Shown: piece by piece, positions 1 through 64,000 of the stretch
How the letters are laid out: the number at the start of each line of letters is the position of its first letter
Numbering within the stretch: position 1 is the stretch's first letter
Source of the DNA: an uncultured Thermoanaerobaculum sp.
Lineage (GTDB): Bacteria; Acidobacteriota; Thermoanaerobaculia; Thermoanaerobaculales; Thermoanaerobaculaceae
Assembly: GCA_937934115.1 (NCBI GenBank)
Contig: CALHAH010000007.1
Span: 1-64,000, forward strand
Direction: 5' to 3'
Length of the DNA: 64,000 bases
The notes under the pieces: model-generated
Told to the model about the DNA's origin: nothing
Databases searched by the model: none
The model's input: only the letters and a program-made list of their open reading frames with translations
Position numbers and translations under genes: made by a program

Positions 1-1
1 G

Positions 2-301
2 GTGCGCGCCGATGGCGGGACCGTGGCTTCACCGCAGTGGCGTGAGTTCCGAAACGTTTTGGTCGAGGCCGGTGGCACGGCAAATCTGCAAGACTGCAGG
101 ATATTCCCTGCGGAGTATTTTGACAGGCAGCCTCTGGTGCAGCTTTATCCGCAAAACGGCGGGTTCGACCGGGAAACCGGAAACACCAACATTCGGCAGC
201 GGCTGCAAATCGAAATTTTTGGGAAGACCGTGGCGGGCCGGCGGGTTTCCGTGCGCTTTGACTTGAGCCTTAACTTTTTGCATAGGCCGGTCACGCAGTG
301 A
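2..301 (+). CDS. Hypothetical protein, probably 5'-truncated by the window edge
   Basis: An open frame runs from the first bases of the window to a TGA at 299-301. The first in-frame start is a GTG at position 2, but nothing upstream is visible, so this is probably the C-terminal part of a longer protein. About 99 residues are visible, of mixed polarity, with no signal peptide or membrane segment. It ends just before the ribosome-binding site of the IPT-repeat lipoprotein, so it may be the upstream gene of the same operon. I do not recognise the family. Confidence 0.5.
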   Translation: MRADGGTVASPQWREFRNVLVEAGGTANLQDCRIFPAEYFDRQPLVQLYPQNGGFDRETGNTNIRQRLQIEIFGKTVAGRRVSVRFDLSLNFLHRPVTQ

Positions 302-312
302 GGAGGACGGCA

Positions 313-2352
313 ATGAAGAAAACGGGATTTTTGTCATTCGTTCTCACCCTTGGTGTGGTGATCGCGCATACCGCCTGTAGTAAATCCGATAGCCCCACCG
401 CCCCCAGGCCCTCCCCTACGCCCCAGGGGGTAAGCGTGAGCCTCACCGTATCCAGTACGACAGCTGTAGTTGGGACGCCGGTGGAGGCACGAGCGACAGT
501 GAGACAGGGAACGGCGGCGGCACCAGACGGGACCCCGGTAAAATTCGTAATCGCGGGAGGCAGTTTTCCGGGAGGCGTTAGCGAAAGAAGCGTTACCACT
601 CAGGCGGGCGTGGCATCCACTGTCTTTACCGCAGACGACGCTGGGACCGTTAAAGTTTTTGCTGCCGTTGGCTCGGCATCCGATAGCAAAAGCGTTGTGT
701 TCTTTTCAGCAGACCCGCCGCAGCCGCCGCAGGCGACTCCGCGGTTTTTTGGCATCAATCCGTCTTCTGGGAGTGCGCGTGGGGGGTATAACGCCACGAT
801 CTCGGGCCAGTGGCTGTGCAAATGGTACGTGAATGGGTCATGCGCGACACCTGCTGACGTGACCATGCGCCAAACGTTCCGGGTGGTGGATCAGGTTGTG
901 GTGCAACAAAACGGGACCGTGATTGTGCTTTACAAAGACGTGAATCGCGACGTGGCCATGCGAGTGGTGTCCCATGGGGGCAGCGGCGTCAACGATTCAT
1001 TGACGGTAACGGTTCCCGAGGCCGACTCATCCTTTTTGTCAGAGAACGTGAAGGTGACGATTTTATTAGATAATGGCCTCAGCGGCGGCGAGCCCACGAA
1101 GGTGGTCGACGCGTTCGAGTACCAGGCGGATTATTGGGTGGCGGATGTACCGGCGATTTTTGAGGTGGTACCCAACAACGGCTCATGGCAAGGTGGGGAG
1201 CAGGTGACCATTACGGGCCGGAATTTGTGTGTGCTTTACTGGACCTCTACGGGTCTTTGCGAGACTCGGTATGCGCCCTGGGTATTGTTCACGCCAGGTT
1301 CTTTTGCGGAGGTGGTTTCCGTATCGCCGGATGGAAGCTCTTTGACGGTAAAAACACCAAGTGTTTCCACAGTTCCCATCACTGAGGAGATTTTTTCTCG
1401 CGTGGCAGTTCGCAACGTAACCGGCGAGACGGGAAAAGACCGCGCCTTCCGCTACCGGGCTGAACAGCTTCCCCCGCTCATCTATAGCGTGCAACCCAGT
1501 TCGGGCTCAGCACGAGGCGGCGACACCATCACCATTTGGGGCGCAAACTTTGTGGGACCGGTAAAGGTTGACTTTTCCCCGGGTGGTACGGCACAAGTTG
1601 TGGAGCTCGCCAACGATGGCACGTGGGTGCGGGTGAAAACTCCCGAAAATTCTGTGCCTTTGGATCAAGATACGACCTCAAGCATCACGGTTACCGTACT
1701 TTTCGGAACTGGGAGGGACCAGAGCGTCACCAAAGCCAGTGCTTTTACCTTCAAAGCTGAAGTCACAACGCCAATTCTTTACGCTCTGTCGCCCAACGCC
1801 GGGCCCATTGAGGGGGGTACTCGGGTGACCATTTTTGGCAGCGGTTTCCAGTACCCAGTGCAGGTGCTGTTTGGGGGCCGCGAAGCGCAGGTCATTTCTT
1901 CCAACTTCAATCAGATCGTGTGTATTGCGCCATCCATAGCCCCGAGCCAGCCAGGGACTCCCACCACCGTGGCCGTGGAGGTGGTCAACATCCTTACCGG
2001 CAAGAGGTCAACAAACACCTTGCCCTACCGCTACGGTGAGGCCATGTTCGTGTCGGGGATTACCCCCAACACCGGCTACATCTTGGGTTGGACGCCCGCC
2101 ACCATTTACGGTCAGGGCTTTGTGGCCCCCGTGCAGGTGGTGGTGAACCAAGGCGGCATTGAGGTGGAAGCGGAAGTGCTCTCGGTTTCCGGGACCTCTC
2201 TGCAGGTAAGGATTCCACCCTACCGTGGGGTCATTGGTAACCAGTGCGCTCCGGTGGTGGCCACCATCAGGGTTACGAACCTAGGTTCCAACCTTTCGGT
2301 GACTGGCCCCACCTTTACGTACCTCTGCAGCGGTGGCATTTCTGGCCCCTGA
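313..2352 (+). CDS. Secreted lipoprotein with IPT/TIG repeats
   Basis: 679-residue predicted lipoprotein. A basic and hydrophobic leader ends in A-H-T-A-C with the lipobox cysteine near residue 22, followed by a Ser/Pro-rich tether. Residues about 35-135 look like an invasin-type Ig fold. Five IPT/TIG-like units follow, each opening with a P-x-x-G-x-x-x-GG-type motif (for example INPSSGSARGG and LSPNAGPIEGG). IPT domains are Ig-like folds common in surface and carbohydrate-associated proteins; no enzymatic domain is visible. The ATG at 313 was chosen over an in-frame GTG at 298 because AGGAGG at 301-306 is well placed. An intrinsic terminator follows. The anchoring membrane and the ligand are unknown. 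Confidence 0.85.
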   Translation: MKKTGFLSFVLTLGVVIAHTACSKSDSPTAPRPSPTPQGVSVSLTVSSTTAVVGTPVEARATVRQGTAAAPDGTPVKFVIAGGSFPGGVSERSVTTQAGVASTVFTADDAGTVKVFAAVGSASDSKSVVFFSADPPQPPQATPRFFGINPSSGSARGGYNATISGQWLCKWYVNGSCATPADVTMRQTFRVVDQVVVQQNGTVIVLYKDVNRDVAMRVVSHGGSGVNDSLTVTVPEADSSFLSENVKVTILLDNGLSGGEPTKVVDAFEYQADYWVADVPAIFEVVPNNGSWQGGEQVTITGRNLCVLYWTSTGLCETRYAPWVLFTPGSFAEVVSVSPDGSSLTVKTPSVSTVPITEEIFSRVAVRNVTGETGKDRAFRYRAEQLPPLIYSVQPSSGSARGGDTITIWGANFVGPVKVDFSPGGTAQVVELANDGTWVRVKTPENSVPLDQDTTSSITVTVLFGTGRDQSVTKASAFTFKAEVTTPILYALSPNAGPIEGGTRVTIFGSGFQYPVQVLFGGREAQVISSNFNQIVCIAPSIAPSQPGTPTTVAVEVVNILTGKRSTNTLPYRYGEAMFVSGITPNTGYILGWTPATIYGQGFVAPVQVVVNQGGIEVEAEVLSVSGTSLQVRIPPYRGVIGNQCAPVVATIRVTNLGSNLSVTGPTFTYLCSGGISGP

Positions 2353-2382
2353 GGGCAGGAGAGCATGGCACGCTAAGGCTTG

Positions 2383-2412
2383 GGGGCGCACGGCTGTGCG
2401 CCCCTTTCTTTT
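2383..2412 (+). terminator. Intrinsic terminator after the IPT lipoprotein gene
   Basis: Perfect 9-bp stem GGGGCGCAC/GTGCGCCCC with a GGCT loop (2383-2404), followed by TTTCTTTT (2405-2412). It lies 31 bp after the lipoprotein stop. Its T-tract runs into the -35 region of the next gene. Confidence 0.85.
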
Positions 2413-2438
2413 GTGCTTGCTTATTTTTGCGGTACACT
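2411..2438 (+). promoter_or_regulatory. Promoter for the TPR/roadblock/acc operon, apparently leaderless
   Basis: TTGTGC (2411-2416), a 16-bp spacer, then TACACT (2433-2438). Only six bases separate the -10 box from the GTG at 2445, so the inferred transcription start falls at or next to the start codon. Confidence 0.55.
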
Positions 2439-2444
2439 GGAGGC

Positions 2445-3497
2445 GTGACGCCGAAGGAACGCATTGCTGAGCTCACCCAGGAGCTAGCTTCAAACCCTGC
2501 TTCGCGGCAGTTTTACCAGCTAGGGGAGCTTTTACGCCGGGAAGGGGAGCTGGCGGAAGCCGTGGTTGTGCTGCGGCAAGGGCTGGCCCATCACCCGCGA
2601 TACGTGGCCGCTTGGGTTTCCCTGGGGCGAGCGCTTTTAGATTTGCAAAAGCTGGCTGAGGCCCAGGCCGCCTTCGGCGAGGCTCTGGCGTTGGATCCCC
2701 AAAACCCGGTGGCCTGGCGACTGTTAGGAGAAACACTTTTGGGGCTTGGCCAACGGAGAGAGGCCCTTCAGGCCTTTGAGCACGCTTTGGCCTTAGTGCC
2801 TGGTGACGAGGTCTTGGAAGAGGCGGTGGCCAGTCTGAAAGCCGAGCTCGCACCACTCCCTATGTCCCCTGTGCGCACACCGCCTCGGGAGGAGGAAGTC
2901 CCCGGCCCAGAGCCCTTTGCGGAAAGCCTTGCGCCCCCACCACCGGCAGGTGGGGACCTCTTCCCCACCGAACCGCTTGCGGAAGTTCTTCGGGAAAAGG
3001 ACGCGGTTTTTCCCGTTTCCCTTGAACCTCCGCCGCCTCCCGTGGGCGATTTCCTTGTGGAAGCTCCTTTTCCTTCGGAAGAAGGCTTAGCCCCCGTGGA
3101 GGTTTCTGGTCAGGAGCTTGCTGCGAGCGCACCGCAGCCTTTGGGGGAGGCCTTGCCTTACGCAGAGCCTGTGCCAAAGCCGTCTTTGCCGGGGCAAGCA
3201 GCTGTGGTTATGGCGCAGCCGCCAGAGGCTTTTGAAAAACCTGTGCTCCCCACGCTGGCCGATGCACGGGCGGCGGTACACCGGGGGGACCTGGCGGCGG
3301 CTGCCGAGCTGTTGCGCCAGCGCCTCGCGGCAGAGCCGGAAAACCAGGAGGCAGCGGACCTTTTGGCTTTGGTGCAAGACATGATGGAGCCGCTACCGCC
3401 GGAGGAGCCCAAACTTTCTCCACGGGAGAAGAAGATTGCCGCGTTGCAGCGCTTTTTGGCAAGCGTTACACTGGCGAGGGAGCGATTACGGGTATGA
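2445..3497 (+). CDS. TPR-repeat protein with Pro/Glu-rich linker
   Basis: 350 residues. The N-terminal ~125 residues form three to four tetratricopeptide repeats with typical A-x-x-x-F/L-x-x-A-L-x-x-x-P spacing. A low-complexity linker rich in Pro, Glu and Ala (about 140-265) follows. A further TPR-like helical pair near residues 268-315 precedes a basic C-terminus. No signal peptide is present, so it is probably a cytoplasmic scaffold. The GTG at 2445 was chosen because it sits directly after a -10-like box and the TPR region starts soon after; the longer open frame upstream crosses a terminator. The stop overlaps the next ATG (ATGA), coupling it to the roadblock protein. Confidence 0.8.
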   Translation: MTPKERIAELTQELASNPASRQFYQLGELLRREGELAEAVVVLRQGLAHHPRYVAAWVSLGRALLDLQKLAEAQAAFGEALALDPQNPVAWRLLGETLLGLGQRREALQAFEHALALVPGDEVLEEAVASLKAELAPLPMSPVRTPPREEEVPGPEPFAESLAPPPPAGGDLFPTEPLAEVLREKDAVFPVSLEPPPPPVGDFLVEAPFPSEEGLAPVEVSGQELAASAPQPLGEALPYAEPVPKPSLPGQAAVVMAQPPEAFEKPVLPTLADARAAVHRGDLAAAAELLRQRLAAEPENQEAADLLALVQDMMEPLPPEEPKLSPREKKIAALQRFLASVTLARERLRV

Positions 3498-3847
3498 GCT
3501 TTGCTGAAGTTGTCAGGCCCGTCACCGCGTGCCCTGGGCTTTTGGCGCTGGCCATTGCCGACCGCGAGGGCATCCCCGTGGAAAGCTGGGGGCCGGAAGC
3601 TTCGGAGGCGGAGGAGGTTGTGGCTGAGTACACGGGCTTCCTGCGGGAGCTCACCCATGCCAACCGCGAGCTCAAGCTCGGCAATTTGCACCAGGTGGTT
3701 ATCGCGGGAAGCCAGCGTGTCATCGTGGTGACGTTCATTACGCCCAATTATTACCTTTTCGCCGTGGTGGACAAGGACGGCAACCCCGGCAAGGCCCGCT
3801 TTCAAAGCCGCGTGGCAGCCTGGCGGCTACGTCCCGAGTTCATTTAG
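3494..3847 (+). CDS. Roadblock/LC7-domain protein
   Basis: 117 residues that fit a single roadblock/LC7 fold. The pattern is an N-terminal helix, a strand with L-A-I-A-D-R-E-G-I-P-V, a long helix ending in the E-L segment, then paired strands HQVVIAG and RVIVVTFI and a last strand YLFAVVD. Such proteins dimerise and in bacteria usually partner with MglA-type small GTPases or other NTPases. No GTPase is encoded nearby. Its start overlaps the TPR gene stop by 4 nt, suggesting that the two products act together. accB follows 15 bp later. Confidence 0.75.
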   Translation: MSFAEVVRPVTACPGLLALAIADREGIPVESWGPEASEAEEVVAEYTGFLRELTHANRELKLGNLHQVVIAGSQRVIVVTFITPNYYLFAVVDKDGNPGKARFQSRVAAWRLRPEFI

Positions 3848-3862
3848 AGTCGAGGGAGGACG

Positions 3863-4366
3863 ATGTTCACTTTTGAGGAGATTTGTCAGTTAATCCGTCT
3901 GGTGGCGGAAACCAGGGTTGGCGGTCTGGAGCTGGAAAGGGATGGCGCAAAGCTACGCATTGACGGGGTGCAGCCCGTGGCCGCACCGCCACCGGTGGTG
4001 GGTGCGCCTTTGGTTTCCGAGCAAGCCGTGCAGGCCTTAAAAACCGCCATGACAGCACTTTCCGCGCCCCCACAACCAGCACCCAGCCCGCCCGTGGCGG
4101 AAGAGGCAAAAGAGTCCGAGGATAACCTGCACTTCGTCACCTCGCCCATCGTCGGGACCTTTTACCGTGCCCCCAATCCCGATGCTGACCCTTTCGTACA
4201 GCCCGGTGACCGCGTGCGCAAGGGTCAAGTGCTTTGCATCGTCGAAGCTATGAAGCTCATGAACGAAATCGAATCTGATGTGGACGGGGTGATCGTCAAG
4301 ATTTATCCGGAAAACGCCCAACCGGTGGAGTTTGGAGAACGCCTCTTCGCCATTCGGGTGGACTGA
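3863..4366 (+). CDS. accB: Biotin carboxyl carrier protein of acetyl-CoA carboxylase
   Basis: 167 residues, normal for AccB. The N-terminal helical region (1-45) is followed by an Ala/Pro-rich flexible linker (about 48-90). The biotinyl domain then begins at VTSPIVGTFYRAP and contains EAMKLMNEI, with Lys131 as the expected biotin attachment site. It carries CO2 from AccC to the carboxyltransferase in the first step of fatty acid synthesis. GAGGGAGG precedes the ATG. accC follows after 6 bp; accA and accD are not in the window. Confidence 0.97.
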   Translation: MFTFEEICQLIRLVAETRVGGLELERDGAKLRIDGVQPVAAPPPVVGAPLVSEQAVQALKTAMTALSAPPQPAPSPPVAEEAKESEDNLHFVTSPIVGTFYRAPNPDADPFVQPGDRVRKGQVLCIVEAMKLMNEIESDVDGVIVKIYPENAQPVEFGERLFAIRVD

Positions 4367-4372
4367 GTTTCT

Positions 4373-5710
4373 ATGATCCGTAAGGTCCTCATTGCGAACC
4401 GCGGGGAAATTGCTGTGCGCATTATTGCCGCCTGTCGCGAGGCGGGCTTCGCTACGGTGGCAGTGCACTCGGAGGCCGACCGAGATTCCCTCCATGTGCG
4501 GCTCGCCGATGAGTCGGTGTGCATAGGGCCCCCTTACGCCAAGGAGTCGTACCTCAACATCACCGCCATCATTGCCGCTGCAGAAATCACCGGGGCGGAC
4601 GCCATTCACCCGGGTTACGGCTTTTTGGCAGAAAACGCCCATTTTGCGGAGGTTGTGCAGGAGTGTGGGCTCACTTGGATTGGACCGCCACCGGCGGCCA
4701 TTCGTCTCATGGGGGACAAGGCCGTAGCCCGCAAGACCGTGGCTGCCAGAGGGGTTCCGGTGGTTCCTGGGTCGCAAGAGCCCCTTAAAAGCCGCGAGGA
4801 AGCGGTGGAGCTGGCCCAGAACATTGGTTTTCCGGTGATTCTCAAGGCCTCCGCCGGTGGGGGGGGCAAAGGCATGCGCGTGGCCAACGATGCTCGTGAG
4901 CTGCGGTACGCCTTCGATACGGCTCGTCACGAAGCGGAACGTGCCTTTGGGGTTGGGGACGTGTACTTGGAGAAGTACCTCAAGAACCCCCGCCACATCG
5001 AAATCCAGGTGATGGCAGATCGCTTTGGCAAAGTGGCAGCTTTGGGAGAGCGGGAGTGCTCCATCCAGAGGCGGCACCAAAAGCTCATCGAGGAATCACC
5101 CTCCCCGGTAATTACCCCCGACCTGCGCAAGGCTATGGGGGACGCCGCCATTGCTGCCGCCAAAGCGGTGGGTTACGAGGGTGCTGGCACCGTTGAGTTC
5201 TTGTTTGAGGATGGGCGGTTTTACTTCATGGAGATGAACACGCGCATCCAAGTGGAGCACCCGGTGACGGAGCTGGTGACAGGCGTGGATTTGGTGCTGG
5301 AACAGCTTAACGTGGCCAGTGGCCACAAGCTGTCCTTTTCCCGCGGCGCAAAGCTTTCCGGCCATGCCATGGAGTTCCGCATCAACGCCGAGGATCCGGA
5401 AACCTTCGCCCCGTCCCCAGGCACCGTGAGCTTTTTAGCTCTCCCGGGGGGACCTGGGGTGCGCGTGGACACTCACCTTTACCGAGGCTACCGTATCCCA
5501 CCGTACTACGACTCGCTCATCGCCAAGCTCATTGTCTTTGGCAGGGATCGGGAGGAGGTGCTGCGGCGCGCGCGGAGGGCGCTTTCCATGTTCGTGGTGG
5601 AGGGGGTGAAGACCACCGTTCCCTTGCACCTCAAGATCTTGGAAGACACGGAGTTTCGACAAGGAAACCTCTCCACGCGCTTCATGGAGAGGTTTCTCGG
5701 CTCCCCTTGA
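4373..5710 (+). CDS. accC: Biotin carboxylase subunit of acetyl-CoA carboxylase
   Basis: 445 residues, full length. It begins with the biotin carboxylase signature [14 protein letters not shown], then [10 protein letters not shown]. The ATP-grasp glycine-rich loop (SAGGGGKGM), RDCSxQRR-type segment ([14 protein letters not shown]) and catalytic [16 protein letters not shown] follow. It carboxylates biotin on AccB using ATP and bicarbonate. The Shine-Dalgarno sequence is weak, consistent with coupling to accB 6 bp upstream. Its stop overlaps the aroK start. Confidence 0.97.
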
Positions 5711-6231
5711 GTGCCGCGACCCGGGTTTTTCTGGTGGGGTTCATGGGTTGTGGTAAGACAACCACGGGTGAGGCTTTGGCTCGGCGCTGGGGTTGGTCTT
5801 TCGTGGACCTGGATTGGCAAGTGGAGCGGGCCTTTGGTCTTTCGGTGCGGGACATCTTCGCCCAACACGGCGAGGCCGCCTTTCGCGCTGAGGAGGCGCG
5901 AAGGCTTTCGGAAGTCTGCCGCCAGGAACGGGTGGTGGTGGCCACCGGTGGCGGGACCTTTGTGGCGGAGGCCAACCGGGCCCTGGTGCAGAGGTCAGGG
6001 ATTTCCGTGTTCTTGGATGTACCTTGGGGGGAAATCCTGCGGCGGCTGCCACACAAGTGGGAGGAAAGGCCCCTTTTCCGCTCGCCGGAACAAGCCCTCG
6101 CGCTTTACCGCTCGCGTCTTCCCTTTTACCGTCTGGCAGACATCACGGTGCGCCCTTTATTTGGCGAAGATGCGGAAGCTTTGGCGGGTAGAATAGCGTT
6201 GCTTTTGAGGGGCTTTGCGTGCGCTACGTGA
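5707..6231 (+). CDS. aroK: Shikimate kinase
   Basis: 174 residues, the usual size. The Walker A is [11 protein letters not shown], the shikimate/Mg region is FVDLDWQVE, the FR segment with E-A-A-F-R is present, and the GGG motif appears as [12 protein letters not shown] lid arginine region (KWEERPLFR) follows. It phosphorylates shikimate in the chorismate pathway. The best start is TTG at 5707, overlapping the accC stop, because the P-loop begins only nine residues later and no ATG or GTG fits. The gene overlaps the following phosphoesterase by 13 bp. Confidence 0.93.
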
Positions 6232-6980
6232 TTTTTTCCGATGTTCACGCCAACATCGAGGCCTTGACCGCGGTGCTTGCCCATGCCGCCCGCAAACGAA
6301 AAGACGCCTGGGTTTTTCTGGGGGACGCCGTGGGTTACGGGGCTGCCCCCAACCAAGTGGTGGAACGCCTGCGTCGCCTCAAGGGGAAGCTTGTGGCGGT
6401 GCGGGGAAACCACGACCGGGTGGTCTTGGATCCGGCCTCTGGCATCGAGTTCTTTAACGATCACGCCAAGCTTGCGGCTCGGTGGACGTCCGTTGTGCTT
6501 CACCCTGGTAACCGGCGTTGGCTTGCTGGTGTGCCCGCGGGGCCGCTCTGGCTTGAGCCTCACATCGCGGCGTGTCACGGGGCGCCCCAGGACGAAGACA
6601 CCTACATTTTTGCCGACAGCGATGCCATAGAGGCCTTTGCTGCTGTCCCCCAGGCTTGGGTGGTTTTTTTTGGCCATTCCCACGTTCCTTGCATGTACAG
6701 CCTGCAGCGCGAAGGGGGAAAAGCTCTCAGCTTCGCGTTTCTCAAGGGTGCCGACAGGATCGAGCTTTTCCTTTCCCGCGAAAGCCGCTACCTCATTAAC
6801 GTCGGTGCGGTGGGCCAGCCCCGGGATCGGGATTGGCGACCGGCCTATGGTGTTTTTGATTCTGATCGCGGCAAGCTCACGATTTACCGGGTGGTTTACG
6901 ATGCGCACGCAGCACGCAAGCGCATCTTAGATGCGGGTTTGCCGCAAATCCTGGGGGACCGACTGGTCCGTGGGTACTAG
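6219..6980 (+). CDS. Calcineurin-like metallophosphoesterase (YfcE/MJ0936 type)
   Basis: 253 residues. The dinuclear-metal motifs occur in order: SDVHANIEAL, FLGDAVGYG, GNHDRVV, CHGAPQ and FFGHSHVP. This small cytosolic class hydrolyses phosphodiesters or phosphomonoesters; the substrate cannot be told from sequence. The GTG start lies inside the end of aroK behind TTGAGGGG, so it is probably translated from the accBC-aroK transcript. The C-terminal ~90 residues, after the conserved NVGAVGQPRD turn, close the fold. Confidence 0.88.
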   Translation: MRYVIFSDVHANIEALTAVLAHAARKRKDAWVFLGDAVGYGAAPNQVVERLRRLKGKLVAVRGNHDRVVLDPASGIEFFNDHAKLAARWTSVVLHPGNRRWLAGVPAGPLWLEPHIAACHGAPQDEDTYIFADSDAIEAFAAVPQAWVVFFGHSHVPCMYSLQREGGKALSFAFLKGADRIELFLSRESRYLINVGAVGQPRDRDWRPAYGVFDSDRGKLTIYRVVYDAHAARKRILDAGLPQILGDRLVRGY

Positions 6981-6998
6981 CCCATGGGGAGGGAAGCT

Positions 6999-9422
6999 GT
7001 GAGGCGAACAGTGCTGGCGCTTTCTTTTGGCCTGGTGCTGGCAGCAAAAGCCGCAGGGGCTGAGGATGACTTAGCTGCCAGGCTTTTGCAAATGGCGGAG
7101 GCGAGAAGCTTCGATGCTGAGACCCTGCTGGCCGCTGCCGAAAGCAGGGAGGCGCGGTGGCGAAAGCAGGCAGCCAGGCTTTTGGGCCATTTTCCACGGG
7201 AAAGCGCCGTAAAGGTAGCTCTAGGGTTGGCCCGGGATCCGCAGCCCGAGGTGCGAGCGGAAGCTCTGGCTTCCCTGGGCCGGCTTGCCCCTTGGCTTGC
7301 CCATCCGTCCTGGCATGCCCGCGTGCGCAAGGCCTTAAGTGCTGGGCTTCTGGATCCCTCGCCGGTGGTTCGAGAAGCCGCGGTGTGGGCTTGGGCAGCG
7401 GCAGGCGAGGCCGACACGGTGTTTCTGGAAGCCTTAAGCCGGGAGCGGGACACCGCGGTGCGCGCGGCAGTCCTCCAAGAACTTTGGCGCACCTCTGGCG
7501 ATGGCTGGCCGGCCGTGGCTTTGCGTTACACCAAGGCAGTGCCAGCGGAGCTGCGGTGGTCCGCCCTTTGGTCGCTTGCGCGCAAGGGGGGTGATGAGCT
7601 GGTTTCGAGCTTGCCCGAGCTGTTGCGTGATTCCGATCCCCGTATCCGTCTTTTGGCCTGCGAGGCGGTGCGGCGGCACCAGCTTTCGTCTTTTGCTTCC
7701 CAAGTGGCGGGGCTGTGGGCCGATCCCGAGGAGGGGGTACGTGTGGCTGCCATGAACGCCTTGGCGGAACTGGGATCTGCAGCTGCCCAGGTGGTCACCG
7801 GCAAAGCCCTGCGCGACCTCACCCAACTCATTACCAGTGAGGACCTGGAGCACCCCCATGGGCGGGTGGCTGCGGTTCGCCTGGCAGGAGCTCTCGGTTG
7901 TTGCCGCGAAGCCTTGATGTCTCTTGTAGCGGAAGGTGGTTGGGCCGGGGGCGAAGCCCTGCTGGCCCTGGCGCGGCAAGGGGTGAGGCAGGCGGTAGAG
8001 CAGGAGCTAGCCTCACCAGACCCCAGTTTCCGCCGCTGGGCGGTGCTGGCCTTACCCTACCTGGCTAAAGGCCAGGACCTTTTGCTGAAGGCCTTTGCCG
8101 ACCCTGACGCAGGGGTGCGGTTGGCAGCAGCGGAAGTGGCCAGCAAAATGCCGGCTTCCACGCCCGCTGCCGAGCTTGCGAAGCTTTTGTCGGACAACGA
8201 TAGCGCCGTGCGGGCGCAGGCGGCGGAAAGCCTGTACGCCCTGGGGCAACCCCCGAGTCCCTCCACCTTGGCCAAGCTTTTGGACCAAGAGCTGGCCGGC
8301 GTGCCAACGGAAGCCGCGGTGAGTTTGGTGAGGCTTTTGGGAAAACCGGAAACCCTCACACCCGAGGCAGCGTCGGCTTTGGAGAAGGCCCGCGCAAGTC
8401 GCACTCCGGCGGTAGCCATAGCTGCCTGGGAGGAGCTGTTCCGCCACGGCCGGCTACGGGGTTTCCCCGTTGGCTCTCCCACCAAGCCGTTATCGGCATT
8501 TAAAGAAGTGGCGCGTTTTGCGCAAAAGCGGCGGTACGGCGAAGTGGTGACGGTGCGCGGCACCTTCACCGTGGCGCTGGACACCGAAGACGCACCCATC
8601 ACCACGTACACCCTGTGCCAGCTAGCGGATACGAAGTTCTTTGACAACCTCACCTTCCACCGCGTGGTGAGCAACTTTGTGGTGCAAGGAGGGGATCCCC
8701 GCGGCGACGGCTGGGGTGGACCGGGGTTTTTCCTTCCGGACGAGCTTTCCCGCAAGCCGTTTGTGGCGGGCTCCGTGGGTATGGCACTGGCCGGGCCCGA
8801 CACCGGCGGCTCGCAGTTTTTTGTCACCCTGGCGGATGCACCGCACCTCAACGGGCGCTACCCGCGGGTGGGCTCGGTAGCTTCGGGTTTCGAGGTGGTG
8901 CGGCGCCTGCAGGTGGGCGACAAGATCCTGCGGATTCGCTGCGGCGAAGGGTCGGCCCCCGTGCCGGTGCCGGTTTGGTACGGCCCTCTTTCCGTGGAAA
9001 AGCTGGAGCGGGAAATCCCCGAGTTTCGCCAAAACCGGGAACACTACCAACCAAAGGAAGAGTGGCTCTCCTTCCTGCGAAAAACCACCTCCAAGTACGC
9101 CTTGGTGGTGGCCATGGGGACCTGGTGCTCCGATTCCCGGGAGCAGATCCCCAGGCTTTTGAAAATCCACGAGGTATTAGGGAAGGGGAGTCCCTTTTCC
9201 CAGATCACGCTCCTCGGCGTGGACCGCGGCAAAAAGGTGGTGCCAGCAGCTGCGTTTCCCTTTGGGGCGGTGGAGCGGGTTCCCATCATCGTGGTGACCT
9301 TTGGCGGGGCCGAGGTGGGGAGGGTAGTGGAGACCCCGCTGGCCCCCACCCTGGAAGAAGACCTGGTGCGCATCCTGGCTCCTGTGGAGGGCTGGGAGCT
9401 ACCGGAAGAAGGGCAAGAATAA
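6999..9422 (+). CDS. Secreted HEAT-repeat, cyclophilin and thioredoxin-like fusion
   Basis: 807 residues with three parts. A signal peptide (about 1-20, ending AKAAGA) is followed by a long alpha-helical HEAT array to about residue 490, with repeated R-x-x-A-x-x-x-L units. A cyclophilin-type peptidyl-prolyl isomerase domain follows (about 510-660) with NLTFHRVV near 550, VQGGDP, and GGSQFFVTL near 602. A C-terminal thioredoxin-like domain (about 680-795) has GTWCSDSR near 706 and a cis-Pro region (ERVPIIVV); it has one cysteine rather than CxxC. GTG at 6999 was preferred over ATG at 6984 because GGGGAGGG lies at 6986-6993. It is probably a periplasmic foldase. Confidence 0.85.
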   Translation: MRRTVLALSFGLVLAAKAAGAEDDLAARLLQMAEARSFDAETLLAAAESREARWRKQAARLLGHFPRESAVKVALGLARDPQPEVRAEALASLGRLAPWLAHPSWHARVRKALSAGLLDPSPVVREAAVWAWAAAGEADTVFLEALSRERDTAVRAAVLQELWRTSGDGWPAVALRYTKAVPAELRWSALWSLARKGGDELVSSLPELLRDSDPRIRLLACEAVRRHQLSSFASQVAGLWADPEEGVRVAAMNALAELGSAAAQVVTGKALRDLTQLITSEDLEHPHGRVAAVRLAGALGCCREALMSLVAEGGWAGGEALLALARQGVRQAVEQELASPDPSFRRWAVLALPYLAKGQDLLLKAFADPDAGVRLAAAEVASKMPASTPAAELAKLLSDNDSAVRAQAAESLYALGQPPSPSTLAKLLDQELAGVPTEAAVSLVRLLGKPETLTPEAASALEKARASRTPAVAIAAWEELFRHGRLRGFPVGSPTKPLSAFKEVARFAQKRRYGEVVTVRGTFTVALDTEDAPITTYTLCQLADTKFFDNLTFHRVVSNFVVQGGDPRGDGWGGPGFFLPDELSRKPFVAGSVGMALAGPDTGGSQFFVTLADAPHLNGRYPRVGSVASGFEVVRRLQVGDKILRIRCGEGSAPVPVPVWYGPLSVEKLEREIPEFRQNREHYQPKEEWLSFLRKTTSKYALVVAMGTWCSDSREQIPRLLKIHEVLGKGSPFSQITLLGVDRGKKVVPAAAFPFGAVERVPIIVVTFGGAEVGRVVETPLAPTLEEDLVRILAPVEGWELPEEGQE

Positions 9423-9432
9423 AAGGGGGGTT

Positions 9433-10407
9433 ATGGCTAAAGTGGTGGCCACCTCGCCACTTCCTGGCGTTGCCTTGCAACGTTTGGGAGCTCACCACCA
9501 ACTGCAGGTGCGCAGCGGGCCTCCGCTTGCAGGTTGGCAGCTGGCGGATTTTGTGGGCGATGCCGACGCCCTCATTTGCCTTTTGGCGGACCGCGTGACG
9601 GCGGAGCTCTTTGCCCAGGCAAAAAACCTGAAGGTGGTGGCGGTGTACGCGGTGGGGGTAAACAACGTGGACTTAGCCGCGGCATTCCAAGCCGGCGTAT
9701 GGGTCACCAATACCCCGGACGTGCTCACCGACGCCACGGCCGATTTGACCATGGCTTTGCTTTTGGCGGTGACTCGCCGGGTGGTAGAGGGGGACCGGTT
9801 CGTGCGGGACGGGCGCTTTACCGGCTGGGCTCCGGATTTGCTTTTGGGCACCGGCCTTCAGGGGAAGCTCTTGGGCATCGTGGGGTTTGGCCGCATTGGC
9901 CAAGCGGTGGCCCGTCGCGCCCAAGCTTTTGCCATGCGCGTGGCCTATTCCTCTCGTCGCCCCCATCCCGAGGCGGGCATTCCCAATGCGGTTTTCGTGC
10001 CTAGCGTGGACGAGCTTTTGGCCCAGGCCGACTTCATTTCCCTCCACTGCCCGCTTACCGCGGAAACCCGACACCTCTTGCATCGCGAAAGGCTTTTCCG
10101 CATGAAACAGGGGGCCTTTCTCATCAACGCCGCGCGGGGAGAAGTGGTGGACGAGGAAGCCCTCGTGGAAGCGCTCGCCGCCGGTCATTTGGCAGGAGCC
10201 GGTTTGGACGTTTACGAGCAGGAACCCCGTGTCCACCCGGGGCTTTTGCAGCTTCCCAACGTGGTGCTGCTGCCGCACCTGGGCTCAGCCACCCGGGAAA
10301 CCCGGGAGGCCATGGCTGATTTGGTGGTGGACAACGTGCGGGCGGTGCTTGCGGGAAAACCGCCTCTCACGCCGGTGGTGGGGCCGGGGCTTCCACCCGC
10401 ACCTTGA
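9433..10407 (+). CDS. D-isomer-specific 2-hydroxyacid dehydrogenase (glyoxylate reductase-like)
   Basis: 324 residues. The substrate domain contains AVGVNNVDL and the NAD(P)-binding Rossmann motif is GIVGFGRIGQAVARR. The catalytic Arg (INAARGEVVDE), Glu (DVYEQEP) and His (LLPHLGSAT) are all present. It reduces 2-oxoacids such as glyoxylate or hydroxypyruvate; the exact substrate is uncertain. It starts 10 bp after the HEAT/cyclophilin gene behind GGGGGG-rich sequence. Its 3' end overlaps the opposing CorC-like gene by 41 bp. Confidence 0.9.
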   Translation: MAKVVATSPLPGVALQRLGAHHQLQVRSGPPLAGWQLADFVGDADALICLLADRVTAELFAQAKNLKVVAVYAVGVNNVDLAAAFQAGVWVTNTPDVLTDATADLTMALLLAVTRRVVEGDRFVRDGRFTGWAPDLLLGTGLQGKLLGIVGFGRIGQAVARRAQAFAMRVAYSSRRPHPEAGIPNAVFVPSVDELLAQADFISLHCPLTAETRHLLHRERLFRMKQGAFLINAARGEVVDEEALVEALAAGHLAGAGLDVYEQEPRVHPGLLQLPNVVLLPHLGSATRETREAMADLVVDNVRAVLAGKPPLTPVVGPGLPPAP

Positions 10408-11623
10408 GCACCCGGCGGGGGGTGGCTTCCAGCACCGTTAAGCTCACCTCCCGATGGACAAAGCGAGCACCTTTTTGCGGGACTTTCCCCGCAAGGGTGA
10501 GGAGCAACCCTGCCACCGAGTTCACTTTGGCTGATGGCGCCAGCTGATACCCGGTGAGCCTGGATAGGCGCTCCAGTGGCAGCGAGCCGCTCACCACCCA
10601 AACACGCTCGCCTAGCTCCTGCACCAAAGGCCCTTGCATGTCGAACTCGTCGCGAATGTCACCGACGATGGTCTCCAAGACGTCCTCCAAGGTCACGATG
10701 CCAGACACCGCACCGTACTCGTCGATGGAAACTGCCAAGTGCAGGCGCCTTTCCCGCATTTGGGAAAGCACCTCCACCAAGCGGGTGCTTTCCGTTACGC
10801 ACAAAGGGGGCTTGAGGTAGGCGGTCCACGGCTTGCCTTCCACTTGGCAGCGCAATAGATCCCGAGCGTGAAGCACCCCTACCACGTTGTCGTCCCGCTC
10901 GTGGTACACGGGGTAGCGGGAAAAACCGGAGCTCAGCACCACGTTCCGCACCTCAGGAAGTGTCAAGCTGTCCGCCAACATCACTACGTCCGGTCGCGGC
11001 ACCTGGACGTCGCGAACCACCGCCCGTTCCAGGGCAAGAACGGCTTCCACCATGCCCAGCTGCTGTTGCGACAGATAGCCTTCCTGATGGGAAAGGGAAA
11101 GCAAGAACCGCACGTCCTCCAGGGTGGCGGCGGCCGGAGTGCCAGAAAGCGGTGTGCCGCGAAATTTGGCCACCAATTGCGAAATTCCCAAAAGTGGCCC
11201 GGTAAAAGGCGTGAGAACCACGTCGAAAAAAGCCACGGGTACCACGGCCCAGGAGGCAAAGGTTTCCGGGTCCACGCGCGCTAGGGTCTTGGGGGTCACC
11301 TCTCCAAAAACCAAAAGCGCCAGGGTCATGGTGCCCACCGCCAAAGCCAACCCCTGGTTGCCGAAGAGCCGCAGGGCCAGCTCCGTGGCAAGGGCGGAAA
11401 TGCCAACGTTGGTGGCGTTGTTCAAAACCAAAAGCGTTACCAAAACCCGGTGCGGCCGTTCCCGCCATCGTCGCCAGGCCCCCCGAATGATGTGGCTTTT
11501 TGACCGGGAAAAAACCTCCACCCGGGAAATGGGCAGGGCGGTAAGGGCCGTCTCGGAGGCGGAGCAAAAGGCGGAGAAGGCTAAGCCAAAAAGCAAGAGC
11601 ACAAGCGTAGTAGCAACTGTCAT
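10367..11623 (-). CDS. CNNM/HlyC-CorC family membrane protein
   Basis: About 418 residues. An N-terminal DUF21/CNNM transmembrane domain (first helix TTLVLLLFGLAFSAFCSASE, then LALAVGTMTLALLVFGE and others) carries the conserved ASETAL and FGEVTPK motifs. Two CBS domains (about 190-315) and a C-terminal CorC/HlyC domain (about 330-410) follow. Family members act in Mg2+/Co2+ export or efflux control. The start is uncertain: ATG 11623 begins just before the first helix, and an in-frame TTG at 11671 would add 16 residues. Neither has a good Shine-Dalgarno; a TACCAT lies 8 nt before the ATG. Confidence 0.87.
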   Translation of the reverse strand: MTVATTLVLLLFGLAFSAFCSASETALTALPISRVEVFSRSKSHIIRGAWRRWRERPHRVLVTLLVLNNATNVGISALATELALRLFGNQGLALAVGTMTLALLVFGEVTPKTLARVDPETFASWAVVPVAFFDVVLTPFTGPLLGISQLVAKFRGTPLSGTPAAATLEDVRFLLSLSHQEGYLSQQQLGMVEAVLALERAVVRDVQVPRPDVVMLADSLTLPEVRNVVLSSGFSRYPVYHERDDNVVGVLHARDLLRCQVEGKPWTAYLKPPLCVTESTRLVEVLSQMRERRLHLAVSIDEYGAVSGIVTLEDVLETIVGDIRDEFDMQGPLVQELGERVWVVSGSLPLERLSRLTGYQLAPSAKVNSVAGLLLTLAGKVPQKGARFVHREVSLTVLEATPRRVLKVRVEAPAPPPA

Positions 11624-11796
11624 CCACGCCAATGGTAACAAAGCGGCAATGGTGGAAGTCTTACCTATCAACCGTCACCACATCTTTGCCTTGCCGCTTT
11701 CCCGCATCCATGGCCATGCCCGCCCGGTCCGTGGCCGCGGACGGCCGCAGGTTTTATGCGCCGGGGACTTCGCACAAACTGGCGAAAAATCGGCGC

Positions 11797-11834
11797 AAAA
11801 AAAACGGGACCTTACGGAAGGTCCCGTTCTTTGA
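11797..11834 (-). terminator. Intrinsic terminator of the glutamate dehydrogenase gene
   Basis: Perfect 11-bp inverted repeat (11803-11813 with 11818-11828, four-base loop). On the minus strand it is followed by a run of eight T (11797-11804 as A on the plus strand). It lies about 18 bp beyond the gdh stop. Confidence 0.9.
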
Positions 11835-11846
11835 CCTTGTGGGTGG

Positions 11847-13130
11847 CTACACCCAACCGCGCAGCTTCATGGCTTCCACCACGCGCCCAATGGCTACCAT
11901 GTACGCGGCGTTGCGCATGTAAACCCTTTTGGCAAGCGAGGTTTCCAGCACCGCGTGAAAAGCGGCGGTCAGCTTGTCGTCCAAGCGCTTGAGCACCTCG
12001 TCCCGGGTCCAGTAAAAGTTCATGTCGTTTTGCACTTGCTCAAAGTAGGAGCAGGTGACCCCGCCGGCGTTGCAGAGGAAATCCGGAATCACGAAGGTGC
12101 CGCGTTGCCTCAGTACTTGGTCAGCTTCCGGCGTGGTGGGACCGTTGGCGCCTTCGGCTATGATCCGCACCTTAGGAGAGATAGCGTGCACGGTTTCACC
12201 GGTGATGACGCCCTCAATGGCAGCGGGGATGAGAACGTCCACTTCCTTGGAAATCCAAGCGTTGCCATCCTCGATGCGGTACCCCGCCGCTTGGGCTTTG
12301 GCCTTGTCAATGGTGCCGTACTGGTCGGTAATGGACTGCAAAAACTTGGGGTCAATACCGTCATCCTTGGTGTAGGTGTAAGCCGTTTTATCGTGACGAT
12401 CCCAGCAAGAAACGCACACCACCGCGCCACCCAAGATCTCCATAAAGCCGATGGCTGCGTACTGGGCCACGTTGCCAAAGCCTTGAATGGCAGCCTTGGT
12501 GCCCTTGGGCTCGATTCCCAAGTGCTTCATGGCCTCCCGTACCGTGAAGATGACCCCAAGCCCGGTGGCTTCGGTGCGCCCCAAAGAACCGCCGGTGCCC
12601 AGGGGTTTGCCGGTAATGACACCCGGCACGTACTCACCCTTGAGCTTGGAGTACTCATCCATCATCCACGCCATCATTTGCGGGTTGGTACCCACATCGG
12701 GTGCCGGCACGTCCATGCGGGGGCCGATGTTTTTCCACATTTGCTGGACCCAGCCCCGGCACAGCCGCTCCTTTTCCCCATCGGAAAGACTGGCAGGATC
12801 CACCACCACGCCGCCTTTGCCGCCGCCCAAGGGGATATCGGCCACCGCGCACTTCCAGGTCATCCAAGTGGCAAGCGCCCGCACGGTATCCAGGGTTTCG
12901 TTGGCCGCCCAGCGGATACCCCCTTTGGCCGGTCCGCGGGCGTCGTTGTGCTGCACGCGAAAACCGTCGAAGACCTTCACGGACCCATCGTCCATCCGCA
13001 CCGGAATGCGAAAGTGAAACTCACGCAGAGGGAAACGCAAAAGCGCGCGCACACCCTCGTCCAAGCCAAGTTGGTCGGCAACCTCATCAAACTGGCGCTG
13101 GGCCATGAGGAAGGGATTTATTTCGCCCAT
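11847..13130 (-). CDS. gdhA: Glutamate dehydrogenase
   Basis: 427 residues, the size of hexameric Glu/Leu/Phe/Val dehydrogenases. The catalytic-lysine region is DIPLGGGKGGV, the substrate motif PAPDVGTNPQMMAW is present, and the dinucleotide fold motif is IQGFGNVAQYAA. It interconverts glutamate and 2-oxoglutarate plus ammonia; NAD versus NADP preference is not resolved. ATG at 13130 was chosen because GAAAGGAGC lies just upstream; the open frame extends 20 codons further without a plausible signal. It is monocistronic, with its own promoter and terminator. Confidence 0.95.
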   Translation of the reverse strand: MGEINPFLMAQRQFDEVADQLGLDEGVRALLRFPLREFHFRIPVRMDDGSVKVFDGFRVQHNDARGPAKGGIRWAANETLDTVRALATWMTWKCAVADIPLGGGKGGVVVDPASLSDGEKERLCRGWVQQMWKNIGPRMDVPAPDVGTNPQMMAWMMDEYSKLKGEYVPGVITGKPLGTGGSLGRTEATGLGVIFTVREAMKHLGIEPKGTKAAIQGFGNVAQYAAIGFMEILGGAVVCVSCWDRHDKTAYTYTKDDGIDPKFLQSITDQYGTIDKAKAQAAGYRIEDGNAWISKEVDVLIPAAIEGVITGETVHAISPKVRIIAEGANGPTTPEADQVLRQRGTFVIPDFLCNAGGVTCSYFEQVQNDMNFYWTRDEVLKRLDDKLTAAFHAVLETSLAKRVYMRNAAYMVAIGRVVEAMKLRGWV

Positions 13131-13188
13131 GGGGAAGCTCCTTTCTGGGGTGATGTGTCCCGAGGTGCAACCCTCGGCCCCCAAGGCC

Positions 13189-13216
13189 ATTGTAACGGTT
13201 TTCGTTCACTTTGCAA
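13189..13216 (-). promoter_or_regulatory. Promoter of the glutamate dehydrogenase gene
   Basis: Read on the minus strand: TTGCAA (13211-13216), a 16-bp spacer, TACAAT (13189-13194). The predicted start is near 13182, giving a leader of about 50 nt before the ATG at 13130. Confidence 0.7.
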
Positions 13217-13242
13217 CTTTCTTTCACAAGCCCATCGGGGGT

Positions 13243-13248
13243 TACACT
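13243..13248 (+). promoter_or_regulatory. -10 box directly before the ECF sigma gene
   Basis: TACACT at 13243-13248 is followed by six bases and the GTG at 13255. No Shine-Dalgarno is present, so a leaderless transcript is likely. It is divergent from the gdh promoter, whose -35 lies about 27 bp away. Confidence 0.5.
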
Positions 13249-13254
13249 TTGCCC

Positions 13255-13839
13255 GTGCCGCTGGACGATGCGGTGCTGGTGGCTCAGGCCCAGGCTGGGG
13301 ACGAGCAAGCTTTTGGTGAGCTTGCCGCTCGCTACGAGGGAAAGCTTCGCCTTTACGTGTGGCACATAGTGGGCGAGGAGGAAACCGCCCGCGACCTGGT
13401 GCAAGAAGCTTTTCTCAAAGCCTGGGCCAACCTCCACCGCTACGATCGCTCCTTTAGATTTTCCACGTGGCTTTTCCGCATTGCCCACAACCTTGCTGTG
13501 GATACATTGCGGCGCCGGCGGCACACCGATGTGCCCCTTACCACCGTGGACGACGAGGGGGAGCTACGGGAGCTGCCACTGCGGGACGCCTTGCGTTCGC
13601 CCCTGGAGCAACTGGCCAATAAGCAGTTGGCGCAGGCACTGGAAAAAGAAATTGCCAAGCTTCCGGACTCACTGCGAGAGCTGGTGGTGCTCCGGCACTT
13701 CGTGGGCCTGGCGTACCAAGACATTGCTGCGCTTAAAGGGTTACCCCTGGGAACGGTGAAGAACAAACTTTTTCGGGCCCACAGCGTACTTAGAGAAGCC
13801 CTGGCTCCGTTTCTGGGCCAGGTAGGAGGGTTGGAGTGA
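13255..13839 (+). CDS. ECF-family RNA polymerase sigma factor
   Basis: 194 residues. Region 2 includes GDEQAFGELAARY, DLVQEAFLKAW and the -10-recognition stretch FSTWLFRIAHNLAVD. Region 4 ends with LRELVVLRHFVGLAYQDIAA and GTVKNKLFRAHSVLR. It directs RNA polymerase to a stress or envelope regulon. The GTG at 13255 gives a normal ECF N-terminus (DDAVLVAQAQAGDE). The stop overlaps the anti-sigma start (GTGA), the common arrangement for a sigma/anti-sigma pair. Confidence 0.93.
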   Translation: MPLDDAVLVAQAQAGDEQAFGELAARYEGKLRLYVWHIVGEEETARDLVQEAFLKAWANLHRYDRSFRFSTWLFRIAHNLAVDTLRRRRHTDVPLTTVDDEGELRELPLRDALRSPLEQLANKQLAQALEKEIAKLPDSLRELVVLRHFVGLAYQDIAALKGLPLGTVKNKLFRAHSVLREALAPFLGQVGGLE

Positions 13840-14309
13840 GCTGCGAAGAAGTGCAAGCCCTGCTGGAGGAGGGGAGCCGTCAGGAGGAGGTCATGGCCCA
13901 TGTGGCCACCTGTGGGGTATGTGCCGCCCATGCGGCGCTTTTGACGCAGCTTCAGGGTTTGGAACCGGCAGGCGCGGATCAAAGGGCGCCTTGGGTCTCC
14001 CGTCTTCCCCACCCCCCTTGGCTTTGGCAAAAGCCGGCGACCTACCTCCCGCTCTTCCTAGGGCTAGGGTTGCTGGTTTTAGGGCTTGGGCTTTCAGGGC
14101 TCGGCAAGGGTTTGCCCGCGCAGGAGGAGCTGGGGTTGCTGGCCCGGGCCTTTTGGGAAGTCACGGGCTTGGCGGTGGGTGAAGCGCTTCTCGTTATCTG
14201 CCGCCAAGCGGCCAGCGCCTGGGGCGGTGGGGTGACAGCAGCCGCTGTGGGTCTAGGCATTGGCGGGGTTTTGCTCTTGCGCTGGGTAGCGCTCAAGGTG
14301 CGGGCGTGA
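13836..14309 (+). CDS. Putative zinc-finger anti-sigma factor
   Basis: 157 residues. The N-terminal ~35 residues contain a His-Val-Ala-Thr-Cys-x-x-Cys element, matching the HxxxCxxC zinc-binding anti-sigma motif, preceded by a CEEVQALLEEG helix. Two hydrophobic segments (about 68-92 and 130-150) suggest membrane insertion. It is translationally coupled to the ECF sigma gene and probably holds that factor at the membrane. The sensed signal is unknown. Confidence 0.75.
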   Translation: MSCEEVQALLEEGSRQEEVMAHVATCGVCAAHAALLTQLQGLEPAGADQRAPWVSRLPHPPWLWQKPATYLPLFLGLGLLVLGLGLSGLGKGLPAQEELGLLARAFWEVTGLAVGEALLVICRQAASAWGGGVTAAAVGLGIGGVLLLRWVALKVRA

Positions 14310-15091
14310 TTGCTGCCCTCTTTCTTGCCGCTGCCGTTCACGCCGTGGCGCCCACGGGAGCGGTGGTGGTGCGGGGGGAGGTGCCGCAGGTTTTGGTAGT
14401 GGCAGGTGACGTGCTGGTGGAAGGGCACGTGACGGGAAACGTGGCGGTAGTGCTGGGAGATGTGGTTCTTGGGCCCGGAGGCAGGGTAGATGGCGACCTC
14501 GTGGTGTTAGGAGGCTCGGTGCAAGGCTCGGGCACGGTTTGCGGCAAAACTTGGGTGGTGGGAGGTCGGGCGCCAGCGGGGGTCACCTCGTGGGCCTGGG
14601 CCTTAGCCCGTTTAGGACTTTGGCTTGTGGCCAGCTTTCTTTGCGTGGCTTTGTGGCCTCGTGCGGTTCGCACCTGTGCCGGGGCACTGGAAAAAAACAC
14701 GCTCTTGAGCGCGGTCGCGGCCTTGGGTTTCTTGCTTTTATGGCTTGCGGTGGCGGTTGCCGTGGGCGTGACGGTGAGGGGCGGGCTGGCGCTCTTCCTG
14801 TGGGGTGGGCTGGCCGTTACCTTCCTGGGGTTGAAAGCGGTGGGGCTGGTGGGGCTGGCTTGGGTCATAGGTGGCCGGTTGCGCGTTTGGCTGCCCTTGA
14901 GTCTGCGCGGGGAAATCCCGCGAACGGGTGTGGCCATGGCTGGTCTCGTTTTGTTTTCCTGGCTGCCCGTGGTGGGCATGCCCTTTTGGGTTGTGGTAAA
15001 CCTTTTGGGCTTGGGTGGGGTTTGGCTCGGGCTGGTGCTGGGCTGGCCCCTTTGGCAGGTAGCTGGGGGTAAGGCGTCCCTCCGCTCCTGA
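14306..15091 (+). CDS. Bactofilin-like polytopic membrane protein
   Basis: 261 residues. After a short hydrophobic start, residues about 18-80 form a Val/Gly-rich beta repeat (VVVRGEV, VLVVAGDVLVEGHV, NVAVVLGDVVLG, VDGDLVVLGGSV) like the polymer-forming bactofilin beta-helix. At least four transmembrane helices follow. It overlaps the anti-sigma stop by 4 nt and is third in the sigma operon. It may be the effector or the stress sensor; the function is inferred only from context. Confidence 0.65.
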   Translation: MIAALFLAAAVHAVAPTGAVVVRGEVPQVLVVAGDVLVEGHVTGNVAVVLGDVVLGPGGRVDGDLVVLGGSVQGSGTVCGKTWVVGGRAPAGVTSWAWALARLGLWLVASFLCVALWPRAVRTCAGALEKNTLLSAVAALGFLLLWLAVAVAVGVTVRGGLALFLWGGLAVTFLGLKAVGLVGLAWVIGGRLRVWLPLSLRGEIPRTGVAMAGLVLFSWLPVVGMPFWVVVNLLGLGGVWLGLVLGWPLWQVAGGKASLRS

Positions 15092-15132
15092 GCGACTTTT
15101 CCGTCCCCGTTGTTACTCTTAGGTGCTGTGGT

Positions 15133-15161
15133 TTGACGGCTTTCTTAGCGCTTGCTATGCT
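15133..15161 (+). promoter_or_regulatory. Sigma-70-type promoter of the DUF177-rpmF-plsX-fab operon
   Basis: TTGACG (15133-15138), exact 17-bp spacer, TATGCT (15156-15161). The predicted start near 15168 gives a 15-20 nt leader with GGGGAGGGG before the first gene. Confidence 0.75.
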
Positions 15162-15184
15162 TTACCTTCCCCGGGGAGGGGAGT

Positions 15185-15703
15185 GTGTTGCGGATTGCCC
15201 TGGAGCTCGCGGACACGGAGCCAGTAGACTTTTGCCAGGACCTTTCCTTGCCGGAAGGTGTGGGGGGCGAGGACGCGGTGGCTTGGGAGCCCGTGCACCT
15301 TACCGGCAGGCTCAGGAGAAGCGGATCGGGTTACACGGTGAGTGGCACGGTAGCGGCGCAGGGGCGATTGCGTTGCGTTCGCTGCCTGGCGGAGTTTGTT
15401 TTTTCCTTCGAGGAGCGTTTTTTCGTGCAGATGCTGCCGCTTTCTCTCGCACCCCAAGAGGAAGAGGTGCAGCTCACAAAAAAGGACCTGGATGTGCGTT
15501 TTTACACTGAGCCAGTTCTGGATTTGCGAGAGCTGGCCGCGGAGCAGGTGGAGCTGGCCTTGCCGGTAAAGCCACTTTGCCGTGAAGATTGCCTGGGCTT
15601 ATGCCCCCGCTGCGGCGCCGACTTGAATAAGGGCGCCTGTGGGTGTCGCCCGGAGGTGGACGAGCGGTGGCATAAGCTATTGGATTTTCACCCGGTTTCT
15701 TAA
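15185..15703 (+). CDS. DUF177 (YceD) family protein
   Basis: About 172 residues. The family's central CVRCL pair (RLRCVRCLAEF) and the C-terminal Cys cluster (CREDCLGLCPRCGADLN) are both present, which fits a zinc-binding protein. YceD-type proteins sit upstream of rpmF in many bacteria and are linked to rRNA or ribosome maturation. The start is either GTG 15185 or TTG 15188; GGAGG at 15176-15180 fits both. rpmF follows after 30 bp. Confidence 0.87.
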   Translation: MLRIALELADTEPVDFCQDLSLPEGVGGEDAVAWEPVHLTGRLRRSGSGYTVSGTVAAQGRLRCVRCLAEFVFSFEERFFVQMLPLSLAPQEEEVQLTKKDLDVRFYTEPVLDLRELAAEQVELALPVKPLCREDCLGLCPRCGADLNKGACGCRPEVDERWHKLLDFHPVS

Positions 15704-15733
15704 AAAGCCGGGGCGTCAAAGGAGGAAAGTCTC

Positions 15734-15916
15734 ATGCCTAACCCCAAACACCGTCACTCCAAGGCACGCCGGGATCGCCGGCGGGCCCATGATCACCTGG
15801 CGCAGCCGCCGCAATCGCTGTGCCCGCATTGCTTCCAACCCAAGCTGCCCCATCGGGTTTGTCCTCACTGCGGGATGTACGGGGGCCGGCAAGTGCTGCA
15901 GGTTGAGGAGATTTAA
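15734..15916 (+). CDS. rpmF: Ribosomal protein L32
   Basis: 60 residues. The N-terminus MPNPKHRHSKARRDRRRAHD is typical of bL32. Four cysteines in two CxxC pairs (CPHC, 12 residues, CPHC) mark it as the zinc-binding form. It is a structural protein of the large ribosomal subunit. AAAGGAGGAAAG precedes the ATG. The DUF177-rpmF-plsX-fab order is widely conserved. Confidence 0.97.
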   Translation: MPNPKHRHSKARRDRRRAHDHLAQPPQSLCPHCFQPKLPHRVCPHCGMYGGRQVLQVEEI

Positions 15917-15928
15917 GGTCAGCCTTCG

Positions 15929-16945
15929 GTGAAAAGGCTCCCCGTCGCCTTGGATGCCATGGGGGGTGATCACGCCCCGCAAGCCACCGTGCAAGGTGCG
16001 GTGGAGGCAGCTCGGCAGTACGGAATGGAAATTTTTCTGGTGGGGAAGGAAAGCCTTCTTCGCCGGGAACTGGCGCGTTTTGCCCCAACCCGCGGCGTGC
16101 ACCTGGTGGACGCCCCGGAAGTGGTGACCATGGATGATCCGCCCATTGCGCCGGTACGCCAAAAGAAGGATTCTTCCATGGCTGTAGCCCTACGTATGGT
16201 GCGCGATGGCCTGGCGGGGGCTTTTGTTTCCGCTGGCAACACCGGGGCTTGTATGGTGGCAGCCAAGCTTATCCTTGGGACCCTCGCGGGTGTGGATAGG
16301 CCCGCGCTGGCAGCCCCTGTCCCCAACATTTCCGGGCAAACCTTGCTTATTGACGCGGGTGCCAACGTGGATTGCAAGCCCAGGCACTTGGTGGAGTTTG
16401 CCATCATGGGGCACTTCTACTCGCACTTGGTTTTTGGTATTCCATCACCGCGGGTAGGGCTTTTGTCCAACGGCGAGGAGGAAGGGAAAGGGGACAAGGT
16501 TACGGTAGAAGCCTACGAGCTTTTGACCGATGCCCAGTTGGGGTTTGTGGGCAACGTAGAAGGGCGGGACATCTTTGCCGGCACCGTAGACGTGGTGACC
16601 TGCGATGGCTTTGTGGGGAACGTGGTGCTCAAAACCGCCGAGGGGCTTGGCGAGATGGTGGTACGGCTCTTGCGGCAAGAGGCCAAGCGCATGCCGCTGT
16701 CGGCCTTGGGGTTCCTCTTAGCAAAGGGCGCCCTTTCCAGCTTCAAAAGGCGCGTGGACTACGCCGAATACGGTGGCGCTCCACTTTTGGGGGTACGGGG
16801 TGCGGTGCTCATTGGGCACGGGCGTTCAAATCCAAAAGCCATCCGCAACGCTTTGCGCTTTGCCCAACGGTTTGCAAGCTCAGGGGTGGTTTCGGCCATC
16901 GAGGAGAGGGTACGCCTTTTGAACCACGAAACAAAGGGGGGATGA
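15929..16945 (+). CDS. plsX: Phosphate acyltransferase PlsX
   Basis: 338 residues. It starts with the family signature VALDAMGGDHAPQ and contains SAGNTGA, ANVDCKP, GLLSNGEEEGKG and the ending GAPLLGVRGAVLIGHGRSN. PlsX converts acyl-ACP to acyl phosphate for phospholipid synthesis. A GTG start follows rpmF by 12 bp and the stop is 3 bp before fabH. Confidence 0.97.
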   Translation: MKRLPVALDAMGGDHAPQATVQGAVEAARQYGMEIFLVGKESLLRRELARFAPTRGVHLVDAPEVVTMDDPPIAPVRQKKDSSMAVALRMVRDGLAGAFVSAGNTGACMVAAKLILGTLAGVDRPALAAPVPNISGQTLLIDAGANVDCKPRHLVEFAIMGHFYSHLVFGIPSPRVGLLSNGEEEGKGDKVTVEAYELLTDAQLGFVGNVEGRDIFAGTVDVVTCDGFVGNVVLKTAEGLGEMVVRLLRQEAKRMPLSALGFLLAKGALSSFKRRVDYAEYGGAPLLGVRGAVLIGHGRSNPKAIRNALRFAQRFASSGVVSAIEERVRLLNHETKGG

Positions 16946-16948
16946 CCG

Positions 16949-17947
16949 GTGCACGATAACCACAGCCGCACAGCACGTATTGCCGGACTGGGAACGGCAC
17001 TCCCAGCCAAGGTTCTTACCAATGCGGACTTTGAGCGCATGGTGGAAACCTCAGACGAGTGGATCGTGACCCGTACAGGCATCCGCGAACGGCGCGTGGT
17101 AGGGGAGGGGGAGAGCTTGGCGATGCTGGCGGTGGAGGCGGGAAAGAAAGCCATGGCCGATGCCGGTGTGGACCCTCAGGAGGTGGAGCTGTTGATCGTA
17201 GCCACTGCCACCCCGGAGCAGCCCATCCCTGCCACCTCGGCCATGATCCAACCGCAGTTGGGGGTCATGCGCGCCGCCTGCTTTGACCTTTCCGCCGCCT
17301 GTTCGGGGTTTTTGTACGCCTTGCAAGTGGCGCGGCAGTTTTTCTCCACGGGGGAGGTGAGCACTGCCCTGGTCATTGGTGCTGAAACCCTTTCCCGTTA
17401 CACCGACTATACTGACCGCGCCACCTGTGTGCTCTTCGGCGACGGAGCCGGTGCCGTCCTTCTCAAAGCTTGCGATGCTGGCCAGGGGATTTTGCGCATG
17501 GCATGGCACACCGACGGGAGCATGGCGGATTTCATTTGCATGCCCGGCGGAGGCAGCAAGTTTCCACCCCACGTCAAGGAGTACATTGATGCCCGTTTGC
17601 CCTTCATCAAGATGCGGGGGAACGAAACCTTTAAGGTAGCCGTACGGGCCTTGGCCGATGTGTGCGAGGAGGTACTTCAGGCTGCCGGCATGACGGTGAA
17701 CGACATTGATCTTTTGGTCCCGCACCAGGCCAACATCCGCATTATTGACGCGGTGGCTTCACGCCTGGGGGTTCCTTCGGAAAAGGTCTTCATCAACGTG
17801 GACAAGGTGGGCAACACGTCCGCGGCCTCGATACCGTTGGCATTAGGTGATGCCCGGGCGCAGGGGCGTCTTAAACCCGGAGACCTAGTACTCATGGCCG
17901 CCTTTGGTGGTGGCCTTACCTGGGCCGCCAGCCTCGTACGTTGGTGA
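16949..17947 (+). CDS. fabH: 3-oxoacyl-ACP synthase III
   Basis: 332 residues, GTG start. The catalytic triad is visible: Cys118 in DLSAACSGFLYAL, His in LVPHQANIRI and Asn in NVDKVGNTSAAS. The substrate loop TGIRERR is typical. FabH condenses acetyl-CoA with malonyl-ACP to start fatty acid elongation. It lies between plsX and fabD in a single transcription unit. Confidence 0.97.
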   Translation: MHDNHSRTARIAGLGTALPAKVLTNADFERMVETSDEWIVTRTGIRERRVVGEGESLAMLAVEAGKKAMADAGVDPQEVELLIVATATPEQPIPATSAMIQPQLGVMRAACFDLSAACSGFLYALQVARQFFSTGEVSTALVIGAETLSRYTDYTDRATCVLFGDGAGAVLLKACDAGQGILRMAWHTDGSMADFICMPGGGSKFPPHVKEYIDARLPFIKMRGNETFKVAVRALADVCEEVLQAAGMTVNDIDLLVPHQANIRIIDAVASRLGVPSEKVFINVDKVGNTSAASIPLALGDARAQGRLKPGDLVLMAAFGGGLTWAASLVRW

Positions 17948-17955
17948 GGGGCGTC

Positions 17956-18879
17956 ATGGGCAAGGTGGCGCTGGTTTTTCCGGGTCAGGGTTCGCAAACC
18001 GTGGGCATGGGTGCCGATGTTTACGCCAAGTACCCCGAAGCCCGCGAAGTCTTTGCCCAAGCCGATGCCGCCCTGGGGGAAAAACTTTCCAAGCTCTGCT
18101 TTTCTGGTCCGGAAGAGGCTTTGCGGCTTACGCGCAACACTCAACCGGCAATTCTCACCGTTTCTCTCGCCATTTTTGCCGTGCTGGCCAAGAGGGGCTT
18201 TTTTTTTGATGGCGTGGCTGGACATTCTCTGGGCGAATACTCCGCAGTGGGCGCAGCCGGAGGCGCCGGCGTGGCCGATTTGGTGCGCGTGGTGCGCCTG
18301 CGGGGAGAGCTCATGCAGCAGGCGGTGCCCGTGGGGCAGGGGGCCATGACGGCGGTGCTGGCGGCCCCTGGAGAGCTGGTGGAAGACGCATGCCGCCAAG
18401 CCTCTTTGCACGGTTCTGTGGTGGTCCCCGCCAACTTTAACGCCCCCGAGCAAACGGTAATCGCGGGTCACACCGAGGCCGTGGCCCGGGCGGAAGCTTG
18501 GCTTGCAGAAAAAGGGGTCAAAAAGCTGGTGCGGTTGCCGGTTTCAGCCCCCTTTCACTCCCCGCTTATGGCCCCGGCTCGGGAAGGTCTCAGGCCGGCG
18601 CTGGAGGCCTTGCCCCTTTCCGACTTAAAGGTCCCCCTTTACAACAACGTGGACGCCCGGCCGGTACAAAAGGCCGGTGAGGTGCGGGATGGGCTTGTGC
18701 GTCAGGTGGATGCGCCGGTGCGCTGGGTGGAGCTCGTCCTGCGGATGGTAGAGGACGGCTTTGACACCTTTTACGAGGTGGGCCCCGGTAACGTGCTCTG
18801 CGGTTTGGTGCGGCGCATTGCCCCCGGCGTAAAAACGGTTCCCGTGGGCAAAGTAGAACACATCGAAGGCCTTTTTTGA
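17956..18879 (+). CDS. fabD: Malonyl-CoA:ACP transacylase
   Basis: 307 residues. The N-terminal FPGQGSQTVGMG loop and the active-site GHSLGEYSAVGA (Ser near 91) are present; the catalytic His lies in SAPFHSPLM. It loads malonyl groups onto ACP. ATG at 17956 was chosen because GAGGGG lies just upstream and FPGQGSQ starts eight residues in; the open frame can also be read from TTG 17941. Confidence 0.96.
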   Translation: MGKVALVFPGQGSQTVGMGADVYAKYPEAREVFAQADAALGEKLSKLCFSGPEEALRLTRNTQPAILTVSLAIFAVLAKRGFFFDGVAGHSLGEYSAVGAAGGAGVADLVRVVRLRGELMQQAVPVGQGAMTAVLAAPGELVEDACRQASLHGSVVVPANFNAPEQTVIAGHTEAVARAEAWLAEKGVKKLVRLPVSAPFHSPLMAPAREGLRPALEALPLSDLKVPLYNNVDARPVQKAGEVRDGLVRQVDAPVRWVELVLRMVEDGFDTFYEVGPGNVLCGLVRRIAPGVKTVPVGKVEHIEGLF

Positions 18880-18891
18880 GGGGAGGAAGCC

Positions 18892-19638
18892 ATGAGCGGT
18901 GAGCTTTCGGGCAAGGTGGCTTTGGTCACCGGCGCAAGCCAAGGGATTGGTGAGGCATGCGCTTTGGCTTTGGCGCGCGCGGGCGCCACGGTGGTATGCA
19001 CCTCCCGCAGGCTTGCAGCAGTGGAAGCTGTAGCTGCCCGCATCGTGGAGCAAGGGGGCACTGCCGTGGCCCGCGCTTTAGATGTCACAAACCCGGAAGA
19101 AGCAGCAGCAGTGGTGGACGAGGTGGCGCGCACCTTTGGGGGCTTGCACATTTTGGTGAACAACGCCGGGGTCACGGACGACCAGCTCTTTGTGCGCATG
19201 AAACCCGACTCTTGGCGGAAGGTGATGGCCACCAACTTGGACGGCGTTTTTCACGTCACAAGCCCGGCGGCCAGGATCATGCTTAAGCAAAAAGAGGGAC
19301 GGATCATCACCATCACTTCGGTGGTGGGGCTTATGGGCAATCCCGGACAAGCCAACTACGCTGCCGCCAAGGCGGGGCTTGTGGGCTTTACCAAGGCTTT
19401 GGCGCGGGAGTTGGGCTCCCGTAACATCACGGTCAACGCTGTGGCGCCCGGGTACATTCAAACCGCCATGACCGAGAACTTAAGCGAAGAGCAACGCCAG
19501 CGTCTTTTTGCCACGTTGGCTATCCCCCGGTTAGGAACGCCCGAGGATGTGGCGGCAGTGGTGGTCTTTTTGGCGGGGCCTGGGGCCTCCTACATTACCG
19601 GCGAAGTCATCAACGTTTCTGGCGGCCTTTACATGTAA
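18892..19638 (+). CDS. fabG: 3-oxoacyl-ACP reductase
   Basis: 248 residues, a classical short-chain dehydrogenase. The cofactor loop is VTGASQGIGEA, NNAG is present, and catalytic Ser, Tyr and Lys lie in ITSVVG and QANYAAAKAG. It reduces 3-oxoacyl-ACP in the elongation cycle. GGGGAGG precedes the ATG. It is the last gene of the operon; acpP and fabF, which often follow, are absent here. Confidence 0.95.
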   Translation: MSGELSGKVALVTGASQGIGEACALALARAGATVVCTSRRLAAVEAVAARIVEQGGTAVARALDVTNPEEAAAVVDEVARTFGGLHILVNNAGVTDDQLFVRMKPDSWRKVMATNLDGVFHVTSPAARIMLKQKEGRIITITSVVGLMGNPGQANYAAAKAGLVGFTKALARELGSRNITVNAVAPGYIQTAMTENLSEEQRQRLFATLAIPRLGTPEDVAAVVVFLAGPGASYITGEVINVSGGLYM

Positions 19639-19646
19639 ACACCGCA

Positions 19647-19670
19647 GCGCCCGGGGTTTTCCCCGGGCGC
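19647..19670 (+). terminator. GC-rich hairpin after fabG
   Basis: Perfect 10-bp stem GCGCCCGGGG/CCCCGGGCGC with a TTTT loop, 8 bp after the fabG stop. No U-tract follows on the plus strand, so termination may be inefficient or Rho-assisted. Confidence 0.5.
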
Positions 19671-19691
19671 CGGGCGAAAGGAGGAGGTCAC

Positions 19692-19720
19692 GGCTCACCC
19701 CGTTTTACGGGGCTTGAGCC
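19692..19720 (+). other. Second stem-loop between fabG and mutM
   Basis: GGCTC-A-CCCCG, loop TTTTA, CGGGG-CTT-GAGCC. It lies between a purine-rich AAAGGAGGAGG (19677-19687) and the mutM ATG at 19735. It may be a terminator remnant or a structure in the mutM leader. Confidence 0.4.
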
Positions 19721-19734
19721 CCACCTGTTGGGTC

Positions 19735-20550
19735 ATGCCTGAGCTTCCGGAAGTAGAAACCGTGCGCCGGGCCTTGGTGCAGCATCTTTCTGGGCGCAAA
19801 CTTGACGCTGTTCGTGTGCATAACCGCCACTTGCGCTTGCCAGTAAACTCCCGTGCCCTGCGGGAGCTTGCTGGTCTTTTCTTGGAAACCGTAAACCGGC
19901 GGGGTAAGTACCTTTTGTTTTGTTTTCCCCAGCGCACCTTGCTTTGTCATTTGGGGATGAGCGGCCGCTTTTTCCTGGCTTTTTCTCGCGAAAGCCTTCC
20001 CGCCCATACGCACGTGGTTTTCCACTTTGCCTCGGGGGTGCGGCTTTTTTACGTGGATCCCCGGCGCTTTGGGCTTCTTTTGGTGATGGACGGGGAAAAC
20101 CAGGCGCTTCTTTCCGGTTTGGGCCCCGAACCAAGCGATGCGGAGGTCGTAGAAAGGCAGCTTTTGGGTGCAAAAAAGCGCAAAAACAGCCCCGTGCGCA
20201 ACGTGCTCCTCGATCAAAGGGTCATTGCCGGCATGGGCAACATTTATGCCAACGAGGCGCTGTTTGCTGTGGGTATCCGCCCGCAAACTCCCATGGGGCA
20301 GTTATCTCAAAAGCAAATCTCGGCACTGGCCTTGGCTATCGTCCAGGTAATCCAGCGCGCCGTAGAAGCGGGTGGCACCACCCTGCGTGATGGAAGCTTC
20401 ACAAACGCCCTGGGGGCCCCGGGCTACTTTGCGGTGGACCTGGCTGTTTATGGGCGAGAGGGGCAAGCGTGCCCCCGTTGCGCCACGGCTATCCGCCGGC
20501 TGGTACTGGCGGGCCGCTCGGCGTACTTTTGCCCTTCCTGCCAGCGCTAG
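19735..20550 (+). CDS. mutM: Formamidopyrimidine-DNA glycosylase
   Basis: 271 residues. The mature N-terminus PELPEVETVRR supplies catalytic Pro2 and Glu3. The helix-two-turn-helix region contains AGMGNIYANEALF, and the C-terminal zinc finger is CPRCATAIRR followed by YFCPSCQR. It excises 8-oxoguanine and formamidopyrimidines and nicks the strand. ATG 19735 is fixed by the family N-terminus even though no good Shine-Dalgarno is adjacent. Its last 4 bp overlap the opposing AT-hook gene. Confidence 0.96.
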   Translation: MPELPEVETVRRALVQHLSGRKLDAVRVHNRHLRLPVNSRALRELAGLFLETVNRRGKYLLFCFPQRTLLCHLGMSGRFFLAFSRESLPAHTHVVFHFASGVRLFYVDPRRFGLLLVMDGENQALLSGLGPEPSDAEVVERQLLGAKKRKNSPVRNVLLDQRVIAGMGNIYANEALFAVGIRPQTPMGQLSQKQISALALAIVQVIQRAVEAGGTTLRDGSFTNALGAPGYFAVDLAVYGREGQACPRCATAIRRLVLAGRSAYFCPSCQR

Positions 20551-21245
20551 GCTGGGCTTTCGCTTTTCTTTGGCCGCCCTCGCCGCTTGGGTGCCGGGGC
20601 TGGCTCCGGGGTTGCGGCCGCCTTGGGTGGCCGTCCCCGCCGCTTGGGGGCTGCCGCGGGGGCTTCGCTTGCCGCTTGCTTGGGGGGCCGTCCCCGCCGC
20701 TTGGGGGCAGCGCTGGCCGGAGTCGGCGCTTGCTTCGGCGGTCGCCCACGGCGCACAGGAGCCTCTTTGGGGGCTTCCGCAGTTGCCTTTGGGGGGCGAC
20801 CGCGGCGGCGAGCCGGGGCAGCGACGGCGGCAGTCTTGCGGGCGGGGCGGCGCGCCACCTTGGGCTTGGGGGCCGTGGGTCTCCGCCCCGGTCGCGTGCG
20901 CACGCCCAACAGTGGGATGATTACCAGGTTTTCTTTTTCGTCAAATTCCGGCTCCATGATGAGCTTACCAGGAACTACCAACCTGTACTGCGCAAGGAGC
21001 GCGCGGATCGATAGCGAGGTCACCCGCTTGCGTTGGGTTACTTTGATGGCCCCACTTTCCTCCGGCAGCGCTGCTCGCAGCCCCAGGGCTCGACGGTCTG
21101 GGTCAAAAAACAAAAGAACATGCGTGGCGCCTTCCAAACCAAACGCCTTCACGGCATCGGCGGAGAGGGCGAGCACGCCCCTAGGTGTTAAGGTTGCCTG
21201 GATTTTTTGGTTGTTTCCACCAGGGATAAATTGGATAAATGGCAT
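20547..21245 (-). CDS. Five-AT-hook DNA-binding protein
   Basis: 232 residues. The N-terminal ~115 residues are a folded-looking mixed alpha/beta domain I do not recognise. The tail is Lys/Arg/Pro/Ala-rich and carries five AT-hook cores (RRGRPPK at about 147, 165, 183 and 202, and RRGRPKK at 221) spaced 18-19 residues apart. AT-hooks bind the minor groove of AT-rich DNA, so a nucleoid-associated or architectural role is likely. The gene has its own promoter and an AAAGGAGC Shine-Dalgarno. The repeats make the DNA at 20570-20830 locally repetitive. Confidence 0.8.
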   Translation of the reverse strand: MPFIQFIPGGNNQKIQATLTPRGVLALSADAVKAFGLEGATHVLLFFDPDRRALGLRAALPEESGAIKVTQRKRVTSLSIRALLAQYRLVVPGKLIMEPEFDEKENLVIIPLLGVRTRPGRRPTAPKPKVARRPARKTAAVAAPARRRGRPPKATAEAPKEAPVRRGRPPKQAPTPASAAPKRRGRPPKQAASEAPAAAPKRRGRPPKAAATPEPAPAPKRRGRPKKSESPA

Positions 21246-21265
21246 CGCTTGCTCCTTTCACCAAA

Positions 21266-21294
21266 AAAGTAATCCACGAATTCAATTTTGGCAA
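21266..21294 (-). promoter_or_regulatory. Promoter of the AT-hook protein gene
   Basis: On the minus strand: TTGCCA (21289-21294), 17-bp spacer, TACTTT (21266-21271). The predicted start near 21259 leaves a leader of about 14 nt containing AAAGGAGC. Confidence 0.65.
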
Positions 21295-21321
21295 GCGGTG
21301 CGCACGGGAATAAAAACGAGC

Positions 21322-23064
21322 TTATGGCACAAACCGCAAATGAAGCTCAGCAAGCTGCTCGTCATCCACAACGTTTGGTGCATCAGTGAGCAGGCAGTTA
21401 CCCGCTGTGGTTTTGGGAAAGGCAATCACGTCGCGAATGGAATCTCGACCAGCCATGAGCATCACCAGCCGGTCTAAACCCAAAGCAATGCCACCGTGGG
21501 GAGGTGCGCCGTAACGGAAAGCTTCTAGGAGAAAACCAAACTTTTGCTGAGCTTGTTCTTCCGAGATACCCAAACAGGCAAACACTCTTCTTTGCAACTG
21601 CGCATCGTGGATGCGAATGGAACCCCCGCCCAATTCTAAACCGTTTACCACCACATCGTAAGCTCGCGCCCGCACCTTTTCCGGCGCAATTTCCAAAAGC
21701 TCCACGTCTTCCGTTTTTGGTGAGGTGAACGGGTGATGGCAGGCGTAAAAACGCTTGGTTTCGTCGTCCCATTCTAACAGTGGAAAATCGGTAACCCAGC
21801 AAAATGCAAACTCGTTTTCCGGAATGAGGTGCAACCGACGAGCACACCACAACCGCAGCTGGCCCAGCCCCGTGAGTACCGTTTTTTCCGGTCCGCCGGC
21901 GAGGAGCAGCAAATCACCCTCTTGACATGCGGCAGCCTGCAAAAAACGCAAGACCCCAGCTTCACCCAAACCCTTCTTCGCTGAGCTGGCTACGCCATCC
22001 GCGGTTTTTTTCATCCACACAATTCCCGGTAAACCCAGCTTTCTGGCGTGCTCACCAATGCTGTCCAATTCTTTTCGGGAAAACGCCGCACCTTCGGGAA
22101 CCACGAAGCCTTTAACTTTGCCGGTCGTGGCTGCCTGTCGCAGGGGCAGAAAATCGCACTCTGCTGCCAGCTCCGCAAAATCGTGCAAACGTAAATCGAA
22201 ACGCACATCCGGGCGATCGGAGCCGTAGGCTTCCATGGCCTCGCGAAAGGAAAGGCGCGGGAAGCGTTGCGGTGGCTCGATACCCACCAGCGGGAAAATC
22301 CGATGAAACAACCCCTCGATCAAAGAAAAAATGTCTTCCTCGGTAACGAAGGATGCCTCTACGTCCACCTGTGTGAACTCCGGCTGACGGTCAGCACGCA
22401 AATCTTCGTCACGAAAACAACGGGCAATTTGCATGTAACGCCCCAGGCCGGCCACTTGCAAAAGCTGTTTGAAGAGCTGCGGCGATTGAGGTAAGGCGTA
22501 AAACTTTCCAGGAGAAAGTCTGGAAGGCACCAAAAAATCCCGAGCGCCTTCGGGGGTAGAACGGGTAAGAATCGGAGTTTCCACCTCGATGAAGCCCATC
22601 TCGTGGAAATAGCGGCGAATCTCAAAGGTAATGCGATGGCGCAAAAGCAGGCTCGCCATCATTTCCGGGCGTCGCAGGTCCAAATAGCGGTAGCGCAGGC
22701 GGAGCTCTTCGCTGGCCTTGACGCGGTCTTCCACCACAAAAGGTGGCGTTGCCGCGCGGTTTAAAATTTGCAGGTCTTCAGCTACCACTTCCACCAGACC
22801 CGTGGGTATTTCCGGGTTGGGATTTTCCCGGGCCACCACGGTGCCCACAACGCGCACCACGTCTTCTGGCGAAAGGGTTTCTGCTTGCGCTTTGAGTTCC
22901 TCACGGAAAACCACTTGCACAATGCCTTCGCGATCCCGCAGGTCCACAAACACCAAGCCGCCCAAATCCCGACGTCGCCGCACCCACCCGCAAAGCTCTA
23001 CGCGTTGTCCCTTGTGTTCCGGTCGCAAACTCCCGCAAAAAGGTCGTTTCCACGCCTGACCCAT
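21322..23064 (-). CDS. aspS: Aspartyl-tRNA synthetase
   Basis: 580 residues, the long bacterial form. An N-terminal OB fold (VELCGWVRRRRDLGG) binds the anticodon. Class II motif 2 (FRDEDLRADRQPEFTQVD) and motif 3 (GIALGLDRLVMLMAG) are present, and a bacterial GAD insertion lies in between. It charges tRNA-Asp; whether it also charges tRNA-Asn cannot be settled here. The ATG at 23064 has GGGGGAGGG upstream. Confidence 0.97.
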   Translation of the reverse strand: MGQAWKRPFCGSLRPEHKGQRVELCGWVRRRRDLGGLVFVDLRDREGIVQVVFREELKAQAETLSPEDVVRVVGTVVARENPNPEIPTGLVEVVAEDLQILNRAATPPFVVEDRVKASEELRLRYRYLDLRRPEMMASLLLRHRITFEIRRYFHEMGFIEVETPILTRSTPEGARDFLVPSRLSPGKFYALPQSPQLFKQLLQVAGLGRYMQIARCFRDEDLRADRQPEFTQVDVEASFVTEEDIFSLIEGLFHRIFPLVGIEPPQRFPRLSFREAMEAYGSDRPDVRFDLRLHDFAELAAECDFLPLRQAATTGKVKGFVVPEGAAFSRKELDSIGEHARKLGLPGIVWMKKTADGVASSAKKGLGEAGVLRFLQAAACQEGDLLLLAGGPEKTVLTGLGQLRLWCARRLHLIPENEFAFCWVTDFPLLEWDDETKRFYACHHPFTSPKTEDVELLEIAPEKVRARAYDVVVNGLELGGGSIRIHDAQLQRRVFACLGISEEQAQQKFGFLLEAFRYGAPPHGGIALGLDRLVMLMAGRDSIRDVIAFPKTTAGNCLLTDAPNVVDDEQLAELHLRFVP

Positions 23065-23123
23065 GTTTGACTCCCTCCCCCGTTGAGGGGACGCTAGTTT
23101 AGCAACTGTGAGCTTTGCTGCTG

Positions 23124-25463
23124 TTAGCGACCGCGGCGGCGGCTTGCGGGTTGGCGCGCGGTTTTTTGTTCCTGTTTGGGGGGGCGATGCTTCTTGTGCC
23201 TTGTTTTTTGCTTCCCAGCTCTCCCCGCTTGACCGCGAGCGGGTTTTGGTTTTTTGGAAGGGTGCCCATGGGTCGGCGCTTGGCCTTCCAGCGGGGGAAG
23301 AACCAGGGCGAAATCCACCCCCATGGTTTCCTCGTCCACGCTCAGCACCTTCACGGTAACCGGGTCGCCCAAGCGAAAGACGCGGCCAGTGCGTTCGCCT
23401 ACCAAGCGATGCCCTTCTTCCTCGTAGCGGTAGCGGTCATCAGTCATGGTGGCTACGTGCACCAGGCCTTCGACGAAAATCTCATCCAACTGCACGAACA
23501 AACCAAAGGCCAAAACCCCGGTAATGTGTCCGGAAAACTCCTGGCCGACTTTTTCCTTCATGAACTCTGCCTGCTTCCACCGTACCACTTCCCGTTCAGC
23601 CTCTTCAGCGCGACGTTCGGTGAATGAGGATGTTTGCGAGATTTCCCAAAGTTCAGCTTCTACCAACTCCTGCTCGCTGGGTGACCAGCGCTTGCCCTCC
23701 AAAAGGTTAGCTAAGAAACGGTGGACCACTAAATCCGGGTAGCGGCGAATTGGGGAGGTGAAATGGAGGTAAAAGTCGGTGGCCAGCGCGTAGTGTCCCC
23801 GGCATTCCGGCATGTACTCCGCCCTGGCCAGGGAGCGTAAAATGAGCGTTTGCAAGAAACGCTCTTCGGGGCGGCCTGCGATGGCGGCTAAAACGCGCTG
23901 CAGCTCCGAGGCCGGCAGTTCCTCCAAATCACCGGCAAGGGGCACCCCAAATTCTTCTAGGACCGCCTGCAGTTCCGCCAGCTTGCCGGGGGAGGGACGA
24001 GCGTGTACTCGGAAGATACCGGGAGTGCGGCCAAATACGAGCATGCGAGCTACGGCTTCGTTGGCGGCAATCATGAGCTCCTCGATGAGACGGTGGGCGC
24101 GGTTTCTAGGGGCTTCCTGCACCCCAGTCATAAAGCCTTCAGGGTCTAAAAGGATTTCGGGTTCCGGGAGGTCAAAGTCAATGGAGCCGCGCCGCGTCCG
24201 TTGCGCCCGCAAGCGGCGGGCCGCGAGGTCCAAAAGCCGCAAGGAGTTGGCTACGTCCGCGGGAAGATGCGAAAAAAACGCGTCAGCTTCCAGCCATGAA
24301 TAGACCTCCGTGTAGGTGCAACGCCGGCGGGAGCGAAACACCGAGCGGAAGGCCTGGTAATCCTCCAGTCGTCCGTCGGGGGTTACCAAAAATCGCACGC
24401 TGAAAGCCAAGCGGTCCTGGCCAGGCAGCAAGGAGCAAAGGCCGTTGGAGAGCTTTTCCGGCAACATGGGCACAGAGCGGCCAGGGAGGTACACGCTGGT
24501 CCCCCGCTCCCGTGCCGCTAGGTCCAAGGCGGAATAGGGCCTGACGTAATGGGAAACGTCGGCAATGTGGACGAAAACCTCGATGGTGTCACCCGGTCCA
24601 GGGAAGGCCACCACCGCATCGTCGAAGTCCTTGGCGGTTTCACCGTCAATGGTGACCGCCGGCTGGTGGCGGAGATCTCGACGGCCAGCGAGGTCTTCTT
24701 CCCGAACGGTGTCAGGCAAGCTTTCGGTTTCTTCCAAGGCTTGGGGGGGAAACTCCACGGGGATGCCCAGCTCGGCAAGCACCACCTCCTCGTCCACCCC
24801 TGGTTCCCCCGCTTGGCCCAGGGGCCGGAGCACGCGACCGGAAACGGGTCCGGTCTTTCCAAATTCGGTGACCGCCACCTCCACAAATTCGCCTTCTCGC
24901 ACCGGAAAGTCCGGGTTTTCCACCAGCACCTTCATGTGCAACTGGCGGGCGTAGGGATCCACCCAAGGGTGAACGGGATCGTGGAAGAAGCGGCCGACGA
25001 TGGTTTGGCGGGCACGGCGCAAAACCTTGACCACCTCGCCGAAGCGGTCGGCCACCAAGCGTCCACGAATGCGTTTGGCTCGGCGTTTCACCAGCACCAG
25101 ATCGCCATCCATGGCGTTGGCCAGGGATTCCGGGGGAACTACCACCTCATCCCCTTGCCCCTTCATCGGGCGCACCACACCAAATCCTTTGGCCGTAGTA
25201 CGGAGGACCCCAGCCGCAAGGCCAGCTTGGTCCGGTAAAACCCACCTGCCGTTGGGGAGGGCCACAGCGATGGCCCGTTCCTCGGCCAGCTGGAGTACCT
25301 CCTCCAATCTCCCCGGCAGGAGCTCAAGGGCTTCGGCCAGGCGTAAGGGGCTTGCCCCCTGTGGACCGAAATCCTGCAAAACAGCCGAAAGCCTCCGCAA
25401 GGCCAGGGCTACCTCGGCGGAAATCAAACGGTTCTTGACAGGTTCTGGCTTGGCACGTACCAT
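23124..25463 (-). CDS. rnr: Ribonuclease R / RNB-family 3'-5' exoribonuclease
   Basis: 779 residues. An N-terminal winged-helix/cold-shock region (about 10-210) precedes the RNB catalytic domain with DGETAKDFDDAV (acidic metal ligands) and HIADVSHYVRP. The S1 domain (GHITGVLAFGLFVQL) and a strongly basic tail of about 45 residues follow. It degrades structured RNA processively. ATG 25463 is the best start: an upstream extension in the same frame is antisense tRNA sequence. That start codon lies inside the -10 box of the divergent tRNA-Leu gene, and no Shine-Dalgarno is evident. Confidence 0.93.
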   Translation of the reverse strand: MVRAKPEPVKNRLISAEVALALRRLSAVLQDFGPQGASPLRLAEALELLPGRLEEVLQLAEERAIAVALPNGRWVLPDQAGLAAGVLRTTAKGFGVVRPMKGQGDEVVVPPESLANAMDGDLVLVKRRAKRIRGRLVADRFGEVVKVLRRARQTIVGRFFHDPVHPWVDPYARQLHMKVLVENPDFPVREGEFVEVAVTEFGKTGPVSGRVLRPLGQAGEPGVDEEVVLAELGIPVEFPPQALEETESLPDTVREEDLAGRRDLRHQPAVTIDGETAKDFDDAVVAFPGPGDTIEVFVHIADVSHYVRPYSALDLAARERGTSVYLPGRSVPMLPEKLSNGLCSLLPGQDRLAFSVRFLVTPDGRLEDYQAFRSVFRSRRRCTYTEVYSWLEADAFFSHLPADVANSLRLLDLAARRLRAQRTRRGSIDFDLPEPEILLDPEGFMTGVQEAPRNRAHRLIEELMIAANEAVARMLVFGRTPGIFRVHARPSPGKLAELQAVLEEFGVPLAGDLEELPASELQRVLAAIAGRPEERFLQTLILRSLARAEYMPECRGHYALATDFYLHFTSPIRRYPDLVVHRFLANLLEGKRWSPSEQELVEAELWEISQTSSFTERRAEEAEREVVRWKQAEFMKEKVGQEFSGHITGVLAFGLFVQLDEIFVEGLVHVATMTDDRYRYEEEGHRLVGERTGRVFRLGDPVTVKVLSVDEETMGVDFALVLPPLEGQAPTHGHPSKKPKPARGQAGRAGKQKTRHKKHRPPKQEQKTARQPASRRRGR
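25435..25463 (+). promoter_or_regulatory. Promoter of tRNA-Leu, embedded in the rnr 5' end
   Basis: TTGACA (25435-25440), 17-bp spacer, TACCAT (25458-25463). The predicted start near 25470 gives a 5' leader of about 6 nt before the tRNA. The last three bases of the -10 box are the complement of the rnr ATG. Confidence 0.75.
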
Positions 25464-25476
25464 TTTTGATGCGCGG

Positions 25477-25565
<89 letters not shown>

Positions 25566-25576
25566 AACCTTTCGCT

Positions 25577-25930
25577 TCATCCCCCTTGCTCACCGCTTAC
25601 GAAGGCCAGCGCCTTTTCGCGCTCCCAAAAGATGGGAAAGATACGGTCCAACTGCGTGAGCTTCAAAAGTGCTTCCAGCCTCTGGTGAGGGCGCAGGAGG
25701 GCAATGCGGCGGCCGGCTTGGGTGAACTTTTGCAGGTAACCCACCAGCTCGCCTATGCCGGTGGAGTCCACGTAGTCGATGCGGGCCACATCCAAAAGCA
25801 ACCCGCCCGCAGTTTCCTGAAAGACCCGTTCAATTTCGTTGGCCAGTTGCTTGGCAGATTCCCCCAGCTGGACCCTGCCCGCCAGCTCCAAGACCGTGAC
25901 GTTTTGCTCGGTGTATTTTTTGAGATCCAT
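25577..25930 (-). CDS. STAS-domain anti-sigma factor antagonist (SpoIIAA-like)
   Basis: 117 residues. It has the STAS pattern: a strand VTVLELAGRVQLGES, then LLLDVARIDYVDSTGIGELVGY with the phosphorylatable Ser/Thr after VD, and a C-terminal helix. Such proteins bind or release anti-sigma kinases in partner-switching systems; no cognate kinase is nearby. GAGGAGAAG precedes the ATG. It lies 15 bp after the dehydratase-like gene in an ACP/dehydratase/STAS operon. Confidence 0.85.
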   Translation of the reverse strand: MDLKKYTEQNVTVLELAGRVQLGESAKQLANEIERVFQETAGGLLLDVARIDYVDSTGIGELVGYLQKFTQAGRRIALLRPHQRLEALLKLTQLDRIFPIFWEREKALAFVSGEQGG

Positions 25931-25945
25931 GCTCTTCTCCTCGAC

Positions 25946-26314
25946 CTAAAAACCCACGGTAACCGTCACTTCAGCAACCAAAGCCCCGCCCCGCAGGGCT
26001 CGGCACGCATAACGCCTGAGCCGCCCAAAGGTGGCTTCCTTTCGGCAAACCACCGCTAAGCGGTCGCCTGGGTGCACCTCTTGCTTCAAAGTTGCTTGGT
26101 CAATGGCTACCAAGCGCAGCTGTTCCCTGTGTGCAGGAGGATCGGCAAGCAGGATGGCTTGCGCCATGGCATCGGTGAGCATCGTTACGGGGACGGGAAA
26201 GGGAAAGCTTTCGGAAGCACCCACAGAGGGGAGGACCACCACGGTCTCCCCTTGGCGTTCGGCAAAGCGGAAAGGGGGCTGGTGGGGGAGGGTATCAGGC
26301 TGCCTCCTGGACAC
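25946..26314 (-). CDS. FabZ/ApeI-like hotdog-fold dehydratase
   Basis: About 122 residues. LPHQPPFRFAER near the N-terminus matches the LPHRxPFLxxDR motif of 3-hydroxyacyl-ACP dehydratases (the His is present). MLTDAMAQAILLAD matches the central hotdog helix (ExxAQ-type), with Asp in place of the usual Glu. KQEVHPGDRL matches the PGD strand. It probably dehydrates or binds an acyl chain on the adjacent ACP. The start is uncertain: GTG 26314 overlaps the ACP 3' end by 20 bp and no start codon lies at ideal spacing from AGGAGG. Its function is inferred. Confidence 0.65.
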   Translation of the reverse strand: MSRRQPDTLPHQPPFRFAERQGETVVVLPSVGASESFPFPVPVTMLTDAMAQAILLADPPAHREQLRLVAIDQATLKQEVHPGDRLAVVCRKEATFGRLRRYACRALRGGALVAEVTVTVGF

Positions 26315-26567
26315 CCTTACTCCGCAAGAAATCCACAAGGGCATTCACCGAGGCGAAGGCCTTGGTCCCCACTTCCTCATCCTGGATACGCACGCCAAAC
26401 TCCTTTTCAATGCCGATGACCAGCTCCAGGGCATCAATGGAGTCAAGCCCCAGCCCATCGCCAAAGAGGGGAGCAGCGTCATCTATGTCCTCAGGGCTCA
26501 CCCCGTCCAGCTGCAGCCTGTTGATGATTAGTTCCTTAACCCTGCGATGCAGCAAGCTTTCTCCCAT
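26295..26567 (-). CDS. Acyl carrier protein, specialised type
   Basis: 90 residues. The phosphopantetheine site is GLDSIDALELV, with Ser as attachment point, followed by the acidic helix IEKEFGVRI. The GLDSIDALEL form is more typical of ACPs in aryl-polyene and similar type II pathways than of housekeeping AcpP (usually GADSLDTVEL); that is family knowledge, not proof. ATG 26567 was chosen because GGGAGGAGG lies upstream. It leads an operon with the hotdog dehydratase and STAS genes. Confidence 0.85.
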   Translation of the reverse strand: MGESLLHRRVKELIINRLQLDGVSPEDIDDAAPLFGDGLGLDSIDALELVIGIEKEFGVRIQDEEVGTKAFASVNALVDFLRSKGVQEAA

Positions 26568-26658
26568 CGCGCCCCAGAACCTCCTCCCACGGAGAGTATA
26601 GCCCATTCGCTTTCAGCACGGCAAAACCAGCCCCCTGGTCCTAGGGGGCGCGAGGTGG

Positions 26659-26664
26659 TATAAA
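26659..26664 (+). promoter_or_regulatory. -10 box directly before the zinc-ribbon gene
   Basis: TATAAA at 26659-26664, six bases, then ATG at 26671, with no Shine-Dalgarno between them. A leaderless transcript is likely. Confidence 0.55.
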
Positions 26665-26670
26665 GAAGCT

Positions 26671-27105
26671 ATGTCGGACCGTAAGTATCGCCAGCGGGGC
26701 TATCAGGACAGTGATTGGGAAGAAAGGGAAAGGCAGCGCCAGCAAAGCCGCCGGGTGCGGGATGAGGAGCGACTTGCCCCCCGGGGCCGGGGTTTGGGGG
26801 CCCCTACGGTTTCGGTGTTTCGCTGCCGGGTGTGCGGCGAAAAACAGCCGTTTAAAAGCTCCGTGCCGCTGGAGGCCACCTGCTTTAAGTGCCAGGCTGC
26901 CCTCCATTCCTGCGCCCACTGCTCGTTTTTCGACACCTCAGCACCCAATGAGTGCCTCAAGCCTGTGCGTACCCGCGTGGGTAACAAGAACGCTGCGAAT
27001 GCTTGCCAGCTCTACTCTCCCCGCTTGGTCCAAGAGTTTGCCAGCGAGGAACTTTCCCTGAAAGACCCGCGCGCTGCCTTTGAAGCCCTCTTCCGCAAGC
27101 GTTAA
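26671..27105 (+). CDS. Zinc-ribbon protein of unknown function
   Basis: 144 residues. The first ~45 residues are highly charged and Arg/Glu/Gln-rich, probably disordered. Three cysteine pairs follow: CRVC, CFKC and CAHC, plus further single cysteines (ECLKP, ACQLY), consistent with one or two zinc ribbons. No catalytic motif is visible. It is convergent with ftsZ, with only 3 bp between the stops. RNA or protein binding is plausible but not shown. Confidence 0.7.
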   Translation: MSDRKYRQRGYQDSDWEERERQRQQSRRVRDEERLAPRGRGLGAPTVSVFRCRVCGEKQPFKSSVPLEATCFKCQAALHSCAHCSFFDTSAPNECLKPVRTRVGNKNAANACQLYSPRLVQEFASEELSLKDPRAAFEALFRKR

Positions 27106-27108
27106 CCC

Positions 27109-28266
27109 CTAGTCCAGCTGCTGCCGAAGTACGGTGGGTAGGTGGAAGTCATCGGGGCGAATTTGCACTCCGAAATTTGGGGTGTCGCTGGTGGTAGGCA
27201 GGAAGGGGTTTAGGCTCGAAACCTGGCTTTTGGTAACCTCGGCGCGGCTGCTTTTGGCTTCTGGCTTTTCTGCACCGCCAAAACCGGTGGCGATGAGCGT
27301 TACCTGGATTTGGTTGTGGAAGTTCTCGCGCTGCACGTAGCCAAAGAGGTAAAGACACGTTTCGGCGCACTGCTGCTGAATCCAATGGGCCGCTTCCCTC
27401 ACTTCGCCAAGGGTGGCGTCAGGGCCGGTTACAAAGTTGACGAGCACCCTTTGTGCCCCGTGGAGCGCGATGCCGTCTAAAAGTGGGGAGGCCACGGCGT
27501 TTTGTGCCGCCTCCAGGGCTCGGTGTTCCCCGGAGGAAACTCCAATACCCATGAGCGCCATGCCACCGCCTTCCAAAACGGCCTTCACATCCGCAAAGTC
27601 CCGGTTGATCTCACCCGCCTCGTTGATGATTTCCGAAATGCCCTGGACACCGTGGTGCAGGGCTTGGTCGGCTAAAAGAAAGGCCTCGCTAATGGTGATG
27701 TTGGCCGGGGCCACTTCCTCCAAGCGTGCGTTGGGCACCACGATGAGGGTATCAACGCAGCTGGATAGCTCGGCCAGCCCTTGCTGGGCGATGCGCATGC
27801 GCTCGTTGGCCTCGAAGGAAAAGGGCGTGTTCACCACGGCGACGGTAAGTGCACCGGCCTCTTTCGCCAGCGTACCAATCACCGGAGCGGCACCGGTTCC
27901 GGTACCACCCCCCAGGCCGGCAGCAATGAACACCATGTCGGCGCCAGTGAGCACCTCCAAAAGCTCGTCGGTTTTGTTGAGGGCGGCTTCCTTCCCCACT
28001 TTGGGGTTCCCCCCAGCCCCCAGCGCCCGCCCGCGGGAGTTTGGCGTTTGCAGCTGAATCTTAGTGGGAGCCGGGCACCGACGTAACGATTGCACGTCGG
28101 TGTTTACGGCGATGAACTCCACGCCCTTCACACCAGCGCGGATCATGCGGCTGATGGCGTTGCAGCCACCACCACCGACGCCCACCACCTTGAGCAGCGC
28201 CGGTGTTTGCCCTTCGTCCGACAGGATGGCGGGTTGTTCTTCGTGGACATCATCAAGGATGATCAT
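27109..28266 (-). CDS. ftsZ: Cell division protein FtsZ
   Basis: 385 residues. The tubulin signature GGGTGTGAAPV, the N-terminal VGVGGGGCNAISRM and the T7-loop segment NRDFADVKAVL are present. The C-terminal peptide DFHLPTVLRQQLD is a variant of the FtsA-binding tail. FtsZ polymerises into the division ring with GTP. ATG 28266 was preferred over GTG 28272 for its spacing from AAAGGAGGG. It is the last gene of the dcw operon. Confidence 0.97.
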   Translation of the reverse strand: MIILDDVHEEQPAILSDEGQTPALLKVVGVGGGGCNAISRMIRAGVKGVEFIAVNTDVQSLRRCPAPTKIQLQTPNSRGRALGAGGNPKVGKEAALNKTDELLEVLTGADMVFIAAGLGGGTGTGAAPVIGTLAKEAGALTVAVVNTPFSFEANERMRIAQQGLAELSSCVDTLIVVPNARLEEVAPANITISEAFLLADQALHHGVQGISEIINEAGEINRDFADVKAVLEGGGMALMGIGVSSGEHRALEAAQNAVASPLLDGIALHGAQRVLVNFVTGPDATLGEVREAAHWIQQQCAETCLYLFGYVQRENFHNQIQVTLIATGFGGAEKPEAKSSRAEVTKSQVSSLNPFLPTTSDTPNFGVQIRPDDFHLPTVLRQQLD

Positions 28267-28279
28267 ACGCACCCTCCTT

Positions 28280-29533
28280 TTACCGTTTTTTTGAAAGGCC
28301 TAATAACCGGTTCCAAAAGCCTTGTTTCGTTTCTTTCAAAACGGAAGCCAAGGGACCAACCTTTCCCTGGGCGGTTTGACTGCCGAAGTGGAGCAAGCCC
28401 AAAGCACAGGCCGCCGATCGCAAGGGGAAAGGCGGTTGCGAGAGGCAGCTGGTGCCATCGTGCCACGCCAAAGGTTCTCCCAAGCGAGCGGGGCAACCAA
28501 ACACCGCTGTGGCTTGCGTTTCTATGCCTTCCACGTACGATCCGCCCCCACACAGCACGACCGAGAGCAGCCGAACATCGCGGGTAAGCTGTTTGGTGTA
28601 GGACAGCCCCACCATTTGAAAGATTTCTGCCACCCGTGCGGCTGCTGCCTCGCATACCTTTTTCCTGGAGACCTTGCTGGTTCCCCCACCGAGAACGGGA
28701 AAAAGCACCACTTCCTCCTCGTCCACTGTGTCCAAAAGCAGCGTGACCTTGTGCTTTTTCACCTCTTCCGCTGCCGAAAAGGTAGTTCCGAAAAGCTGAA
28801 CCAGGTCGTCGTTGAGCTTTTGCGCTCCAAAGGGCAAGCTGCCGGTGGCCACCACGTGCGACCGGTGCCAGAGGGCGTAGTTGGTGTTGCCGAAGCCAAA
28901 GTCCACCACCAGGGCACCGAGAGCCTTTTCCTCTGGCGTGAGAACCGCCAAGGAGGAAGCCACCGGTGCAAAGAGAAACCCCTCCACCGCTACGCCGGCG
29001 TCGTTCACGGCCTTTTCCAAGGTGCGGATGGGGCCCTCCTTAGAGGAGAGCACGAGGGCATTCATGGAGAGTCGGCTCCCCACCATTCCTTCAGGGTTCA
29101 CCAGGTGTTCTTGGTCGTCCAGGGTGAAGTCGTGGGGGAGCACATTAAGCACCACGTGCCCCGGAGGCAGGTTTTGCCAACGGACGGCCTCCCAGAGCCG
29201 CTGGAGATCTTTGGAGGTGATGGGTTGGCGGCGAGCAGCGATGGGGAGCTCGGGTTCGGTGTTCCGGCCCATCACGTAGGTCCCAGCCACGCTCACCCAA
29301 GCCCGCTCCATGGGCTCATGGGCAGAGGTTTCCGCTTCTTGCACCGCTTCCTTGATACGCTCCACGACACTCTTAAACCCCACCACCTGCCCAGCCTCCA
29401 TGCCCTCGGGCAAGGGGGCAATGCCGGCGCCCCGAACCACCAGCTCCCCTTGGGGGTTCACTTCGGCCATGAGTGCCAAAACCCGAGAGTTTCCCACATC
29501 CAAGGCCGAAAGCAGTGTGTCGCTGGCCATCAT
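28280..29533 (-). CDS. ftsA: Cell division protein FtsA
   Basis: 417 residues, actin/Hsp70-fold ATPase. Phosphate-1 motif SALDVGNSRVLAL, phosphate-2 motif LVVDFGFGNTNYALW and adenosine motif VVLCGGGSYVEGI are present. The C-terminal GFWNRLLGLSKKR is the expected amphipathic membrane-targeting helix. It tethers FtsZ to the membrane. ATG 29533 overlaps the ftsQ stop (ATGA); a second ATG at 29530 is possible. Confidence 0.94.
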   Translation of the reverse strand: MMASDTLLSALDVGNSRVLALMAEVNPQGELVVRGAGIAPLPEGMEAGQVVGFKSVVERIKEAVQEAETSAHEPMERAWVSVAGTYVMGRNTEPELPIAARRQPITSKDLQRLWEAVRWQNLPPGHVVLNVLPHDFTLDDQEHLVNPEGMVGSRLSMNALVLSSKEGPIRTLEKAVNDAGVAVEGFLFAPVASSLAVLTPEEKALGALVVDFGFGNTNYALWHRSHVVATGSLPFGAQKLNDDLVQLFGTTFSAAEEVKKHKVTLLLDTVDEEEVVLFPVLGGGTSKVSRKKVCEAAAARVAEIFQMVGLSYTKQLTRDVRLLSVVLCGGGSYVEGIETQATAVFGCPARLGEPLAWHDGTSCLSQPPFPLRSAACALGLLHFGSQTAQGKVGPLASVLKETKQGFWNRLLGLSKKR

Positions 29534-30219
29534 TGGCTCACCGTCGTTTGCACAAAAACCTTGCCTGGCACCCGCACGTCCAAGCGTGAGATCGGACCCA
29601 GATTGGCTTTGTTCCATGCGGAAAGCACCCGACGCGCGTGCACCAGGCTTTCCGGGTGCTGGGGGTCTAAAACCAGGGTCATAGCATCGGAAGCAAACAA
29701 AACCGCCACGTCCCGCGCCCCTAGCCGTTGGCAACGGGCTACAGGCTCGCCCCAGGTGGAAGCCAAGCGGGGCAGAACCTGCAACACGCGTGCCCTTTCC
29801 TCAGGGTAAGGAACAAACCCGGAAAGCATAGGGAGATCGAGCTCGCTTCCGGCGGGTCCGAGGATCTTCCCCTGGGCATCTACCAGTTGCCAGGGCTCAC
29901 AATCAATGAGGATAGCTGCCGGGGTGCGTTCCTGCAGCACGCAGCGGATAGTGCCATCGAGCCCCACGGTGACTTGTGCTTCTTCCACCCACGGCACGGT
30001 CAAGAGCTTTTCCCGCAGGGCGGAGGCTGAAGCCAAAAGCGGTGGTTTGCCCAAGGTGTCTTCCAGGGCTTGGCGTGCAGTGCTGGCATCAAAATGGCGG
30101 ACACCAACCACCTCCAGCCTGTGCACCTGCCACGCTTGCGCCAAAACTCCGGCTGCCAAAAGGGCTAGGGGAACCAGCAACGCTTTAGCCCAAAAGCGGG
30201 AAGACCTCTGCCTGGTCAT
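29530..30219 (-). CDS. ftsQ: Cell division protein FtsQ
   Basis: 229 residues. A short basic cytoplasmic start is followed by one transmembrane helix (about 11-29). A POTRA-like region starts at HRLEVVGVRHF, and the FtsQ/DivIB beta domain includes VQERTPAA-type sequence (LQERTPAAIL). It links FtsL and the septal synthase with the rest of the divisome. Both ends overlap neighbours by 4 nt. murB and ddl, often found between murC and ftsQ, are absent. Confidence 0.92.
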   Translation of the reverse strand: MTRQRSSRFWAKALLVPLALLAAGVLAQAWQVHRLEVVGVRHFDASTARQALEDTLGKPPLLASASALREKLLTVPWVEEAQVTVGLDGTIRCVLQERTPAAILIDCEPWQLVDAQGKILGPAGSELDLPMLSGFVPYPEERARVLQVLPRLASTWGEPVARCQRLGARDVAVLFASDAMTLVLDPQHPESLVHARRVLSAWNKANLGPISRLDVRVPGKVFVQTTVSQ

Positions 30220-31592
30220 GGCGCCCCTCCTTGCACCAGGGCGTTGGCCAGCTGCACCACGTTCCCGGCGCCTAGGGTGAGCAGCACGTCGCCAGCTTCC
30301 AGCACTTGCGGCAGGATCACTGCCGCCTCCTGCAGGGAGGGGAGCGGTGCCACGTGCCGGTGACCGGCGGCTTGAGCCGCTGCCACCACCAGCTGGGCGC
30401 TCACCCCCGGAATTGGGGTTTCGCGCGCGGGGTAGATGGGAAGCACGAAAGCCACATCCGCCTCCAGCAGGGCTTCGCCGAATTCCCGGGCGAAAGCTTG
30501 GGTGCGGGAAAAGAGGTGGGGTTGGAACACCACCACCAGCCGCCTTCCCGGGAACCTTTGGCGCGCGGCCAGAAGAGTAGCCACCACCTCTGTGGGGTGG
30601 TGGGCGTAATCGTCCACCACCGTGACCCCGTTCATCTCACCTTTGATTTCGAAGCGCCGGGCCACTCCGGAAAAGGAGCTCACCGCTTGTGCCACCGTGG
30701 GGAAGGGGACTCCCATTTCCAAAGCCACGGCGGTCGCGGCCATGGCGTTGGCTAAACCGTGGCGGCCTAAAAGCGGTACCGTAAGCTGCCCCAGCTCTTG
30801 CCCGGCAAAAACGAGGTGCGCCTTGGCACCTTGCGGGGTGAACTCGAAGCGGCGGGCGGAAAGATCAGCCTGCGAGGTGAAACCGTAGGTGAGGGTCCGT
30901 CGGCGAATGTGGGGGAGAAGCCGACGCACCCCGGGATCGTCCAAGCAGGCCACCACGGCCCCGTAAAAAGGCACCGAGGAAGCAAACTCCAGGAAGGCTT
31001 CCTCCATAGCAGCCACCGTGCCGTAGGTGTCCAAGTGCTCGGCTTCTATTGTGGTGATAACGGCAATGACCGGGTGCAGGGCCAAGAACGAGCGGTCAAA
31101 CTCATCGGCCTCGCACACCAAGAACTCGCTACGACCCAAGCGAGCGTGGGCGCCCAAGAAGTGCACGCGACCACCCACCACCACCGTGGGGTCCAGCCCC
31201 GCTTGCGTGAGGATGAAGCCAGAAAGCGAGGTGGTGGTGGTTTTACCGTGGGTGCCGGCCACCGCCACCGTCCACTTGAGGCGCGAAACCTCTCCTAGCA
31301 TTTCCGCCCGCCGGATGACCGGGATCCCCTTGCGGGAAGCAACCTGCACCTCCGGGTTGGTGGCGGGCACTGCCGAGGAGACCACCACCACGTCCACTCC
31401 CGTCAAATGCTCAGGGTCGTGACCCACCTGGCATGGGACGCCGAGCTGGGTGAGGCGGGCCGTGGCTTCGCTGGCGCTTAAGTCACACCCTGAAACTTGC
31501 AGCCCCTCCTTCTGCAGGATTTCCGCCAGCCCGCACATGCCGGCGCCGCCAATGCCCACAAAATGCAAGTGCCGCACCCTCCCGAAGTTCAT
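30216..31592 (-). CDS. murC: UDP-N-acetylmuramate--L-alanine ligase
   Basis: 458 residues. The N-terminal UDP-binding loop is FVGIGGAGMCGLAE and the ATP P-loop is AGTHGKTTTTSL. The motifs ACEADEFDRSFL-type (VCEADEFDRSFL) and DDYAHHPTEV are typical of MurC. It adds L-Ala to UDP-MurNAc in the cytoplasm. It overlaps murG and ftsQ by 4 nt each. Confidence 0.97.
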   Translation of the reverse strand: MNFGRVRHLHFVGIGGAGMCGLAEILQKEGLQVSGCDLSASEATARLTQLGVPCQVGHDPEHLTGVDVVVVSSAVPATNPEVQVASRKGIPVIRRAEMLGEVSRLKWTVAVAGTHGKTTTTSLSGFILTQAGLDPTVVVGGRVHFLGAHARLGRSEFLVCEADEFDRSFLALHPVIAVITTIEAEHLDTYGTVAAMEEAFLEFASSVPFYGAVVACLDDPGVRRLLPHIRRRTLTYGFTSQADLSARRFEFTPQGAKAHLVFAGQELGQLTVPLLGRHGLANAMAATAVALEMGVPFPTVAQAVSSFSGVARRFEIKGEMNGVTVVDDYAHHPTEVVATLLAARQRFPGRRLVVVFQPHLFSRTQAFAREFGEALLEADVAFVLPIYPARETPIPGVSAQLVVAAAQAAGHRHVAPLPSLQEAAVILPQVLEAGDVLLTLGAGNVVQLANALVQGGAP

Positions 31593-32665
31593 GCTGCCAC
31601 CTCCAGGGGTTTGCGGCTCACCCGAAACAGAAGGTGCACCACCTTTTCTGTGGCGTCTGGCTGGGCCAGCGCCCTCGCCTGGCTAGCTTTGTGGGCAAGA
31701 GCCGGTAGGTCGGCAAAAAGCGTGGTTACCAGGTTGGCCAGCGCCGAAGCGGTAGCTTGAGCTTCTTCGAGGATCCAGGCGGCACCGGTGGCTGCCAAGG
31801 CGCGAGCGTTGGCTACCTGATGGCCGTGCGCGGCTTGCGCGAAAGGAACCAAGATGGCCGCTCGTCCAGCGGCGGAAAGCTCGGATACCGTAAGGGCACC
31901 AGCCCGCGCCACCACCAGCGGCACACCCTGCAGTACTTCCCAAGGCCTGGGTAAGAAACCCGCCACCTGGGCTTCCACGCCCGCAGCTTGGTACCGCGAT
32001 TTCAGCTCCGCCTCCCACTTCTCGCCGGCTTGATGGAAAACCTGCGGCCGCTGGGTTTGGGGGATGAGCGCCAGGGCTTCGGGGAGCAGGCGGTTGAGGA
32101 CTTGCGAGCCCTGGCTGCCGCCAAGCACTAGGAGGGCGCGCTTTTCGGGGGCTGGGGGTAGGTGGAAGAACTCCTGCCGTACGGGGTTGCCCGTAAAGCG
32201 GGCAGGCAGCGAGGGGAAGGCTTCCACCGCTTGCGGAAAACCACAGGCAATGGCGGCTGCCCACGGCGCCATGAAGCGGTGGGTAAGGCCGGGCCACGCG
32301 TTTTGCTCCTGAATCACCAGCGGTATGCCAGCGGCTGCAGCTGCCGACGCGCCCGGAAAAGCCGCGTAGCCCCCCACCGACAAAACCACATCCGGACGCA
32401 CCCGAACCAGGAAGGCGCGGGCCGCCAAAAACGCCGGCCCCAAGCGCAAGAAACTGCGAGCCTTGGCGGCGAGGCTGACCCCCACAGCGCCGGAAACGGC
32501 CAAAAGCTTGTGGGGGATGGGCAAATCAACGAGCTTTCGTGCTTCGAGGCCGCCTGCCGCCCCCAGCCAAAACACCTCCGCTCCCAGGGACAAAAGCCTT
32601 TGCGCCACCGCCAGGCCAGGGTAGACGTGACCACCGGTGCCACCGCCGGCAATCAGAACCCTCAT
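31589..32665 (-). CDS. murG: UDP-GlcNAc:lipid I N-acetylglucosaminyltransferase
   Basis: 358 residues. The lipid I-binding loop is IAGGGTGGHVYPGLA, with GGYAAFPG and the second G-loop GGSQGSQVLN. The UDP-GlcNAc site contains ARAGALTVSEL. It makes lipid II on the inner face of the membrane. ATG 32665 overlaps the ftsW stop and has AAGGAGGG upstream. A longer open frame upstream is antisense to nothing real and overlaps ftsW coding sequence. Confidence 0.97.
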   Translation of the reverse strand: MRVLIAGGGTGGHVYPGLAVAQRLLSLGAEVFWLGAAGGLEARKLVDLPIPHKLLAVSGAVGVSLAAKARSFLRLGPAFLAARAFLVRVRPDVVLSVGGYAAFPGASAAAAAGIPLVIQEQNAWPGLTHRFMAPWAAAIACGFPQAVEAFPSLPARFTGNPVRQEFFHLPPAPEKRALLVLGGSQGSQVLNRLLPEALALIPQTQRPQVFHQAGEKWEAELKSRYQAAGVEAQVAGFLPRPWEVLQGVPLVVARAGALTVSELSAAGRAAILVPFAQAAHGHQVANARALAATGAAWILEEAQATASALANLVTTLFADLPALAHKASQARALAQPDATEKVVHLLFRVSRKPLEVAA

Positions 32666-33738
32666 GAGCCCTCCTTGCCTACGTTGAGAACCAGGCCCAA
32701 AGCCAGCAAGTTCGCCACTAAATCCGACCCTCCTGCGGAAATGAGGGGCAGGGGTAGCCCCTTGGCCGGGGAAAGGTTGAGACAAACCGCCACGTTGAGC
32801 AGCACCTGAAGGCCCAACTGGAAACCGAGACCGCAGGCCAAAAGGGCAGCAGCTCGGTTGGGCGCTCGTGTGGCAGCCACAAAGCAGCGGGCCACGATCA
32901 GCGCCAAAAGCGAGAGGAGGCCCAGCGCCCCCAAAAACCCCAGCTCTTCGCCAACAATGGCAAAGATAAAGTCGCTGTGCGGTTGCGGAAGGAAGAAAAG
33001 CTTTTGCACACTGGCTCCTGGGCCCCGGCCCGTAAGCCCCCCGCTGCCCAGGGCAATGAGTGCTTGCTGGACCTGGTAGGTGGTTCCCGACAGAAAGCCC
33101 AAAAACCGGCTCATGCGGTATGGTTCGGCCAGGGTTCCCACCACTGCCACGCCCAAAACCAAGGCAAAAGCGCCAGCTAAGGCCCAGGTCCGGGTGTCGG
33201 CGACCACCAACATGGCGGTGGCGGTGCCTAAAAGCAAAAGCGTCGTGCCGAGATCGGGCTCGAAATACACCAAAGCTGCGGTGGTAATGGTGAGAAAACC
33301 GGCAAACACCAGGTACCGGTTTTGCTCGCGCCCGCGAGGGGGCATTTCCCCTAAGACCGTAGCCAGCGCGACCGGCAGCAGCACCTTGGCCAACGCCGAG
33401 GGCTGCAATGAAGCCCCCGGCAAGCGCAGCCAGCGGTGGGTTTGGGCCACCTCTGGCTGGAAGTATGGGATGAGCAAGAGAACCCAAGTGACGGCCAAGG
33501 CCCCTAAAGCCACTGGCCTTGTGAGGATGCGCTCCAGGGGCGCAAAAGCCACGGCCAGCATGAAAACCGTACCGATAACCCAGGCCATCATTTGGCGGTT
33601 GGCAAAATCCCAAGCCGGCAGCCCATAGTAGTCGCGGGCGAGGGGGGCGGAAGCCGAATAGACCAGGGCCACACCCACAGGGGCGGCCACCAGCGTGGCA
33701 AAGAGCAAGAAGCGGTCCAAGTGCTGGCGCTTAGGCAT
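32662..33738 (-). CDS. ftsW: Septal peptidoglycan polymerase FtsW (SEDS family)
   Basis: 358 residues, about ten transmembrane helices. SEDS signatures include the FFEPDLGTT-type motif (YFEPDLGTTLL), a periplasmic loop with PQPHSDFIFAIVGEELGF and the ending KGLPLPLISAGGSDLV. It polymerises lipid II together with FtsI. ATG 33738 overlaps the end of murD by 8 nt. Its position between murD and murG is canonical. Confidence 0.96.
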   Translation of the reverse strand: MPKRQHLDRFLLFATLVAAPVGVALVYSASAPLARDYYGLPAWDFANRQMMAWVIGTVFMLAVAFAPLERILTRPVALGALAVTWVLLLIPYFQPEVAQTHRWLRLPGASLQPSALAKVLLPVALATVLGEMPPRGREQNRYLVFAGFLTITTAALVYFEPDLGTTLLLLGTATAMLVVADTRTWALAGAFALVLGVAVVGTLAEPYRMSRFLGFLSGTTYQVQQALIALGSGGLTGRGPGASVQKLFFLPQPHSDFIFAIVGEELGFLGALGLLSLLALIVARCFVAATRAPNRAAALLACGLGFQLGLQVLLNVAVCLNLSPAKGLPLPLISAGGSDLVANLLALGLVLNVGKEGS

Positions 33739-35077
33739 GGTTTTCCCCCGCCAGTTCCTGCACCAGGCGCGCAAACTCATGGCCGCGGTGGGCGTAATCG
33801 TGAAACTGATCAAATGAGGCGCACGCTGGTGAAAGCAGCACCACGTCACCGGGCGAGGCGCCAAGGTACGCTCGCCGCACGGCTTCCTCAAGGGTGCCGC
33901 ACACTTCCAGAGGCACCACTCCGGCCAAGACTTTCTCCAGCTGGGGTGCAGCTTGGCCGATGAGGTACGCGCGCTGAACCCGCTGGCGCACGGCCGGGAT
34001 GAGTTCGGAAAAATCTTGGCCTTTGCCCAAGCCGCCAAGGATCAAGTGCACCCGCCGGGGAGGGTAGCTGGACAAGCCAGCTATCACCGCGCCCACGTTG
34101 GTACCTTTCGAGTCATCCACGTACCGCACGCCGTTTATTTCCGCCACCAACTCGTGGCGGTGGGGGAGGGAGCGGGCGGCGCGGAGTCCGGCCTTTATGG
34201 CCTCACGCTCCAAACCCAGCGCCCGGCACGCCAAGGCAGCGGCCAAAGCGTTGGCTACGTTGTGATCCCCAGGCAAAGGCAAGGCTTGGCGGGCCAAAAG
34301 CACCTGCCCTTGCAGCATGAGGTACGTGCCATCGTAAAAGGCCTCCGCATTTTGGTGGCAGAGCGAAAAACCGTGACGTTGAGCTTGCACCGGAAGGCTG
34401 GCCACGCTGGGATCATCCTCGTTCACCACCGCGTGGTCGTCGGCGGTTTGGAAGGCAAAAATCTTGGCCTTCGCTTGAAGGTAAGCCTCCATGGAGGGGT
34501 GCCGATCCAAGTGGTCGGGGGACAAATTCAAAAACACCGCCACCCTGGGGCGCAAGCTGTTGGTGAGCTCGAGCTGAAACGAGGAAAGCTCCCACACCAT
34601 CGCGTCCCAGCCCCCTCGTAGGACCATGCCCGAAGCCGCAGGACCCAAGTTGGCCCCCACCGCCACCTTTTTCCCCGCCGTCTTGAGGATGAGGCCTACG
34701 AGCTCGGTGACGGTACTTTTGCCGTTGGAGCCGGTGATGCCGATGATGGGGGTAGGGCCGGCGTAGCGGAAAGCCAGCTCCACCTCGGGAATGACCTCCA
34801 GCCCCCGCTCTAAGGCCGCTTGTAGTAACGGAAGGGTAGGGCTCACCCCTGGGGACACCACGACCACATCCACGTCGGTCAACACGCGCGGATCCACTTC
34901 GCCCAGGTGCAGTTCCACATCGGGGGGGAGCTCCGCCAAGCGGTACGCTAGCTGCTGGCGGGAAGCGCGGTCCACCGCTCGCACCTCTACGTTTTTGGCA
35001 CGCAGGAGGCGACACGCATCCACGCCAGAGATCCCCAGTCCTACTACCAAAGCCCGACGCCAGTTCGTTTTGCTCAT
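33731..35077 (-). CDS. murD: UDP-N-acetylmuramoylalanine--D-glutamate ligase
   Basis: 448 residues. N-terminal VVGLGISGVDACRLL, central ATP loop GITGSNGKSTVTEL, ELSSFQLE, NLSPDHLDRH and the C-terminal DDSKGTNVGAV are the expected MurD motifs. It adds D-Glu to UDP-MurNAc-L-Ala. ATG 35077 overlaps the mraY stop by 4 nt. Confidence 0.97.
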   Translation of the reverse strand: MSKTNWRRALVVGLGISGVDACRLLRAKNVEVRAVDRASRQQLAYRLAELPPDVELHLGEVDPRVLTDVDVVVVSPGVSPTLPLLQAALERGLEVIPEVELAFRYAGPTPIIGITGSNGKSTVTELVGLILKTAGKKVAVGANLGPAASGMVLRGGWDAMVWELSSFQLELTNSLRPRVAVFLNLSPDHLDRHPSMEAYLQAKAKIFAFQTADDHAVVNEDDPSVASLPVQAQRHGFSLCHQNAEAFYDGTYLMLQGQVLLARQALPLPGDHNVANALAAALACRALGLEREAIKAGLRAARSLPHRHELVAEINGVRYVDDSKGTNVGAVIAGLSSYPPRRVHLILGGLGKGQDFSELIPAVRQRVQRAYLIGQAAPQLEKVLAGVVPLEVCGTLEEAVRRAYLGASPGDVVLLSPACASFDQFHDYAHRGHEFARLVQELAGENHA

Positions 35078-36159
35078 CGCAGTTTCAAGGTGGCCAAGCC
35101 GGCCAAAGCGCACATGGACGCCACGATCCAAAGACGCACCACCACCTGGGTTTCCGCCCAACCGGAAAGCTCAAAGTGGTGGTGCAGGGGGGACATGCGG
35201 AAGATGCGCTTGCCTCGCAGCTGGAAAGAAGCTACCTGCAGGATCACCGAAAGCGCTTCGGCCACGAAAAGCCCCCCTACTATGACCAAGGCCAGCTCCT
35301 GCTTGGCAATCACCGCGGCAATGCCAATGGCGGCCCCCAAGCTCAAAGAGCCCACATCGCCCATGAACACCATGGCTGGGTGGCAGTTAAACCACAAAAA
35401 GCTCAAACCCGCGCCCACCAAACCCGCACAAAAAACCGCCACCTCACCGGCTCCTGCCACAGCGGGGACCTGCAGGTACCCGGCAATTTTGGCGTGGCCA
35501 GCCACGTAGGTGAAGATGGCGAAGGTTCCGGACGCGAGGAGGCTGGCGCCAATGGCCAGGCCATCCAAACCGTCGGTGAGGTTGACAGCGTTGGAGCACG
35601 CCACCAGCACCAGCATCACAAAGGGGATGTACGCCCAGCCCAAATCCAGCTGCACGTTCTTGAAAAAGGGCACGTACAGCATTCCCGCGTGGCTGGCGTG
35701 CCCGGCCACCAGCCGCACAAAGATGGCTGCCACCGCCCCGGCGAAAAGCTGCAGCCCCAGCTTCTGCCAAGCCCGCAAACCTTGGTTTTTCCCCCGCTGC
35801 ACCTTGAGCCAATCATCCAGAAAGCCAATGGCGCCGAAGGCTAAGGTGGTTCCAAAGGCCACCCACACCCAGGGTTCAGTGACATCGGCAAACAGAAGCG
35901 CTGCCACCGAGACCGCTGCCAAAATCAAAAGCCCTCCCATGGTTGGGGTGCCGCTTTTGGCCCGGTGGGAAGCAGGTCCTTCCTCGCGGACGGATTGGCG
36001 GATCGCAAGTCTGCGAAGCAGAGAGATGAGCCGCGGGCCCAGCACAAGGCCCACCAAAAGCGCGGCCACCACCGCCAACGCCGAGCGGAAAGTAATGTAG
36101 CGAAACACGTTGAGGGGGCTCCAAAGTTCCCGCAAGTGCCAGGCCAAAAGGTAAAGCAT
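35074..36159 (-). CDS. mraY: Phospho-N-acetylmuramoyl-pentapeptide-transferase
   Basis: 361 residues, polytopic. Conserved motifs are GTPTMGGLL, the Asp-rich FLDDWLKV, NAVNLTDGLDGLA and the HHHFE box (PLHHHFELSG). It transfers phospho-MurNAc-pentapeptide to undecaprenyl phosphate, giving lipid I. ATG 36159 shares one base with the murF stop (TGATG). Confidence 0.97.
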   Translation of the reverse strand: MLYLLAWHLRELWSPLNVFRYITFRSALAVVAALLVGLVLGPRLISLLRRLAIRQSVREEGPASHRAKSGTPTMGGLLILAAVSVAALLFADVTEPWVWVAFGTTLAFGAIGFLDDWLKVQRGKNQGLRAWQKLGLQLFAGAVAAIFVRLVAGHASHAGMLYVPFFKNVQLDLGWAYIPFVMLVLVACSNAVNLTDGLDGLAIGASLLASGTFAIFTYVAGHAKIAGYLQVPAVAGAGEVAVFCAGLVGAGLSFLWFNCHPAMVFMGDVGSLSLGAAIGIAAVIAKQELALVIVGGLFVAEALSVILQVASFQLRGKRIFRMSPLHHHFELSGWAETQVVVRLWIVASMCALAGLATLKLR

Positions 36160-37511
36160 CAGCACCTCCCCGCCACCAGCGCCGAAACCAGCCGATCGAG
36201 GCCGATGCCGCGCGAACCCTTTACCAAAACCACGTCTCCTTCCGCCAGTCCGTTTTGCAGCAAGCTTTTGGCCTCTTCCACGGAAGCTACCCACGTTCCT
36301 CCGGGGCCATAGGCTTCGGCCAGGACCCGGGCGTTTTCTCCGCCCACGGCCACCAGGCGGTGGCACACGCTTCGCGCGGTCACCCCAATCTCTCGGTGAA
36401 AATCAGCGGCTTTTTCTCCCAGTTCCAGCATTTCACCCAGCACCGCCACCCGGTGCCCGGGGGTTTGCGCCAAAAGCTCCAGCATGCGGGCCACCGCCAC
36501 CGGTGACGCGTTGTAGCTGTCATCCACCAGCAGGGCTCCGGAAGGAAGCGTATGCACCTCTCCACGGTGGGGCTGGGGGCGAAGTTCTCTCGCGGCTAAA
36601 GCCAGTTCCTCCCTGGGCACGCCCAAGGCGAGGCCGAGGCACGCGGCTGCCAGGAAGTTTTCCACCTGGTGAAGGCCGGGCAAGGGGAGCTCCACTGCCC
36701 ATGGGCCGTGAGGCCCTCGCAGCACCAGGTTCGAACCCAATAGTCCGCGGGACGTGACCTTTTCCACCCATACATCGCTTTTTTCCGGTAAGCCGTAACG
36801 GATGGTACGCCCGCAAAAGCGGGAAGCAAAGCTCTCCTGGTACGGATCGGAAGCGTTGACCACCAACACCCCTTCTGGGTCCAGGAAGGGAATGAGCTCC
36901 GCCTTGGCTTCGGCAATAGCTTCCACAGAGGGGAAAAACTCCAGGTGCACGGGGGCAATGCGGGTGTAGAGCAAAGCCTGCGGCCTTAAAACCTCACCCA
37001 AGCGGCAAAGCTCGCCTTTTCGGCTCATCCCCGCTTCAGCCACAAACCAGTCCACGTCTCCGGAGAGGTTGCACATTTCCGCTGGCAAACCCAGCTGCGA
37101 GTTGCGGCTGCCCTGGGTTTGCGCCACGCGGAAACGGCGGGCCAAGAGCGCGGCGAGGAAGCTCTTGGTGGTGGTTTTTCCCACGCTGCCGGTGACGGCT
37201 GCTACGCGAAAACCCGCCGTGCGGCGCACCTGCCCCGCCAGGGACTGGAGGGCAGCTACCGTGTCGGGCACCACCAACTGGGGCACGGACGCGTCCACCC
37301 GGCGGCTCACCAGGGCGGCGGCTGCACCACGGGTGGCCGCTTCGCCAACGAAAAGGTGCCCGTCGGTTTTTTCGCCGGGGACCGCGACGAAAAGGTCTTT
37401 GGGCTTTACCTCTCTGGAGTCGAAGGCAACCCCTGCCAACCACACGTGCTCTGCTCCGGCGGGAACTGGCTGCCCCAACCACTGGGCGACGGTGGCAAGG
37501 GTGACCTTCAT
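36159..37511 (-). CDS. murF: UDP-MurNAc-tripeptide--D-Ala-D-Ala ligase
   Basis: 450 residues. The uridine-binding region includes GVAFDSREVKPKDLFVA, the P-loop is VTGSVGKTTTKSF, and VDDSYNASPVA and AVLGEMLELGE are MurF hallmarks. It adds D-Ala-D-Ala to complete the UDP-MurNAc-pentapeptide. It overlaps murE by 4 nt. The ddl gene for its substrate is not in the window. Confidence 0.96.
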   Translation of the reverse strand: MKVTLATVAQWLGQPVPAGAEHVWLAGVAFDSREVKPKDLFVAVPGEKTDGHLFVGEAATRGAAAALVSRRVDASVPQLVVPDTVAALQSLAGQVRRTAGFRVAAVTGSVGKTTTKSFLAALLARRFRVAQTQGSRNSQLGLPAEMCNLSGDVDWFVAEAGMSRKGELCRLGEVLRPQALLYTRIAPVHLEFFPSVEAIAEAKAELIPFLDPEGVLVVNASDPYQESFASRFCGRTIRYGLPEKSDVWVEKVTSRGLLGSNLVLRGPHGPWAVELPLPGLHQVENFLAAACLGLALGVPREELALAARELRPQPHRGEVHTLPSGALLVDDSYNASPVAVARMLELLAQTPGHRVAVLGEMLELGEKAADFHREIGVTARSVCHRLVAVGGENARVLAEAYGPGGTWVASVEEAKSLLQNGLAEGDVVLVKGSRGIGLDRLVSALVAGRC

Positions 37512-38971
37512 CCCAGGTTCCTCCTCTTGGCAAGTTCCAAGGCCACCTGGCGATCGGAAAAAGGCACCGTGCGGTCGGCAAAGATCTGTTCCTGCTCGTG
37601 ACCTTTACCAGCCAACACCACCACCGAACCCGGTTCGGCTAAGCGCAGGGCGGCGTCAATGGCGTCCCGGCGGTCAGGCAGCACCAAGGTGCGCGGGTTG
37701 GACACCGTGGCTGCACCCTCCAAGATTTGGGCGATGATGGCCGTGGGGTCCTCGCTTCTGGGGTTGTCCGAGGTAACGATGGGGACATCGGCCCACCGAG
37801 CAGCCACCGCACCCATGAGCGGCCTTTTCCCTTGATCCCGGTCACCGCCGCAGCCAAAGACCACGATGAGGCGGCCGGGGGTAAGGGGCCGCAAGGTGGC
37901 AAGGACCTTTTCCAAGGCATCGGGCGTATGCGCGTAATCCACGAACACGTGAAAGGGCGCCTCTACGGGTACGGGTTCCAGGCGGCCAGGAAGCGGCTTT
38001 GCTTGCGAAAGACCGGCAACGATGGGGGAAAGGGGCACCCCCACGGCCACGGCACAGGCGGCGGCTGCCAAGGCGTTTTTCACGTTGTGCTCGCCGAGGA
38101 GCGGAAAGCGGAGGGTTGCCTCCCCCTCAGGAGTTACCAGCCGGAAGCTCGTGCCGCTAAGGTCGTAGGCCACCTCGTGCGCGGTGACATCGGCTGGGGC
38201 GTGGAGACCAAACGTCACGTCCCCAGGCCGTTTTTCTGCCAGCAGCGGGGTGAGGGCGGGGTCGTCGGTGGGGAGCACCCGGCGTCCCGGTGGCGAGCGG
38301 CGCAGGAGGTCAAAGATGCGCCGTTTGGCGGCGAAGTACGCGTCCATGGTGCGGTGAAAATCCAAATGGTCCTGGGTGAAGTTGGTCCAGCAGGCTACGT
38401 CGAAGGCAAGCCCCGTCACCCGCTCCAACATGAGGGCGTGGGAGGAAACCTCCATGACGGCGCAGGCGGCGGGGTACTGGGCGAGCTCAGCCAAGAGCGG
38501 AGCTAAATCGCAGGGTTCCGGGGTGGTGCGGGAGGCGGGTACCTCTCGGTTGGGCAGGCGGTAACCCAGGGTACCAAACACGCCCGTGGGTCGGCCAAAA
38601 GCCTTCAGGACGCAGGCGATGAGGTCACAAACGGTGCTTTTGCCGTTGGTGCCGGTAACGCCCACCATGGTGAGCTGGTGTTGTGGGTTGCCGGCCAAAA
38701 GCCACGCCGCTCGGGCGGTGGCTTCTCTGGGGTTTTCAGCCTTGATCCAAGTCACGTTGGCTTTCGGGTCGCGATCGGAAATCACGGCCACGGCGCGCCG
38801 CGCCAGCGCTTCGGTGAGGAAATCAAGGCCGTGATGCCGTAACCCTGGCAGAGCAGCAAACACCCAGCCGGGTTGGACCTTCTGTGCCACGTGGGTGATC
38901 CCCGAAACTTCCAGGGAACCCTCCCCTCGCCACGGACAACCCAGGAAAGCGGCCAGCTCCGCCACTCTCAT
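37508..38971 (-). CDS. murE: UDP-MurNAc-L-Ala-D-Glu--meso-diaminopimelate ligase
   Basis: 487 residues. The P-loop is GVTGTNGKSTVCDL, and the catalytic-domain sequence WTNFTQDHLDFH is standard. The C-terminal DNPRSEDP motif, with Arg, predicts meso-diaminopimelate as the third stem residue (lysine enzymes lack it). The ATG at 38971 overlaps the ftsI stop by 4 nt. The much longer upstream reading frame overlaps ftsI coding sequence and was discarded. Confidence 0.96.
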   Translation of the reverse strand: MRVAELAAFLGCPWRGEGSLEVSGITHVAQKVQPGWVFAALPGLRHHGLDFLTEALARRAVAVISDRDPKANVTWIKAENPREATARAAWLLAGNPQHQLTMVGVTGTNGKSTVCDLIACVLKAFGRPTGVFGTLGYRLPNREVPASRTTPEPCDLAPLLAELAQYPAACAVMEVSSHALMLERVTGLAFDVACWTNFTQDHLDFHRTMDAYFAAKRRIFDLLRRSPPGRRVLPTDDPALTPLLAEKRPGDVTFGLHAPADVTAHEVAYDLSGTSFRLVTPEGEATLRFPLLGEHNVKNALAAAACAVAVGVPLSPIVAGLSQAKPLPGRLEPVPVEAPFHVFVDYAHTPDALEKVLATLRPLTPGRLIVVFGCGGDRDQGKRPLMGAVAARWADVPIVTSDNPRSEDPTAIIAQILEGAATVSNPRTLVLPDRRDAIDAALRLAEPGSVVVLAGKGHEQEQIFADRTVPFSDRQVALELAKRRNLG

Positions 38972-40665
38972 GCGAATCCCTCCACCTTTGGCGCGTGCCC
39001 GAAGAGTTGCAAAAGGCGTGTGGCCATGCGGCCAAAAGCCGGGGCAGCCACCTCCGCAGCCCAAAACGTGGCTTTCGGCTCGTCCACGCACACCACCAAC
39101 ACCAAGCTGGGCTTGGGCTGGGGAAAAAAGCCCGCAAACCAGGCAGCGTGGTGGCCGCTCTTGTAGCTTCCCGCCACCGCCTTTTGCGCGGTACCGGTCT
39201 TGCCGGCAACGCGGAAACCAACTACGTGCGCGGCCTTGCCGGTACCCTGGGTGACCACCTGCTCCAGCATGCTGGCTACTGCTTCTGCCACCTCGGGTGT
39301 TACAACGCGACGCGCAGGCGGAGGGCGGCGCGAAACCACGGTGTTCCCCGTGCTGTCCCGTACTTGGTGGATGATGGTCGGTTGCACCAGAAGGCCGCCA
39401 TTGGCAAAAACCGCGTACGCACGCGCAAGCTGCACCACCGTGACGCTGATTTCCTGTCCTAGGGCCAAACCTGCCGGCGTGAGCGCCGACCATGACTGGG
39501 GCGAAAGGGGCCGGTAAAGCCCTGGCGATTCGGCTGGAAGCTCCACGCCGGTGGCTTTGCCGAAACCGAAGGCTTGGATGGTCTCGTCCAAGGTGGCAGG
39601 AGGGGTGCGCAAAGCTAAACGAATGGCCCCGGCGTTGGAGGAAAAGGCGAGCACTTGTGGAAGCGGCAACACACCGTAACGGGCGTGGTCGCGGATGAAA
39701 AACCCGGCCACCTGCACACCACCCCCGGAGCAGTCCACAAGGCTGTCAGGGCGCACGACGCCTTTTTGCAAAGCGGCGGCCACCACAAAAGGCTTAAACG
39801 TAGAACCTGGCTCCAGCACGGTTTGCACCGCGCGGTGGTGCCAGGTCTCCTTGGGATACTCGCCAAGGTTTTGCGGGTCGAAGGAGGGGAGGGACGCCAG
39901 GCCCAGGATCTCGCCGGTGTGGGGGTCCATGGCCACGGCGGCTGCCCCCCGACCCCCCACCTCCTCAAGGGTACGCGTCAACTCCTCTTCCAGGATCCAC
40001 TGCACCCGGGCATCCAAGGTGAGCACCAGGTGATAACCGGGGCGACCGGGTTTTTCCGTTTGCTCGTCGAGCCTTGTAGGCACCCGTTTACCGTCACGGG
40101 AAAGGCGCACCAGGGTTGGTTCACCGGACAAGAGGTTTTGGCAGGAAGCTTCCACCCCTGCTTGCCCCTTGCCGGAAGCGTCCACGAAACCCACAACCGG
40201 CGCGGCAAAGGTGCCCATGGGGTAGACCCGCTGCTGCCAAGGCAGGGTCCCCACACCGCGCAGGTGGAGACGGGCTACCAGCTCCACCACGTCCGGGGAA
40301 AGCCCGCGGGCCAGGTAAAAGAAGCCGCGATGGCGCCCCATTTCCGCAAGCACCTGCTGGGGCGTTCGGCTCACCAAGGGCGCCAGCTGCTCGGCAACCC
40401 AACTCCAGCGCTCTTGCGGGATGCGCTTGGGGTTGAGGTAAATGGCAACTTTTTCCACCGAGCCTGCGAGCAGTATACCGTCGCGGGTGCTCACCGTGCC
40501 CCGGGGGGCATCCACGGGAACCAGGGTTTCTTGCTGTTTTTCCGCTTCTGCAAGCCACAGATCATGTTGCACCAGCTGCACGTAAGCCAAGCGGGTAACC
40601 ACCACCGCTGCCGCAAACAGGAGGCTCGCCAAAAGCAACCAGAAGCGTCGGGGGCTGAGGGTCAC
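38968..40665 (-). CDS. ftsI: Septal penicillin-binding protein (FtsI/PBP3)
   Basis: 565 residues. One N-terminal transmembrane helix (about 8-28) is followed by a PBP dimerisation domain with DAPRGTVSTRDG. The transpeptidase motifs are STFK (EPGSTFKPF), SSN (FSSNAG) and KTGT (VAGKTGTAQK). It crosslinks septal peptidoglycan with FtsW. No PASTA domains are present. The GTG at 40665 overlaps the ftsL stop and has GCAGGAGGCG upstream. Confidence 0.95.
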   Translation of the reverse strand: MTLSPRRFWLLLASLLFAAAVVVTRLAYVQLVQHDLWLAEAEKQQETLVPVDAPRGTVSTRDGILLAGSVEKVAIYLNPKRIPQERWSWVAEQLAPLVSRTPQQVLAEMGRHRGFFYLARGLSPDVVELVARLHLRGVGTLPWQQRVYPMGTFAAPVVGFVDASGKGQAGVEASCQNLLSGEPTLVRLSRDGKRVPTRLDEQTEKPGRPGYHLVLTLDARVQWILEEELTRTLEEVGGRGAAAVAMDPHTGEILGLASLPSFDPQNLGEYPKETWHHRAVQTVLEPGSTFKPFVVAAALQKGVVRPDSLVDCSGGGVQVAGFFIRDHARYGVLPLPQVLAFSSNAGAIRLALRTPPATLDETIQAFGFGKATGVELPAESPGLYRPLSPQSWSALTPAGLALGQEISVTVVQLARAYAVFANGGLLVQPTIIHQVRDSTGNTVVSRRPPPARRVVTPEVAEAVASMLEQVVTQGTGKAAHVVGFRVAGKTGTAQKAVAGSYKSGHHAAWFAGFFPQPKPSLVLVVCVDEPKATFWAAEVAAPAFGRMATRLLQLFGHAPKVEGFA

Positions 40666-41039
40666 CGCGCGCCTCCTGCGTCCTTCTTGGGCCGAGAGGC
40701 CACCAGCTCCCCTTGGGGTGTGAGGTAAAGCACCTGATCCGGCTGGGGTAGGTGCAAGCCCAGCTCGGGAAGAGATTTTGCCAGGCGGGACGGCGCCAAA
40801 AGCCGGTTTTTGGCAAGCTCCAGCTCCTGAATTTGCCTCTCTAAGCTTGCCGTTTCCTTTCGTAGCTTGGCGATTTCGTAGGCCAGGCGTAGGCGCTCCT
40901 GGCGGGGAAGAGCTGCGGAAACCAGCACCAAGGCCACCAACCCCCCGTACGCCAGCGAACGTAACAACCACCGCCACCAGCCCCCATCCAGCTGGGGGCG
41001 CAACCACGCGTTTTGCGGACGGTAGCTGATGATGGTCAT
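40662..41039 (-). CDS. ftsL: Cell division protein FtsL
   Basis: 125 residues. One transmembrane helix (about 25-45) is followed by a coiled coil rich in Leu/Glu/Lys (RLAYEIAKLRKETASLERQ), then a short periplasmic tail. Sequence identity in FtsL is low, so the call rests on size, topology and position between rsmH and ftsI. It overlaps both by 4 nt. Confidence 0.85.
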   Translation of the reverse strand: MTIISYRPQNAWLRPQLDGGWWRWLLRSLAYGGLVALVLVSAALPRQERLRLAYEIAKLRKETASLERQIQELELAKNRLLAPSRLAKSLPELGLHLPQPDQVLYLTPQGELVASRPKKDAGGAR

Positions 41040-41962
41040 GGTTTCTTCTCCGCTGCCCGCAACTTGGCGGAGCGCGCCCTGGGGTTTTGCCGCACCTCTT
41101 CCGCCTCGGGAAGAAGCGGCTTTTTGGTAAGCACCACCAGCAGCTGTTGCGGATGGCATGTGCACGGAAAAGTTCCGGGAGGGCACACGCAGTGGCCGGA
41201 AAGCCGACGCAAGGTGTTCTTGGCAATGCGGTCTTCCAGGGAATGGTACGCCAGTACCAAAAGACGGCCTGCGGGCCGCAACGAGCGGGCGGCCGCTTCC
41301 AACGCCGGCGACAGAGCGGAAAGCTCGCGGTTGGTGACGATGCGGAGGGCTTGGAAGGTGCGGGTGGCGGGGTCCACGCGTCCACGCCTGGGGCCGGTGA
41401 CCGACCACACCGCGCGGCGAAGATCGGAGGTGGTGCGCAGCTGGCCTTGGTGCAGCGCTCGCAAAATGGCGCGGGCGATGGGCCGTGCTTTTCGCTCCTC
41501 GCCGTAAGTGGAAAGCCAGGATGTGAGCTCCGCCTCAGAAGTGGCGCTTAAGATTTCCGCGAGCGTGGGTCCCTCCTGCGAAAAGCGCATGTCAAGCGGT
41601 CCCTCCAGGCGAAAAGAAAAACCCCGCTCTGGCAAATCCAACTGCAGGGAAGACACCCCCAAATCGAAGAGCACTCCGGAAGGCTCGATGCCGCGCTCCT
41701 GGAGAAGCTGACCAAGCGACGCGTATGAGGCGTGTACCAACTCCACCCTGGGGTGAAAAGGGGCCAGTCGTTGGGCGGCGTAGGCCAGGGCTTGTGGGTC
41801 CACGTCCAGACCCAAAACCCTCACCTCGGGGAAGGCCTGGAGTATGGCCTCGGCGTGCCCACCCAAACCCACAGTAGCGTCCACCACGACGCCGCTTTTG
41901 GCCGGGCGCAAGAGCTCCACCACTGGCTGCACCAGCACCGGTTGGTGGCGGGGTTCGGCCAT
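41036..41962 (-). CDS. rsmH: 16S rRNA (cytosine1402-N4)-methyltransferase
   Basis: 308 residues. It starts with HQPVLVQPVVELL and contains the SAM-binding motif VDATVGLGGHAEAIL, LFDLGVSSLQLD, and LAYHSLEDRI near the C-terminus. It methylates C1402 in the ribosomal P site. It lies 6 bp after mraZ and overlaps ftsL by 4 nt. Confidence 0.97.
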   Translation of the reverse strand: MAEPRHQPVLVQPVVELLRPAKSGVVVDATVGLGGHAEAILQAFPEVRVLGLDVDPQALAYAAQRLAPFHPRVELVHASYASLGQLLQERGIEPSGVLFDLGVSSLQLDLPERGFSFRLEGPLDMRFSQEGPTLAEILSATSEAELTSWLSTYGEERKARPIARAILRALHQGQLRTTSDLRRAVWSVTGPRRGRVDPATRTFQALRIVTNRELSALSPALEAAARSLRPAGRLLVLAYHSLEDRIAKNTLRRLSGHCVCPPGTFPCTCHPQQLLVVLTKKPLLPEAEEVRQNPRARSAKLRAAEKKP

Positions 41963-41968
41963 GTTCGC

Positions 41969-42421
41969 TCATTGCTCCAATGCCGCAAGCTGCTGTAGCT
42001 CTTCCGGGGTAAAGGCCCTGGTGAGCTCGGCCCTTGCCCTCTCACGAGCCACCACGCCGAAAAACTTACCCCGACCGGAAACCACCACCTCACCGTTGAT
42101 CCCCACCGCTTCCCGCAACAACGCGGGGATGAGCACCCGCCCTTGGCTATCCACCTCCTCCTCTTGCCCGTAGTTGGCGTGCTCCATCAAGCGCTGGACC
42201 AGGGGGTTGAGGGACGGCTGCGACAAAAAGCGGCGCTCGAACTCCTCCCAAACTGGCAGTGGGTACACCCTGAGCTCGGAGGGATCAAAAGAGGTGATGA
42301 ACACCTGGTTCCCATACCACTGGGCCAGCTGCTCTCGCAGGCGAGCCGGTAGCTTCAGGCGACCTTTGTCGTCAATGCTGGCCTGAAAGCTCCCTCGGAA
42401 AAAGCCTGTAGCCCCGTTCAT
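41969..42421 (-). CDS. mraZ: Transcriptional regulator MraZ
   Basis: 150 residues with two AbrB-like (SpoVT) repeats: FRGSFQASIDDKGRLKLPA and, near residue 85, EEEVDSQGRVLIPALLRE. MraZ forms a ring and binds repeated boxes in its own promoter, controlling the dcw operon. ATG 42421 gives the usual MraZ N-terminus; the frame is open much further upstream, but that part covers the operator and promoter. Four GTGGR boxes sit 23-57 bp upstream. Confidence 0.95.
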   Translation of the reverse strand: MNGATGFFRGSFQASIDDKGRLKLPARLREQLAQWYGNQVFITSFDPSELRVYPLPVWEEFERRFLSQPSLNPLVQRLMEHANYGQEEEVDSQGRVLIPALLREAVGINGEVVVSGRGKFFGVVARERARAELTRAFTPEELQQLAALEQ

Positions 42422-42443
42422 CCTAGCCTGCCACAGCGAGTGG

Positions 42444-42478
42444 CCCACCTTGGTCCACTTCGCTCCACTTTTGTCCAC
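42444..42478 (-). promoter_or_regulatory. MraZ operator: four GTGG(A/G) boxes at 10-bp spacing
   Basis: On the minus strand GTGGA, GTGGA, GTGGA and GTGGG occur at plus-strand positions 42474-42478, 42464-42468, 42454-42458 and 42444-42448, exactly 10 bp apart. This matches the known MraZ recognition pattern (TGGG-like boxes separated by 5 nt). They lie from the inferred transcription start downwards, a position suited to autorepression. Confidence 0.85.
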
Positions 42479-42482
42479 TTCC

Positions 42483-42511
42483 ATCTTGGAGCCGTAGGGT
42501 TTCCATGTCAA
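42483..42511 (-). promoter_or_regulatory. Promoter of the dcw operon (PmraZ)
   Basis: On the minus strand: consensus TTGACA (42506-42511), 17-bp spacer, CAAGAT (42483-42488). The predicted start near 42476 lies in the first MraZ box. The -10 match is weak, the -35 perfect. Confidence 0.7.
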
Positions 42512-42798
42512 GTCCTCCGCCGCCGCGCGTGGGCCACCGGGCTGGGTGCGCCGGGTGTTTTCTTGAGGCGAGTGGCGACGTATACTTGCGTTGCTGCCGG
42601 TGGTGGCCGGTGGTGGAGGGTACACGATGGGCGACGCCGATGGCAGTCCAAGTAGCTTGAGTTTTTCGAGCTTGGTGGTTTCCCACATCTGCTGGCGCCG
42701 TCCCGTGGCTAGGAGCGTGATGGCGAAAGCGCATTAATTTTGCCGTTCACCTCTAGCTTCGCGGGCGGAAGGCGCCGGAAGTGGGCTGGAGGTGGACG
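42512..42798. other. Divergent intergenic region between mraZ and the mgtA leader
   Basis: 287 bp with no supported gene. It holds upstream sequence for the minus-strand dcw promoter and must contain the plus-strand mgtA promoter, which I could not assign. A purine-rich GGAGG at 42788-42792 belongs to the leader ORF. No riboswitch-like fold or terminator was recognised by eye. Confidence 0.5.
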
Positions 42799-42879
42799 GT
42801 GGCAGAAATTCGCATTTTTCGTCAGCTCAAAGGCAAACAAAAGGCAAAAGCGGTGACGCCGCCAGGGGAGGAGCGCTGA
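42799..42879 (+). CDS. 26-codon leader ORF coupled to mgtA
   Basis: GTG start with a strong GGAGGTGG Shine-Dalgarno (42788-42795), then 26 codons ending in a TGA whose last base is the A of the mgtA ATG (TGATG). The peptide is basic in its middle (FRQLKGKQKAKAV) and ends TPPGEER; the Pro-Pro-Gly triplet is a known ribosome-stalling motif. Its position and coupling recall leader peptides such as Salmonella mgtL, but no sequence similarity is claimed. It may be a regulatory uORF. The alternative is a chance frame in the mgtA leader, although the strong ribosome-binding site argues against that. Confidence 0.55.
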   Translation: MAEIRIFRQLKGKQKAKAVTPPGEER

Positions 42880-45527
42880 TGCCGCCCGCAACTAAGGCAT
42901 CGGTGGCCAAGCGCAACTCCACGGTGGGGTGGCGGGCTGCGGGCCAGGAAGAAAAGGACTTCATCCGTCTTTGCTTGGTGCCGCTCCCTCAGGCCCTGGC
43001 GGAAATGGAGTCACGTCTTGCCGGTTTGAGCGCTAAGGAAGTTCTCGAGAAGCTCTCTCGTTTTGGCCCCAACGAAGCAAGCCAGCTCACCAAGCTCAAG
43101 CCGCTGCAGGACCTGGCCAAGCGCTTGAAAAGCCCGCTTGTGTTGCAGCTCTTGGCAATTGCTGCGGTTTCGGGGCTTATCGGCGAAGCAAGAGCCACCT
43201 TGATCGTCAGTGCCATGGTGTTGCTTTCGGTGGGGCTTTCCTTTGTGCTGGACCGCCGTTCTAGCCACGCGGTGGAACGCTTGGGAAAGCGCGTGCAGTC
43301 CCGCACTTTGGTGTTGCGCGATGGTGTGGAAACCGAAGTGCGTATTCCTGAGGTTGTTCCCGGTGACATTGTGGTTTTGCATGCGGGTTCCATTATTCCG
43401 GCGGATGTGCGCTTGATCACCGCTAAGGACTTTTTTGTGAGCGAATCGGCGTTTACCGGAGAGTCCATGCCGGTGGAAAAAACCGCCACGGCTCCTCCCG
43501 TGGCCCCCACGAGCAGCTTGGAGCTGCCCAACGCCTGTTTTTTTGGCACCTGGGTGGAAAGTGGCACGGCGCAAGCGTTGGTGCTGCGCACCGGCCAGCG
43601 CACGCTTTTCGGTGCCCTTTCCCAGCGCATAACCAAGGAGCGGCCGGAAACAGATTTTGATCGGGGTGTGCGGCACTTCACCTTCCTCATGATGCGCATG
43701 ATGCTGGTGATGGTGGCATTGGTTTTCCTGATCGTGGGGTTGACCAAGAAAAACTGGCTGGAAGCCTTGCTGTTTGGTTTGTCTGTTTCCGTGGGATTGA
43801 CTCCTGAAATGCTGCCAATGATGCTCACGGTGAACTTGGCCAAGGGAGCGCTCTCCATGGCCAAGAAAAAGGTCATCGTCAAGCGTTTGCCGGCCATTCA
43901 AAACTTTGGTGCTGTGGATGTGTTGTGCACAGATAAAACGGGCACGCTTACCCAGGACCGGGTGGTTTTGGAAAAGCATGTGGATATCCTGGGTAACCCT
44001 AGCGAAGAGGTGCTCAATTACGCTTACCTTAACAGTTTTTTCCAAACTGGGCTGCGTAACCTCATTGACCGCGCGATTCTCGAATACGCTGACCTAGATA
44101 CGAGTGAATGTCGGCTGGTGGATGAGCTTCCTTTTGATTTTCAACGTCGTCGCATGTCTGTTGTGGTGGCATACGAGGGCGATCACGTTTTGATTTGTAA
44201 AGGAGCCGTGGAAGAAATCTACTCATGCTGCAGCCGCTACCAAATCGAAGACGAGGTGTACCCCATTGTGGAGGCCATTCGCGCGGATTTGTTTGAGGAA
44301 GTGGAAAAGCTTAACCGCGACGGTTTCCGAGTTTTGGGCATTGCCTACCGCGAGTTTGGACGAGAAAAAACCACGTTCACGGTGGAAGACGAGAGCGACC
44401 TGATCCTCTTGGGGTATATCGCTTTTTTTGATCCCCCCAAGGAATCCGCGGACGAAGCGCTCAAGCTTTTGCAAGAAGCCGGGGTGCAGGTAAAGGTACT
44501 CACTGGCGATAACGCGCTGGTTACGGAAAAGGTGTGCAGGGATGTGGGTCTTTCCGTGGAGCGCGTGGTAACCGGTTCGCAGCTGGCTGCGCTTTCCGCG
44601 GAGGAGCTGGCTCGGGTGGTGGAAGAGGCCCAGGTTTTTGTGAAGCTCACCCCCATGCAAAAGGAAGAAGTGGTGGCGGCGTTGCGCCGCAACGGGCATG
44701 TGGTGGGCTTTTTGGGTGACGGCATCAACGACGCTCCTGCCTTACGCGCTGCGGATGTGGGCATTTCCGTGGACTCGGGCGTGGATGTGGCCAAAGAAGC
44801 GGCGGACATCGTGCTTTTGGAAAAAAACCTTCTGGTGCTGGAAGAAGGCATCATGGAAGGACGGCGAGTTTTCGCCAACATCATCAAGTACATACGCATG
44901 GGAGCAAGCTCCAACTTTGGCAACGTGTTTTCGGTTTTGGGTGCCAGCTATCTCATTCCGTTCCTCCCCATGCGGCCGGTGCAAATCCTCACCAACAACT
45001 TGCTTTACGATTTTTCCCAAACCGGCATCCCCACGGACCGCGTGGACGACGAACAGGTCGCCAAACCACTGCGTTGGCGCGTGGAAAACATCAAGCGCTT
45101 TATGCTTTTCCTGGGCCCGGTGAGTTCGCTTTTCGATTACGCGACCTTTGCCCTTATGTGGTTTGTCTTTGGGTGCCGGGAATTTTTGTCGCCGGACCTT
45201 GGCGATGTAGCTCGTGAGGACTTGGTCAGCCTTTTCCAAACTGGTTGGTTTGTGGAATCGCTTTTGACGCAAACCCTCATCGTCCATATTATCCGCACCA
45301 AAAAGGTGCCGTTTGTGCAGAGCCGGCCTTCTGCGGCTTTACTTTTGGCCACGCTAACCGTCATGGTGGTGGGGGTGTGGCTCCCCTATTCGCCCCTGGC
45401 AGCAACGTTGGGCCTGGTGCCGTTGCCGGCCGTTTACTGGTTGTGGGTGGTGGCGTTTTTGTTGGCTTACGGGGTTGTGGCCCACCTGGTGAAGAGGTGG
45501 TTTTATGCCAAATTCGGAGGTGAATGA
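42879..45527 (+). CDS. mgtA: Magnesium-translocating P-type ATPase (MgtA type)
   Basis: 882 residues. P-type ATPase motifs are TGES (FTGESMPVEK), CTDKTGTLT with the phosphorylated Asp near residue 351, and GDGINDAPALR. SVGLTPEMLPMM in transmembrane helix 4 and an N-terminal cation-ATPase domain place it in the P3B Mg2+ importer group. It imports Mg2+ using ATP. ATG 42879 was chosen over earlier in-frame codons because GGGGAGGAG lies upstream. Its stop overlaps the EIIA gene start. Confidence 0.93.
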   Translation: MPPATKASVAKRNSTVGWRAAGQEEKDFIRLCLVPLPQALAEMESRLAGLSAKEVLEKLSRFGPNEASQLTKLKPLQDLAKRLKSPLVLQLLAIAAVSGLIGEARATLIVSAMVLLSVGLSFVLDRRSSHAVERLGKRVQSRTLVLRDGVETEVRIPEVVPGDIVVLHAGSIIPADVRLITAKDFFVSESAFTGESMPVEKTATAPPVAPTSSLELPNACFFGTWVESGTAQALVLRTGQRTLFGALSQRITKERPETDFDRGVRHFTFLMMRMMLVMVALVFLIVGLTKKNWLEALLFGLSVSVGLTPEMLPMMLTVNLAKGALSMAKKKVIVKRLPAIQNFGAVDVLCTDKTGTLTQDRVVLEKHVDILGNPSEEVLNYAYLNSFFQTGLRNLIDRAILEYADLDTSECRLVDELPFDFQRRRMSVVVAYEGDHVLICKGAVEEIYSCCSRYQIEDEVYPIVEAIRADLFEEVEKLNRDGFRVLGIAYREFGREKTTFTVEDESDLILLGYIAFFDPPKESADEALKLLQEAGVQVKVLTGDNALVTEKVCRDVGLSVERVVTGSQLAALSAEELARVVEEAQVFVKLTPMQKEEVVAALRRNGHVVGFLGDGINDAPALRAADVGISVDSGVDVAKEAADIVLLEKNLLVLEEGIMEGRRVFANIIKYIRMGASSNFGNVFSVLGASYLIPFLPMRPVQILTNNLLYDFSQTGIPTDRVDDEQVAKPLRWRVENIKRFMLFLGPVSSLFDYATFALMWFVFGCREFLSPDLGDVAREDLVSLFQTGWFVESLLTQTLIVHIIRTKKVPFVQSRPSAALLLATLTVMVVGVWLPYSPLAATLGLVPLPAVYWLWVVAFLLAYGVVAHLVKRWFYAKFGGE

Positions 45528-46318
45528 TGGATACCATCCTGGATGCATTGCAGGAGGGGCGTTTGTTTGAGCTGCCCCACGCCGATAAGACCGAGGCGCT
45601 GCAGTTCCTCGCCCACATTATCGAGGCATTCCCCGAGGTTCCTGCCGGCACCGACGTTTTTGGCTACGTCTTGAAACGTGAAGAAGCGGCCAATACCGGC
45701 TTGGGGAAGGGGTGGGCGTGCCCCCATGCCCGTCTTCCCTTTGACGAGGACTTGAAGTGCGTGATTGGCTGGAGTCCCTCCGGGATTGATTACGGTGCTC
45801 CCGATGGCCAACCGGTGGTGTTGGTGGTTATGTACTTGGTGCCCGAAAACCAGCGCAACCACTACCTGCGGGAGATTTCCCTTTTGGCCAAGGCCCTGCA
45901 AACGTACCCCGATTTGCACAAGATCTACGAGGTCAAAGACCTGGACGGTGTCCGCAACTACCTCTTGGACTTGGTGGATGCCTGCAAGCGCACGGTAGGT
46001 CCCGATACCCGGGCGCGGATGATCCGGTTGCAGGCCAAACCAGCGGCCGAGGCTCTGCCGCTCCCCGACCTTTCCCACTTGGCGGTGGAACCGCTTACGG
46101 TGGTGGCTGCGCCCGGTCAAAAGCCCATCATCCTTACGCAAAGCCCGGGCTTGCTCTCAGCGTTGGAAGGGGCTAGCAACTTAGCGGAGCAGTTGGCCGA
46201 AAGTGGGCTATACCACAACGGTGGCTGGCGGGTGCTGCGTCACGGGACCGTTTCCTACCAAGGTGGGGTGACGGTTTTCGAGTGTTTGGCGGTAAAGGTG
46301 GTGGGAAAAGGCACGTAG
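45527..46318 (+). CDS. PTS EIIA type-2 (PtsN-like) domain protein
   Basis: 263 residues. The N-terminal ~150 residues match the fructose/nitrogen-type EIIA fold, with GKGWACPHARLP carrying the phosphorylatable His (residue 67), and VMYLVPENQRNHYLREISLLAKAL behind it. The C-terminal ~110 residues are not recognised. No EIIB, EIIC or sugar gene is near, so a regulatory role is likelier than transport. ATG 45527 suits the GGAGGTGA spacing; ATG 45524 overlaps the mgtA stop. The coupling suggests control of Mg2+ or K+ homeostasis. Confidence 0.82.
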   Translation: MDTILDALQEGRLFELPHADKTEALQFLAHIIEAFPEVPAGTDVFGYVLKREEAANTGLGKGWACPHARLPFDEDLKCVIGWSPSGIDYGAPDGQPVVLVVMYLVPENQRNHYLREISLLAKALQTYPDLHKIYEVKDLDGVRNYLLDLVDACKRTVGPDTRARMIRLQAKPAAEALPLPDLSHLAVEPLTVVAAPGQKPIILTQSPGLLSALEGASNLAEQLAESGLYHNGGWRVLRHGTVSYQGGVTVFECLAVKVVGKGT

Positions 46319-46321
46319 GTC

Positions 46322-47260
46322 TTAAAGGGAAAAGTACTCGGGGTGCACCTCCACCACATAGCGAGTCTTGAGGTTATCCACCACCGAGCGCAGCCTTTGC
46401 CGGTAGCGCCGGTCCATTTCTTCCAAGCGCAACTGCTCGACCACTTGGGAAAATGGCTTGTAGGAGCTAGGGATGCGGTTTTTCACGCGGATTACGTGAA
46501 CCCCTGCGGGGATGGCAAAGGGGTCGCTTACCTCTCCGGGCCGCAGGTTGGCTACGGCGGAAGCCACCTCTTCCCGCAGGTCCGGCACCGCAATTTCACC
46601 GAGATCACCGCCGCTGGCTTCACCTTTTTCTATTTCCGCGGCTACGCTTTGCGAGAAATCAGCACCAGCACGTACAGCTGCCACCAAGCGACGGGCTCGT
46701 TCCCACTGCACCTGCGCATTGCTACCGTCGGCCTTGATGGGGAAAAGCACGTGCTCCAGGTGTAGCTTTTCCGGTAGGGCAAAGCGTTCCTTTTCTTTTT
46801 CGTATCGGGTTTTCAGCTCCTCCTCGGTGATGGGGAGCTGGCCCACCTCCTTTTGCAGCGTGCGGTTAATGGTGATGGTAGCTTTTAGGCGCTCTTCTAA
46901 TTGCTTCCGAGTCATGCCAAGGTTGGCCAAAAGCTCGTCGAAAGCCTTGTCGTCAGCAATGTGGTTTTGTTCCTTAAGCTGAGCTACCGCTGCTTCCACG
47001 TCAGCACGCTCCACCTCAATTTTCAGCTCTGACGCCCGCTCCAAAAGGCAAAGCTCGTCCACCGCTTCCTGCAGAAACGTGGGGATGTCCTCCGGTATGA
47101 GCTTCTTTCCGGTTTCTGCGGCTCGTTCCACCGCCCTTTGCCGCAAATCGCTCACCGTGAGGATGCGCTCGTTCACCCGCACCACGATAGCTTCCAAAAG
47201 CTTCCTCTCGGCAGCTGCCGGGGCGGCGAGCAACAGCAAGAACACGAAAAGACGGTTCAT
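46322..47260 (-). CDS. SurA-like periplasmic chaperone/parvulin isomerase
   Basis: 312 residues. Signal peptide (about 1-18, ending PAAA-E). A SurA N-terminal helical domain (VVRVNERILTVSDLRQRA) is followed by a parvulin-type segment (KLHLEHVLFPI, then SGGDLGEI and VHVIRVKNRIP). SurA-type proteins escort outer-membrane proteins. It is coupled to the upstream PpiC lipoprotein (4-nt overlap). It converges on the EIIA gene with only 3 bp between. Confidence 0.85.
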   Translation of the reverse strand: MNRLFVFLLLLAAPAAAERKLLEAIVVRVNERILTVSDLRQRAVERAAETGKKLIPEDIPTFLQEAVDELCLLERASELKIEVERADVEAAVAQLKEQNHIADDKAFDELLANLGMTRKQLEERLKATITINRTLQKEVGQLPITEEELKTRYEKEKERFALPEKLHLEHVLFPIKADGSNAQVQWERARRLVAAVRAGADFSQSVAAEIEKGEASGGDLGEIAVPDLREEVASAVANLRPGEVSDPFAIPAGVHVIRVKNRIPSSYKPFSQVVEQLRLEEMDRRYRQRLRSVVDNLKTRYVVEVHPEYFSL

Positions 47261-48066
47261 GGTTCCTCCCCAAAGGGGTTGCGGCAGGGAAACGGAGCAT
47301 CTTTGCAGAAAACCTTGACTTCCAGTTTCCGGGCCAATTCTTTAAGGCAACGGGTGCGGGTTTCCTCCACCCGCTGCGCCAGCAGGCGTTGGCGTACGCT
47401 TTCGGTGGTGGTGGGGTCAAGTCCTTTTTGCTTTTTTTCCACGTAAAACAGGTGCCAACCAGCGGGGGATTGCACCGGCTGGGAGCACTGCCCCACGTCA
47501 AGACCTCCAATGGCGGCTTCAAACTCCGGGGGGAGCTGGCCTTTTTCCACCCAGCCGATAGCCCCACCGGTGGCGGCGTTGGGCGCGCGGGAAACCTCCC
47601 GGGACAGGGCCACAAAATCCTCGCGCCGGGCTATACGCTCTCGAGCTTCTTGCGCTTGTGCCTTGCTTGGCAAAATGAGCTGCCGTAGAAAAACCCTTTC
47701 TTTAACCTCGGCCCCGCCCTCTTCCTCTAAGGCACGTTGCACCTCTTGGTCGCTGGGTGGGAGAGGGGGTGGGCACAAGCTCACCACCAGCTCCCGGGCT
47801 CGCTGCGAACGCTGGGGCTCGGAAAGGGCCCGATCGCTGGGGTTGCCGGAGGAAGCCAAAACCACCTCGGTTTCGAGGAGATCTACGAAAACTTGGGCTA
47901 CCAGCTCCGGCGCCACCTGCGAGACCGGACGCTCCGCCACTCGCACAACGGCTTGTTGCACGTCTTCCCAGGTAATGGTTTTGCCTGCCACTTGCGCGAT
48001 GGGTCCAGGGCCGCGCTGGCACGCAGCAGCCAGAAGCAAACCGCCAAGGCAGAGCTTTTTTCGCAC
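47257..48066 (-). CDS. PpiC-type peptidyl-prolyl isomerase lipoprotein
   Basis: 269 residues. The leader KKLCLGGLLLAAAC has a lipobox Cys near residue 16. A SurA-like helical region follows, then a rotamase domain with RQLILPSKAQAQEA, GGAIGWVEKGQLPPEFE and GWHLFYVEKK, which are parvulin hallmarks. The GTG at 48066 sits 7 nt after a TACACT box, so it is probably leaderless. Its end overlaps the SurA-like gene, and the two probably act together in envelope folding. Confidence 0.87.
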   Translation of the reverse strand: MRKKLCLGGLLLAAACQRGPGPIAQVAGKTITWEDVQQAVVRVAERPVSQVAPELVAQVFVDLLETEVVLASSGNPSDRALSEPQRSQRARELVVSLCPPPLPPSDQEVQRALEEEGGAEVKERVFLRQLILPSKAQAQEARERIARREDFVALSREVSRAPNAATGGAIGWVEKGQLPPEFEAAIGGLDVGQCSQPVQSPAGWHLFYVEKKQKGLDPTTTESVRQRLLAQRVEETRTRCLKELARKLEVKVFCKDAPFPCRNPFGEEP

Positions 48067-48334
48067 GGTTGCCAGTGTAGCAAAGGCCACCGGAGCTTTC
48101 CTATGGGCACACCGCAAGAAGGTTTTGGGGCGGCCGCTTTGCGGCGGCTTTCTTGATTTCTTGCGCAACCCGCGCGCAGCGCGGCGCGCACATTTTGTGT
48201 TTTCCTCTGTGGGGACGCCGCTTTGCGGCTTCGAAAAGAAAACCAAGGCACATAGCTGGGCCATTTGGCGCAGGGCTGGCGCGGGCCAACGGGAAGGCTT
48301 GGCCTTGGCACTTTCGGTTGCTAGGATACGGGCC
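48067..48334. other. Divergent intergenic region with two leaderless promoters and repeated hairpins
   Basis: On the minus strand TACACT (48074-48079) serves the PpiC lipoprotein, 7 nt before its GTG. On the plus strand TTGGCC (48299-48304), 17 bp, TAGGAT (48322-48327) ends 7 nt before the ATG at 48335. Between them the 13-mer GCCGCTTTGCGGC, itself a hairpin, occurs twice (48133-48145 and 48217-48229), around a GC-rich palindromic stretch near 48160-48190. Confidence 0.55.
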
Positions 48335-49645
48335 ATGGGGCACGCTTGGCTTTTAGCTTTAGCGGTGACAGCGGTGGCGCGCGAGCCGGCGGGGCTGGAG
48401 CATCGGCTTTGGTTGTGGGGGAAAGTGCAACCCACGCAGGTGGAACAGGCGCGGCGGGTGGGGGTGGATGCCTTGGTGGTGCCGGTGGGAGAAGCAGAAT
48501 TGCGTGGCAGGCAAGTGACGTTCAAGGTGCAACCCCCTGAAGACGCTGGGTCTTTGCAAGGTTTGCCTCTATGGGCGGCGGTGTGGGTGAGCGGCGGGGA
48601 GGTGAAGGGGCAAGCAGCGGAAAGTTTCTGGAACCAACTGGGCCCAGCAGTGCGCGGATTGGGCCTTCCCTTCAAGGGTTTGGTGTTGGCTACACGAGCT
48701 TTGCCATCGGGGTTGCTGCCCTTTGCCCGTGAGCTTTCCCGCTTGGCGCACATGCCGGTGGAGGTAGGTGCGCCCGTTTCCGATCTTGTGCGTCAGGTGA
48801 GGCAAGAGTCGGCAGAAGGGGTTAGCTTGGTGGCCTTTGCTTTCGGGAACCTCTCGGCCCTGGGCTTTTCTCAGCTTACGCCCCAGGACGCTTTTGATCT
48901 CCTGGGAGCTTTGGACGAACTGGGGCCCTTGTACCGCGGCGCGGTGGTGGTGGGAAGCCGCGTGGATCCCGCGTTTGCTGACGGGCAAAACCCGTGGGCG
49001 TTGGTGCAGGGGATGGAGTACCAACCCTCGGCGGAGGGGGATGTGCTGGTGGCGCGGGCGGGGACAAGCCTACCCGTGGGCACCAAGGTCACGGTACAGG
49101 CTTTCGATGCGGCCCGCTTACAGAGGGACCTGGGCCTGTTGTTGCGGCCGGTCCGTCAGCGGTTGCTGGGTTGGGACAGCGTGGGGGAGTTGCCGCCGGC
49201 ACCTGCGCTGGGGTTAACGTGGGAGGCGTTTTTGGCCTTCTTTTCTGGAGAGGGCCCGGCCCCGCGTCCCCTGGCACGAACCCAGTGGATTTCCCCCACA
49301 ACTGTGAAGCTCACCCTGGAAAACCCAACCCCCTTTGCCAGTGCCTTTGCCAGTACCGGCAACTTTCTGGACCTCTCCTTTTCCGGCACTGAGGTTAAGG
49401 ATGTGACGCTGCTGGCTGCCTCGGGAGCCGATTTTGGAAAGCTTGAGCCGGGGTTTGTTCGTGCCCCCCGCGGTGCAGCTTCGGTGGTCCGCCTCTACCT
49501 CAAGGTGATTCCTCCGCAAACTCCAATAGATGTGGCAACGGTGAGTTTTCTTTCGCAGCCAAAGGGAGTCCAATTGATGTGCACCCTGCGACTGGGCGAC
49601 GGTCGGCAGGTGACTGGGCCGGTAACTATTGTTCCGCTGAAGTAG
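48335..49645 (+). CDS. Secreted protein of unknown function
   Basis: 436 residues. Signal peptide (about 1-16). Residues about 20-270 show a regular alternation of hydrophobic strands and helices like a TIM-barrel polysaccharide-related fold (VGVDALVVPVGEAEL, SLVAFAFGNLSAL, RGAVVVGSRVDP), and the last ~110 residues are beta-rich. No catalytic motif is certain. It is leaderless by promoter position. Its 3' end overlaps the opposing Asd-like gene by 20 bp. Confidence 0.65.
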   Translation: MGHAWLLALAVTAVAREPAGLEHRLWLWGKVQPTQVEQARRVGVDALVVPVGEAELRGRQVTFKVQPPEDAGSLQGLPLWAAVWVSGGEVKGQAAESFWNQLGPAVRGLGLPFKGLVLATRALPSGLLPFARELSRLAHMPVEVGAPVSDLVRQVRQESAEGVSLVAFAFGNLSALGFSQLTPQDAFDLLGALDELGPLYRGAVVVGSRVDPAFADGQNPWALVQGMEYQPSAEGDVLVARAGTSLPVGTKVTVQAFDAARLQRDLGLLLRPVRQRLLGWDSVGELPPAPALGLTWEAFLAFFSGEGPAPRPLARTQWISPTTVKLTLENPTPFASAFASTGNFLDLSFSGTEVKDVTLLAASGADFGKLEPGFVRAPRGAASVVRLYLKVIPPQTPIDVATVSFLSQPKGVQLMCTLRLGDGRQVTGPVTIVPLK

Positions 49646-50576
49646 GGATAAGCTCCAGAATCGCCGCGCACGCAGCTTGGGCCTGGAGCAGCAGGTGATC
49701 CCCCACGGCCCAAACGCTTACGGTCTCTCCGCTGGTGCCCAAGACCCAAGCGATGGCCTTTTCTTGGCCGGCAACTTGGGAAGGCGTTAGTGGCTTGCGC
49801 CCGCGGTGGGGCACGAAACCTCCCTCCGCCAGCAGCTGCCGCACCTCCGCTTCCCGGGCTGGCTTTGCCAAGGCCACCGTGGCCCAGGTGGCGTGCGCAT
49901 GAAAAACCCCAGCAAAAATCGGGTGGAAGCCCGTCTCAACCTGGGGAAACAGCGCCTTGAGTTGGTTTTGCAGCCGGCCAAAACTACTTTCGGGGTAGGG
50001 GAACGCATCGAAAGCTGTAACCGTGGGAAGCACGTGGCTTTTGGGCTTTTCGCCGGACAGGCGAGCCACAGCCTGGGCTGCCAGTTCGTCGATGGCTTCT
50101 CCCCCCAAGGTGGAAACCGGCGACAGCACGGAGAAAAAGGCACGTCTGGGGGCAAGAGGGGCCAACGCTCGCAGCATCAGGGAGGGCAAAAGAAGCACCG
50201 GGTCGGGGAAGAGCACGCGGTTCTCGCCTGGCAGGGGCCAAAAGCCTGGAGGCCCGGCGAGAACGCCGGGTCGGGAAAGGTCCACGCACGGAAGCTCGCG
50301 ATGGGCCGCGAGGAAATTCGCCAGTTTTTCCTTAAGGCTCGTGCTAGGGTTGTCGGTAATGACAAGAAGCCCCGCATCTTCAAGTTCACCGACGTCGGCC
50401 AAAGGTGCTACCACCGCCGCTTCGCTTCCCACCTCCACAATGAGGTGGTCGCTGGAGGCCTGAGAGTGATAGTACTGGCGAGTAAGCCCAGGAGCCTGGG
50501 TGGCCAGCCGCGGCACCAGCTCTTCACCTACCAGCGAGGTGGGGTCCAGGATGATGACCTTAGCTGCCTTCGCCAA
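49626..50576 (-). CDS. Aspartate-semialdehyde dehydrogenase-like protein without the catalytic cysteine
   Basis: 316 residues. The N-terminal Rossmann-like start (VIILDPTSLVGEELVPRL) and later SPVSTLGGEAIDELAAQA, VLPTVTAFDAFPYPESSFG and FHAHATWATVAL match the Asd/USG-1 family. The region that should hold the catalytic NCS-type cysteine reads FPDPVLLLPSLML, with no cysteine, so it is probably not an active dehydrogenase. TTG 50576 was chosen because AAGGAGG lies 6 nt upstream. It is the last gene after psd and pssA. Confidence 0.75.
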   Translation of the reverse strand: MAKAAKVIILDPTSLVGEELVPRLATQAPGLTRQYYHSQASSDHLIVEVGSEAAVVAPLADVGELEDAGLLVITDNPSTSLKEKLANFLAAHRELPCVDLSRPGVLAGPPGFWPLPGENRVLFPDPVLLLPSLMLRALAPLAPRRAFFSVLSPVSTLGGEAIDELAAQAVARLSGEKPKSHVLPTVTAFDAFPYPESSFGRLQNQLKALFPQVETGFHPIFAGVFHAHATWATVALAKPAREAEVRQLLAEGGFVPHRGRKPLTPSQVAGQEKAIAWVLGTSGETVSVWAVGDHLLLQAQAACAAILELIPTSAEQ

Positions 50577-51342
50577 CGGGCACCTCCTTGGGTGGAGGGG
50601 TTTTTTGCTCGCGCCGCAAGCGGCGCACAAGCCAGCCCACGGGGCCCGAAAGTAAGTAAATCCCAAGCATGGCACCCATGGCGGGAAGGGGGGAAAAAGC
50701 AACCAGCGAAAGCACCGCAGCCATGAAGAAGAAAGCTTTGGCCGGCCAGCGCTGACGCAAATCCAGGTCTTTAAACGAGCGATAGCGGATGGTAGAGACC
50801 ATGAGCAGCGATACGGTTAAAACAAACAAGCACACCAAAAGGCTTCCCACGGGGGTGAGCACCGGCTCCGGGGTGATGAGTACCAAAAGCGTAACCGCGC
50901 CTGCACCCCCGGGAATGGGCAAACCCACGAAGTAACGTCGATCCCCTTGATCGGCGCGGACGTTGAAGCGCGCCAGGCGCACGGAACCTGCGACCACAAA
51001 CAGGAAGGCCGCCACCCACCCCAGTCGCCCCATCCCCGAAAGGCCCCACTGAAAGGCCAGCACGGCTGGAGCCACGCCAAAGCTCACCACATCGGCCAGG
51101 GAGTCGTACTCCTTACCAAACTCCGAGGTGGACTTGGTAAGGCGCGCAATGCGACCGTCCAAGCCGTCCAAAATGCCAGCAAGAAAAATAAGCCACCCTG
51201 CCTGTTCCAGCCTGCCGCCAATGCTGTGCAGGATGGAAGCAAATCCGGCCAGCATGTTACCCAGGGTAAAAAGGGACGGGAGCAGGAAGATCCCCCGGCG
51301 TAACGACTCCCGGCTAGGCCGTCGCGGGCGGTGCAGTTTCAC
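50560..51342 (-). CDS. pssA: CDP-diacylglycerol--serine O-phosphatidyltransferase
   Basis: 260 residues, several transmembrane helices. The CDP-alcohol phosphotransferase motif DG-x2-GR-x-AR...G...D...D is present as DGLDGRIARLTKSTSEFGKE, completed by YDSLAD. It makes phosphatidylserine, which Psd next door decarboxylates. A GTG start overlaps the psd stop by 4 nt; its 3' end overlaps the Asd-like start. Confidence 0.93.
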   Translation of the reverse strand: MKLHRPRRPSRESLRRGIFLLPSLFTLGNMLAGFASILHSIGGRLEQAGWLIFLAGILDGLDGRIARLTKSTSEFGKEYDSLADVVSFGVAPAVLAFQWGLSGMGRLGWVAAFLFVVAGSVRLARFNVRADQGDRRYFVGLPIPGGAGAVTLLVLITPEPVLTPVGSLLVCLFVLTVSLLMVSTIRYRSFKDLDLRQRWPAKAFFFMAAVLSLVAFSPLPAMGAMLGIYLLSGPVGWLVRRLRREQKTPPPKEVPVGEGS

Positions 51343-51983
51343 GGTGTAGGTCCTTCACCGAAGCTGGCCACGGGCGTTTCGCCTGCCCGGGTGCGATCCC
51401 CCACCCGCACCAAAATTCGGGCTTGGGGGGGGAGGTAAAGCTCTACTCGCGAGGAAAACTTGATAATCCCCACGGGTTGGCCGCGGTCCAGGTGCATGCC
51501 TGGGGTCACCTCACACACCACCCTTCGGGCCAGCGCCCCAGCAATTTGGCGGTAGGCCACTGGTCCGTAAGGCGTCTCCAGCAGCACGAAAGCGTGCTCG
51601 TTCAGTTCGCTGGCCTTGGGGCGAAAAGCCGGCCATTTCTTGCCTTTGCGCCAAAAGGCCTCCACCACTGTGCCCGTCACGGGTGCGCGGTTGACATGCA
51701 CGTTAGCTGGGGACATGAAAATTGCCAAAGACTGGGCAAGCCCCTTGCTCGCAACCCATTCCGGGCACTCCCCCACCTCCAAAACCCGACCATCGGCGGG
51801 GGCCACGACCACCTCATCCGGACTGTGGGAGTGTCGTTCCGGGTGGCGGAAAAACGCGGCAAAGCCCAGCGCCAAGGCTAGGAAAACCGCCGCCAGCCAC
51901 GGGTAGCCAAAGACGAAACTCCCTACGGCCAGAAGGGCAGTCCACGCCACATAGGGGATTCCTGCACTGTGCAACCGCATCAT
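51339..51983 (-). CDS. psd: Phosphatidylserine decarboxylase proenzyme (short form)
   Basis: 214 residues, the short archaeal/bacterial class. Two N-terminal hydrophobic segments are followed by VVVAPADGRVLEV, FMSPANVHVNRAP and the self-cleavage region GIIKFSSRVELYLP. In most relatives the cleavage pair is Gly-Ser; here it reads Ser-Ser, with the second Ser still available to form the pyruvoyl group. It makes phosphatidylethanolamine. The ATG at 51983 (or 51980) follows the DUF465 gene by 4 bp. Confidence 0.9.
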   Translation of the reverse strand: MMRLHSAGIPYVAWTALLAVGSFVFGYPWLAAVFLALALGFAAFFRHPERHSHSPDEVVVAPADGRVLEVGECPEWVASKGLAQSLAIFMSPANVHVNRAPVTGTVVEAFWRKGKKWPAFRPKASELNEHAFVLLETPYGPVAYRQIAGALARRVVCEVTPGMHLDRGQPVGIIKFSSRVELYLPPQARILVRVGDRTRAGETPVASFGEGPTP

Positions 51984-51987
51984 CCCA

Positions 51988-52212
51988 TCAGGCCGGGCGA
52001 ACCTTGGCGCGCAAAAGGGCTTCCATCTTATCCTTCAGTTGGAGCTTTTCCTTTTTGAGACGTTTTTCTTCTTGCTCTTCCTCGGTGGTGAGGAAAGCCT
52101 TGCGGGAAAGCTCTTGGAGCCGGCGCTCCCTCGCCTGGTGTGCCTCGTAAAGTTCCCGAAACTCCGGGTCTTCTTGAGCCAACTTGGCGCGGAGCTCCTC
52201 CGTATAGCTCAT
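51988..52212 (-). CDS. Small DUF465 (YdcH-like) protein
   Basis: 74 residues, almost entirely helical and highly charged (EELRAKLAQEDPEFRELYEAH, then a KRLKKEKLQLKDKM stretch), as in YdcH/DUF465 proteins. The E-x-L-K-K-E-K-L-x-L-K-D motif is typical. Function unknown. ATG 52212 has GGGAGGTGAG upstream. First gene of the unit leading to psd and pssA. Confidence 0.75.
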   Translation of the reverse strand: MSYTEELRAKLAQEDPEFRELYEAHQARERRLQELSRKAFLTTEEEQEEKRLKKEKLQLKDKMEALLRAKVRPA

Positions 52213-52275
52213 GCTCACCTCCCGCTCGCCCCGTGAGCAAGCATCGTCTTGATGCTAACACGAAGCCGCGGAAAC

Positions 52276-52281
52276 TAAAAT
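52276..52281 (+). promoter_or_regulatory. -10 box directly before the Mut7-C gene
   Basis: TAAAAT at 52276-52281, six bases, then GTG at 52288. No Shine-Dalgarno, so probably leaderless. Confidence 0.5.
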
Positions 52282-52287
52282 GCCCCC

Positions 52288-52767
52288 GTGGAAGCGCAGC
52301 CTCGGTTTGCCTGTGATGCCATGTTGGGAAGCCTGGCGCGGTGGCTGCGCTTTGCCGGCTTTGACACGTTCTTTGACCCCAAACGGGATGACGCGCCACT
52401 GGCCGCCTTGGCCCGCAGTGAGGGTCGCTGGCTTTTAACCCGCGATCGGCGCCTGGCGGCCAAAGCCGGCCCTCGGGTGCTCCTGCTTTCAGGGGCCACG
52501 GTGGCACAGCAAGTGGCTGAGCTTTGCTCGCGACTGGCCCTCACTGTGGAGGAAGCGCGCTTTTTTACCCGCTGCTCCGCGTGCAACGGGGAGGTGGTGG
52601 CTGTGGGTCGGGAAGAGGTGCTCCCCCTTGTCCCCCCCTACGTGGCCGCCCACGCCCCGCACTTTAGCCGTTGCCGTTCCTGCGGCAAGGTGTACTGGCC
52701 CGGTACCCACGAACCCCGCATCCGCCGCACCCTGCACCAGCTCTTTGGCCTTGCGCCTCCCCCTTGA
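52288..52767 (+). CDS. Mut7-C (DUF82) PIN-like RNase domain protein with zinc ribbon
   Basis: 159 residues. The N-terminal FACDAMLGSLARWLRFAGFDT and LLTRDRRL match the Mut7-C PIN-like domain, with acidic metal ligands. The C-terminal half holds a zinc ribbon with CSAC and CRSC and the ending KVYWPGTHEPRIRR. Members are presumed nucleases of RNA metabolism. It is divergent from the DUF465/psd unit. Confidence 0.87.
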   Translation: MEAQPRFACDAMLGSLARWLRFAGFDTFFDPKRDDAPLAALARSEGRWLLTRDRRLAAKAGPRVLLLSGATVAQQVAELCSRLALTVEEARFFTRCSACNGEVVAVGREEVLPLVPPYVAAHAPHFSRCRSCGKVYWPGTHEPRIRRTLHQLFGLAPPP

Positions 52768-52804
52768 CAGGGCTTTTTTAGGGTTCCCACGAAGGGAGGT
52801 ACTC

Positions 52805-52870
52805 ATGAAAGGACTCGTCAAGGCTTTCGCTTTTGTTAAATGCCCTTTGCTGCCGCGGTTTTGGGTGTGA
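52805..52870 (+). CDS. Candidate 21-codon small ORF
   Basis: ATG at 52805 with AAGGGAGGTACTC just upstream, 21 codons to TGA at 52870. The peptide (MKGLVKAFAFVKCPLLPRFWV) is basic and hydrophobic, like a tiny membrane peptide or the start of a truncated gene. About 100 bp of non-coding sequence separates it from the next gene. It could be a leader of that gene; the evidence is only the ribosome-binding site. Confidence 0.35.
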   Translation: MKGLVKAFAFVKCPLLPRFWV

Positions 52871-52972
52871 TATAGATCTTCCCGGGTATGGATGCGTCCT
52901 TCACCGCATGAACGTGGCAAACTGCTGGGTTACCGATAACGCTCCGGATGGTGCCACGTGTAGGGGGCAAAA

Positions 52973-55222
52973 ATGCTAGCGTTGTTCGCTTTGGCCTTGG
53001 GCCTGGCAACCGTTGAGCCGGGGCCCACCTGGCAAGTACACGTGCAACTTCCCAGCCCGGGGGAAAGCGCTGACGTGACGGTGCTGGCCTTGCCGGGGCA
53101 GGAGCCAAAGCTCAACGAGGTTACAGTCGGAGGTACCACCGTTGTGCTGCTCCTGGCCAACGGCAAGGACGAGCAGCCCTGGGCCTTAGCAGGGCCCTCT
53201 TGGGTGAGCGAGCCGGTTTTCGGCAAGCCTCCGCAGGTGCTCAAGGCTTTACCCGCCAGGAGGTGGCAGCTTTCCCTGGCGCCAGCATCTCAATTGATGG
53301 CCCGCCCCTCGTTTTTGCGGCTGTTGCCGCTGGATGAGCAGGGGGTGCCGGCCGGTCCCCTTTGGGCTTACCCGGTGATTTGGCAAGAAAGTCGGGCCCG
53401 GGTGTGGGTTCCCGAAGGCAAGTGGCATGCTTTCCTTTACGTCGCAGGCGCCATGGAAGTGGATTTGGGGCCGTTGCCGGAAAAAGGCGAGCTATCACCT
53501 CGCCAGCTTTCCTTGCAACCCGGGGCGAGCCTGGTGTTTCGCATGGCGCAGGATCGTGGTCTTCCGGCTAAAGTTTGGCCTTTTCCCGAAGAGCAGTGGC
53601 AGGACCTTTACTGTGCAGCCAGCGGCCCCGGGTTGCAGCAGTTAGCTGGGGGTGTTTGGGTGGAGCGGGGAGGGTGGGTGCGTGTGGCCCTTGACAGAGC
53701 CGGGTCACTGCTGGTGGCCGGGACCGTGGAAGGCATGCCGCCGCAAGTGTGGGGGCCGTTTTTGCTAGCGGTGGGCAAAGAAACCGACGGTGGTGTGGTG
53801 CTTCCGGCCAGCGCCAGCCTTGAGGTCGTGGTGCCGGGGAGCAAGCCGTTGGTGACCAATCCCCTGCACGAGCTTTCCGTGCTCCTCTGGCCCACGGTGC
53901 TGGGTGAATTCAGCCAATGCCTGCAGGCGCAACGCCTCAGTGACTTGGAAACCGCGGCCTTTGCCGGGTTGTTCCCGGGCACCTGGTTTGTGGAAGTGGC
54001 GGCTCAGGTGAAGCCCCACGTGAGCGCCGGGGTTCTTACCCGGCGGGAGGTGGTGGAGCTGCGGCCGGGCGAGCATCGCACACTGGTTTTGCCCCTTCGG
54101 TTTTCTTTGGTGAAAGGCCGCATCCACCATCAGGGAGAGCCCGCCCATTGTCTTATCGAATTGCGCGTGGAGGACGGGGAAGGAAAGGAGCACAAAACAG
54201 CGGGCTGGTCAAACCCCAACGGCACGTTCCTTTTGCCCGGTGTGGCCGCCGGTGTGGGAGAAGCGGTAGTCACGTGTCTTAAACCTCAAGCCAACGCCAC
54301 CATCGCCCCCGTGGAGGTGCAACCGAAGGTGCCTCTGGATTTGGAAATTCCGGGAGGAGAAATAACTGGGACTGTGGTGGACGGCAAAGGCCTGCCGCTG
54401 GCCGGCTGGCAGGTGCAAGCCCGTTGGCTCATCACTCCGCCGGTGCCGGACTCGCTGGCCTTTCTGCGTTACACTTTTACCCGCACCACCAACCCGCAGG
54501 GGGCTTTCCGCTTTTCTCACCTTGCCCCGGGGATGTACAGGCTGGTGGCTATCTCTCCGCAGCGGTGGAAAAGCCCACCGGTGTTCGTGGAGCTAGCGAG
54601 CAGCAACACGCAACGGAAAGTGACCTTAAGGGTTGAAGAAAAAAAGAAAGCCTTGCTTTTGCGTGTCCCCGACTCCCGTGGGCGCTTTGAGCTTTTAGCC
54701 GTCCCGCGGCCGGCAAGCCCCTTCTCTATGAACGATCTCAGCACCGGGGGTGAAATCCCGGCGGACGGGCTGGTGCGGTTGCCGTTTTCCTGGGAGACAG
54801 TGGCGGAAGCCTTTTTAGAAGTGGTGCTGCCACCCCCTAGGGGCGTGTGGTGCGGTGCCCTGGATCCTCAATGGTGGCAAGCCCAGGACACGGTGGAGCT
54901 TACGATTCCCGATGTTTGGGGAAGCTTAGAGATTCGCTACCGGGGGGCAGAGGGAAGGTACCCGCCTTTATTCCTCATGGCGCAGGACGGCGCAGTGTGC
55001 AGCGTATTCTCGTTAAGCCACGGGTTTGACCCGCCGGCAGCGGTGTGGGACCCGCAAAACGCTCGTATCCTGATTCCTGCCTTGGCGCCGGGCCTGTACC
55101 AAGTTTTGGTTGTGCCAGGTGGTGGGCTTTCTCCCGAAAGCTTGGGTGGGCGGAGGAGCACCAGTGCGCCATGGGTAGCGGTGACCGCAGGTGCCGTGAC
55201 TACGGTGGAGGTGAGCTTTTAG
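52973..55222 (+). CDS. Large secreted protein with carboxypeptidase-regulatory-like domains
   Basis: 749 residues. A short hydrophobic signal (about 1-15) is followed by many beta-sandwich-like segments. Several match the CarboxypepD_reg pattern, for example GEITGTVVDGKGLPLAGWQV with TTNPQGAFRFSHLAPGMYRLVA, and RIHHQGEPAHCLIEL with NPNGTFLLPGVAAG. No catalytic motif is visible. GTAGGGGG lies upstream of the ATG. It is probably a surface or periplasmic adhesion or scaffold protein. Confidence 0.75.
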   Translation: MLALFALALGLATVEPGPTWQVHVQLPSPGESADVTVLALPGQEPKLNEVTVGGTTVVLLLANGKDEQPWALAGPSWVSEPVFGKPPQVLKALPARRWQLSLAPASQLMARPSFLRLLPLDEQGVPAGPLWAYPVIWQESRARVWVPEGKWHAFLYVAGAMEVDLGPLPEKGELSPRQLSLQPGASLVFRMAQDRGLPAKVWPFPEEQWQDLYCAASGPGLQQLAGGVWVERGGWVRVALDRAGSLLVAGTVEGMPPQVWGPFLLAVGKETDGGVVLPASASLEVVVPGSKPLVTNPLHELSVLLWPTVLGEFSQCLQAQRLSDLETAAFAGLFPGTWFVEVAAQVKPHVSAGVLTRREVVELRPGEHRTLVLPLRFSLVKGRIHHQGEPAHCLIELRVEDGEGKEHKTAGWSNPNGTFLLPGVAAGVGEAVVTCLKPQANATIAPVEVQPKVPLDLEIPGGEITGTVVDGKGLPLAGWQVQARWLITPPVPDSLAFLRYTFTRTTNPQGAFRFSHLAPGMYRLVAISPQRWKSPPVFVELASSNTQRKVTLRVEEKKKALLLRVPDSRGRFELLAVPRPASPFSMNDLSTGGEIPADGLVRLPFSWETVAEAFLEVVLPPPRGVWCGALDPQWWQAQDTVELTIPDVWGSLEIRYRGAEGRYPPLFLMAQDGAVCSVFSLSHGFDPPAAVWDPQNARILIPALAPGLYQVLVVPGGGLSPESLGGRRSTSAPWVAVTAGAVTTVEVSF

Positions 55223-55260
55223 CCGCAGGCTCTTGCCCTAAGGTTTGCTGCCGTTCTCCA

Positions 55261-55365
55261 GCACCACCGCCACGCACGCTCCACCAGCGGCCACGGCGGT
55301 GACCAGGGCGGTGCGCGGGCTTTGGCCCACTTCTGCCACCGAGGGGAAGCCATGGGCTTGCAGGT
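55261..55365 (-). pseudogene. Duplicated 3' fragment of the chain-length-factor-like gene
   Basis: About 105 bp nearly identical (two visible mismatches) to 58300-58404, the 3' end of the KS-beta-like gene. On the minus strand it encodes the same C-terminal segment (AHGFPSVAEVGQSPRTALV then TAVAAGGACVA) but continues into a different end. Upstream coding sequence is missing, so this is a remnant. The two copies lie in direct orientation and flank 2.9 kb holding a pseudogene and a secreted-protein gene. Confidence 0.85.
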
Positions 55366-56159
55366 GCGGCGCGGTTCTCACCACAGCGCAGGTTATTCCC
55401 TGTTCCCTAGAGGCAAAGCTGGAGTTTGAGGGTGGCCAAGATGTGGTAACCACCGGCGGCCATCTCCATGATCGTCGCAGCACTGCGAATTTCCTAGCTT
55501 CCATGGGTGGACGTTGGTTTGCTTTTATGGGTGAGGGTGCGGCGCCCCAATTGGAAGCAACGGGCAACATAGGGTATTCCACGGGCCAAGGGAAGGTATT
55601 CATTCCCGAAGCCTCCGGGGCCTTTTGGATTCGGGCTTACCTCACGGCGCTGGACGAAAGGTACGTTTGTGTGGGTGGGGGTGGTTTCGTGGCTATTCCG
55701 TCACAACCTCGAACGTGCTGGGGAGGTTTTCAGGTTAAGGTAAAAGTTGACAAGCTCGAGCCCCTGCCACCACAAAGCCCGTACTACATATTGCTTGCAA
55801 ACCTTCCGCCCGCCATGTGCCTGAGGTATGGAACGGCACCCTTCCTATGCTCGTGAGCATGGTGGAGTTTGCCATAGAATACCAACGGCGTTACGCGGAG
55901 CGGTACGGGGGAAAAACCGTGAGGGTTGCAATCAACGACCTTTCCTTGCCGTTGGGGGGGCTTTACGACATCTTCGCGGATTGGGACTGCCCAATTTCCG
56001 GCACCGGTTGGGAACTTCGGCGGACGTAAACACGCGCCACGCCGATGGCAGCAGTGTGGATCAGAAACTCATCGATAAAGCTGCTGAGGCCACGAAGAAG
56101 CTACGCCGTAATAACAGGGAAAGACCAAAGATTCACTTTGATTACATCGGAGGTAACCT
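55366..56159 (+). pseudogene. Frame-disrupted remnant of a secreted protein
   Basis: Protein-like sequence passes through all three plus frames. From about 55420 to 55800 it contains VVTTGGHLHDRR, GGRWFAFMG and ASGAFWIRAYLT. From about 55810 to 55990 it contains VPEVWNGTLP and RVAINDLSLPLGGLYDIFADW. From about 55990 to 56159 it contains HRLGTSADVNTR and KIHFDYIGGN. Adding one C in the CCC run near 55989 would join the last two parts. No signal peptide remains and the 5' end abuts the duplicated gene fragment. The His/Asp motif HRLGTSADVN recalls LAS-type metallopeptidases, a weak suggestion only. Confidence 0.7.
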
Positions 56160-58220
56160 ATGAAATTCGCCATGCGTTCTTTGGGTGTTGCGTTGGTGGC
56201 TGTATCTAGCGCTAAAAGTTGGTGCCAAACGGCGCCGCCGCTGCCGGTTTTCGAAGGCTTTACTGTGGAATCCTCCTGCCAGCCCCATGATGATGGCTTT
56301 CATTTCCGCTACACCTATTTTGTTACCAATCCCCCGACCAACACCGACGAGATTTGGCACCTGCATCTCCCTGCAGGGGTGGCTTGCCCGGTCATTGACT
56401 TTGTGCCAGCGCCGGGCTGGTTTGGTTTTGTTGAGGACCTTACCAATGCGGCTTTTACACTTCCGCAGCACCCGCAGGTGGCCTTGTGGCATCCGAGGGC
56501 TGGTCATGGTGTGCCGGGTTCTCGGTCAGGCCCATTTACGTTTGCTTCCTGCGCTCCGCCTACGATTGGTGAATTATGGATAGGCATTTGGCTTACACCG
56601 TATTTTGAAGCGTACATGGACGCGTTTGGGCTTGAGGGGTTGGAGGCAGAGTTTGAGGATAGTGTGCGTCGAGCTTACATCCGCAAGGTACCCACCCTGG
56701 CGCCAAGCTCGGAGGACCTTGGGAGCTTTGCCCATTGGGATGAGCTTTATGCGAACGTAAGCAAAGCCAAGGAGCTTGGGTGGATAACGGCAGCTTTGGC
56801 TGAGGCGGTGCAAGTGCGGCTCCGGGAAGGCCGGCAAGCCGCAGTGATGCAGGATCTGGCCACCGCCTCGGGCAAGCTTTCCGAGGTTGTGAGCTTGGTG
56901 CAGCAAGCGGATGAAAGCCAACGCAAGGTGGAGGCGCGAGATCTCGTGGTGCTCAATGCCCAGTACTTGAAGGAGCACCTGCCATGGCCCTGTGAACCTG
57001 CCTTGGTGTTGGCGCCGGTATCGGCCCACCATGGGATTGGCGAGCGCCACACCGCGACAGCGCGGCTTTACAACCGCGCTACGGGTTTGCCCATGGTAGG
57101 GGAGCAGGTCATCATCGCGGTGGAGGATGGACCCCATGCGGGCACCCGAGCCCAGGGGGTCACCGACGGCGAAGGGAAGTTTAGTTTGCAGTATACGGGG
57201 GTGAAGGTAGGGGAGGATAGGCTGCGGGCCTACACGCCTGGGGAGGGGGAAAGCTTAAGCAAGCTGGTGGTTGTTGTTGGCAAGGAAAACGATTCGCTAC
57301 CCCCCAAGGTGCAACGCCCTCGGAGCAAGCGACCGCGGGCTTCGCTGTCCGGCCCTGCCAGTGAGTGCCGGGTTTCCCGCGGGGAGCTTGGGGGTGCCTT
57401 CAGTGAGGTGGCGACCGTGGAATGGAGCGCGGGGCCGGATCTGGTGGTAGCGAGCTTTACGCCGCGCATGTTGATGTCGGCGCCTGGAGCCGAGTTTTAC
57501 CTCAACGAAACCACCAGCAATATGGGCGCTGCGGCTGCCCCCCCATCCGTAACCCGCTATTACATCTCGCAAGAGTACCCGGTGAATCCTGCCACAGCGG
57601 TGGTTCTTGGCGAACGCCAGATCCCGCCTCTGGCGCCGGGAGAGGAAAGTCAGCGGCCCCAGGTGGTATTGCGGGTACCGTCCACCCTGCCTGCGGGAAC
57701 GTACTTCCTGGACGCGTGCGCCGATGCTCCCAACAGCATCGTGGAAACCAACGAGGCGAACAACTGCGCTTCCAGTTCGCTGCAGGTGGTGGCGGGATTT
57801 TTACCCCCCAATGCCCCACCGATCTGCGCCCAGGCGACGGCAATTCCCGGGTTGCTTTGGCCGCCCAACCACAGGTTCGTGGAGGTGGGCATTGCGGGTG
57901 TGAGCGATGCGGATGGGGATGCGGTGACGCTTACCGTGACCGGTGTGACCCAGGATGAGCCCACGGAAGGGTTGGGGGATGGGGATGGGTGCCCGGACGC
58001 GGAGGTGGGAGAAGGTGGCAAGGTGCGGCTGCGGGCGGAGCGTTCAGGGACAGGCAACGGGCGGGTGTACGTGGTTTCCTTTACCGGGAGTGACGGCAAG
58101 GGGGGCCGCTGCACCGGTTCTGTGCGGGTGGGTGTGCCGCACGACCAAAACCAGCCGCCGGTGGATGATGGGCAAAGCCACGACGCCACGGCATGCTCGG
58201 GGCGAAATCCGCGACGGTAG
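56160..58220 (+). CDS. Secreted protein with Ig-like and CARDB-type domains
   Basis: 686 residues. Signal peptide (about 1-22). Residues about 30-160 form an unrecognised beta-rich domain with paired cysteines; a helical stretch follows (about 165-275). A carboxypeptidase-regulatory-like Ig fold lies near 290-375 (HTATARLYNRATGLPMVGEQV, TDGEGKFSLQYTG). A CARDB domain (about 415-540) has PDLVVASFTP and NSIVETNEANNCASSSLQV. The last part (about 555-660) is Ig/cadherin-like with Asp-rich motifs (DADGDAVTLTVTG). GGAGGTAACCT precedes the ATG, and a strong terminator follows. Confidence 0.8.
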   Translation: MKFAMRSLGVALVAVSSAKSWCQTAPPLPVFEGFTVESSCQPHDDGFHFRYTYFVTNPPTNTDEIWHLHLPAGVACPVIDFVPAPGWFGFVEDLTNAAFTLPQHPQVALWHPRAGHGVPGSRSGPFTFASCAPPTIGELWIGIWLTPYFEAYMDAFGLEGLEAEFEDSVRRAYIRKVPTLAPSSEDLGSFAHWDELYANVSKAKELGWITAALAEAVQVRLREGRQAAVMQDLATASGKLSEVVSLVQQADESQRKVEARDLVVLNAQYLKEHLPWPCEPALVLAPVSAHHGIGERHTATARLYNRATGLPMVGEQVIIAVEDGPHAGTRAQGVTDGEGKFSLQYTGVKVGEDRLRAYTPGEGESLSKLVVVVGKENDSLPPKVQRPRSKRPRASLSGPASECRVSRGELGGAFSEVATVEWSAGPDLVVASFTPRMLMSAPGAEFYLNETTSNMGAAAAPPSVTRYYISQEYPVNPATAVVLGERQIPPLAPGEESQRPQVVLRVPSTLPAGTYFLDACADAPNSIVETNEANNCASSSLQVVAGFLPPNAPPICAQATAIPGLLWPPNHRFVEVGIAGVSDADGDAVTLTVTGVTQDEPTEGLGDGDGCPDAEVGEGGKVRLRAERSGTGNGRVYVVSFTGSDGKGGRCTGSVRVGVPHDQNQPPVDDGQSHDATACSGRNPRR

Positions 58221-58255
58221 GAGCAGAAAAAGCCCACAGCGGTGAGGCAAAGATG

Positions 58256-58287
58256 CGGCGGGCCATGGGTGCCCGCCGGTTTTTTTT
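58256..58287 (+). terminator. Intrinsic terminator after the CARDB protein gene
   Basis: Stem CGGCGGGC/GCCCGCCG with a 7-base loop (58256-58278), then GT and eight T in a row (58280-58287). The T-run overlaps the stop codon of the convergent KS-beta-like gene at 58286-58288. Confidence 0.88.
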
Positions 58288-59425
58288 ACGATGCGGCAAG
58301 CACCGCCGCCACGCACGCTCCACCAGCGGCCACGGCGGTGACCAGGGCGGTGCGCGGGCTTTGGCCCACTTCTGCCACCGAGGGGAAGCCATGGGCCTGC
58401 AAATGCTGCGGCACGGGCCATTGGGGTTTTACCTCGCCACCCAGCACCAAGGCAGCCACCGCGGCGCGCAAAGCGGAAGAAAAAGCCCCTTCCCCTAGCT
58501 TTTCCACAACGCTTCCCACCACCGCCGGGCGGTGGGAGCCCAAAAGCTTTCGCAGCGCAGCTTCTTCCAGTTGGGAAAGGGCAGGCGATCCGTTGGCCAA
58601 GCTCACCACCAGGTCCACGTGCGCCGGGGCAAGGCCTGCCTGGGCAAGGGCTTTGTGACAGGCGGCCACCAGTGCTTCCGGGCTTTCGGGGTAGCGGTGG
58701 GGCATCGTGGGCAGGGCGGCAGCACCAGTGCCGGCAATCACCACCGGGCTGGGGTTTGGGGTGAGCAACAAAACAGCAGCCCCCTCCCCCAAAGGAAAGC
58801 CGGGGCGATGGGGCTTTCGTAAGGCGCGCAAGCGGTCAAAGCATTCGGCGTTGAGCCACTGCGCTTCATCTACGCCGCAGGCCAGCATGGCTTGGGCTCG
58901 CCCGCTTCGTAGGAAACGCGCGGCCTCCACGATGGCTCGCAAGCCCGAGGCTTGCTTTTCAAAAAACGTGAGGTTGGGACCTCCTAGCTTTTCCAAGATG
59001 CCCAGTTGGCTGGCCGCAGCGTTGGCCACTGAGTTGGGGAAGTGCATGGGTGGGGCTTCTTCGGGGCCAGCGGTAAAAACTGCTTTGAGGATTTCCACCA
59101 GCGCATCGGTGCCGGCGTTCCAGGTGCCGGCGCACACCCCCACTTCGTCCCGGGGCCACGGGAGTTCTGGCCCCCACGGCGCTAAGGCTTCTTTGGCGGC
59201 TACAGCCAAAAGCCGGGAAGGGCGGTCCAAGCGGCGAGCAACCAGCGGGGGAAGGATGCCTTTGGTGTCAAAGCCGGTGCAGGTGACCACCGGCAGGGGA
59301 GGGCCATCGGGGCGGGAAAGCCCCAAGGGTGCCTGGAAGTGGGGTTGCTGCAAAGCTTGCTTGAGAGAAGCCACACCCATGCCGGCGGCACTCACCACCC
59401 CGAGAGCACCAATCCCCACCATCAC
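58286..59425 (-). CDS. Ketosynthase-like protein lacking the catalytic triad (chain-length-factor-like)
   Basis: 379 residues in the thiolase/ketosynthase fold. The active-site nucleophile region reads FFEKQASGLRAI, with Gln158 where ketosynthases have Cys. The first His motif (HGTGT) is replaced by LANGSPAL and the second His region by VEKLGEGAFSSAL. All three catalytic residues are therefore lost. Gln at this place is the hallmark of KS-beta/chain-length factors of type II polyketide systems. It overlaps the active ketosynthase gene by 4 nt (GTG 59425 or ATG 59422), as such pairs usually do. The two probably form a heterodimer. Confidence 0.82.
   Translation of the reverse strand: MMVGIGALGVVSAAGMGVASLKQALQQPHFQAPLGLSRPDGPPLPVVTCTGFDTKGILPPLVARRLDRPSRLLAVAAKEALAPWGPELPWPRDEVGVCAGTWNAGTDALVEILKAVFTAGPEEAPPMHFPNSVANAAASQLGILEKLGGPNLTFFEKQASGLRAIVEAARFLRSGRAQAMLACGVDEAQWLNAECFDRLRALRKPHRPGFPLGEGAAVLLLTPNPSPVVIAGTGAAALPTMPHRYPESPEALVAACHKALAQAGLAPAHVDLVVSLANGSPALSQLEEAALRKLLGSHRPAVVGSVVEKLGEGAFSSALRAAVAALVLGGEVKPQWPVPQHLQAHGFPSVAEVGQSPRTALVTAVAAGGACVAAVLAAS
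58300..58404 (-). repeat. Parent copy of the 105-bp direct repeat
   Basis: The 3' coding end of the chain-length-factor-like gene, nearly identical to 55261-55365 in the same orientation. Confidence 0.85.
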
Positions 59426-60630
59426 GCCCTCCCTAAGGCCAAGACCGCCGAGTTGCCGCCAAAGGCAAAGGAGGAGGAAAGGGCAACCTCCACTGGCTGT
59501 TTTCGCGCACGGTTGGGAATGGGGTCTATGGGGCAGGCGGGATCGGGTTCTTGGAAGTTGGCGGTGGGTGGCAGCAAGCCGTGGTACAGGGCCAAGACCG
59601 TAATGGCTGCTTCAATGCCGCCGGCAGCGCACAAGCAGTGGCCAATGGCCCCTTTCACTGAGGAGACCGGTATTCGCGCCAGGCGTTCGCCAAACACCTG
59701 CAGGTACGCGGCGCATTCCGCGGGGTCGTTTTGTTCAGTGGCGGTGCCGTGGGCGTTGATGTAGTCCACGTCTTCCGCAGCTACCTGCGCGGCTTCTAAA
59801 GCTTGCCGCACCGTACGGGCCCAGGCGGAACCGGTGGGCTCGGGTTGCGTCATGTGGAACGCATCGTTGGTGACGCCGTAACCCAAAACCCGTGCCAAAG
59901 GCGTTGCCCCGCGCCGCCGGGCGTGGTTTTCCTCTTCCAACACCAAAACCGCTGCCCCTTCGCCAAGGGAGAGCCCTTGCCGGCGGCGATCAAAGGGCTT
60001 GGCCGGTTCGGTGTCCATCGCCCGCAGGGAGTTAAAGCCGGCAAAGGTGAGCCGACAGAGGGCATCGGCACCGCCCGCAAGGACCACCTCGGCGTCGCCA
60101 CGGGCGATGCGCTCTGCCCCCACACCCACCGCCAGGGCCGAGGAGGAACAGGCGGTGGTGATGGTCGTCCGCTCGCCCGTCAATCTCCAGGCGAGAGCAA
60201 CCCGATCGGCCACCACGTCTTGGGGGACCTCCAGGAACTGGGTAAGGCCCCGGGCTTGGGGACCGCGGGTCAAACGGTGAGCAAAAAAGCCCTCAGCTTC
60301 CCAAAGGCCGGCGGCGCCGCCACCAAAAATTACCGGCCACGGTGCCCCGAAAACCGAATCAAAGCCGGCCTGCTTTAAAGCTTCCTCGGCTGCCGCTAGG
60401 GCCATGAGGCTTGCGCGACACGCGTGGCGCCGGGCTTTTTCGCCAATGGTCGCAAGCTGCAAGGCCGAGGTATCCACCTGCGCTGCTAGCTGGCTGCGAT
60501 AACCGGTGGGGTCGAATAAGGTCAGAGGGCGGATACCGGTTTTTCCGGAATTGAGGGCTCCCCACGTGGCCTCGCGGCTGAGGCCCAGCGCGGTGACCAT
60601 CCCCACTCCCGTGACCACCACCGAAAACAT
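59422..60630 (-). CDS. Beta-ketoacyl-ACP synthase (KS-alpha, FabF-like)
   Basis: 402 residues. The catalytic triad is complete: Cys161 in TITTACSSSALA, His in NAHGTATEQNDPAE and His in KGAIGHCLCAAGG. It condenses malonyl-ACP with an acyl chain. The NAHGTATEQND form and its coupling to a Cys-less partner point to a dedicated type II pathway rather than housekeeping FabF. TATACT at 60639-60644 lies 8 nt before the ATG, suggesting an almost leaderless transcript. Confidence 0.9.
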   Translation of the reverse strand: MFSVVVTGVGMVTALGLSREATWGALNSGKTGIRPLTLFDPTGYRSQLAAQVDTSALQLATIGEKARRHACRASLMALAAAEEALKQAGFDSVFGAPWPVIFGGGAAGLWEAEGFFAHRLTRGPQARGLTQFLEVPQDVVADRVALAWRLTGERTTITTACSSSALAVGVGAERIARGDAEVVLAGGADALCRLTFAGFNSLRAMDTEPAKPFDRRRQGLSLGEGAAVLVLEEENHARRRGATPLARVLGYGVTNDAFHMTQPEPTGSAWARTVRQALEAAQVAAEDVDYINAHGTATEQNDPAECAAYLQVFGERLARIPVSSVKGAIGHCLCAAGGIEAAITVLALYHGLLPPTANFQEPDPACPIDPIPNRARKQPVEVALSSSFAFGGNSAVLALGRA

Positions 60631-60638
60631 AAGGTGAC

Positions 60639-60644
60639 AGTATA
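60639..60644 (-). promoter_or_regulatory. -10 box before the KS-alpha/KS-beta pair
   Basis: TATACT on the minus strand at 60639-60644, 8 nt before the ATG at 60630. No convincing -35 box and no Shine-Dalgarno. Confidence 0.45.
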
Positions 60645-60651
60645 GCTTGCC

Positions 60652-61632
60652 TTAAAAGCCGTCCCCGTCCAAAACGTTGCCCAGTGGGCCGAGAACCGAT
60701 CCTTCTTCCCGGCGCTTTCCGGGGAGCGTCGCCTGGAGCATCCTCCCCGCCAAGCGGGAGAAGGGCAGGGACTGCAGCCAGACGCGGCCTGGTCCGCGCA
60801 AATGGGCAAAGAAAACGCCCTCACCGCCAAACAGCATGGACTTGACGCCCCCCACGGTTTGGATGTCGAAGTCCACCGTGGGTTCGAAGGCCACCACGCA
60901 GCCGGTATCCACGTGCAGGCTCTCCCCGGGGCCGAGAGTGCGTTCCACCACGGTACCGCCCGCGTGCACAAAGGCGAGACCATCCCCTTCGAGCTTCTCC
61001 ATGATGAAGCCTTCCCCACCAAAAAGGCCGGTGAGGATTCTCTTTTGGAAGAAAATGCCAAGGGAAACCCCGCGGGCGGCCGCAAGAAAGGAGTCCTTTT
61101 GACAGATCAGCTGGCCACCCACATCGGGCAAGTTAATGGGCAAGATGGTGCCGGGAAAAGGCGCGGCAAAAGCAACCCGGGCTTTGCCGGTACCACGGTT
61201 GGTAAAAAGCGTGATGAACAAGCTTTCCCCCGTGAGCAGGCGCTTGCCCGCCGACAGCAGCTTGTCCATAAACCCGGCCTCGCGGGAAGCATCCCCAAAG
61301 ACGGTTTCCATAAGTACCGCCGGGTCCTTGTACATCATGGCGCCAGCTTCAGCGATAGCTGACTCACCAGGATCCAGCTCCACCTCCACAAACTGCATTT
61401 CGTGCCCCACGATGCGGTAGTCAATCTCATCGGCCCGGCGCGTGCGCGGTGGTGGAGGCGGCACCACGCCAGGTCCCGCGGTCAATTCTGGCAAAGACTT
61501 GATGGGAACCCAGTCCGCCAACCCCTCCCGCCAAGCGTAGCCTTGGGGGTTGGAAGCCGCTTGCGCCCGGGCGGCGGCGTCGTCCATGGGACCGATGCGG
61601 TTAGACCCGTAAAGGAAGTACCAGCTGGCCAT
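60652..61632 (-). CDS. GYF_2-domain plus AIM24/TIGR00266 family protein
   Basis: 326 residues. The first ~50 residues match a GYF_2 domain (WYFLYGSNRIGPMDDAAARAQ, WVPIKSLPEL). A Pro-rich linker (PPPPPR) leads into an AIM24-type beta-rich domain of about 240 residues, with QFVEVELDPGESAIAEAGAM, GGEGFIMEKLEGDGLAFVHAGGT and HVDTGCVVAFEPTVD. The biochemical role of the family is unknown. ATG 61632 has GGCGAGGAGGG upstream. Confidence 0.85.
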   Translation of the reverse strand: MASWYFLYGSNRIGPMDDAAARAQAASNPQGYAWREGLADWVPIKSLPELTAGPGVVPPPPPRTRRADEIDYRIVGHEMQFVEVELDPGESAIAEAGAMMYKDPAVLMETVFGDASREAGFMDKLLSAGKRLLTGESLFITLFTNRGTGKARVAFAAPFPGTILPINLPDVGGQLICQKDSFLAAARGVSLGIFFQKRILTGLFGGEGFIMEKLEGDGLAFVHAGGTVVERTLGPGESLHVDTGCVVAFEPTVDFDIQTVGGVKSMLFGGEGVFFAHLRGPGRVWLQSLPFSRLAGRMLQATLPGKRREEGSVLGPLGNVLDGDGF

Positions 61633-61741
61633 GCGCCCTCCTCGCCAGGATTGTAACGGGTGTGCCGGTGTTTACGTAGTGGGAACACAGTGCAGCCAAA
61701 CCTGGGTTAGACTGGAGCGCCCGCCGGGGCAGGAGGACACC

Positions 61742-62923
61742 GTGGAGAGGATCACGAGAATCCAGCAGGAGCTGGCCAAAGCCGGGATAGACGGCTGGCT
61801 TTTCTTTGATTTCCATAACCGGGATCCCATTGCCTACCGCATCTTGGGGCTCGAATTTGGGAAGTTCACATCCCGTCGCTGGTTTTACCTGGTGCCCAGA
61901 AGCGGCCAGCCGGTGAAGCTGGTTTCGGCAGTGGAAGCCGGTAAGCTGGACGCTCTCCCTGGGGAAAAGCGCGTGTACCGCTCCTGGCGGGAGCTTTCCG
62001 AGCACTTACGGGCCATGCTGGATGGTTTTTCGGCCGTGGCCATGCAGTACTCCCCTCGGGGTGACGTGCCCTACGTCTCCATCGTGGATGCGGGGACGGT
62101 GGAACTGGTGCGAGCCGCGGGGGTGGATGTGGTTTCTTCGGCACCTTTGGTGCAGGTCTTGGAAGCGGTCCTCACGCCGCAACAGCTACAAACTCATATC
62201 AAAGCTGGGGAGAAGATCCACCGCATTAGGGAGCAAGCCTTTGCGCTCATAAGCCAAAAGGTGCGGCAAGGGGAGGTCATTACCCCTTACGATGTGCAGC
62301 AGTTCATCGTGCGACGCTTCGAGGAGGAAGGTCTTAACTGTCAGGGGGAGTACCCCATCGTGGGGACCAACGAGCAGCCGGCCGATCCGCACTTTGAACC
62401 GACCCGGGAAAACGCTCGTCCCATCAAGCTGGGCGACACCCTGCTCCTTGACCTTTGGGCCAAGCTCACGGAGCCGAACGCGGTTTTTTACGACATCACG
62501 TGGTGTGCTTTCCTGGGGGAAAAGCCCCCGGCAAAGTATGTGGAGATATTCCGCCTGGCTTGCGAGGCACGGGACGCGGCCCTGGCCTTGGTTCAGGAGC
62601 GCTTTGCCCAAGGCGAGGCGCTGGCTGGCTACGAGGTGGACGACGCCGCCCGCGCGGTCATTGAAAAGGCCGGCTACGGCCCGTACTTTGTGCACCGCAC
62701 CGGACACAACATCGGCACGGAAGTCCACGGCAACGGTGCCAACTTGGACAACTTGGAAACCCGAGACAACCGGCTGCTGGTGCCCGGTCTTTGCTTTTCC
62801 ATTGAGCCAGGGATTTACCTCCCCGGGGAAATGGCGGTGCGCACGGAAATCAACGTGTACATTACCCACGAGGGCAAACCTGAGGTCTACGGCCCCATCC
62901 AAAGGGAGCTGGTGCTCTTGTAG
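61742..62923 (+). CDS. M24-family metallopeptidase (Xaa-Pro aminopeptidase-like)
   Basis: 393 residues. An N-terminal creatinase-like domain (about 1-145) precedes the pita-bread catalytic domain. Metal ligands are visible: Asp in LLLDLWAKL, Asp in FYDITWCAF, His in RTGHNIGTEVHG, Glu in FSIEPGIYLPGE and Glu in RTEINVYI. It probably removes N-terminal residues from Xaa-Pro peptides. The GTG at 61742 was chosen because GCAGGAGGACACC lies just upstream; TAGACT at 61708-61713 may be its -10 box. Confidence 0.9.
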   Translation: MERITRIQQELAKAGIDGWLFFDFHNRDPIAYRILGLEFGKFTSRRWFYLVPRSGQPVKLVSAVEAGKLDALPGEKRVYRSWRELSEHLRAMLDGFSAVAMQYSPRGDVPYVSIVDAGTVELVRAAGVDVVSSAPLVQVLEAVLTPQQLQTHIKAGEKIHRIREQAFALISQKVRQGEVITPYDVQQFIVRRFEEEGLNCQGEYPIVGTNEQPADPHFEPTRENARPIKLGDTLLLDLWAKLTEPNAVFYDITWCAFLGEKPPAKYVEIFRLACEARDAALALVQERFAQGEALAGYEVDDAARAVIEKAGYGPYFVHRTGHNIGTEVHGNGANLDNLETRDNRLLVPGLCFSIEPGIYLPGEMAVRTEINVYITHEGKPEVYGPIQRELVLL

Positions 62924-62927
62924 GAGT

Positions 62928-62941
62928 TTGCGCTAGCGCAA
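62928..62941 (+). promoter_or_regulatory. CRP/FNR-family palindrome before norC
   Basis: Perfect inverted repeat TTGCG-CTAG-CGCAA, the TTGNN-N4-NNCAA geometry used by FNR, DNR and NnrR regulators. Its centre (62934.5) is about 41.5 bp before the start predicted from the -10 candidate at 62963-62969, the classical class II activator position. Confidence 0.6.
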
Positions 62942-62962
62942 CGTTTGGTGCAAAAACCCCTC

Positions 62963-62969
62963 CAATCAT
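62963..62969 (+). promoter_or_regulatory. Candidate -10 region of the norCB operon
   Basis: CAATCAT, weak match to TATAAT, with no -35 box at the right distance, as expected for an activator-dependent promoter. The leader then holds an 8-bp inverted repeat CCGGGAAG/CTTCCCGG (62975-63002 region) and AAAGGAGGGGG before the ATG. Confidence 0.45.
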
Positions 62970-63013
62970 GAAACCGGGAAGGCTCCCAGGGGTCTTCCCG
63001 GAAAGGAGGGGGT

Positions 63014-63730
63014 ATGAGCGAAAAGCTTGCCAAGATTATCTTTTGGGGCGGCACGCTTTCCTCCCTGGCTTTGTTTCTAGCCCTTACCGTGGATACGCAT
63101 CGGCAGTTTGATGCGCTGACCCACGCGGATCGGCTGGATGAGCAAGTGGTGGCGGGGAAGCGTGCTTTTGAGAAGTACAACTGCAACGACTGTCATACGA
63201 TTTTGGGGTTTGGTGGCTACTTTGCTCCGGATCTAACCCGGGCGTATACCCGACTGGGGGAAGATGCTATTGCTCGGCGGCTGCAAGCTCCAGAGGTGGC
63301 CTTTGCCGATTCCTTCCGAAAAATGCCCCAACAGAACTTAAGCCAGCAAGAAATCGCCGACATCGTGGCTTATTTGCGCTGGGTTTCCCACATCGAAAAC
63401 CACGACTGGCCGCCCCAGGACTCCACCCGGCGCTGGAAGCGCAGCACGCAAAACCTTCTGGCTTCGGCCACGCTTTCCCCCGGGGCCGCTTTGGTCAAAC
63501 AGGAGGACTGCCTGGCCTGCCACAAGCTGGGTGATGCCGGCACCGCCAAGGGTCCCCGCTTTGAATGGATCGGAGCCAAGCGTTCCGCCCAGTGGATTGC
63601 CACATACCTGGAAAACCCTGAAAAGCTCGCTCCAGGCGCTGCTATGCCCGCCTACGCGCACCTATCCCCGGAGCAGCGGCAGCTTGTGGGTGAGTTTCTC
63701 GTCAGCTTGGCGGCCAGTCACGGGAGGTGA
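63014..63730 (+). CDS. norC: Nitric oxide reductase cytochrome c subunit, di-heme form
   Basis: 238 residues. One N-terminal transmembrane anchor (about 7-26) is followed by a cytochrome c domain with CNDCH in KYNCNDCHTILGFGGYFAPD, the NorC signature. A second heme-binding CLACH lies near residue 170, followed by a possible Met ligand (AAMPAYAHL). Ordinary NorC is about 150 residues with one heme, so this one carries an extra cytochrome c domain. It passes electrons to NorB. AAAGGAGGGGG precedes the ATG; norB starts 3 bp after the stop. Confidence 0.92.
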   Translation: MSEKLAKIIFWGGTLSSLALFLALTVDTHRQFDALTHADRLDEQVVAGKRAFEKYNCNDCHTILGFGGYFAPDLTRAYTRLGEDAIARRLQAPEVAFADSFRKMPQQNLSQQEIADIVAYLRWVSHIENHDWPPQDSTRRWKRSTQNLLASATLSPGAALVKQEDCLACHKLGDAGTAKGPRFEWIGAKRSAQWIATYLENPEKLAPGAAMPAYAHLSPEQRQLVGEFLVSLAASHGR

Positions 63731-63733
63731 GCC

Positions 63734-64000
63734 ATGACGCATAAGAGCCAATCCGTTGCGTACCCTTATTTTGTTGTTTCGCTTTTGCTTTTTGGTTTGC
63801 AGGTGCTCATGGGCCTTTGGTTGGCCACCAACTACTTCGCGACCGTTCCCCAAGCCATTGTGGACGCGTTCCCGTTTTCCACAGCGCGAGCTTTTCACAC
63901 GAACTTGTTGGTCTTGTGGCTGCTTTTGGGTTTCATGGGAGCCACGTACTACCTGGTTCCTGAAGAAACCAACTCCGAGCTTTACTCCCCAAAACTGGCC
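63734..64000 (+). CDS. norB: Nitric oxide reductase large subunit, 5' part only
   Basis: 89 codons are visible before the window ends. The first transmembrane helix (YFVVSLLLFGLQVLMGLWLA) and second (RAFHTNLLVLWLLLGFMGAT) are typical of NorB, and the His in RAFHTNLLV is the expected low-spin heme ligand. It reduces NO to N2O in the membrane. There is no long quinol-oxidase N-terminal extension, which agrees with a cytochrome-c-dependent enzyme paired with NorC. GGGAGGTG precedes the ATG. Confidence 0.93.
   Translation, partial: MTHKSQSVAYPYFVVSLLLFGLQVLMGLWLATNYFATVPQAIVDAFPFSTARAFHTNLLVLWLLLGFMGATYYLVPEETNSELYSPKLA

Follow-up and report, generated by a model that had tools for sequence, protein, structure and literature searches.

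A conserved HEAT-cyclophilin-thioredoxin-like fusion protein with a predicted export signal in Thermoanaerobaculia

Results

A three-domain fusion protein in a conserved gene cluster

The window, i.e. the whole 64,000-nucleotide stretch of DNA from an uncultured Thermoanaerobaculum sp. that was analysed, carries on its forward strand an open reading frame (ORF) whose product starts with a signal peptide, continues with ~14 HEAT repeats and a cyclophilin, and ends in a thioredoxin-fold domain in which WCSDS replaces CxxC. The features of the locus are the following:

5707..6231, + strand, shikimate kinase, conserved upstream neighbour (Pfam; synteny)
6219..6980, + strand, calcineurin-like metallophosphoesterase, conserved upstream neighbour (Pfam; synteny)
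6984..9422, + strand, HEAT-cyclophilin-thioredoxin-like fusion ORF, 812 aa (ORF list, Pfam)
6984..7061, + strand, signal peptide (RRTVLALSFGLVLAAKAAGA, then EDD), without lipobox (read by eye; hydrophobic peak)
7074..8444, + strand, HEAT solenoid, about residues 31-487 (Pfam HEAT_2; AlphaFold model)
8526..8948, + strand, cyclophilin domain, residues 515-655 (Pfam; alignment; model match to solved cyclophilins)
8970..9401, + strand, thioredoxin-like WCxDS domain, residues 663-806 (profiles, AlphaFold model, structure comparison)
9123..9137, + strand, W714-C715-S716-D717-S718, with the sole invariant cysteine and Ser at the resolving position (alignment)
9433..10407, + strand, D-2-hydroxyacid dehydrogenase, conserved downstream neighbour (Pfam; synteny)

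Two candidate starts are present, ATG 6984 (the one in the ORF list) and GTG 6999, 15 bases later. The earlier note on this DNA, whose frame and stop are correct, had placed the start at GTG 6999, which is plausible because inspection of the upstream sequence revealed GGGGAGGG directly 5' of it. Its description of a secreted protein is supported by the by-eye reading, the hydrophobic peak and the signal peptides also found in homologues. Promoter and terminator scans of positions 3500-10500 gave nothing useful.

The proposed domain order is borne out by Pfam for the HEAT and cyclophilin parts and by the predicted fold for the third; the AlphaFold model of the whole protein (pTM 0.85, 21 aligned rows) displays helices, then the cyclophilin, then an alpha/beta domain. 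As this order is conserved in relatives down to about 30-40% identity, it is beyond chance. The claim that no named family has this order agrees with Pfam and NCBIfam, the latter having no family that covers the whole protein, and with the titles and abstract openings returned by literature searches on the fusion architecture, the WCxDS motif and PA1234, in which nothing relevant appeared. Overall, the architecture is real and conserved, and the protein is a putative, apparently undescribed variant of envelope folding factors.

The gene order accB-accC-aroK-phosphoesterase-fusion-dehydrogenase (gene names by Pfam) is kept across families f1 and f2 (labels f1, f2, etc. denote families within our class survey, see below) wherever the contig reaches, except in L042 and L041, where the dehydrogenase is missing or displaced. 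Since these neighbours are cytoplasmic housekeeping enzymes, the cluster is uninformative on folding.

A thioredoxin-like domain with a single invariant cysteine

By sequence alone, the third domain falls below the curated cut-off, because Thioredoxin_9 (PF14595) matches it, over residues 680-732, with just 15.8 bits in the whole protein and 19.9 bits for the domain alone (cut-off 25). The same profile matches 11/11 aligned relatives at E<=1 (best 1.8e-6), and the relatives L051, L055 and L062 exceed its cut-off. Modelled alone, the domain reaches an AlphaFold pLDDT of 93.5 (38 rows), and its nearest solved structure is 1z6n (PA1234; VIA-align Z 12.0, rmsd 2.7 over 128 residues), followed by thioredoxins and disulfide oxidoreductases at Z of about 7-9. 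As modelled, the last domain is thus thioredoxin-like in fold despite its sub-threshold sequence score, which removes the objection that the earlier note had itself anticipated, namely that this domain might be something else.

That note had also spoken of one cysteine, which holds for the thioredoxin-like domain and fails for the whole protein, in which there are six (226, 306, 307, 545, 653 and 715). Only C715 is invariant (21/21 aligned rows), in support of a single active-site cysteine; C306 and C307 are each found in 10/19 rows, and C226, C545 and C653 are hardly ever kept. WCxDS, not CxxC, is present in 24/24 loci bearing the domain (24 of the 30 loci examined), and the G[TS]WCxDS motif in all the fused, adjacent and slot-solo copies read. 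Among 45 loci read, WCxDS occurs in 30/30 of the best matches to a profile made almost entirely from WCxDS proteins, and 15 lower-scoring places that we chose comprise 3 WCxDS and 12 WCxxC. An earlier search gave 79/80 WCxDS, the exception being Ferrimonas with WCPDC, but this count is biased because the search required DNA patterns for either [VT][AV][ML]G[TS]WCxDS or GxE[LV]GR[VI]VE[TS]. As the twelve lower-scoring relatives from the class are WCxxC, the Ser form marks a WCxDS subfamily.

The same profile thus picks up a second, dithiol WCxxC subfamily throughout the class (L221-L226, L229, L230 and L232-L235).

With Ser at the resolving position throughout, dithiol exchange of the CxxC type is impossible inside the domain, so that, judging from the sequences, single-cysteine chemistry or adaptor binding remains for the C715 domain. 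The usual cis-Pro position is Ala in the fused rows L020, L021, L028 and L030, which could weaken client contact. DsbD is present at full length (578 aa) in the organism's own genome, next to which a further transmembrane protein is DsbD-like, so that reducing power has a route into the periplasm. VKOR was sought in this genome and not found.

Could the domain be a non-redox adaptor, binding an envelope partner or client, with its cysteine structural or modified? The resolving cysteine is absent from every fused copy read, and residues away from C715 are equally conserved, D747, E777, G779, R780 and E783 being invariant columns of the domain. We nevertheless consider this rather unlikely, as members across phyla retain both the cysteine and WCxDS, whether they are fused, adjacent or stand-alone, beyond what the fold needs (one of the searches having partly selected for the motif).

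The fusion is confined to Thermoanaerobaculia among the genomes searched

We surveyed 148 Thermoanaerobaculia genomes, counting as fused three parts, or the cyclophilin and thioredoxin-like parts, that share one ORF; fusion and adjacency counts were taken from match tables, and a subset of the sequences was inspected. The fusion lies in one ORF in 29/148 genomes (14/17 in f1, 8/20 in f2, six in f6 and one in f8), and is broken at contig ends in 2 more. The latter are G002 and G011 of f1; G016, also of f1 and 74% complete, holds none. A whole-protein scan of the collected contigs returned no match; the last-domain profile did yield relatives, the named ones belonging to Thermoanaerobaculum, Thermoanaerobaculaceae and other Acidobacteriota, the closest being Thermoanaerobaculum sp. 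SKYB76 (L032). In a HEAT-cyclophilin tree (67 rows, quick search), fused f1 and f2 rows and fused f6 and f8 rows form separate clades with unfused rows between them. The thioredoxin-like trees (101 and 55 rows) display three clades; for the 55-row set, topology tests reject neither a single group of all fused rows (p-AU 0.737) nor the alternatives (0.724 and 0.692), so that the trees are compatible with one fusion event as well as with two. As far as sequences can tell, the fusion arose long ago and has been inherited since.

HEAT-cyclophilins without the thioredoxin-like part are widespread in Acidobacteriota, usually with a lipobox. In a phylum survey of 297 genomes, 130 match at 1e-25, many to the cyclophilin part alone; examples of HEAT-cyclophilins without the last domain, i.e. 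with a match that begins ahead of residue 60 and stops short of residue 665, are found in G267, G388, G314, G235, G174, G155, G409, G353, G299 and G175. Whether the architecture is already common in the phylum, a caveat of the earlier note, thus has a divided answer: HEAT-cyclophilin is common, but the fused thioredoxin-like part was found only in Thermoanaerobaculia among the genomes searched.

The WCxDS module is also found in other settings. It ends exported proteins of the Peptidase_S9 (prolyl oligopeptidase) family in two Krumholzibacteriota (L065:3-2459, start cut off, and L088:2169-5318); that it is joined to a prolyl isomerase in one case and to a member of the prolyl oligopeptidase family in the other could be coincidental. 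In Chryseosolibacter (L067), it precedes a TPR stretch. Exported acidobacterial proteins of ~510 aa (L051:5530-7065 and L072:2568-4154) carry the domain mid-chain with ~225 residues after it, and a Pfam scan of the L051 protein gives no match beyond the WCxDS domain. No clue to function came from the genes next to stand-alone relatives in other phyla: 12/12 downstream genes read, picked for their recurring size (280-295 aa), look by eye like pantothenate synthetase, and the genes beside four other stand-alone relatives differ.

The two halves recur as adjacent genes

In 12/148 genomes, from f12, f13, f16 and f17, an unfused WCxDS gene lies directly 3' of an unfused HEAT-cyclophilin gene on the same strand (17 loci examined, 5 of which are without one partner within the stretch covered). 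The gap from the HEAT-cyclophilin stop to the WCxDS start is -4 to 44 nt in the 12 pairs, and the WCxDS gene has about 200 codons and its own export signal. Some pairs share the outer neighbours of the fused order, with HEAT-cyclophilin-thioredoxin-dehydrogenase in L209 and L213, and aroK-phosphoesterase-HEAT-cyclophilin-thioredoxin in L204, L205 and L207. That the halves are fused in some lineages and adjacent in others is, at the level of sequence, good evidence for a role in one shared process, which does not by itself prove contact between them.

At the junction of the unfused pairs, a TAnnnT hexamer overlaps or follows the HEAT-cyclophilin stop in 12/12 cases (L155 and L203-L213), reading TA[GA]ACT in 9, and stands about 6-10 nt 5' of a start codon (spacing by eye). 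Such placement resembles that of the -10 element of leaderless mRNA. Elsewhere, TA[GA]ACT precedes the start of 3/80, 1/107, 0/42, 0/66 and 0/41 ORFs of 200 or more codons, where the 3/80 may include thioredoxin-like genes.

Predicted anchoring differs between lineages. Reading 61 HEAT-cyclophilin proteins, we observed a lipobox after the hydrophobic stretch in 0/22 from f1 and f2, which belong to the window's taxonomic order, in 29/32 of the unfused proteins from other families and in 6/7 of the fused ones from other families; note that the lipobox pattern missed a cysteine present at this place in L156, L208 and L149, and that the start of L113 was not located. WCxDS proteins of adjacent pairs also have a lipobox, read by eye, in L204, L205, L206, L207, L208, L209 and L155. 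As the lipobox is nearly everywhere in the class but absent in the proteins read from the window's taxonomic order, these sequences suggest that the ancestral HEAT-cyclophilin was probably lipid-anchored and switched to soluble export in that order.

The same slot can also be occupied by one half. In one f2 genus, 4 genomes have a HEAT-cyclophilin there without the last domain; in another genus, 2 genomes have an exported thioredoxin-like domain with no HEAT-cyclophilin; G026 and G029 have neither half. The two thioredoxin-only rows nest among the f2 fused rows (support 92 in the 101-row tree), which looks like secondary loss of the HEAT-cyclophilin. A HEAT-cyclophilin stands alone between the phosphoesterase and the dehydrogenase in G047 (f9), G137 and G056 (f10) and G141 (f4), and in f6 a search at E<=1e-6 gave no thioredoxin-like match in 12/18 of the genomes with a HEAT-cyclophilin. 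With only the thioredoxin-like part in one genus and only the HEAT-cyclophilin in another, the halves can come apart, so the combination is not obligatory.

This persistence of each half alone, the repeated lack of the last part in f6, and a second start that keeps the reading frame of the first gene in 4/12 adjacent pairs would all suit two unrelated exported proteins that happen to share a locus and became fused by stop-codon loss, with little functional meaning. We regard such independence as unlikely, given that the fusion is kept in 16/17 f1 genomes (2 as contig-end pieces) and present in two clades, and that adjacency recurs in four families.

The HEAT solenoid and the cyclophilin

HEAT_2 (PF13646) scores 105.7 bits against a cut-off of 27.7, with repeats from residue 46 on, and the AlphaFold model (21 rows) has 29 helices spanning residues 45-487. 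For the cyclophilin, Pro_isomerase (PF00160) scores 107.1 bits over residues 522-645 (cut-off 21.7), and structure comparison with solved cyclophilins gives Z of 17-20. The FHRV and GGSQFF motifs on which the domain had been recognized are present. R560, F565, Q568, Q611, F613 and L622, which we take to be CypA R55, F60, Q63, Q111, F113 and L122, are invariant in 21/21 aligned rows, and the position that presumably corresponds to CypA A101 is kept in 20/21. With its catalytic residues intact, the domain looks competent, as the earlier note supposed, and isomerase activity is predicted from sequence. Up to E 1, a Pfam scan revealed neither an FKBP domain beside the cyclophilin nor a TPR match.

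Very improbable, in our view, is a holdase or envelope scaffold whose cyclophilin merely binds peptides, catalysis being immaterial: no other part is as large as the HEAT solenoid, and the positions presumed equivalent to CypA W121 and H126 are His and Tyr, but the catalytic arginine and its surrounding residues are invariant.

Discussion

A putative joint folding factor of the envelope

We favor, with a probability of about one half, an exported joint folding factor whose two halves are encoded by neighbouring genes in relatives. A HEAT-cyclophilin, mostly lipobox-bearing in relatives, occupies position X in accB-accC-aroK-phosphoesterase-X-dehydrogenase. In four families, the next gene after the HEAT-cyclophilin is a WCxDS thioredoxin-like one; four further families have the two fused. 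After export, a client that is extended or partly folded would be held by the solenoid and have its prolines isomerised by the cyclophilin, and the thioredoxin-like domain, tethered alongside, would contact this client via its one nucleophilic cysteine. C715 might form a transient mixed disulfide or react with an oxidised cysteine, and DsbD could reset it; the client would be held, or its cysteines protected, while its prolines are turned. We thus infer isomerase and thiol activity, a client-binding scaffold, mixed-disulfide capture and joint action on clients.

Envelope protein folding is known mainly from E. coli-like bacteria. Through fusion and adjacency in genomes, a prolyl isomerase becomes linked to a one-cysteine thioredoxin-like family that is widespread and to which the titles and abstract openings of the literature searched assign no function; the link offers this family a functional lead and a testable partner.

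Comparison with known systems

The unnamed HEAT-cyclophilin proteins of Acidobacteriota resemble the fusion in having N-terminal HEAT repeats followed by a cyclophilin, at the same locus in several families, but they are without the thioredoxin-like part and mostly have a lipobox. Stand-alone WCxDS proteins of Bacteroidota, Ignavibacteria and others share the domain, motif and export signal of the last part, but are single-domain, mostly of 165-190 aa, and have no isomerase. PpiA, SurA and FkpA are likewise exported, periplasmic prolyl isomerases; unlike the fusion, they have neither a HEAT solenoid nor a thioredoxin-like domain. ERp44 of the eukaryotic ER has a thioredoxin-fold domain with CxxS and traps clients via one cysteine, by analogy a likeness to the fusion, but its chain has no isomerase. 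A speculative extension, which we hold to be doubtful, is that the fusion is a bacterial counterpart, in one chain, of the ER cyclophilin/thioredoxin-fold partnership, in which the cysteine would hold cysteine-bearing clients through a mixed disulfide while, on the HEAT cradle, their prolines are turned by the neighbouring cyclophilin, the same pair being two, often lipid-anchored, proteins in sister families. Finally, the dual-family immunophilin, as far as the available part of its description goes, also joins a prokaryotic cyclophilin to a helical-repeat or second folding domain, but has a second isomerase where the fusion has a thioredoxin fold.

Follow-up and report, generated by a model that had tools for sequence, protein, structure and literature searches.

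The locus examined here raises the question of what a ketosynthase (KS) and a directly coupled, KS-like partner without the catalytic residues make together, and with which other enzymes. We analysed it within the window, a stretch of 64,000 nucleotides of an uncultured Thermoanaerobaculum sp., and compared it with 60 genomes sampled from relatives, including 16 relatives of the same family, Thermoanaerobaculaceae (Acidobacteriota; f1 below). ORF calls at the relatives' loci are heuristic, and some of them are N-terminally extended.

Both open reading frames lie on the minus strand where the earlier, sequence-only reading had placed them (Table 1). The KS gene comes first and the partner gene directly after, with a 4-nt overlap between its GTG start and the KS stop codon, which bears out the coupling that had been described. 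The KS scores 129 and 128 bits against the N- and C-terminal Pfam ketoacyl-synt models, whereas the partner matches both halves weakly (66 and 32 bits), above cut-off. Against the NCBIfam FabF model (cut-off 494 bits) the KS reaches 375 bits and the partner 73, so that neither attains the housekeeping FabF cut-off.

Table 1. Genes of the pair and candidate partner genes (window positions, except where a contig is named)
Gene	Position	Strand	Length	Remarks
KS (ketosynthase, KS-alpha-like)	59422-60630	-	402 aa	C161, H294, K326 and H331 intact
CLF-like partner (KS-beta-like)	58286-59425	-	379 aa	Q158, L276 and E312 at the triad positions
ACP2 (second acyl carrier protein)	26298-26606	-	103 aa	candidate KS-CLF partner
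DH (hotdog dehydratase-like)	25949-26344	-	132 aa	overlaps ACP2 gene; candidate partner
KR (SDR ketoreductase)	C6:75192-75893 (another contig)			candidate partner; beside GT2 gene

The KS does keep the Cys-His-His triad attributed to it, together with Lys326, and all four residues are invariant across the aligned relatives. MAFFT and HMMER alignments agree with the claim that Gln158 replaces the catalytic Cys in the partner. They correct the claim that Asn replaces the first His: Leu276 occupies that position, which varies among 14 aligned f1 sequences, and the residue that had been misaligned, Asn278, lies two residues further on, within a conserved ANG motif. The second His is absent, as had been noted, but its position holds an acidic residue, Glu312, and is Glu or Asp in all 14 sequences. 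Three chain-length factors (CLFs) of family f2 (L068:3343-4566, L069:1242-2462 and L070:308-1531) also have Gln at the Cys site, set in a different loop (TQRQ); unlike the others, they carry Asn or Ser at the second His position and no acidic residue there.

The partner, or a fragment of it, is found in every f1 genome among the 60 relatives. At 15 loci, in 14 of the 16 f1 relatives, the KS gene directly precedes it, and in the remaining two relatives the CLF is present as no more than a fragment at the end of a contig. This adjacency answers the earlier concern that the partner might not be kept beside the KS in relatives. Five residues of the partner loop (F154, E156, K157, Q158 and G161) are invariant in the 14 aligned f1 sequences and, taken with the adjacency at 15 loci, argue that the pairing is not a product of chance. 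Both genes are under purifying selection, with a dN/dS of about 0.14 for each (window versus nearest congener, at a dS near 1), and both evolve faster than FabF (79-83% identity for KS and CLF versus 97.5%). One relative, G004, holds two diverged f1-type KS-CLF pairs (L046, L047).

Whether the partner is a CLF or a FabF paralogue that has lost its activity was addressed by phylogenetic placement, the check that the sequence-only reading had proposed. We built a careful tree of 66 rows, with support given as bootstrap/SH-aLRT, and a quick tree of 88 rows; the PDB reference rows were copied from HMMER alignments, and some are partial. A plasmid search with the partner returned distant matches only (at most about 34% identity), which served as references. 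In the careful tree a single clade (100/99) holds the CLFs of the class. Support is likewise 100/99 for a sister grouping of the f1 CLFs with the CLFs of families f5, f10 and f11, and for the KS proteins, whose branching mirrors that of the CLFs. FabF proteins form a clade of their own (100/99); the ordinary FabF of this genome lies with AcpP on contig C15. A branch supported at 94/92 parts all CLFs, among them chain C of PDB 9s5h and the KS-beta of actinorhodin, from all KS and FabF proteins; long branches in this tree could attract one another, and the order among the deep CLF clades is not settled by it. The quick tree agrees on the family placements. Given this placement, with CLFs and away from FabF, descent from CLFs is the best reading of the partner, rather than recent decay of a FabF, and the tree and the conserved pairing together support the original description of a KS-alpha/KS-beta pair. 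A decayed FabF paralogue without a condensation function, or a partner serving as a scaffold only, would fit the loss of the catalytic triad and the weak match to FabF models. Yet the invariant pseudo-active-site loop, the low dN/dS, the 4-nt overlap and a tree position far from FabF all speak against such an origin; the tree, the loop and the dN/dS led us to reject the decayed paralogue, and we consider this alternative as a whole very unlikely.

A single-chain structural model of the partner (mean pLDDT 79, pTM 0.85; stretches 53-66 and 119-156 are weak) shows a predicted two-domain KS fold with both thiolase halves. Because both FabF and CLF structures match the model (1tqy chain B, E 5e-21), the fold search leaves the choice between CLF and FabF undecided. 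In the actinorhodin CLF the chain-length gate is formed by F109, T112 and F116. A hand alignment places T106, L109 and L113 of the partner at these positions, so the pocket of the partner may be deeper than that of the actinorhodin CLF.

The neighbours of the pair in f1 are genes for Mut7-C, DUF465, phosphatidylserine decarboxylase (PSD) and CDP-alcohol phosphatidyltransferase proteins, the upstream genes vary (AIM24, MscL), and PKS tailoring genes adjoin the pair in none of the f1 genomes inspected, the window included. The observation that no ACP, dehydratase or reductase gene adjoins the pair thus holds for its immediate neighbours but not for the window at large, which contains an ACP and a DH-like gene at 25.9-26.6 kb and, at 17.9-19.6 kb, genes resembling fabD and fabG.

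Around the pair itself, an AIM24-family protein with a GYF_2 domain is encoded just upstream of the KS on the same strand (60652-61632), a position in which it was seen only in the three Thermoanaerobaculum genomes. On the other side, a 112-nt stretch of the CLF 3' end (58299-58410) is repeated, 96% identical and in the same orientation, 3039 bp away at 55260-55371. A gap of just 78 bp (L035:10565-10643) lies between CLF and Mut7-C in the sister species G001, unlike the window, where about 5.5 kb (52973-58220) separate the two genes, carrying the gene of a 749-aa CarboxypepD_reg protein, the copied CLF tail and the gene of a 686-aa CARDB protein.

Other families of the class arrange these genes differently. 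In f7 and f9 the KS-CLF genes lie within clusters that include AMP ligase, FAD oxidoreductase, ACP and GT2 genes, with a DH-like gene directly before the KS, and in f2 the gene immediately before the KS encodes an ACP. In one f3 genome a few genes separate KS-CLF and an AMP ligase gene from genes for PssA and PSD like those of f1. In f5, f10 and f11 a 4HBT thioesterase gene follows the pair in several cases, and PilZ response regulators are encoded nearby; the thioesterase of f5 and f11, when sought in f1, gave weak matches only and was left out of the proposed system. Response-regulator/PilZ-like proteins (L155:10606-11343, L156:4230-4886, L053:7379-8065) adjoin both the ACP operon and the KS-CLF genes in the sister families, a recurrence that may point to common regulation or to a function at the surface.

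Family searches and protein searches for partner genes led to a second acyl carrier protein (ACP2) and a dehydratase-like protein (DH), encoded 32 kb from KS-CLF in the same window, and to a likely ketoreductase (KR) on another contig. The ACP2 and DH genes lie next to each other in 15 of the 16 f1 relatives. ACP2 is kept by nearly every f1 genome with KS-CLF, a co-occurrence that common descent confounds within a single family. It is 67% identical to the ACP of an AT-KR-ACP-DH operon in the sister family f5 and 45-53% identical to the ACPs in the KS-CLF clusters of f2, f7 and f9, as against 37% to AcpP of its own genome. The full order of the f5 locus is GT2, polysaccharide deacetylase, AT, KR, ACP, DH-like and a PilZ-type regulator, the last named from its likeness to other PilZ proteins in the relatives. 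The DH retains the LPH motif. In this species Asp takes the place of the dyad Glu, which is present in the f5 protein and in the f1 relatives that were aligned. BLAST shows no significant likeness between the dehydratases of f1 and f5, which resemble each other by position and motif only. The KR gene stands beside a GT2 gene in f1 genomes as it does in f5; relative G015 has an AT gene between the two, an arrangement also found in f5. Its 46% identity to the f5 KR and 45% to FabG of its own genome does not separate KR from FabG. On these arrangements, the simplest history would be that a single GT2-AT-KR-ACP-DH unit came apart in f1, KS-CLF being already separate in the f5 lineage. The sequence-only reading had called the locus a minimal pair whose pathway is otherwise scattered; the scattering is supported, and the first part was an understatement in that a conserved ACP-DH pair accompanies KS-CLF in f1, in the same window.

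We propose that KS-CLF is probably the condensing component of a dispersed reducing type II PKS/FAS-like system, acting with ACP2, DH and, with some likelihood, KR. Since the parts are unlinked in this genome, the case for their partnership is built on conservation and on the synteny seen in relatives. We infer that KS and CLF form a heterodimer in which the KS would carry out decarboxylative Claisen condensation, adding malonyl units to an acyl chain bound to ACP2. The full-length CLF, with neither catalytic Cys nor His, would be the other half of the dimer and would limit chain length by shaping the pocket. The most likely partners of this heterodimer are ACP2 and the hotdog dehydratase (25949-26606); the KR would probably reduce and the DH dehydrate the growing chain, with malonyl loading by FabD or, in some relatives, by a separate AT. 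The product would be an unsaturated or hydroxylated acyl chain, probably destined for the envelope. The genes assigned to the system include neither an enoyl reductase nor an enzyme for product release.

The main alternative is that KS-CLF draws on the housekeeping AcpP, FabG, FabZ and FabD to make a fatty acid of special length or function, and that ACP2-DH serves another pathway. Several observations accord with it: PKS enzymes are missing beside the pair throughout f1, the FAS genes of this genome are scattered too, FabF models are the best-scoring models for the KS, and the conserved neighbours of the pair are the phospholipid genes PSD and PssA in f1, which in f3 lie a few genes off. ACP2, however, belongs with the ACPs inside the KS-CLF clusters of f2, f7 and f9, and nearly all f1 genomes with the pair retain it. 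We therefore regard this alternative as unlikely and favour a dedicated partnership of KS-CLF with ACP2 and DH.

A wider proposal, which we put forward tentatively, is that this is a family-wide, vertically inherited and permanently unclustered type II polyketide-like synthase (KS-CLF, ACP, DH and KR) that sits amid housekeeping genes and makes a core envelope lipid, not a strain-specific secondary metabolite. The housekeeping genes around the dispersed parts include those for phospholipid synthesis, RNase R and an rRNA methyltransferase. KS-CLF enzymes are normally taken as signs of strain-specific biosynthetic clusters. If the proposal is true, cluster-based genome mining would miss or misread a family-wide KS-CLF whose ACP, DH and KR are encoded elsewhere, and its presence would point to a CLF-controlled chain as part of the normal cell chemistry of these little-studied acidobacteria. 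The relatives offer clustered, two-locus and dispersed forms, a series in which one can trace how a synthase comes apart.

Comparison with characterized systems narrows the identity of the pair. The sequence-only reading had likened it to aryl-polyene as well as type II polyketide synthesis, and a true aryl-polyene KS-CLF of the ApeO-ApeC type (PDB 6qsp, 7f28) likewise joins a KS to an inactive partner. ACP2 stands just at the cut-off of the NCBIfam model PRK09184 (70.1 versus 70 bits), which we take to represent the ACP of aryl-polyene clusters. The genome also encodes an ammonia-lyase and MMPL proteins, and in related families of the class genes for AMP ligase, ACP, FAD oxidoreductase and GT2 surround the KS-CLF genes. 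On closer inspection, the only ammonia-lyase found is the histidine ammonia-lyase HutH, and the best MMPL protein resembles HpnN. Clustered tandem ACPs, KR, DHs and a second KS, the hallmark of aryl-polyene loci, do not adjoin the pair in this or the f1 genomes, and in the careful tree ApeO is a long, weakly placed branch away from the window KS. ApeC, moreover, is about half-size, with a single thiolase domain (PMC8358021), whereas the partner has 379 aa and both domains and is therefore not of the aryl-polyene type. On the size of the CLF and the missing cluster we reject an aryl-polyene identity as highly improbable, and this part of the earlier comparison is not supported. Most improbable of all is a KS-cyclisation-factor pair like AmcF-AmcG of cispentacin: the KS reaches 249.5 of the 325 bits required for AmcF and ACP2 40.8 of the 80 required for AmcB, likenesses that both fall below cut-off, and AmcG is without some CLF secondary structures (PMC10698177), whereas the partner is full length.

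Closer in layout is the actinorhodin KS-CLF (PDB 1tqy), in which an active KS is followed by a full-length inactive partner with Gln for Cys, in a similar loop (EQAGGLDA, compared with EKQxGGLRA in the window partner). It differs in that the window pair has no aromatase/cyclase or clustered ACP, in the second His position, which is Arg in the actinorhodin CLF and Glu or Asp in the f1 partner, and in its place in a separate, deeply divided clade. The KS-CLF of highly reducing type II PKSs, such as Iga11-Iga12 of ishigamide (PDB 6kxd), acts with a separate KR and a separate DH on a chain carried by an ACP (PMC10698177, PMC8358021). In the systems of this kind that have been described the genes are clustered, whereas the candidate parts here are dispersed, and Iga11 falls in another KS clade than the window KS. 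Chain C of the KS-CLF in PDB 9s5h/9s5i shares the absence of Cys and a Glu at the second His ("TGECYDASG") but lies on a separate tree branch and has no Gln at the Cys site; a literature search for PDB 9s5h found no relevant paper. KS-CLF pairs have already been reported from 14 phyla including Acidobacteria, along with a large, poorly classified non-actinobacterial clade; most of the non-actinobacterial pairs match poorly and are hard to classify (PMC10132072). That classification covered at most 30 kb around each pair and did not describe dispersed partners; what appears to be new here is the dispersed arrangement with identifiable candidate partners across a whole family.
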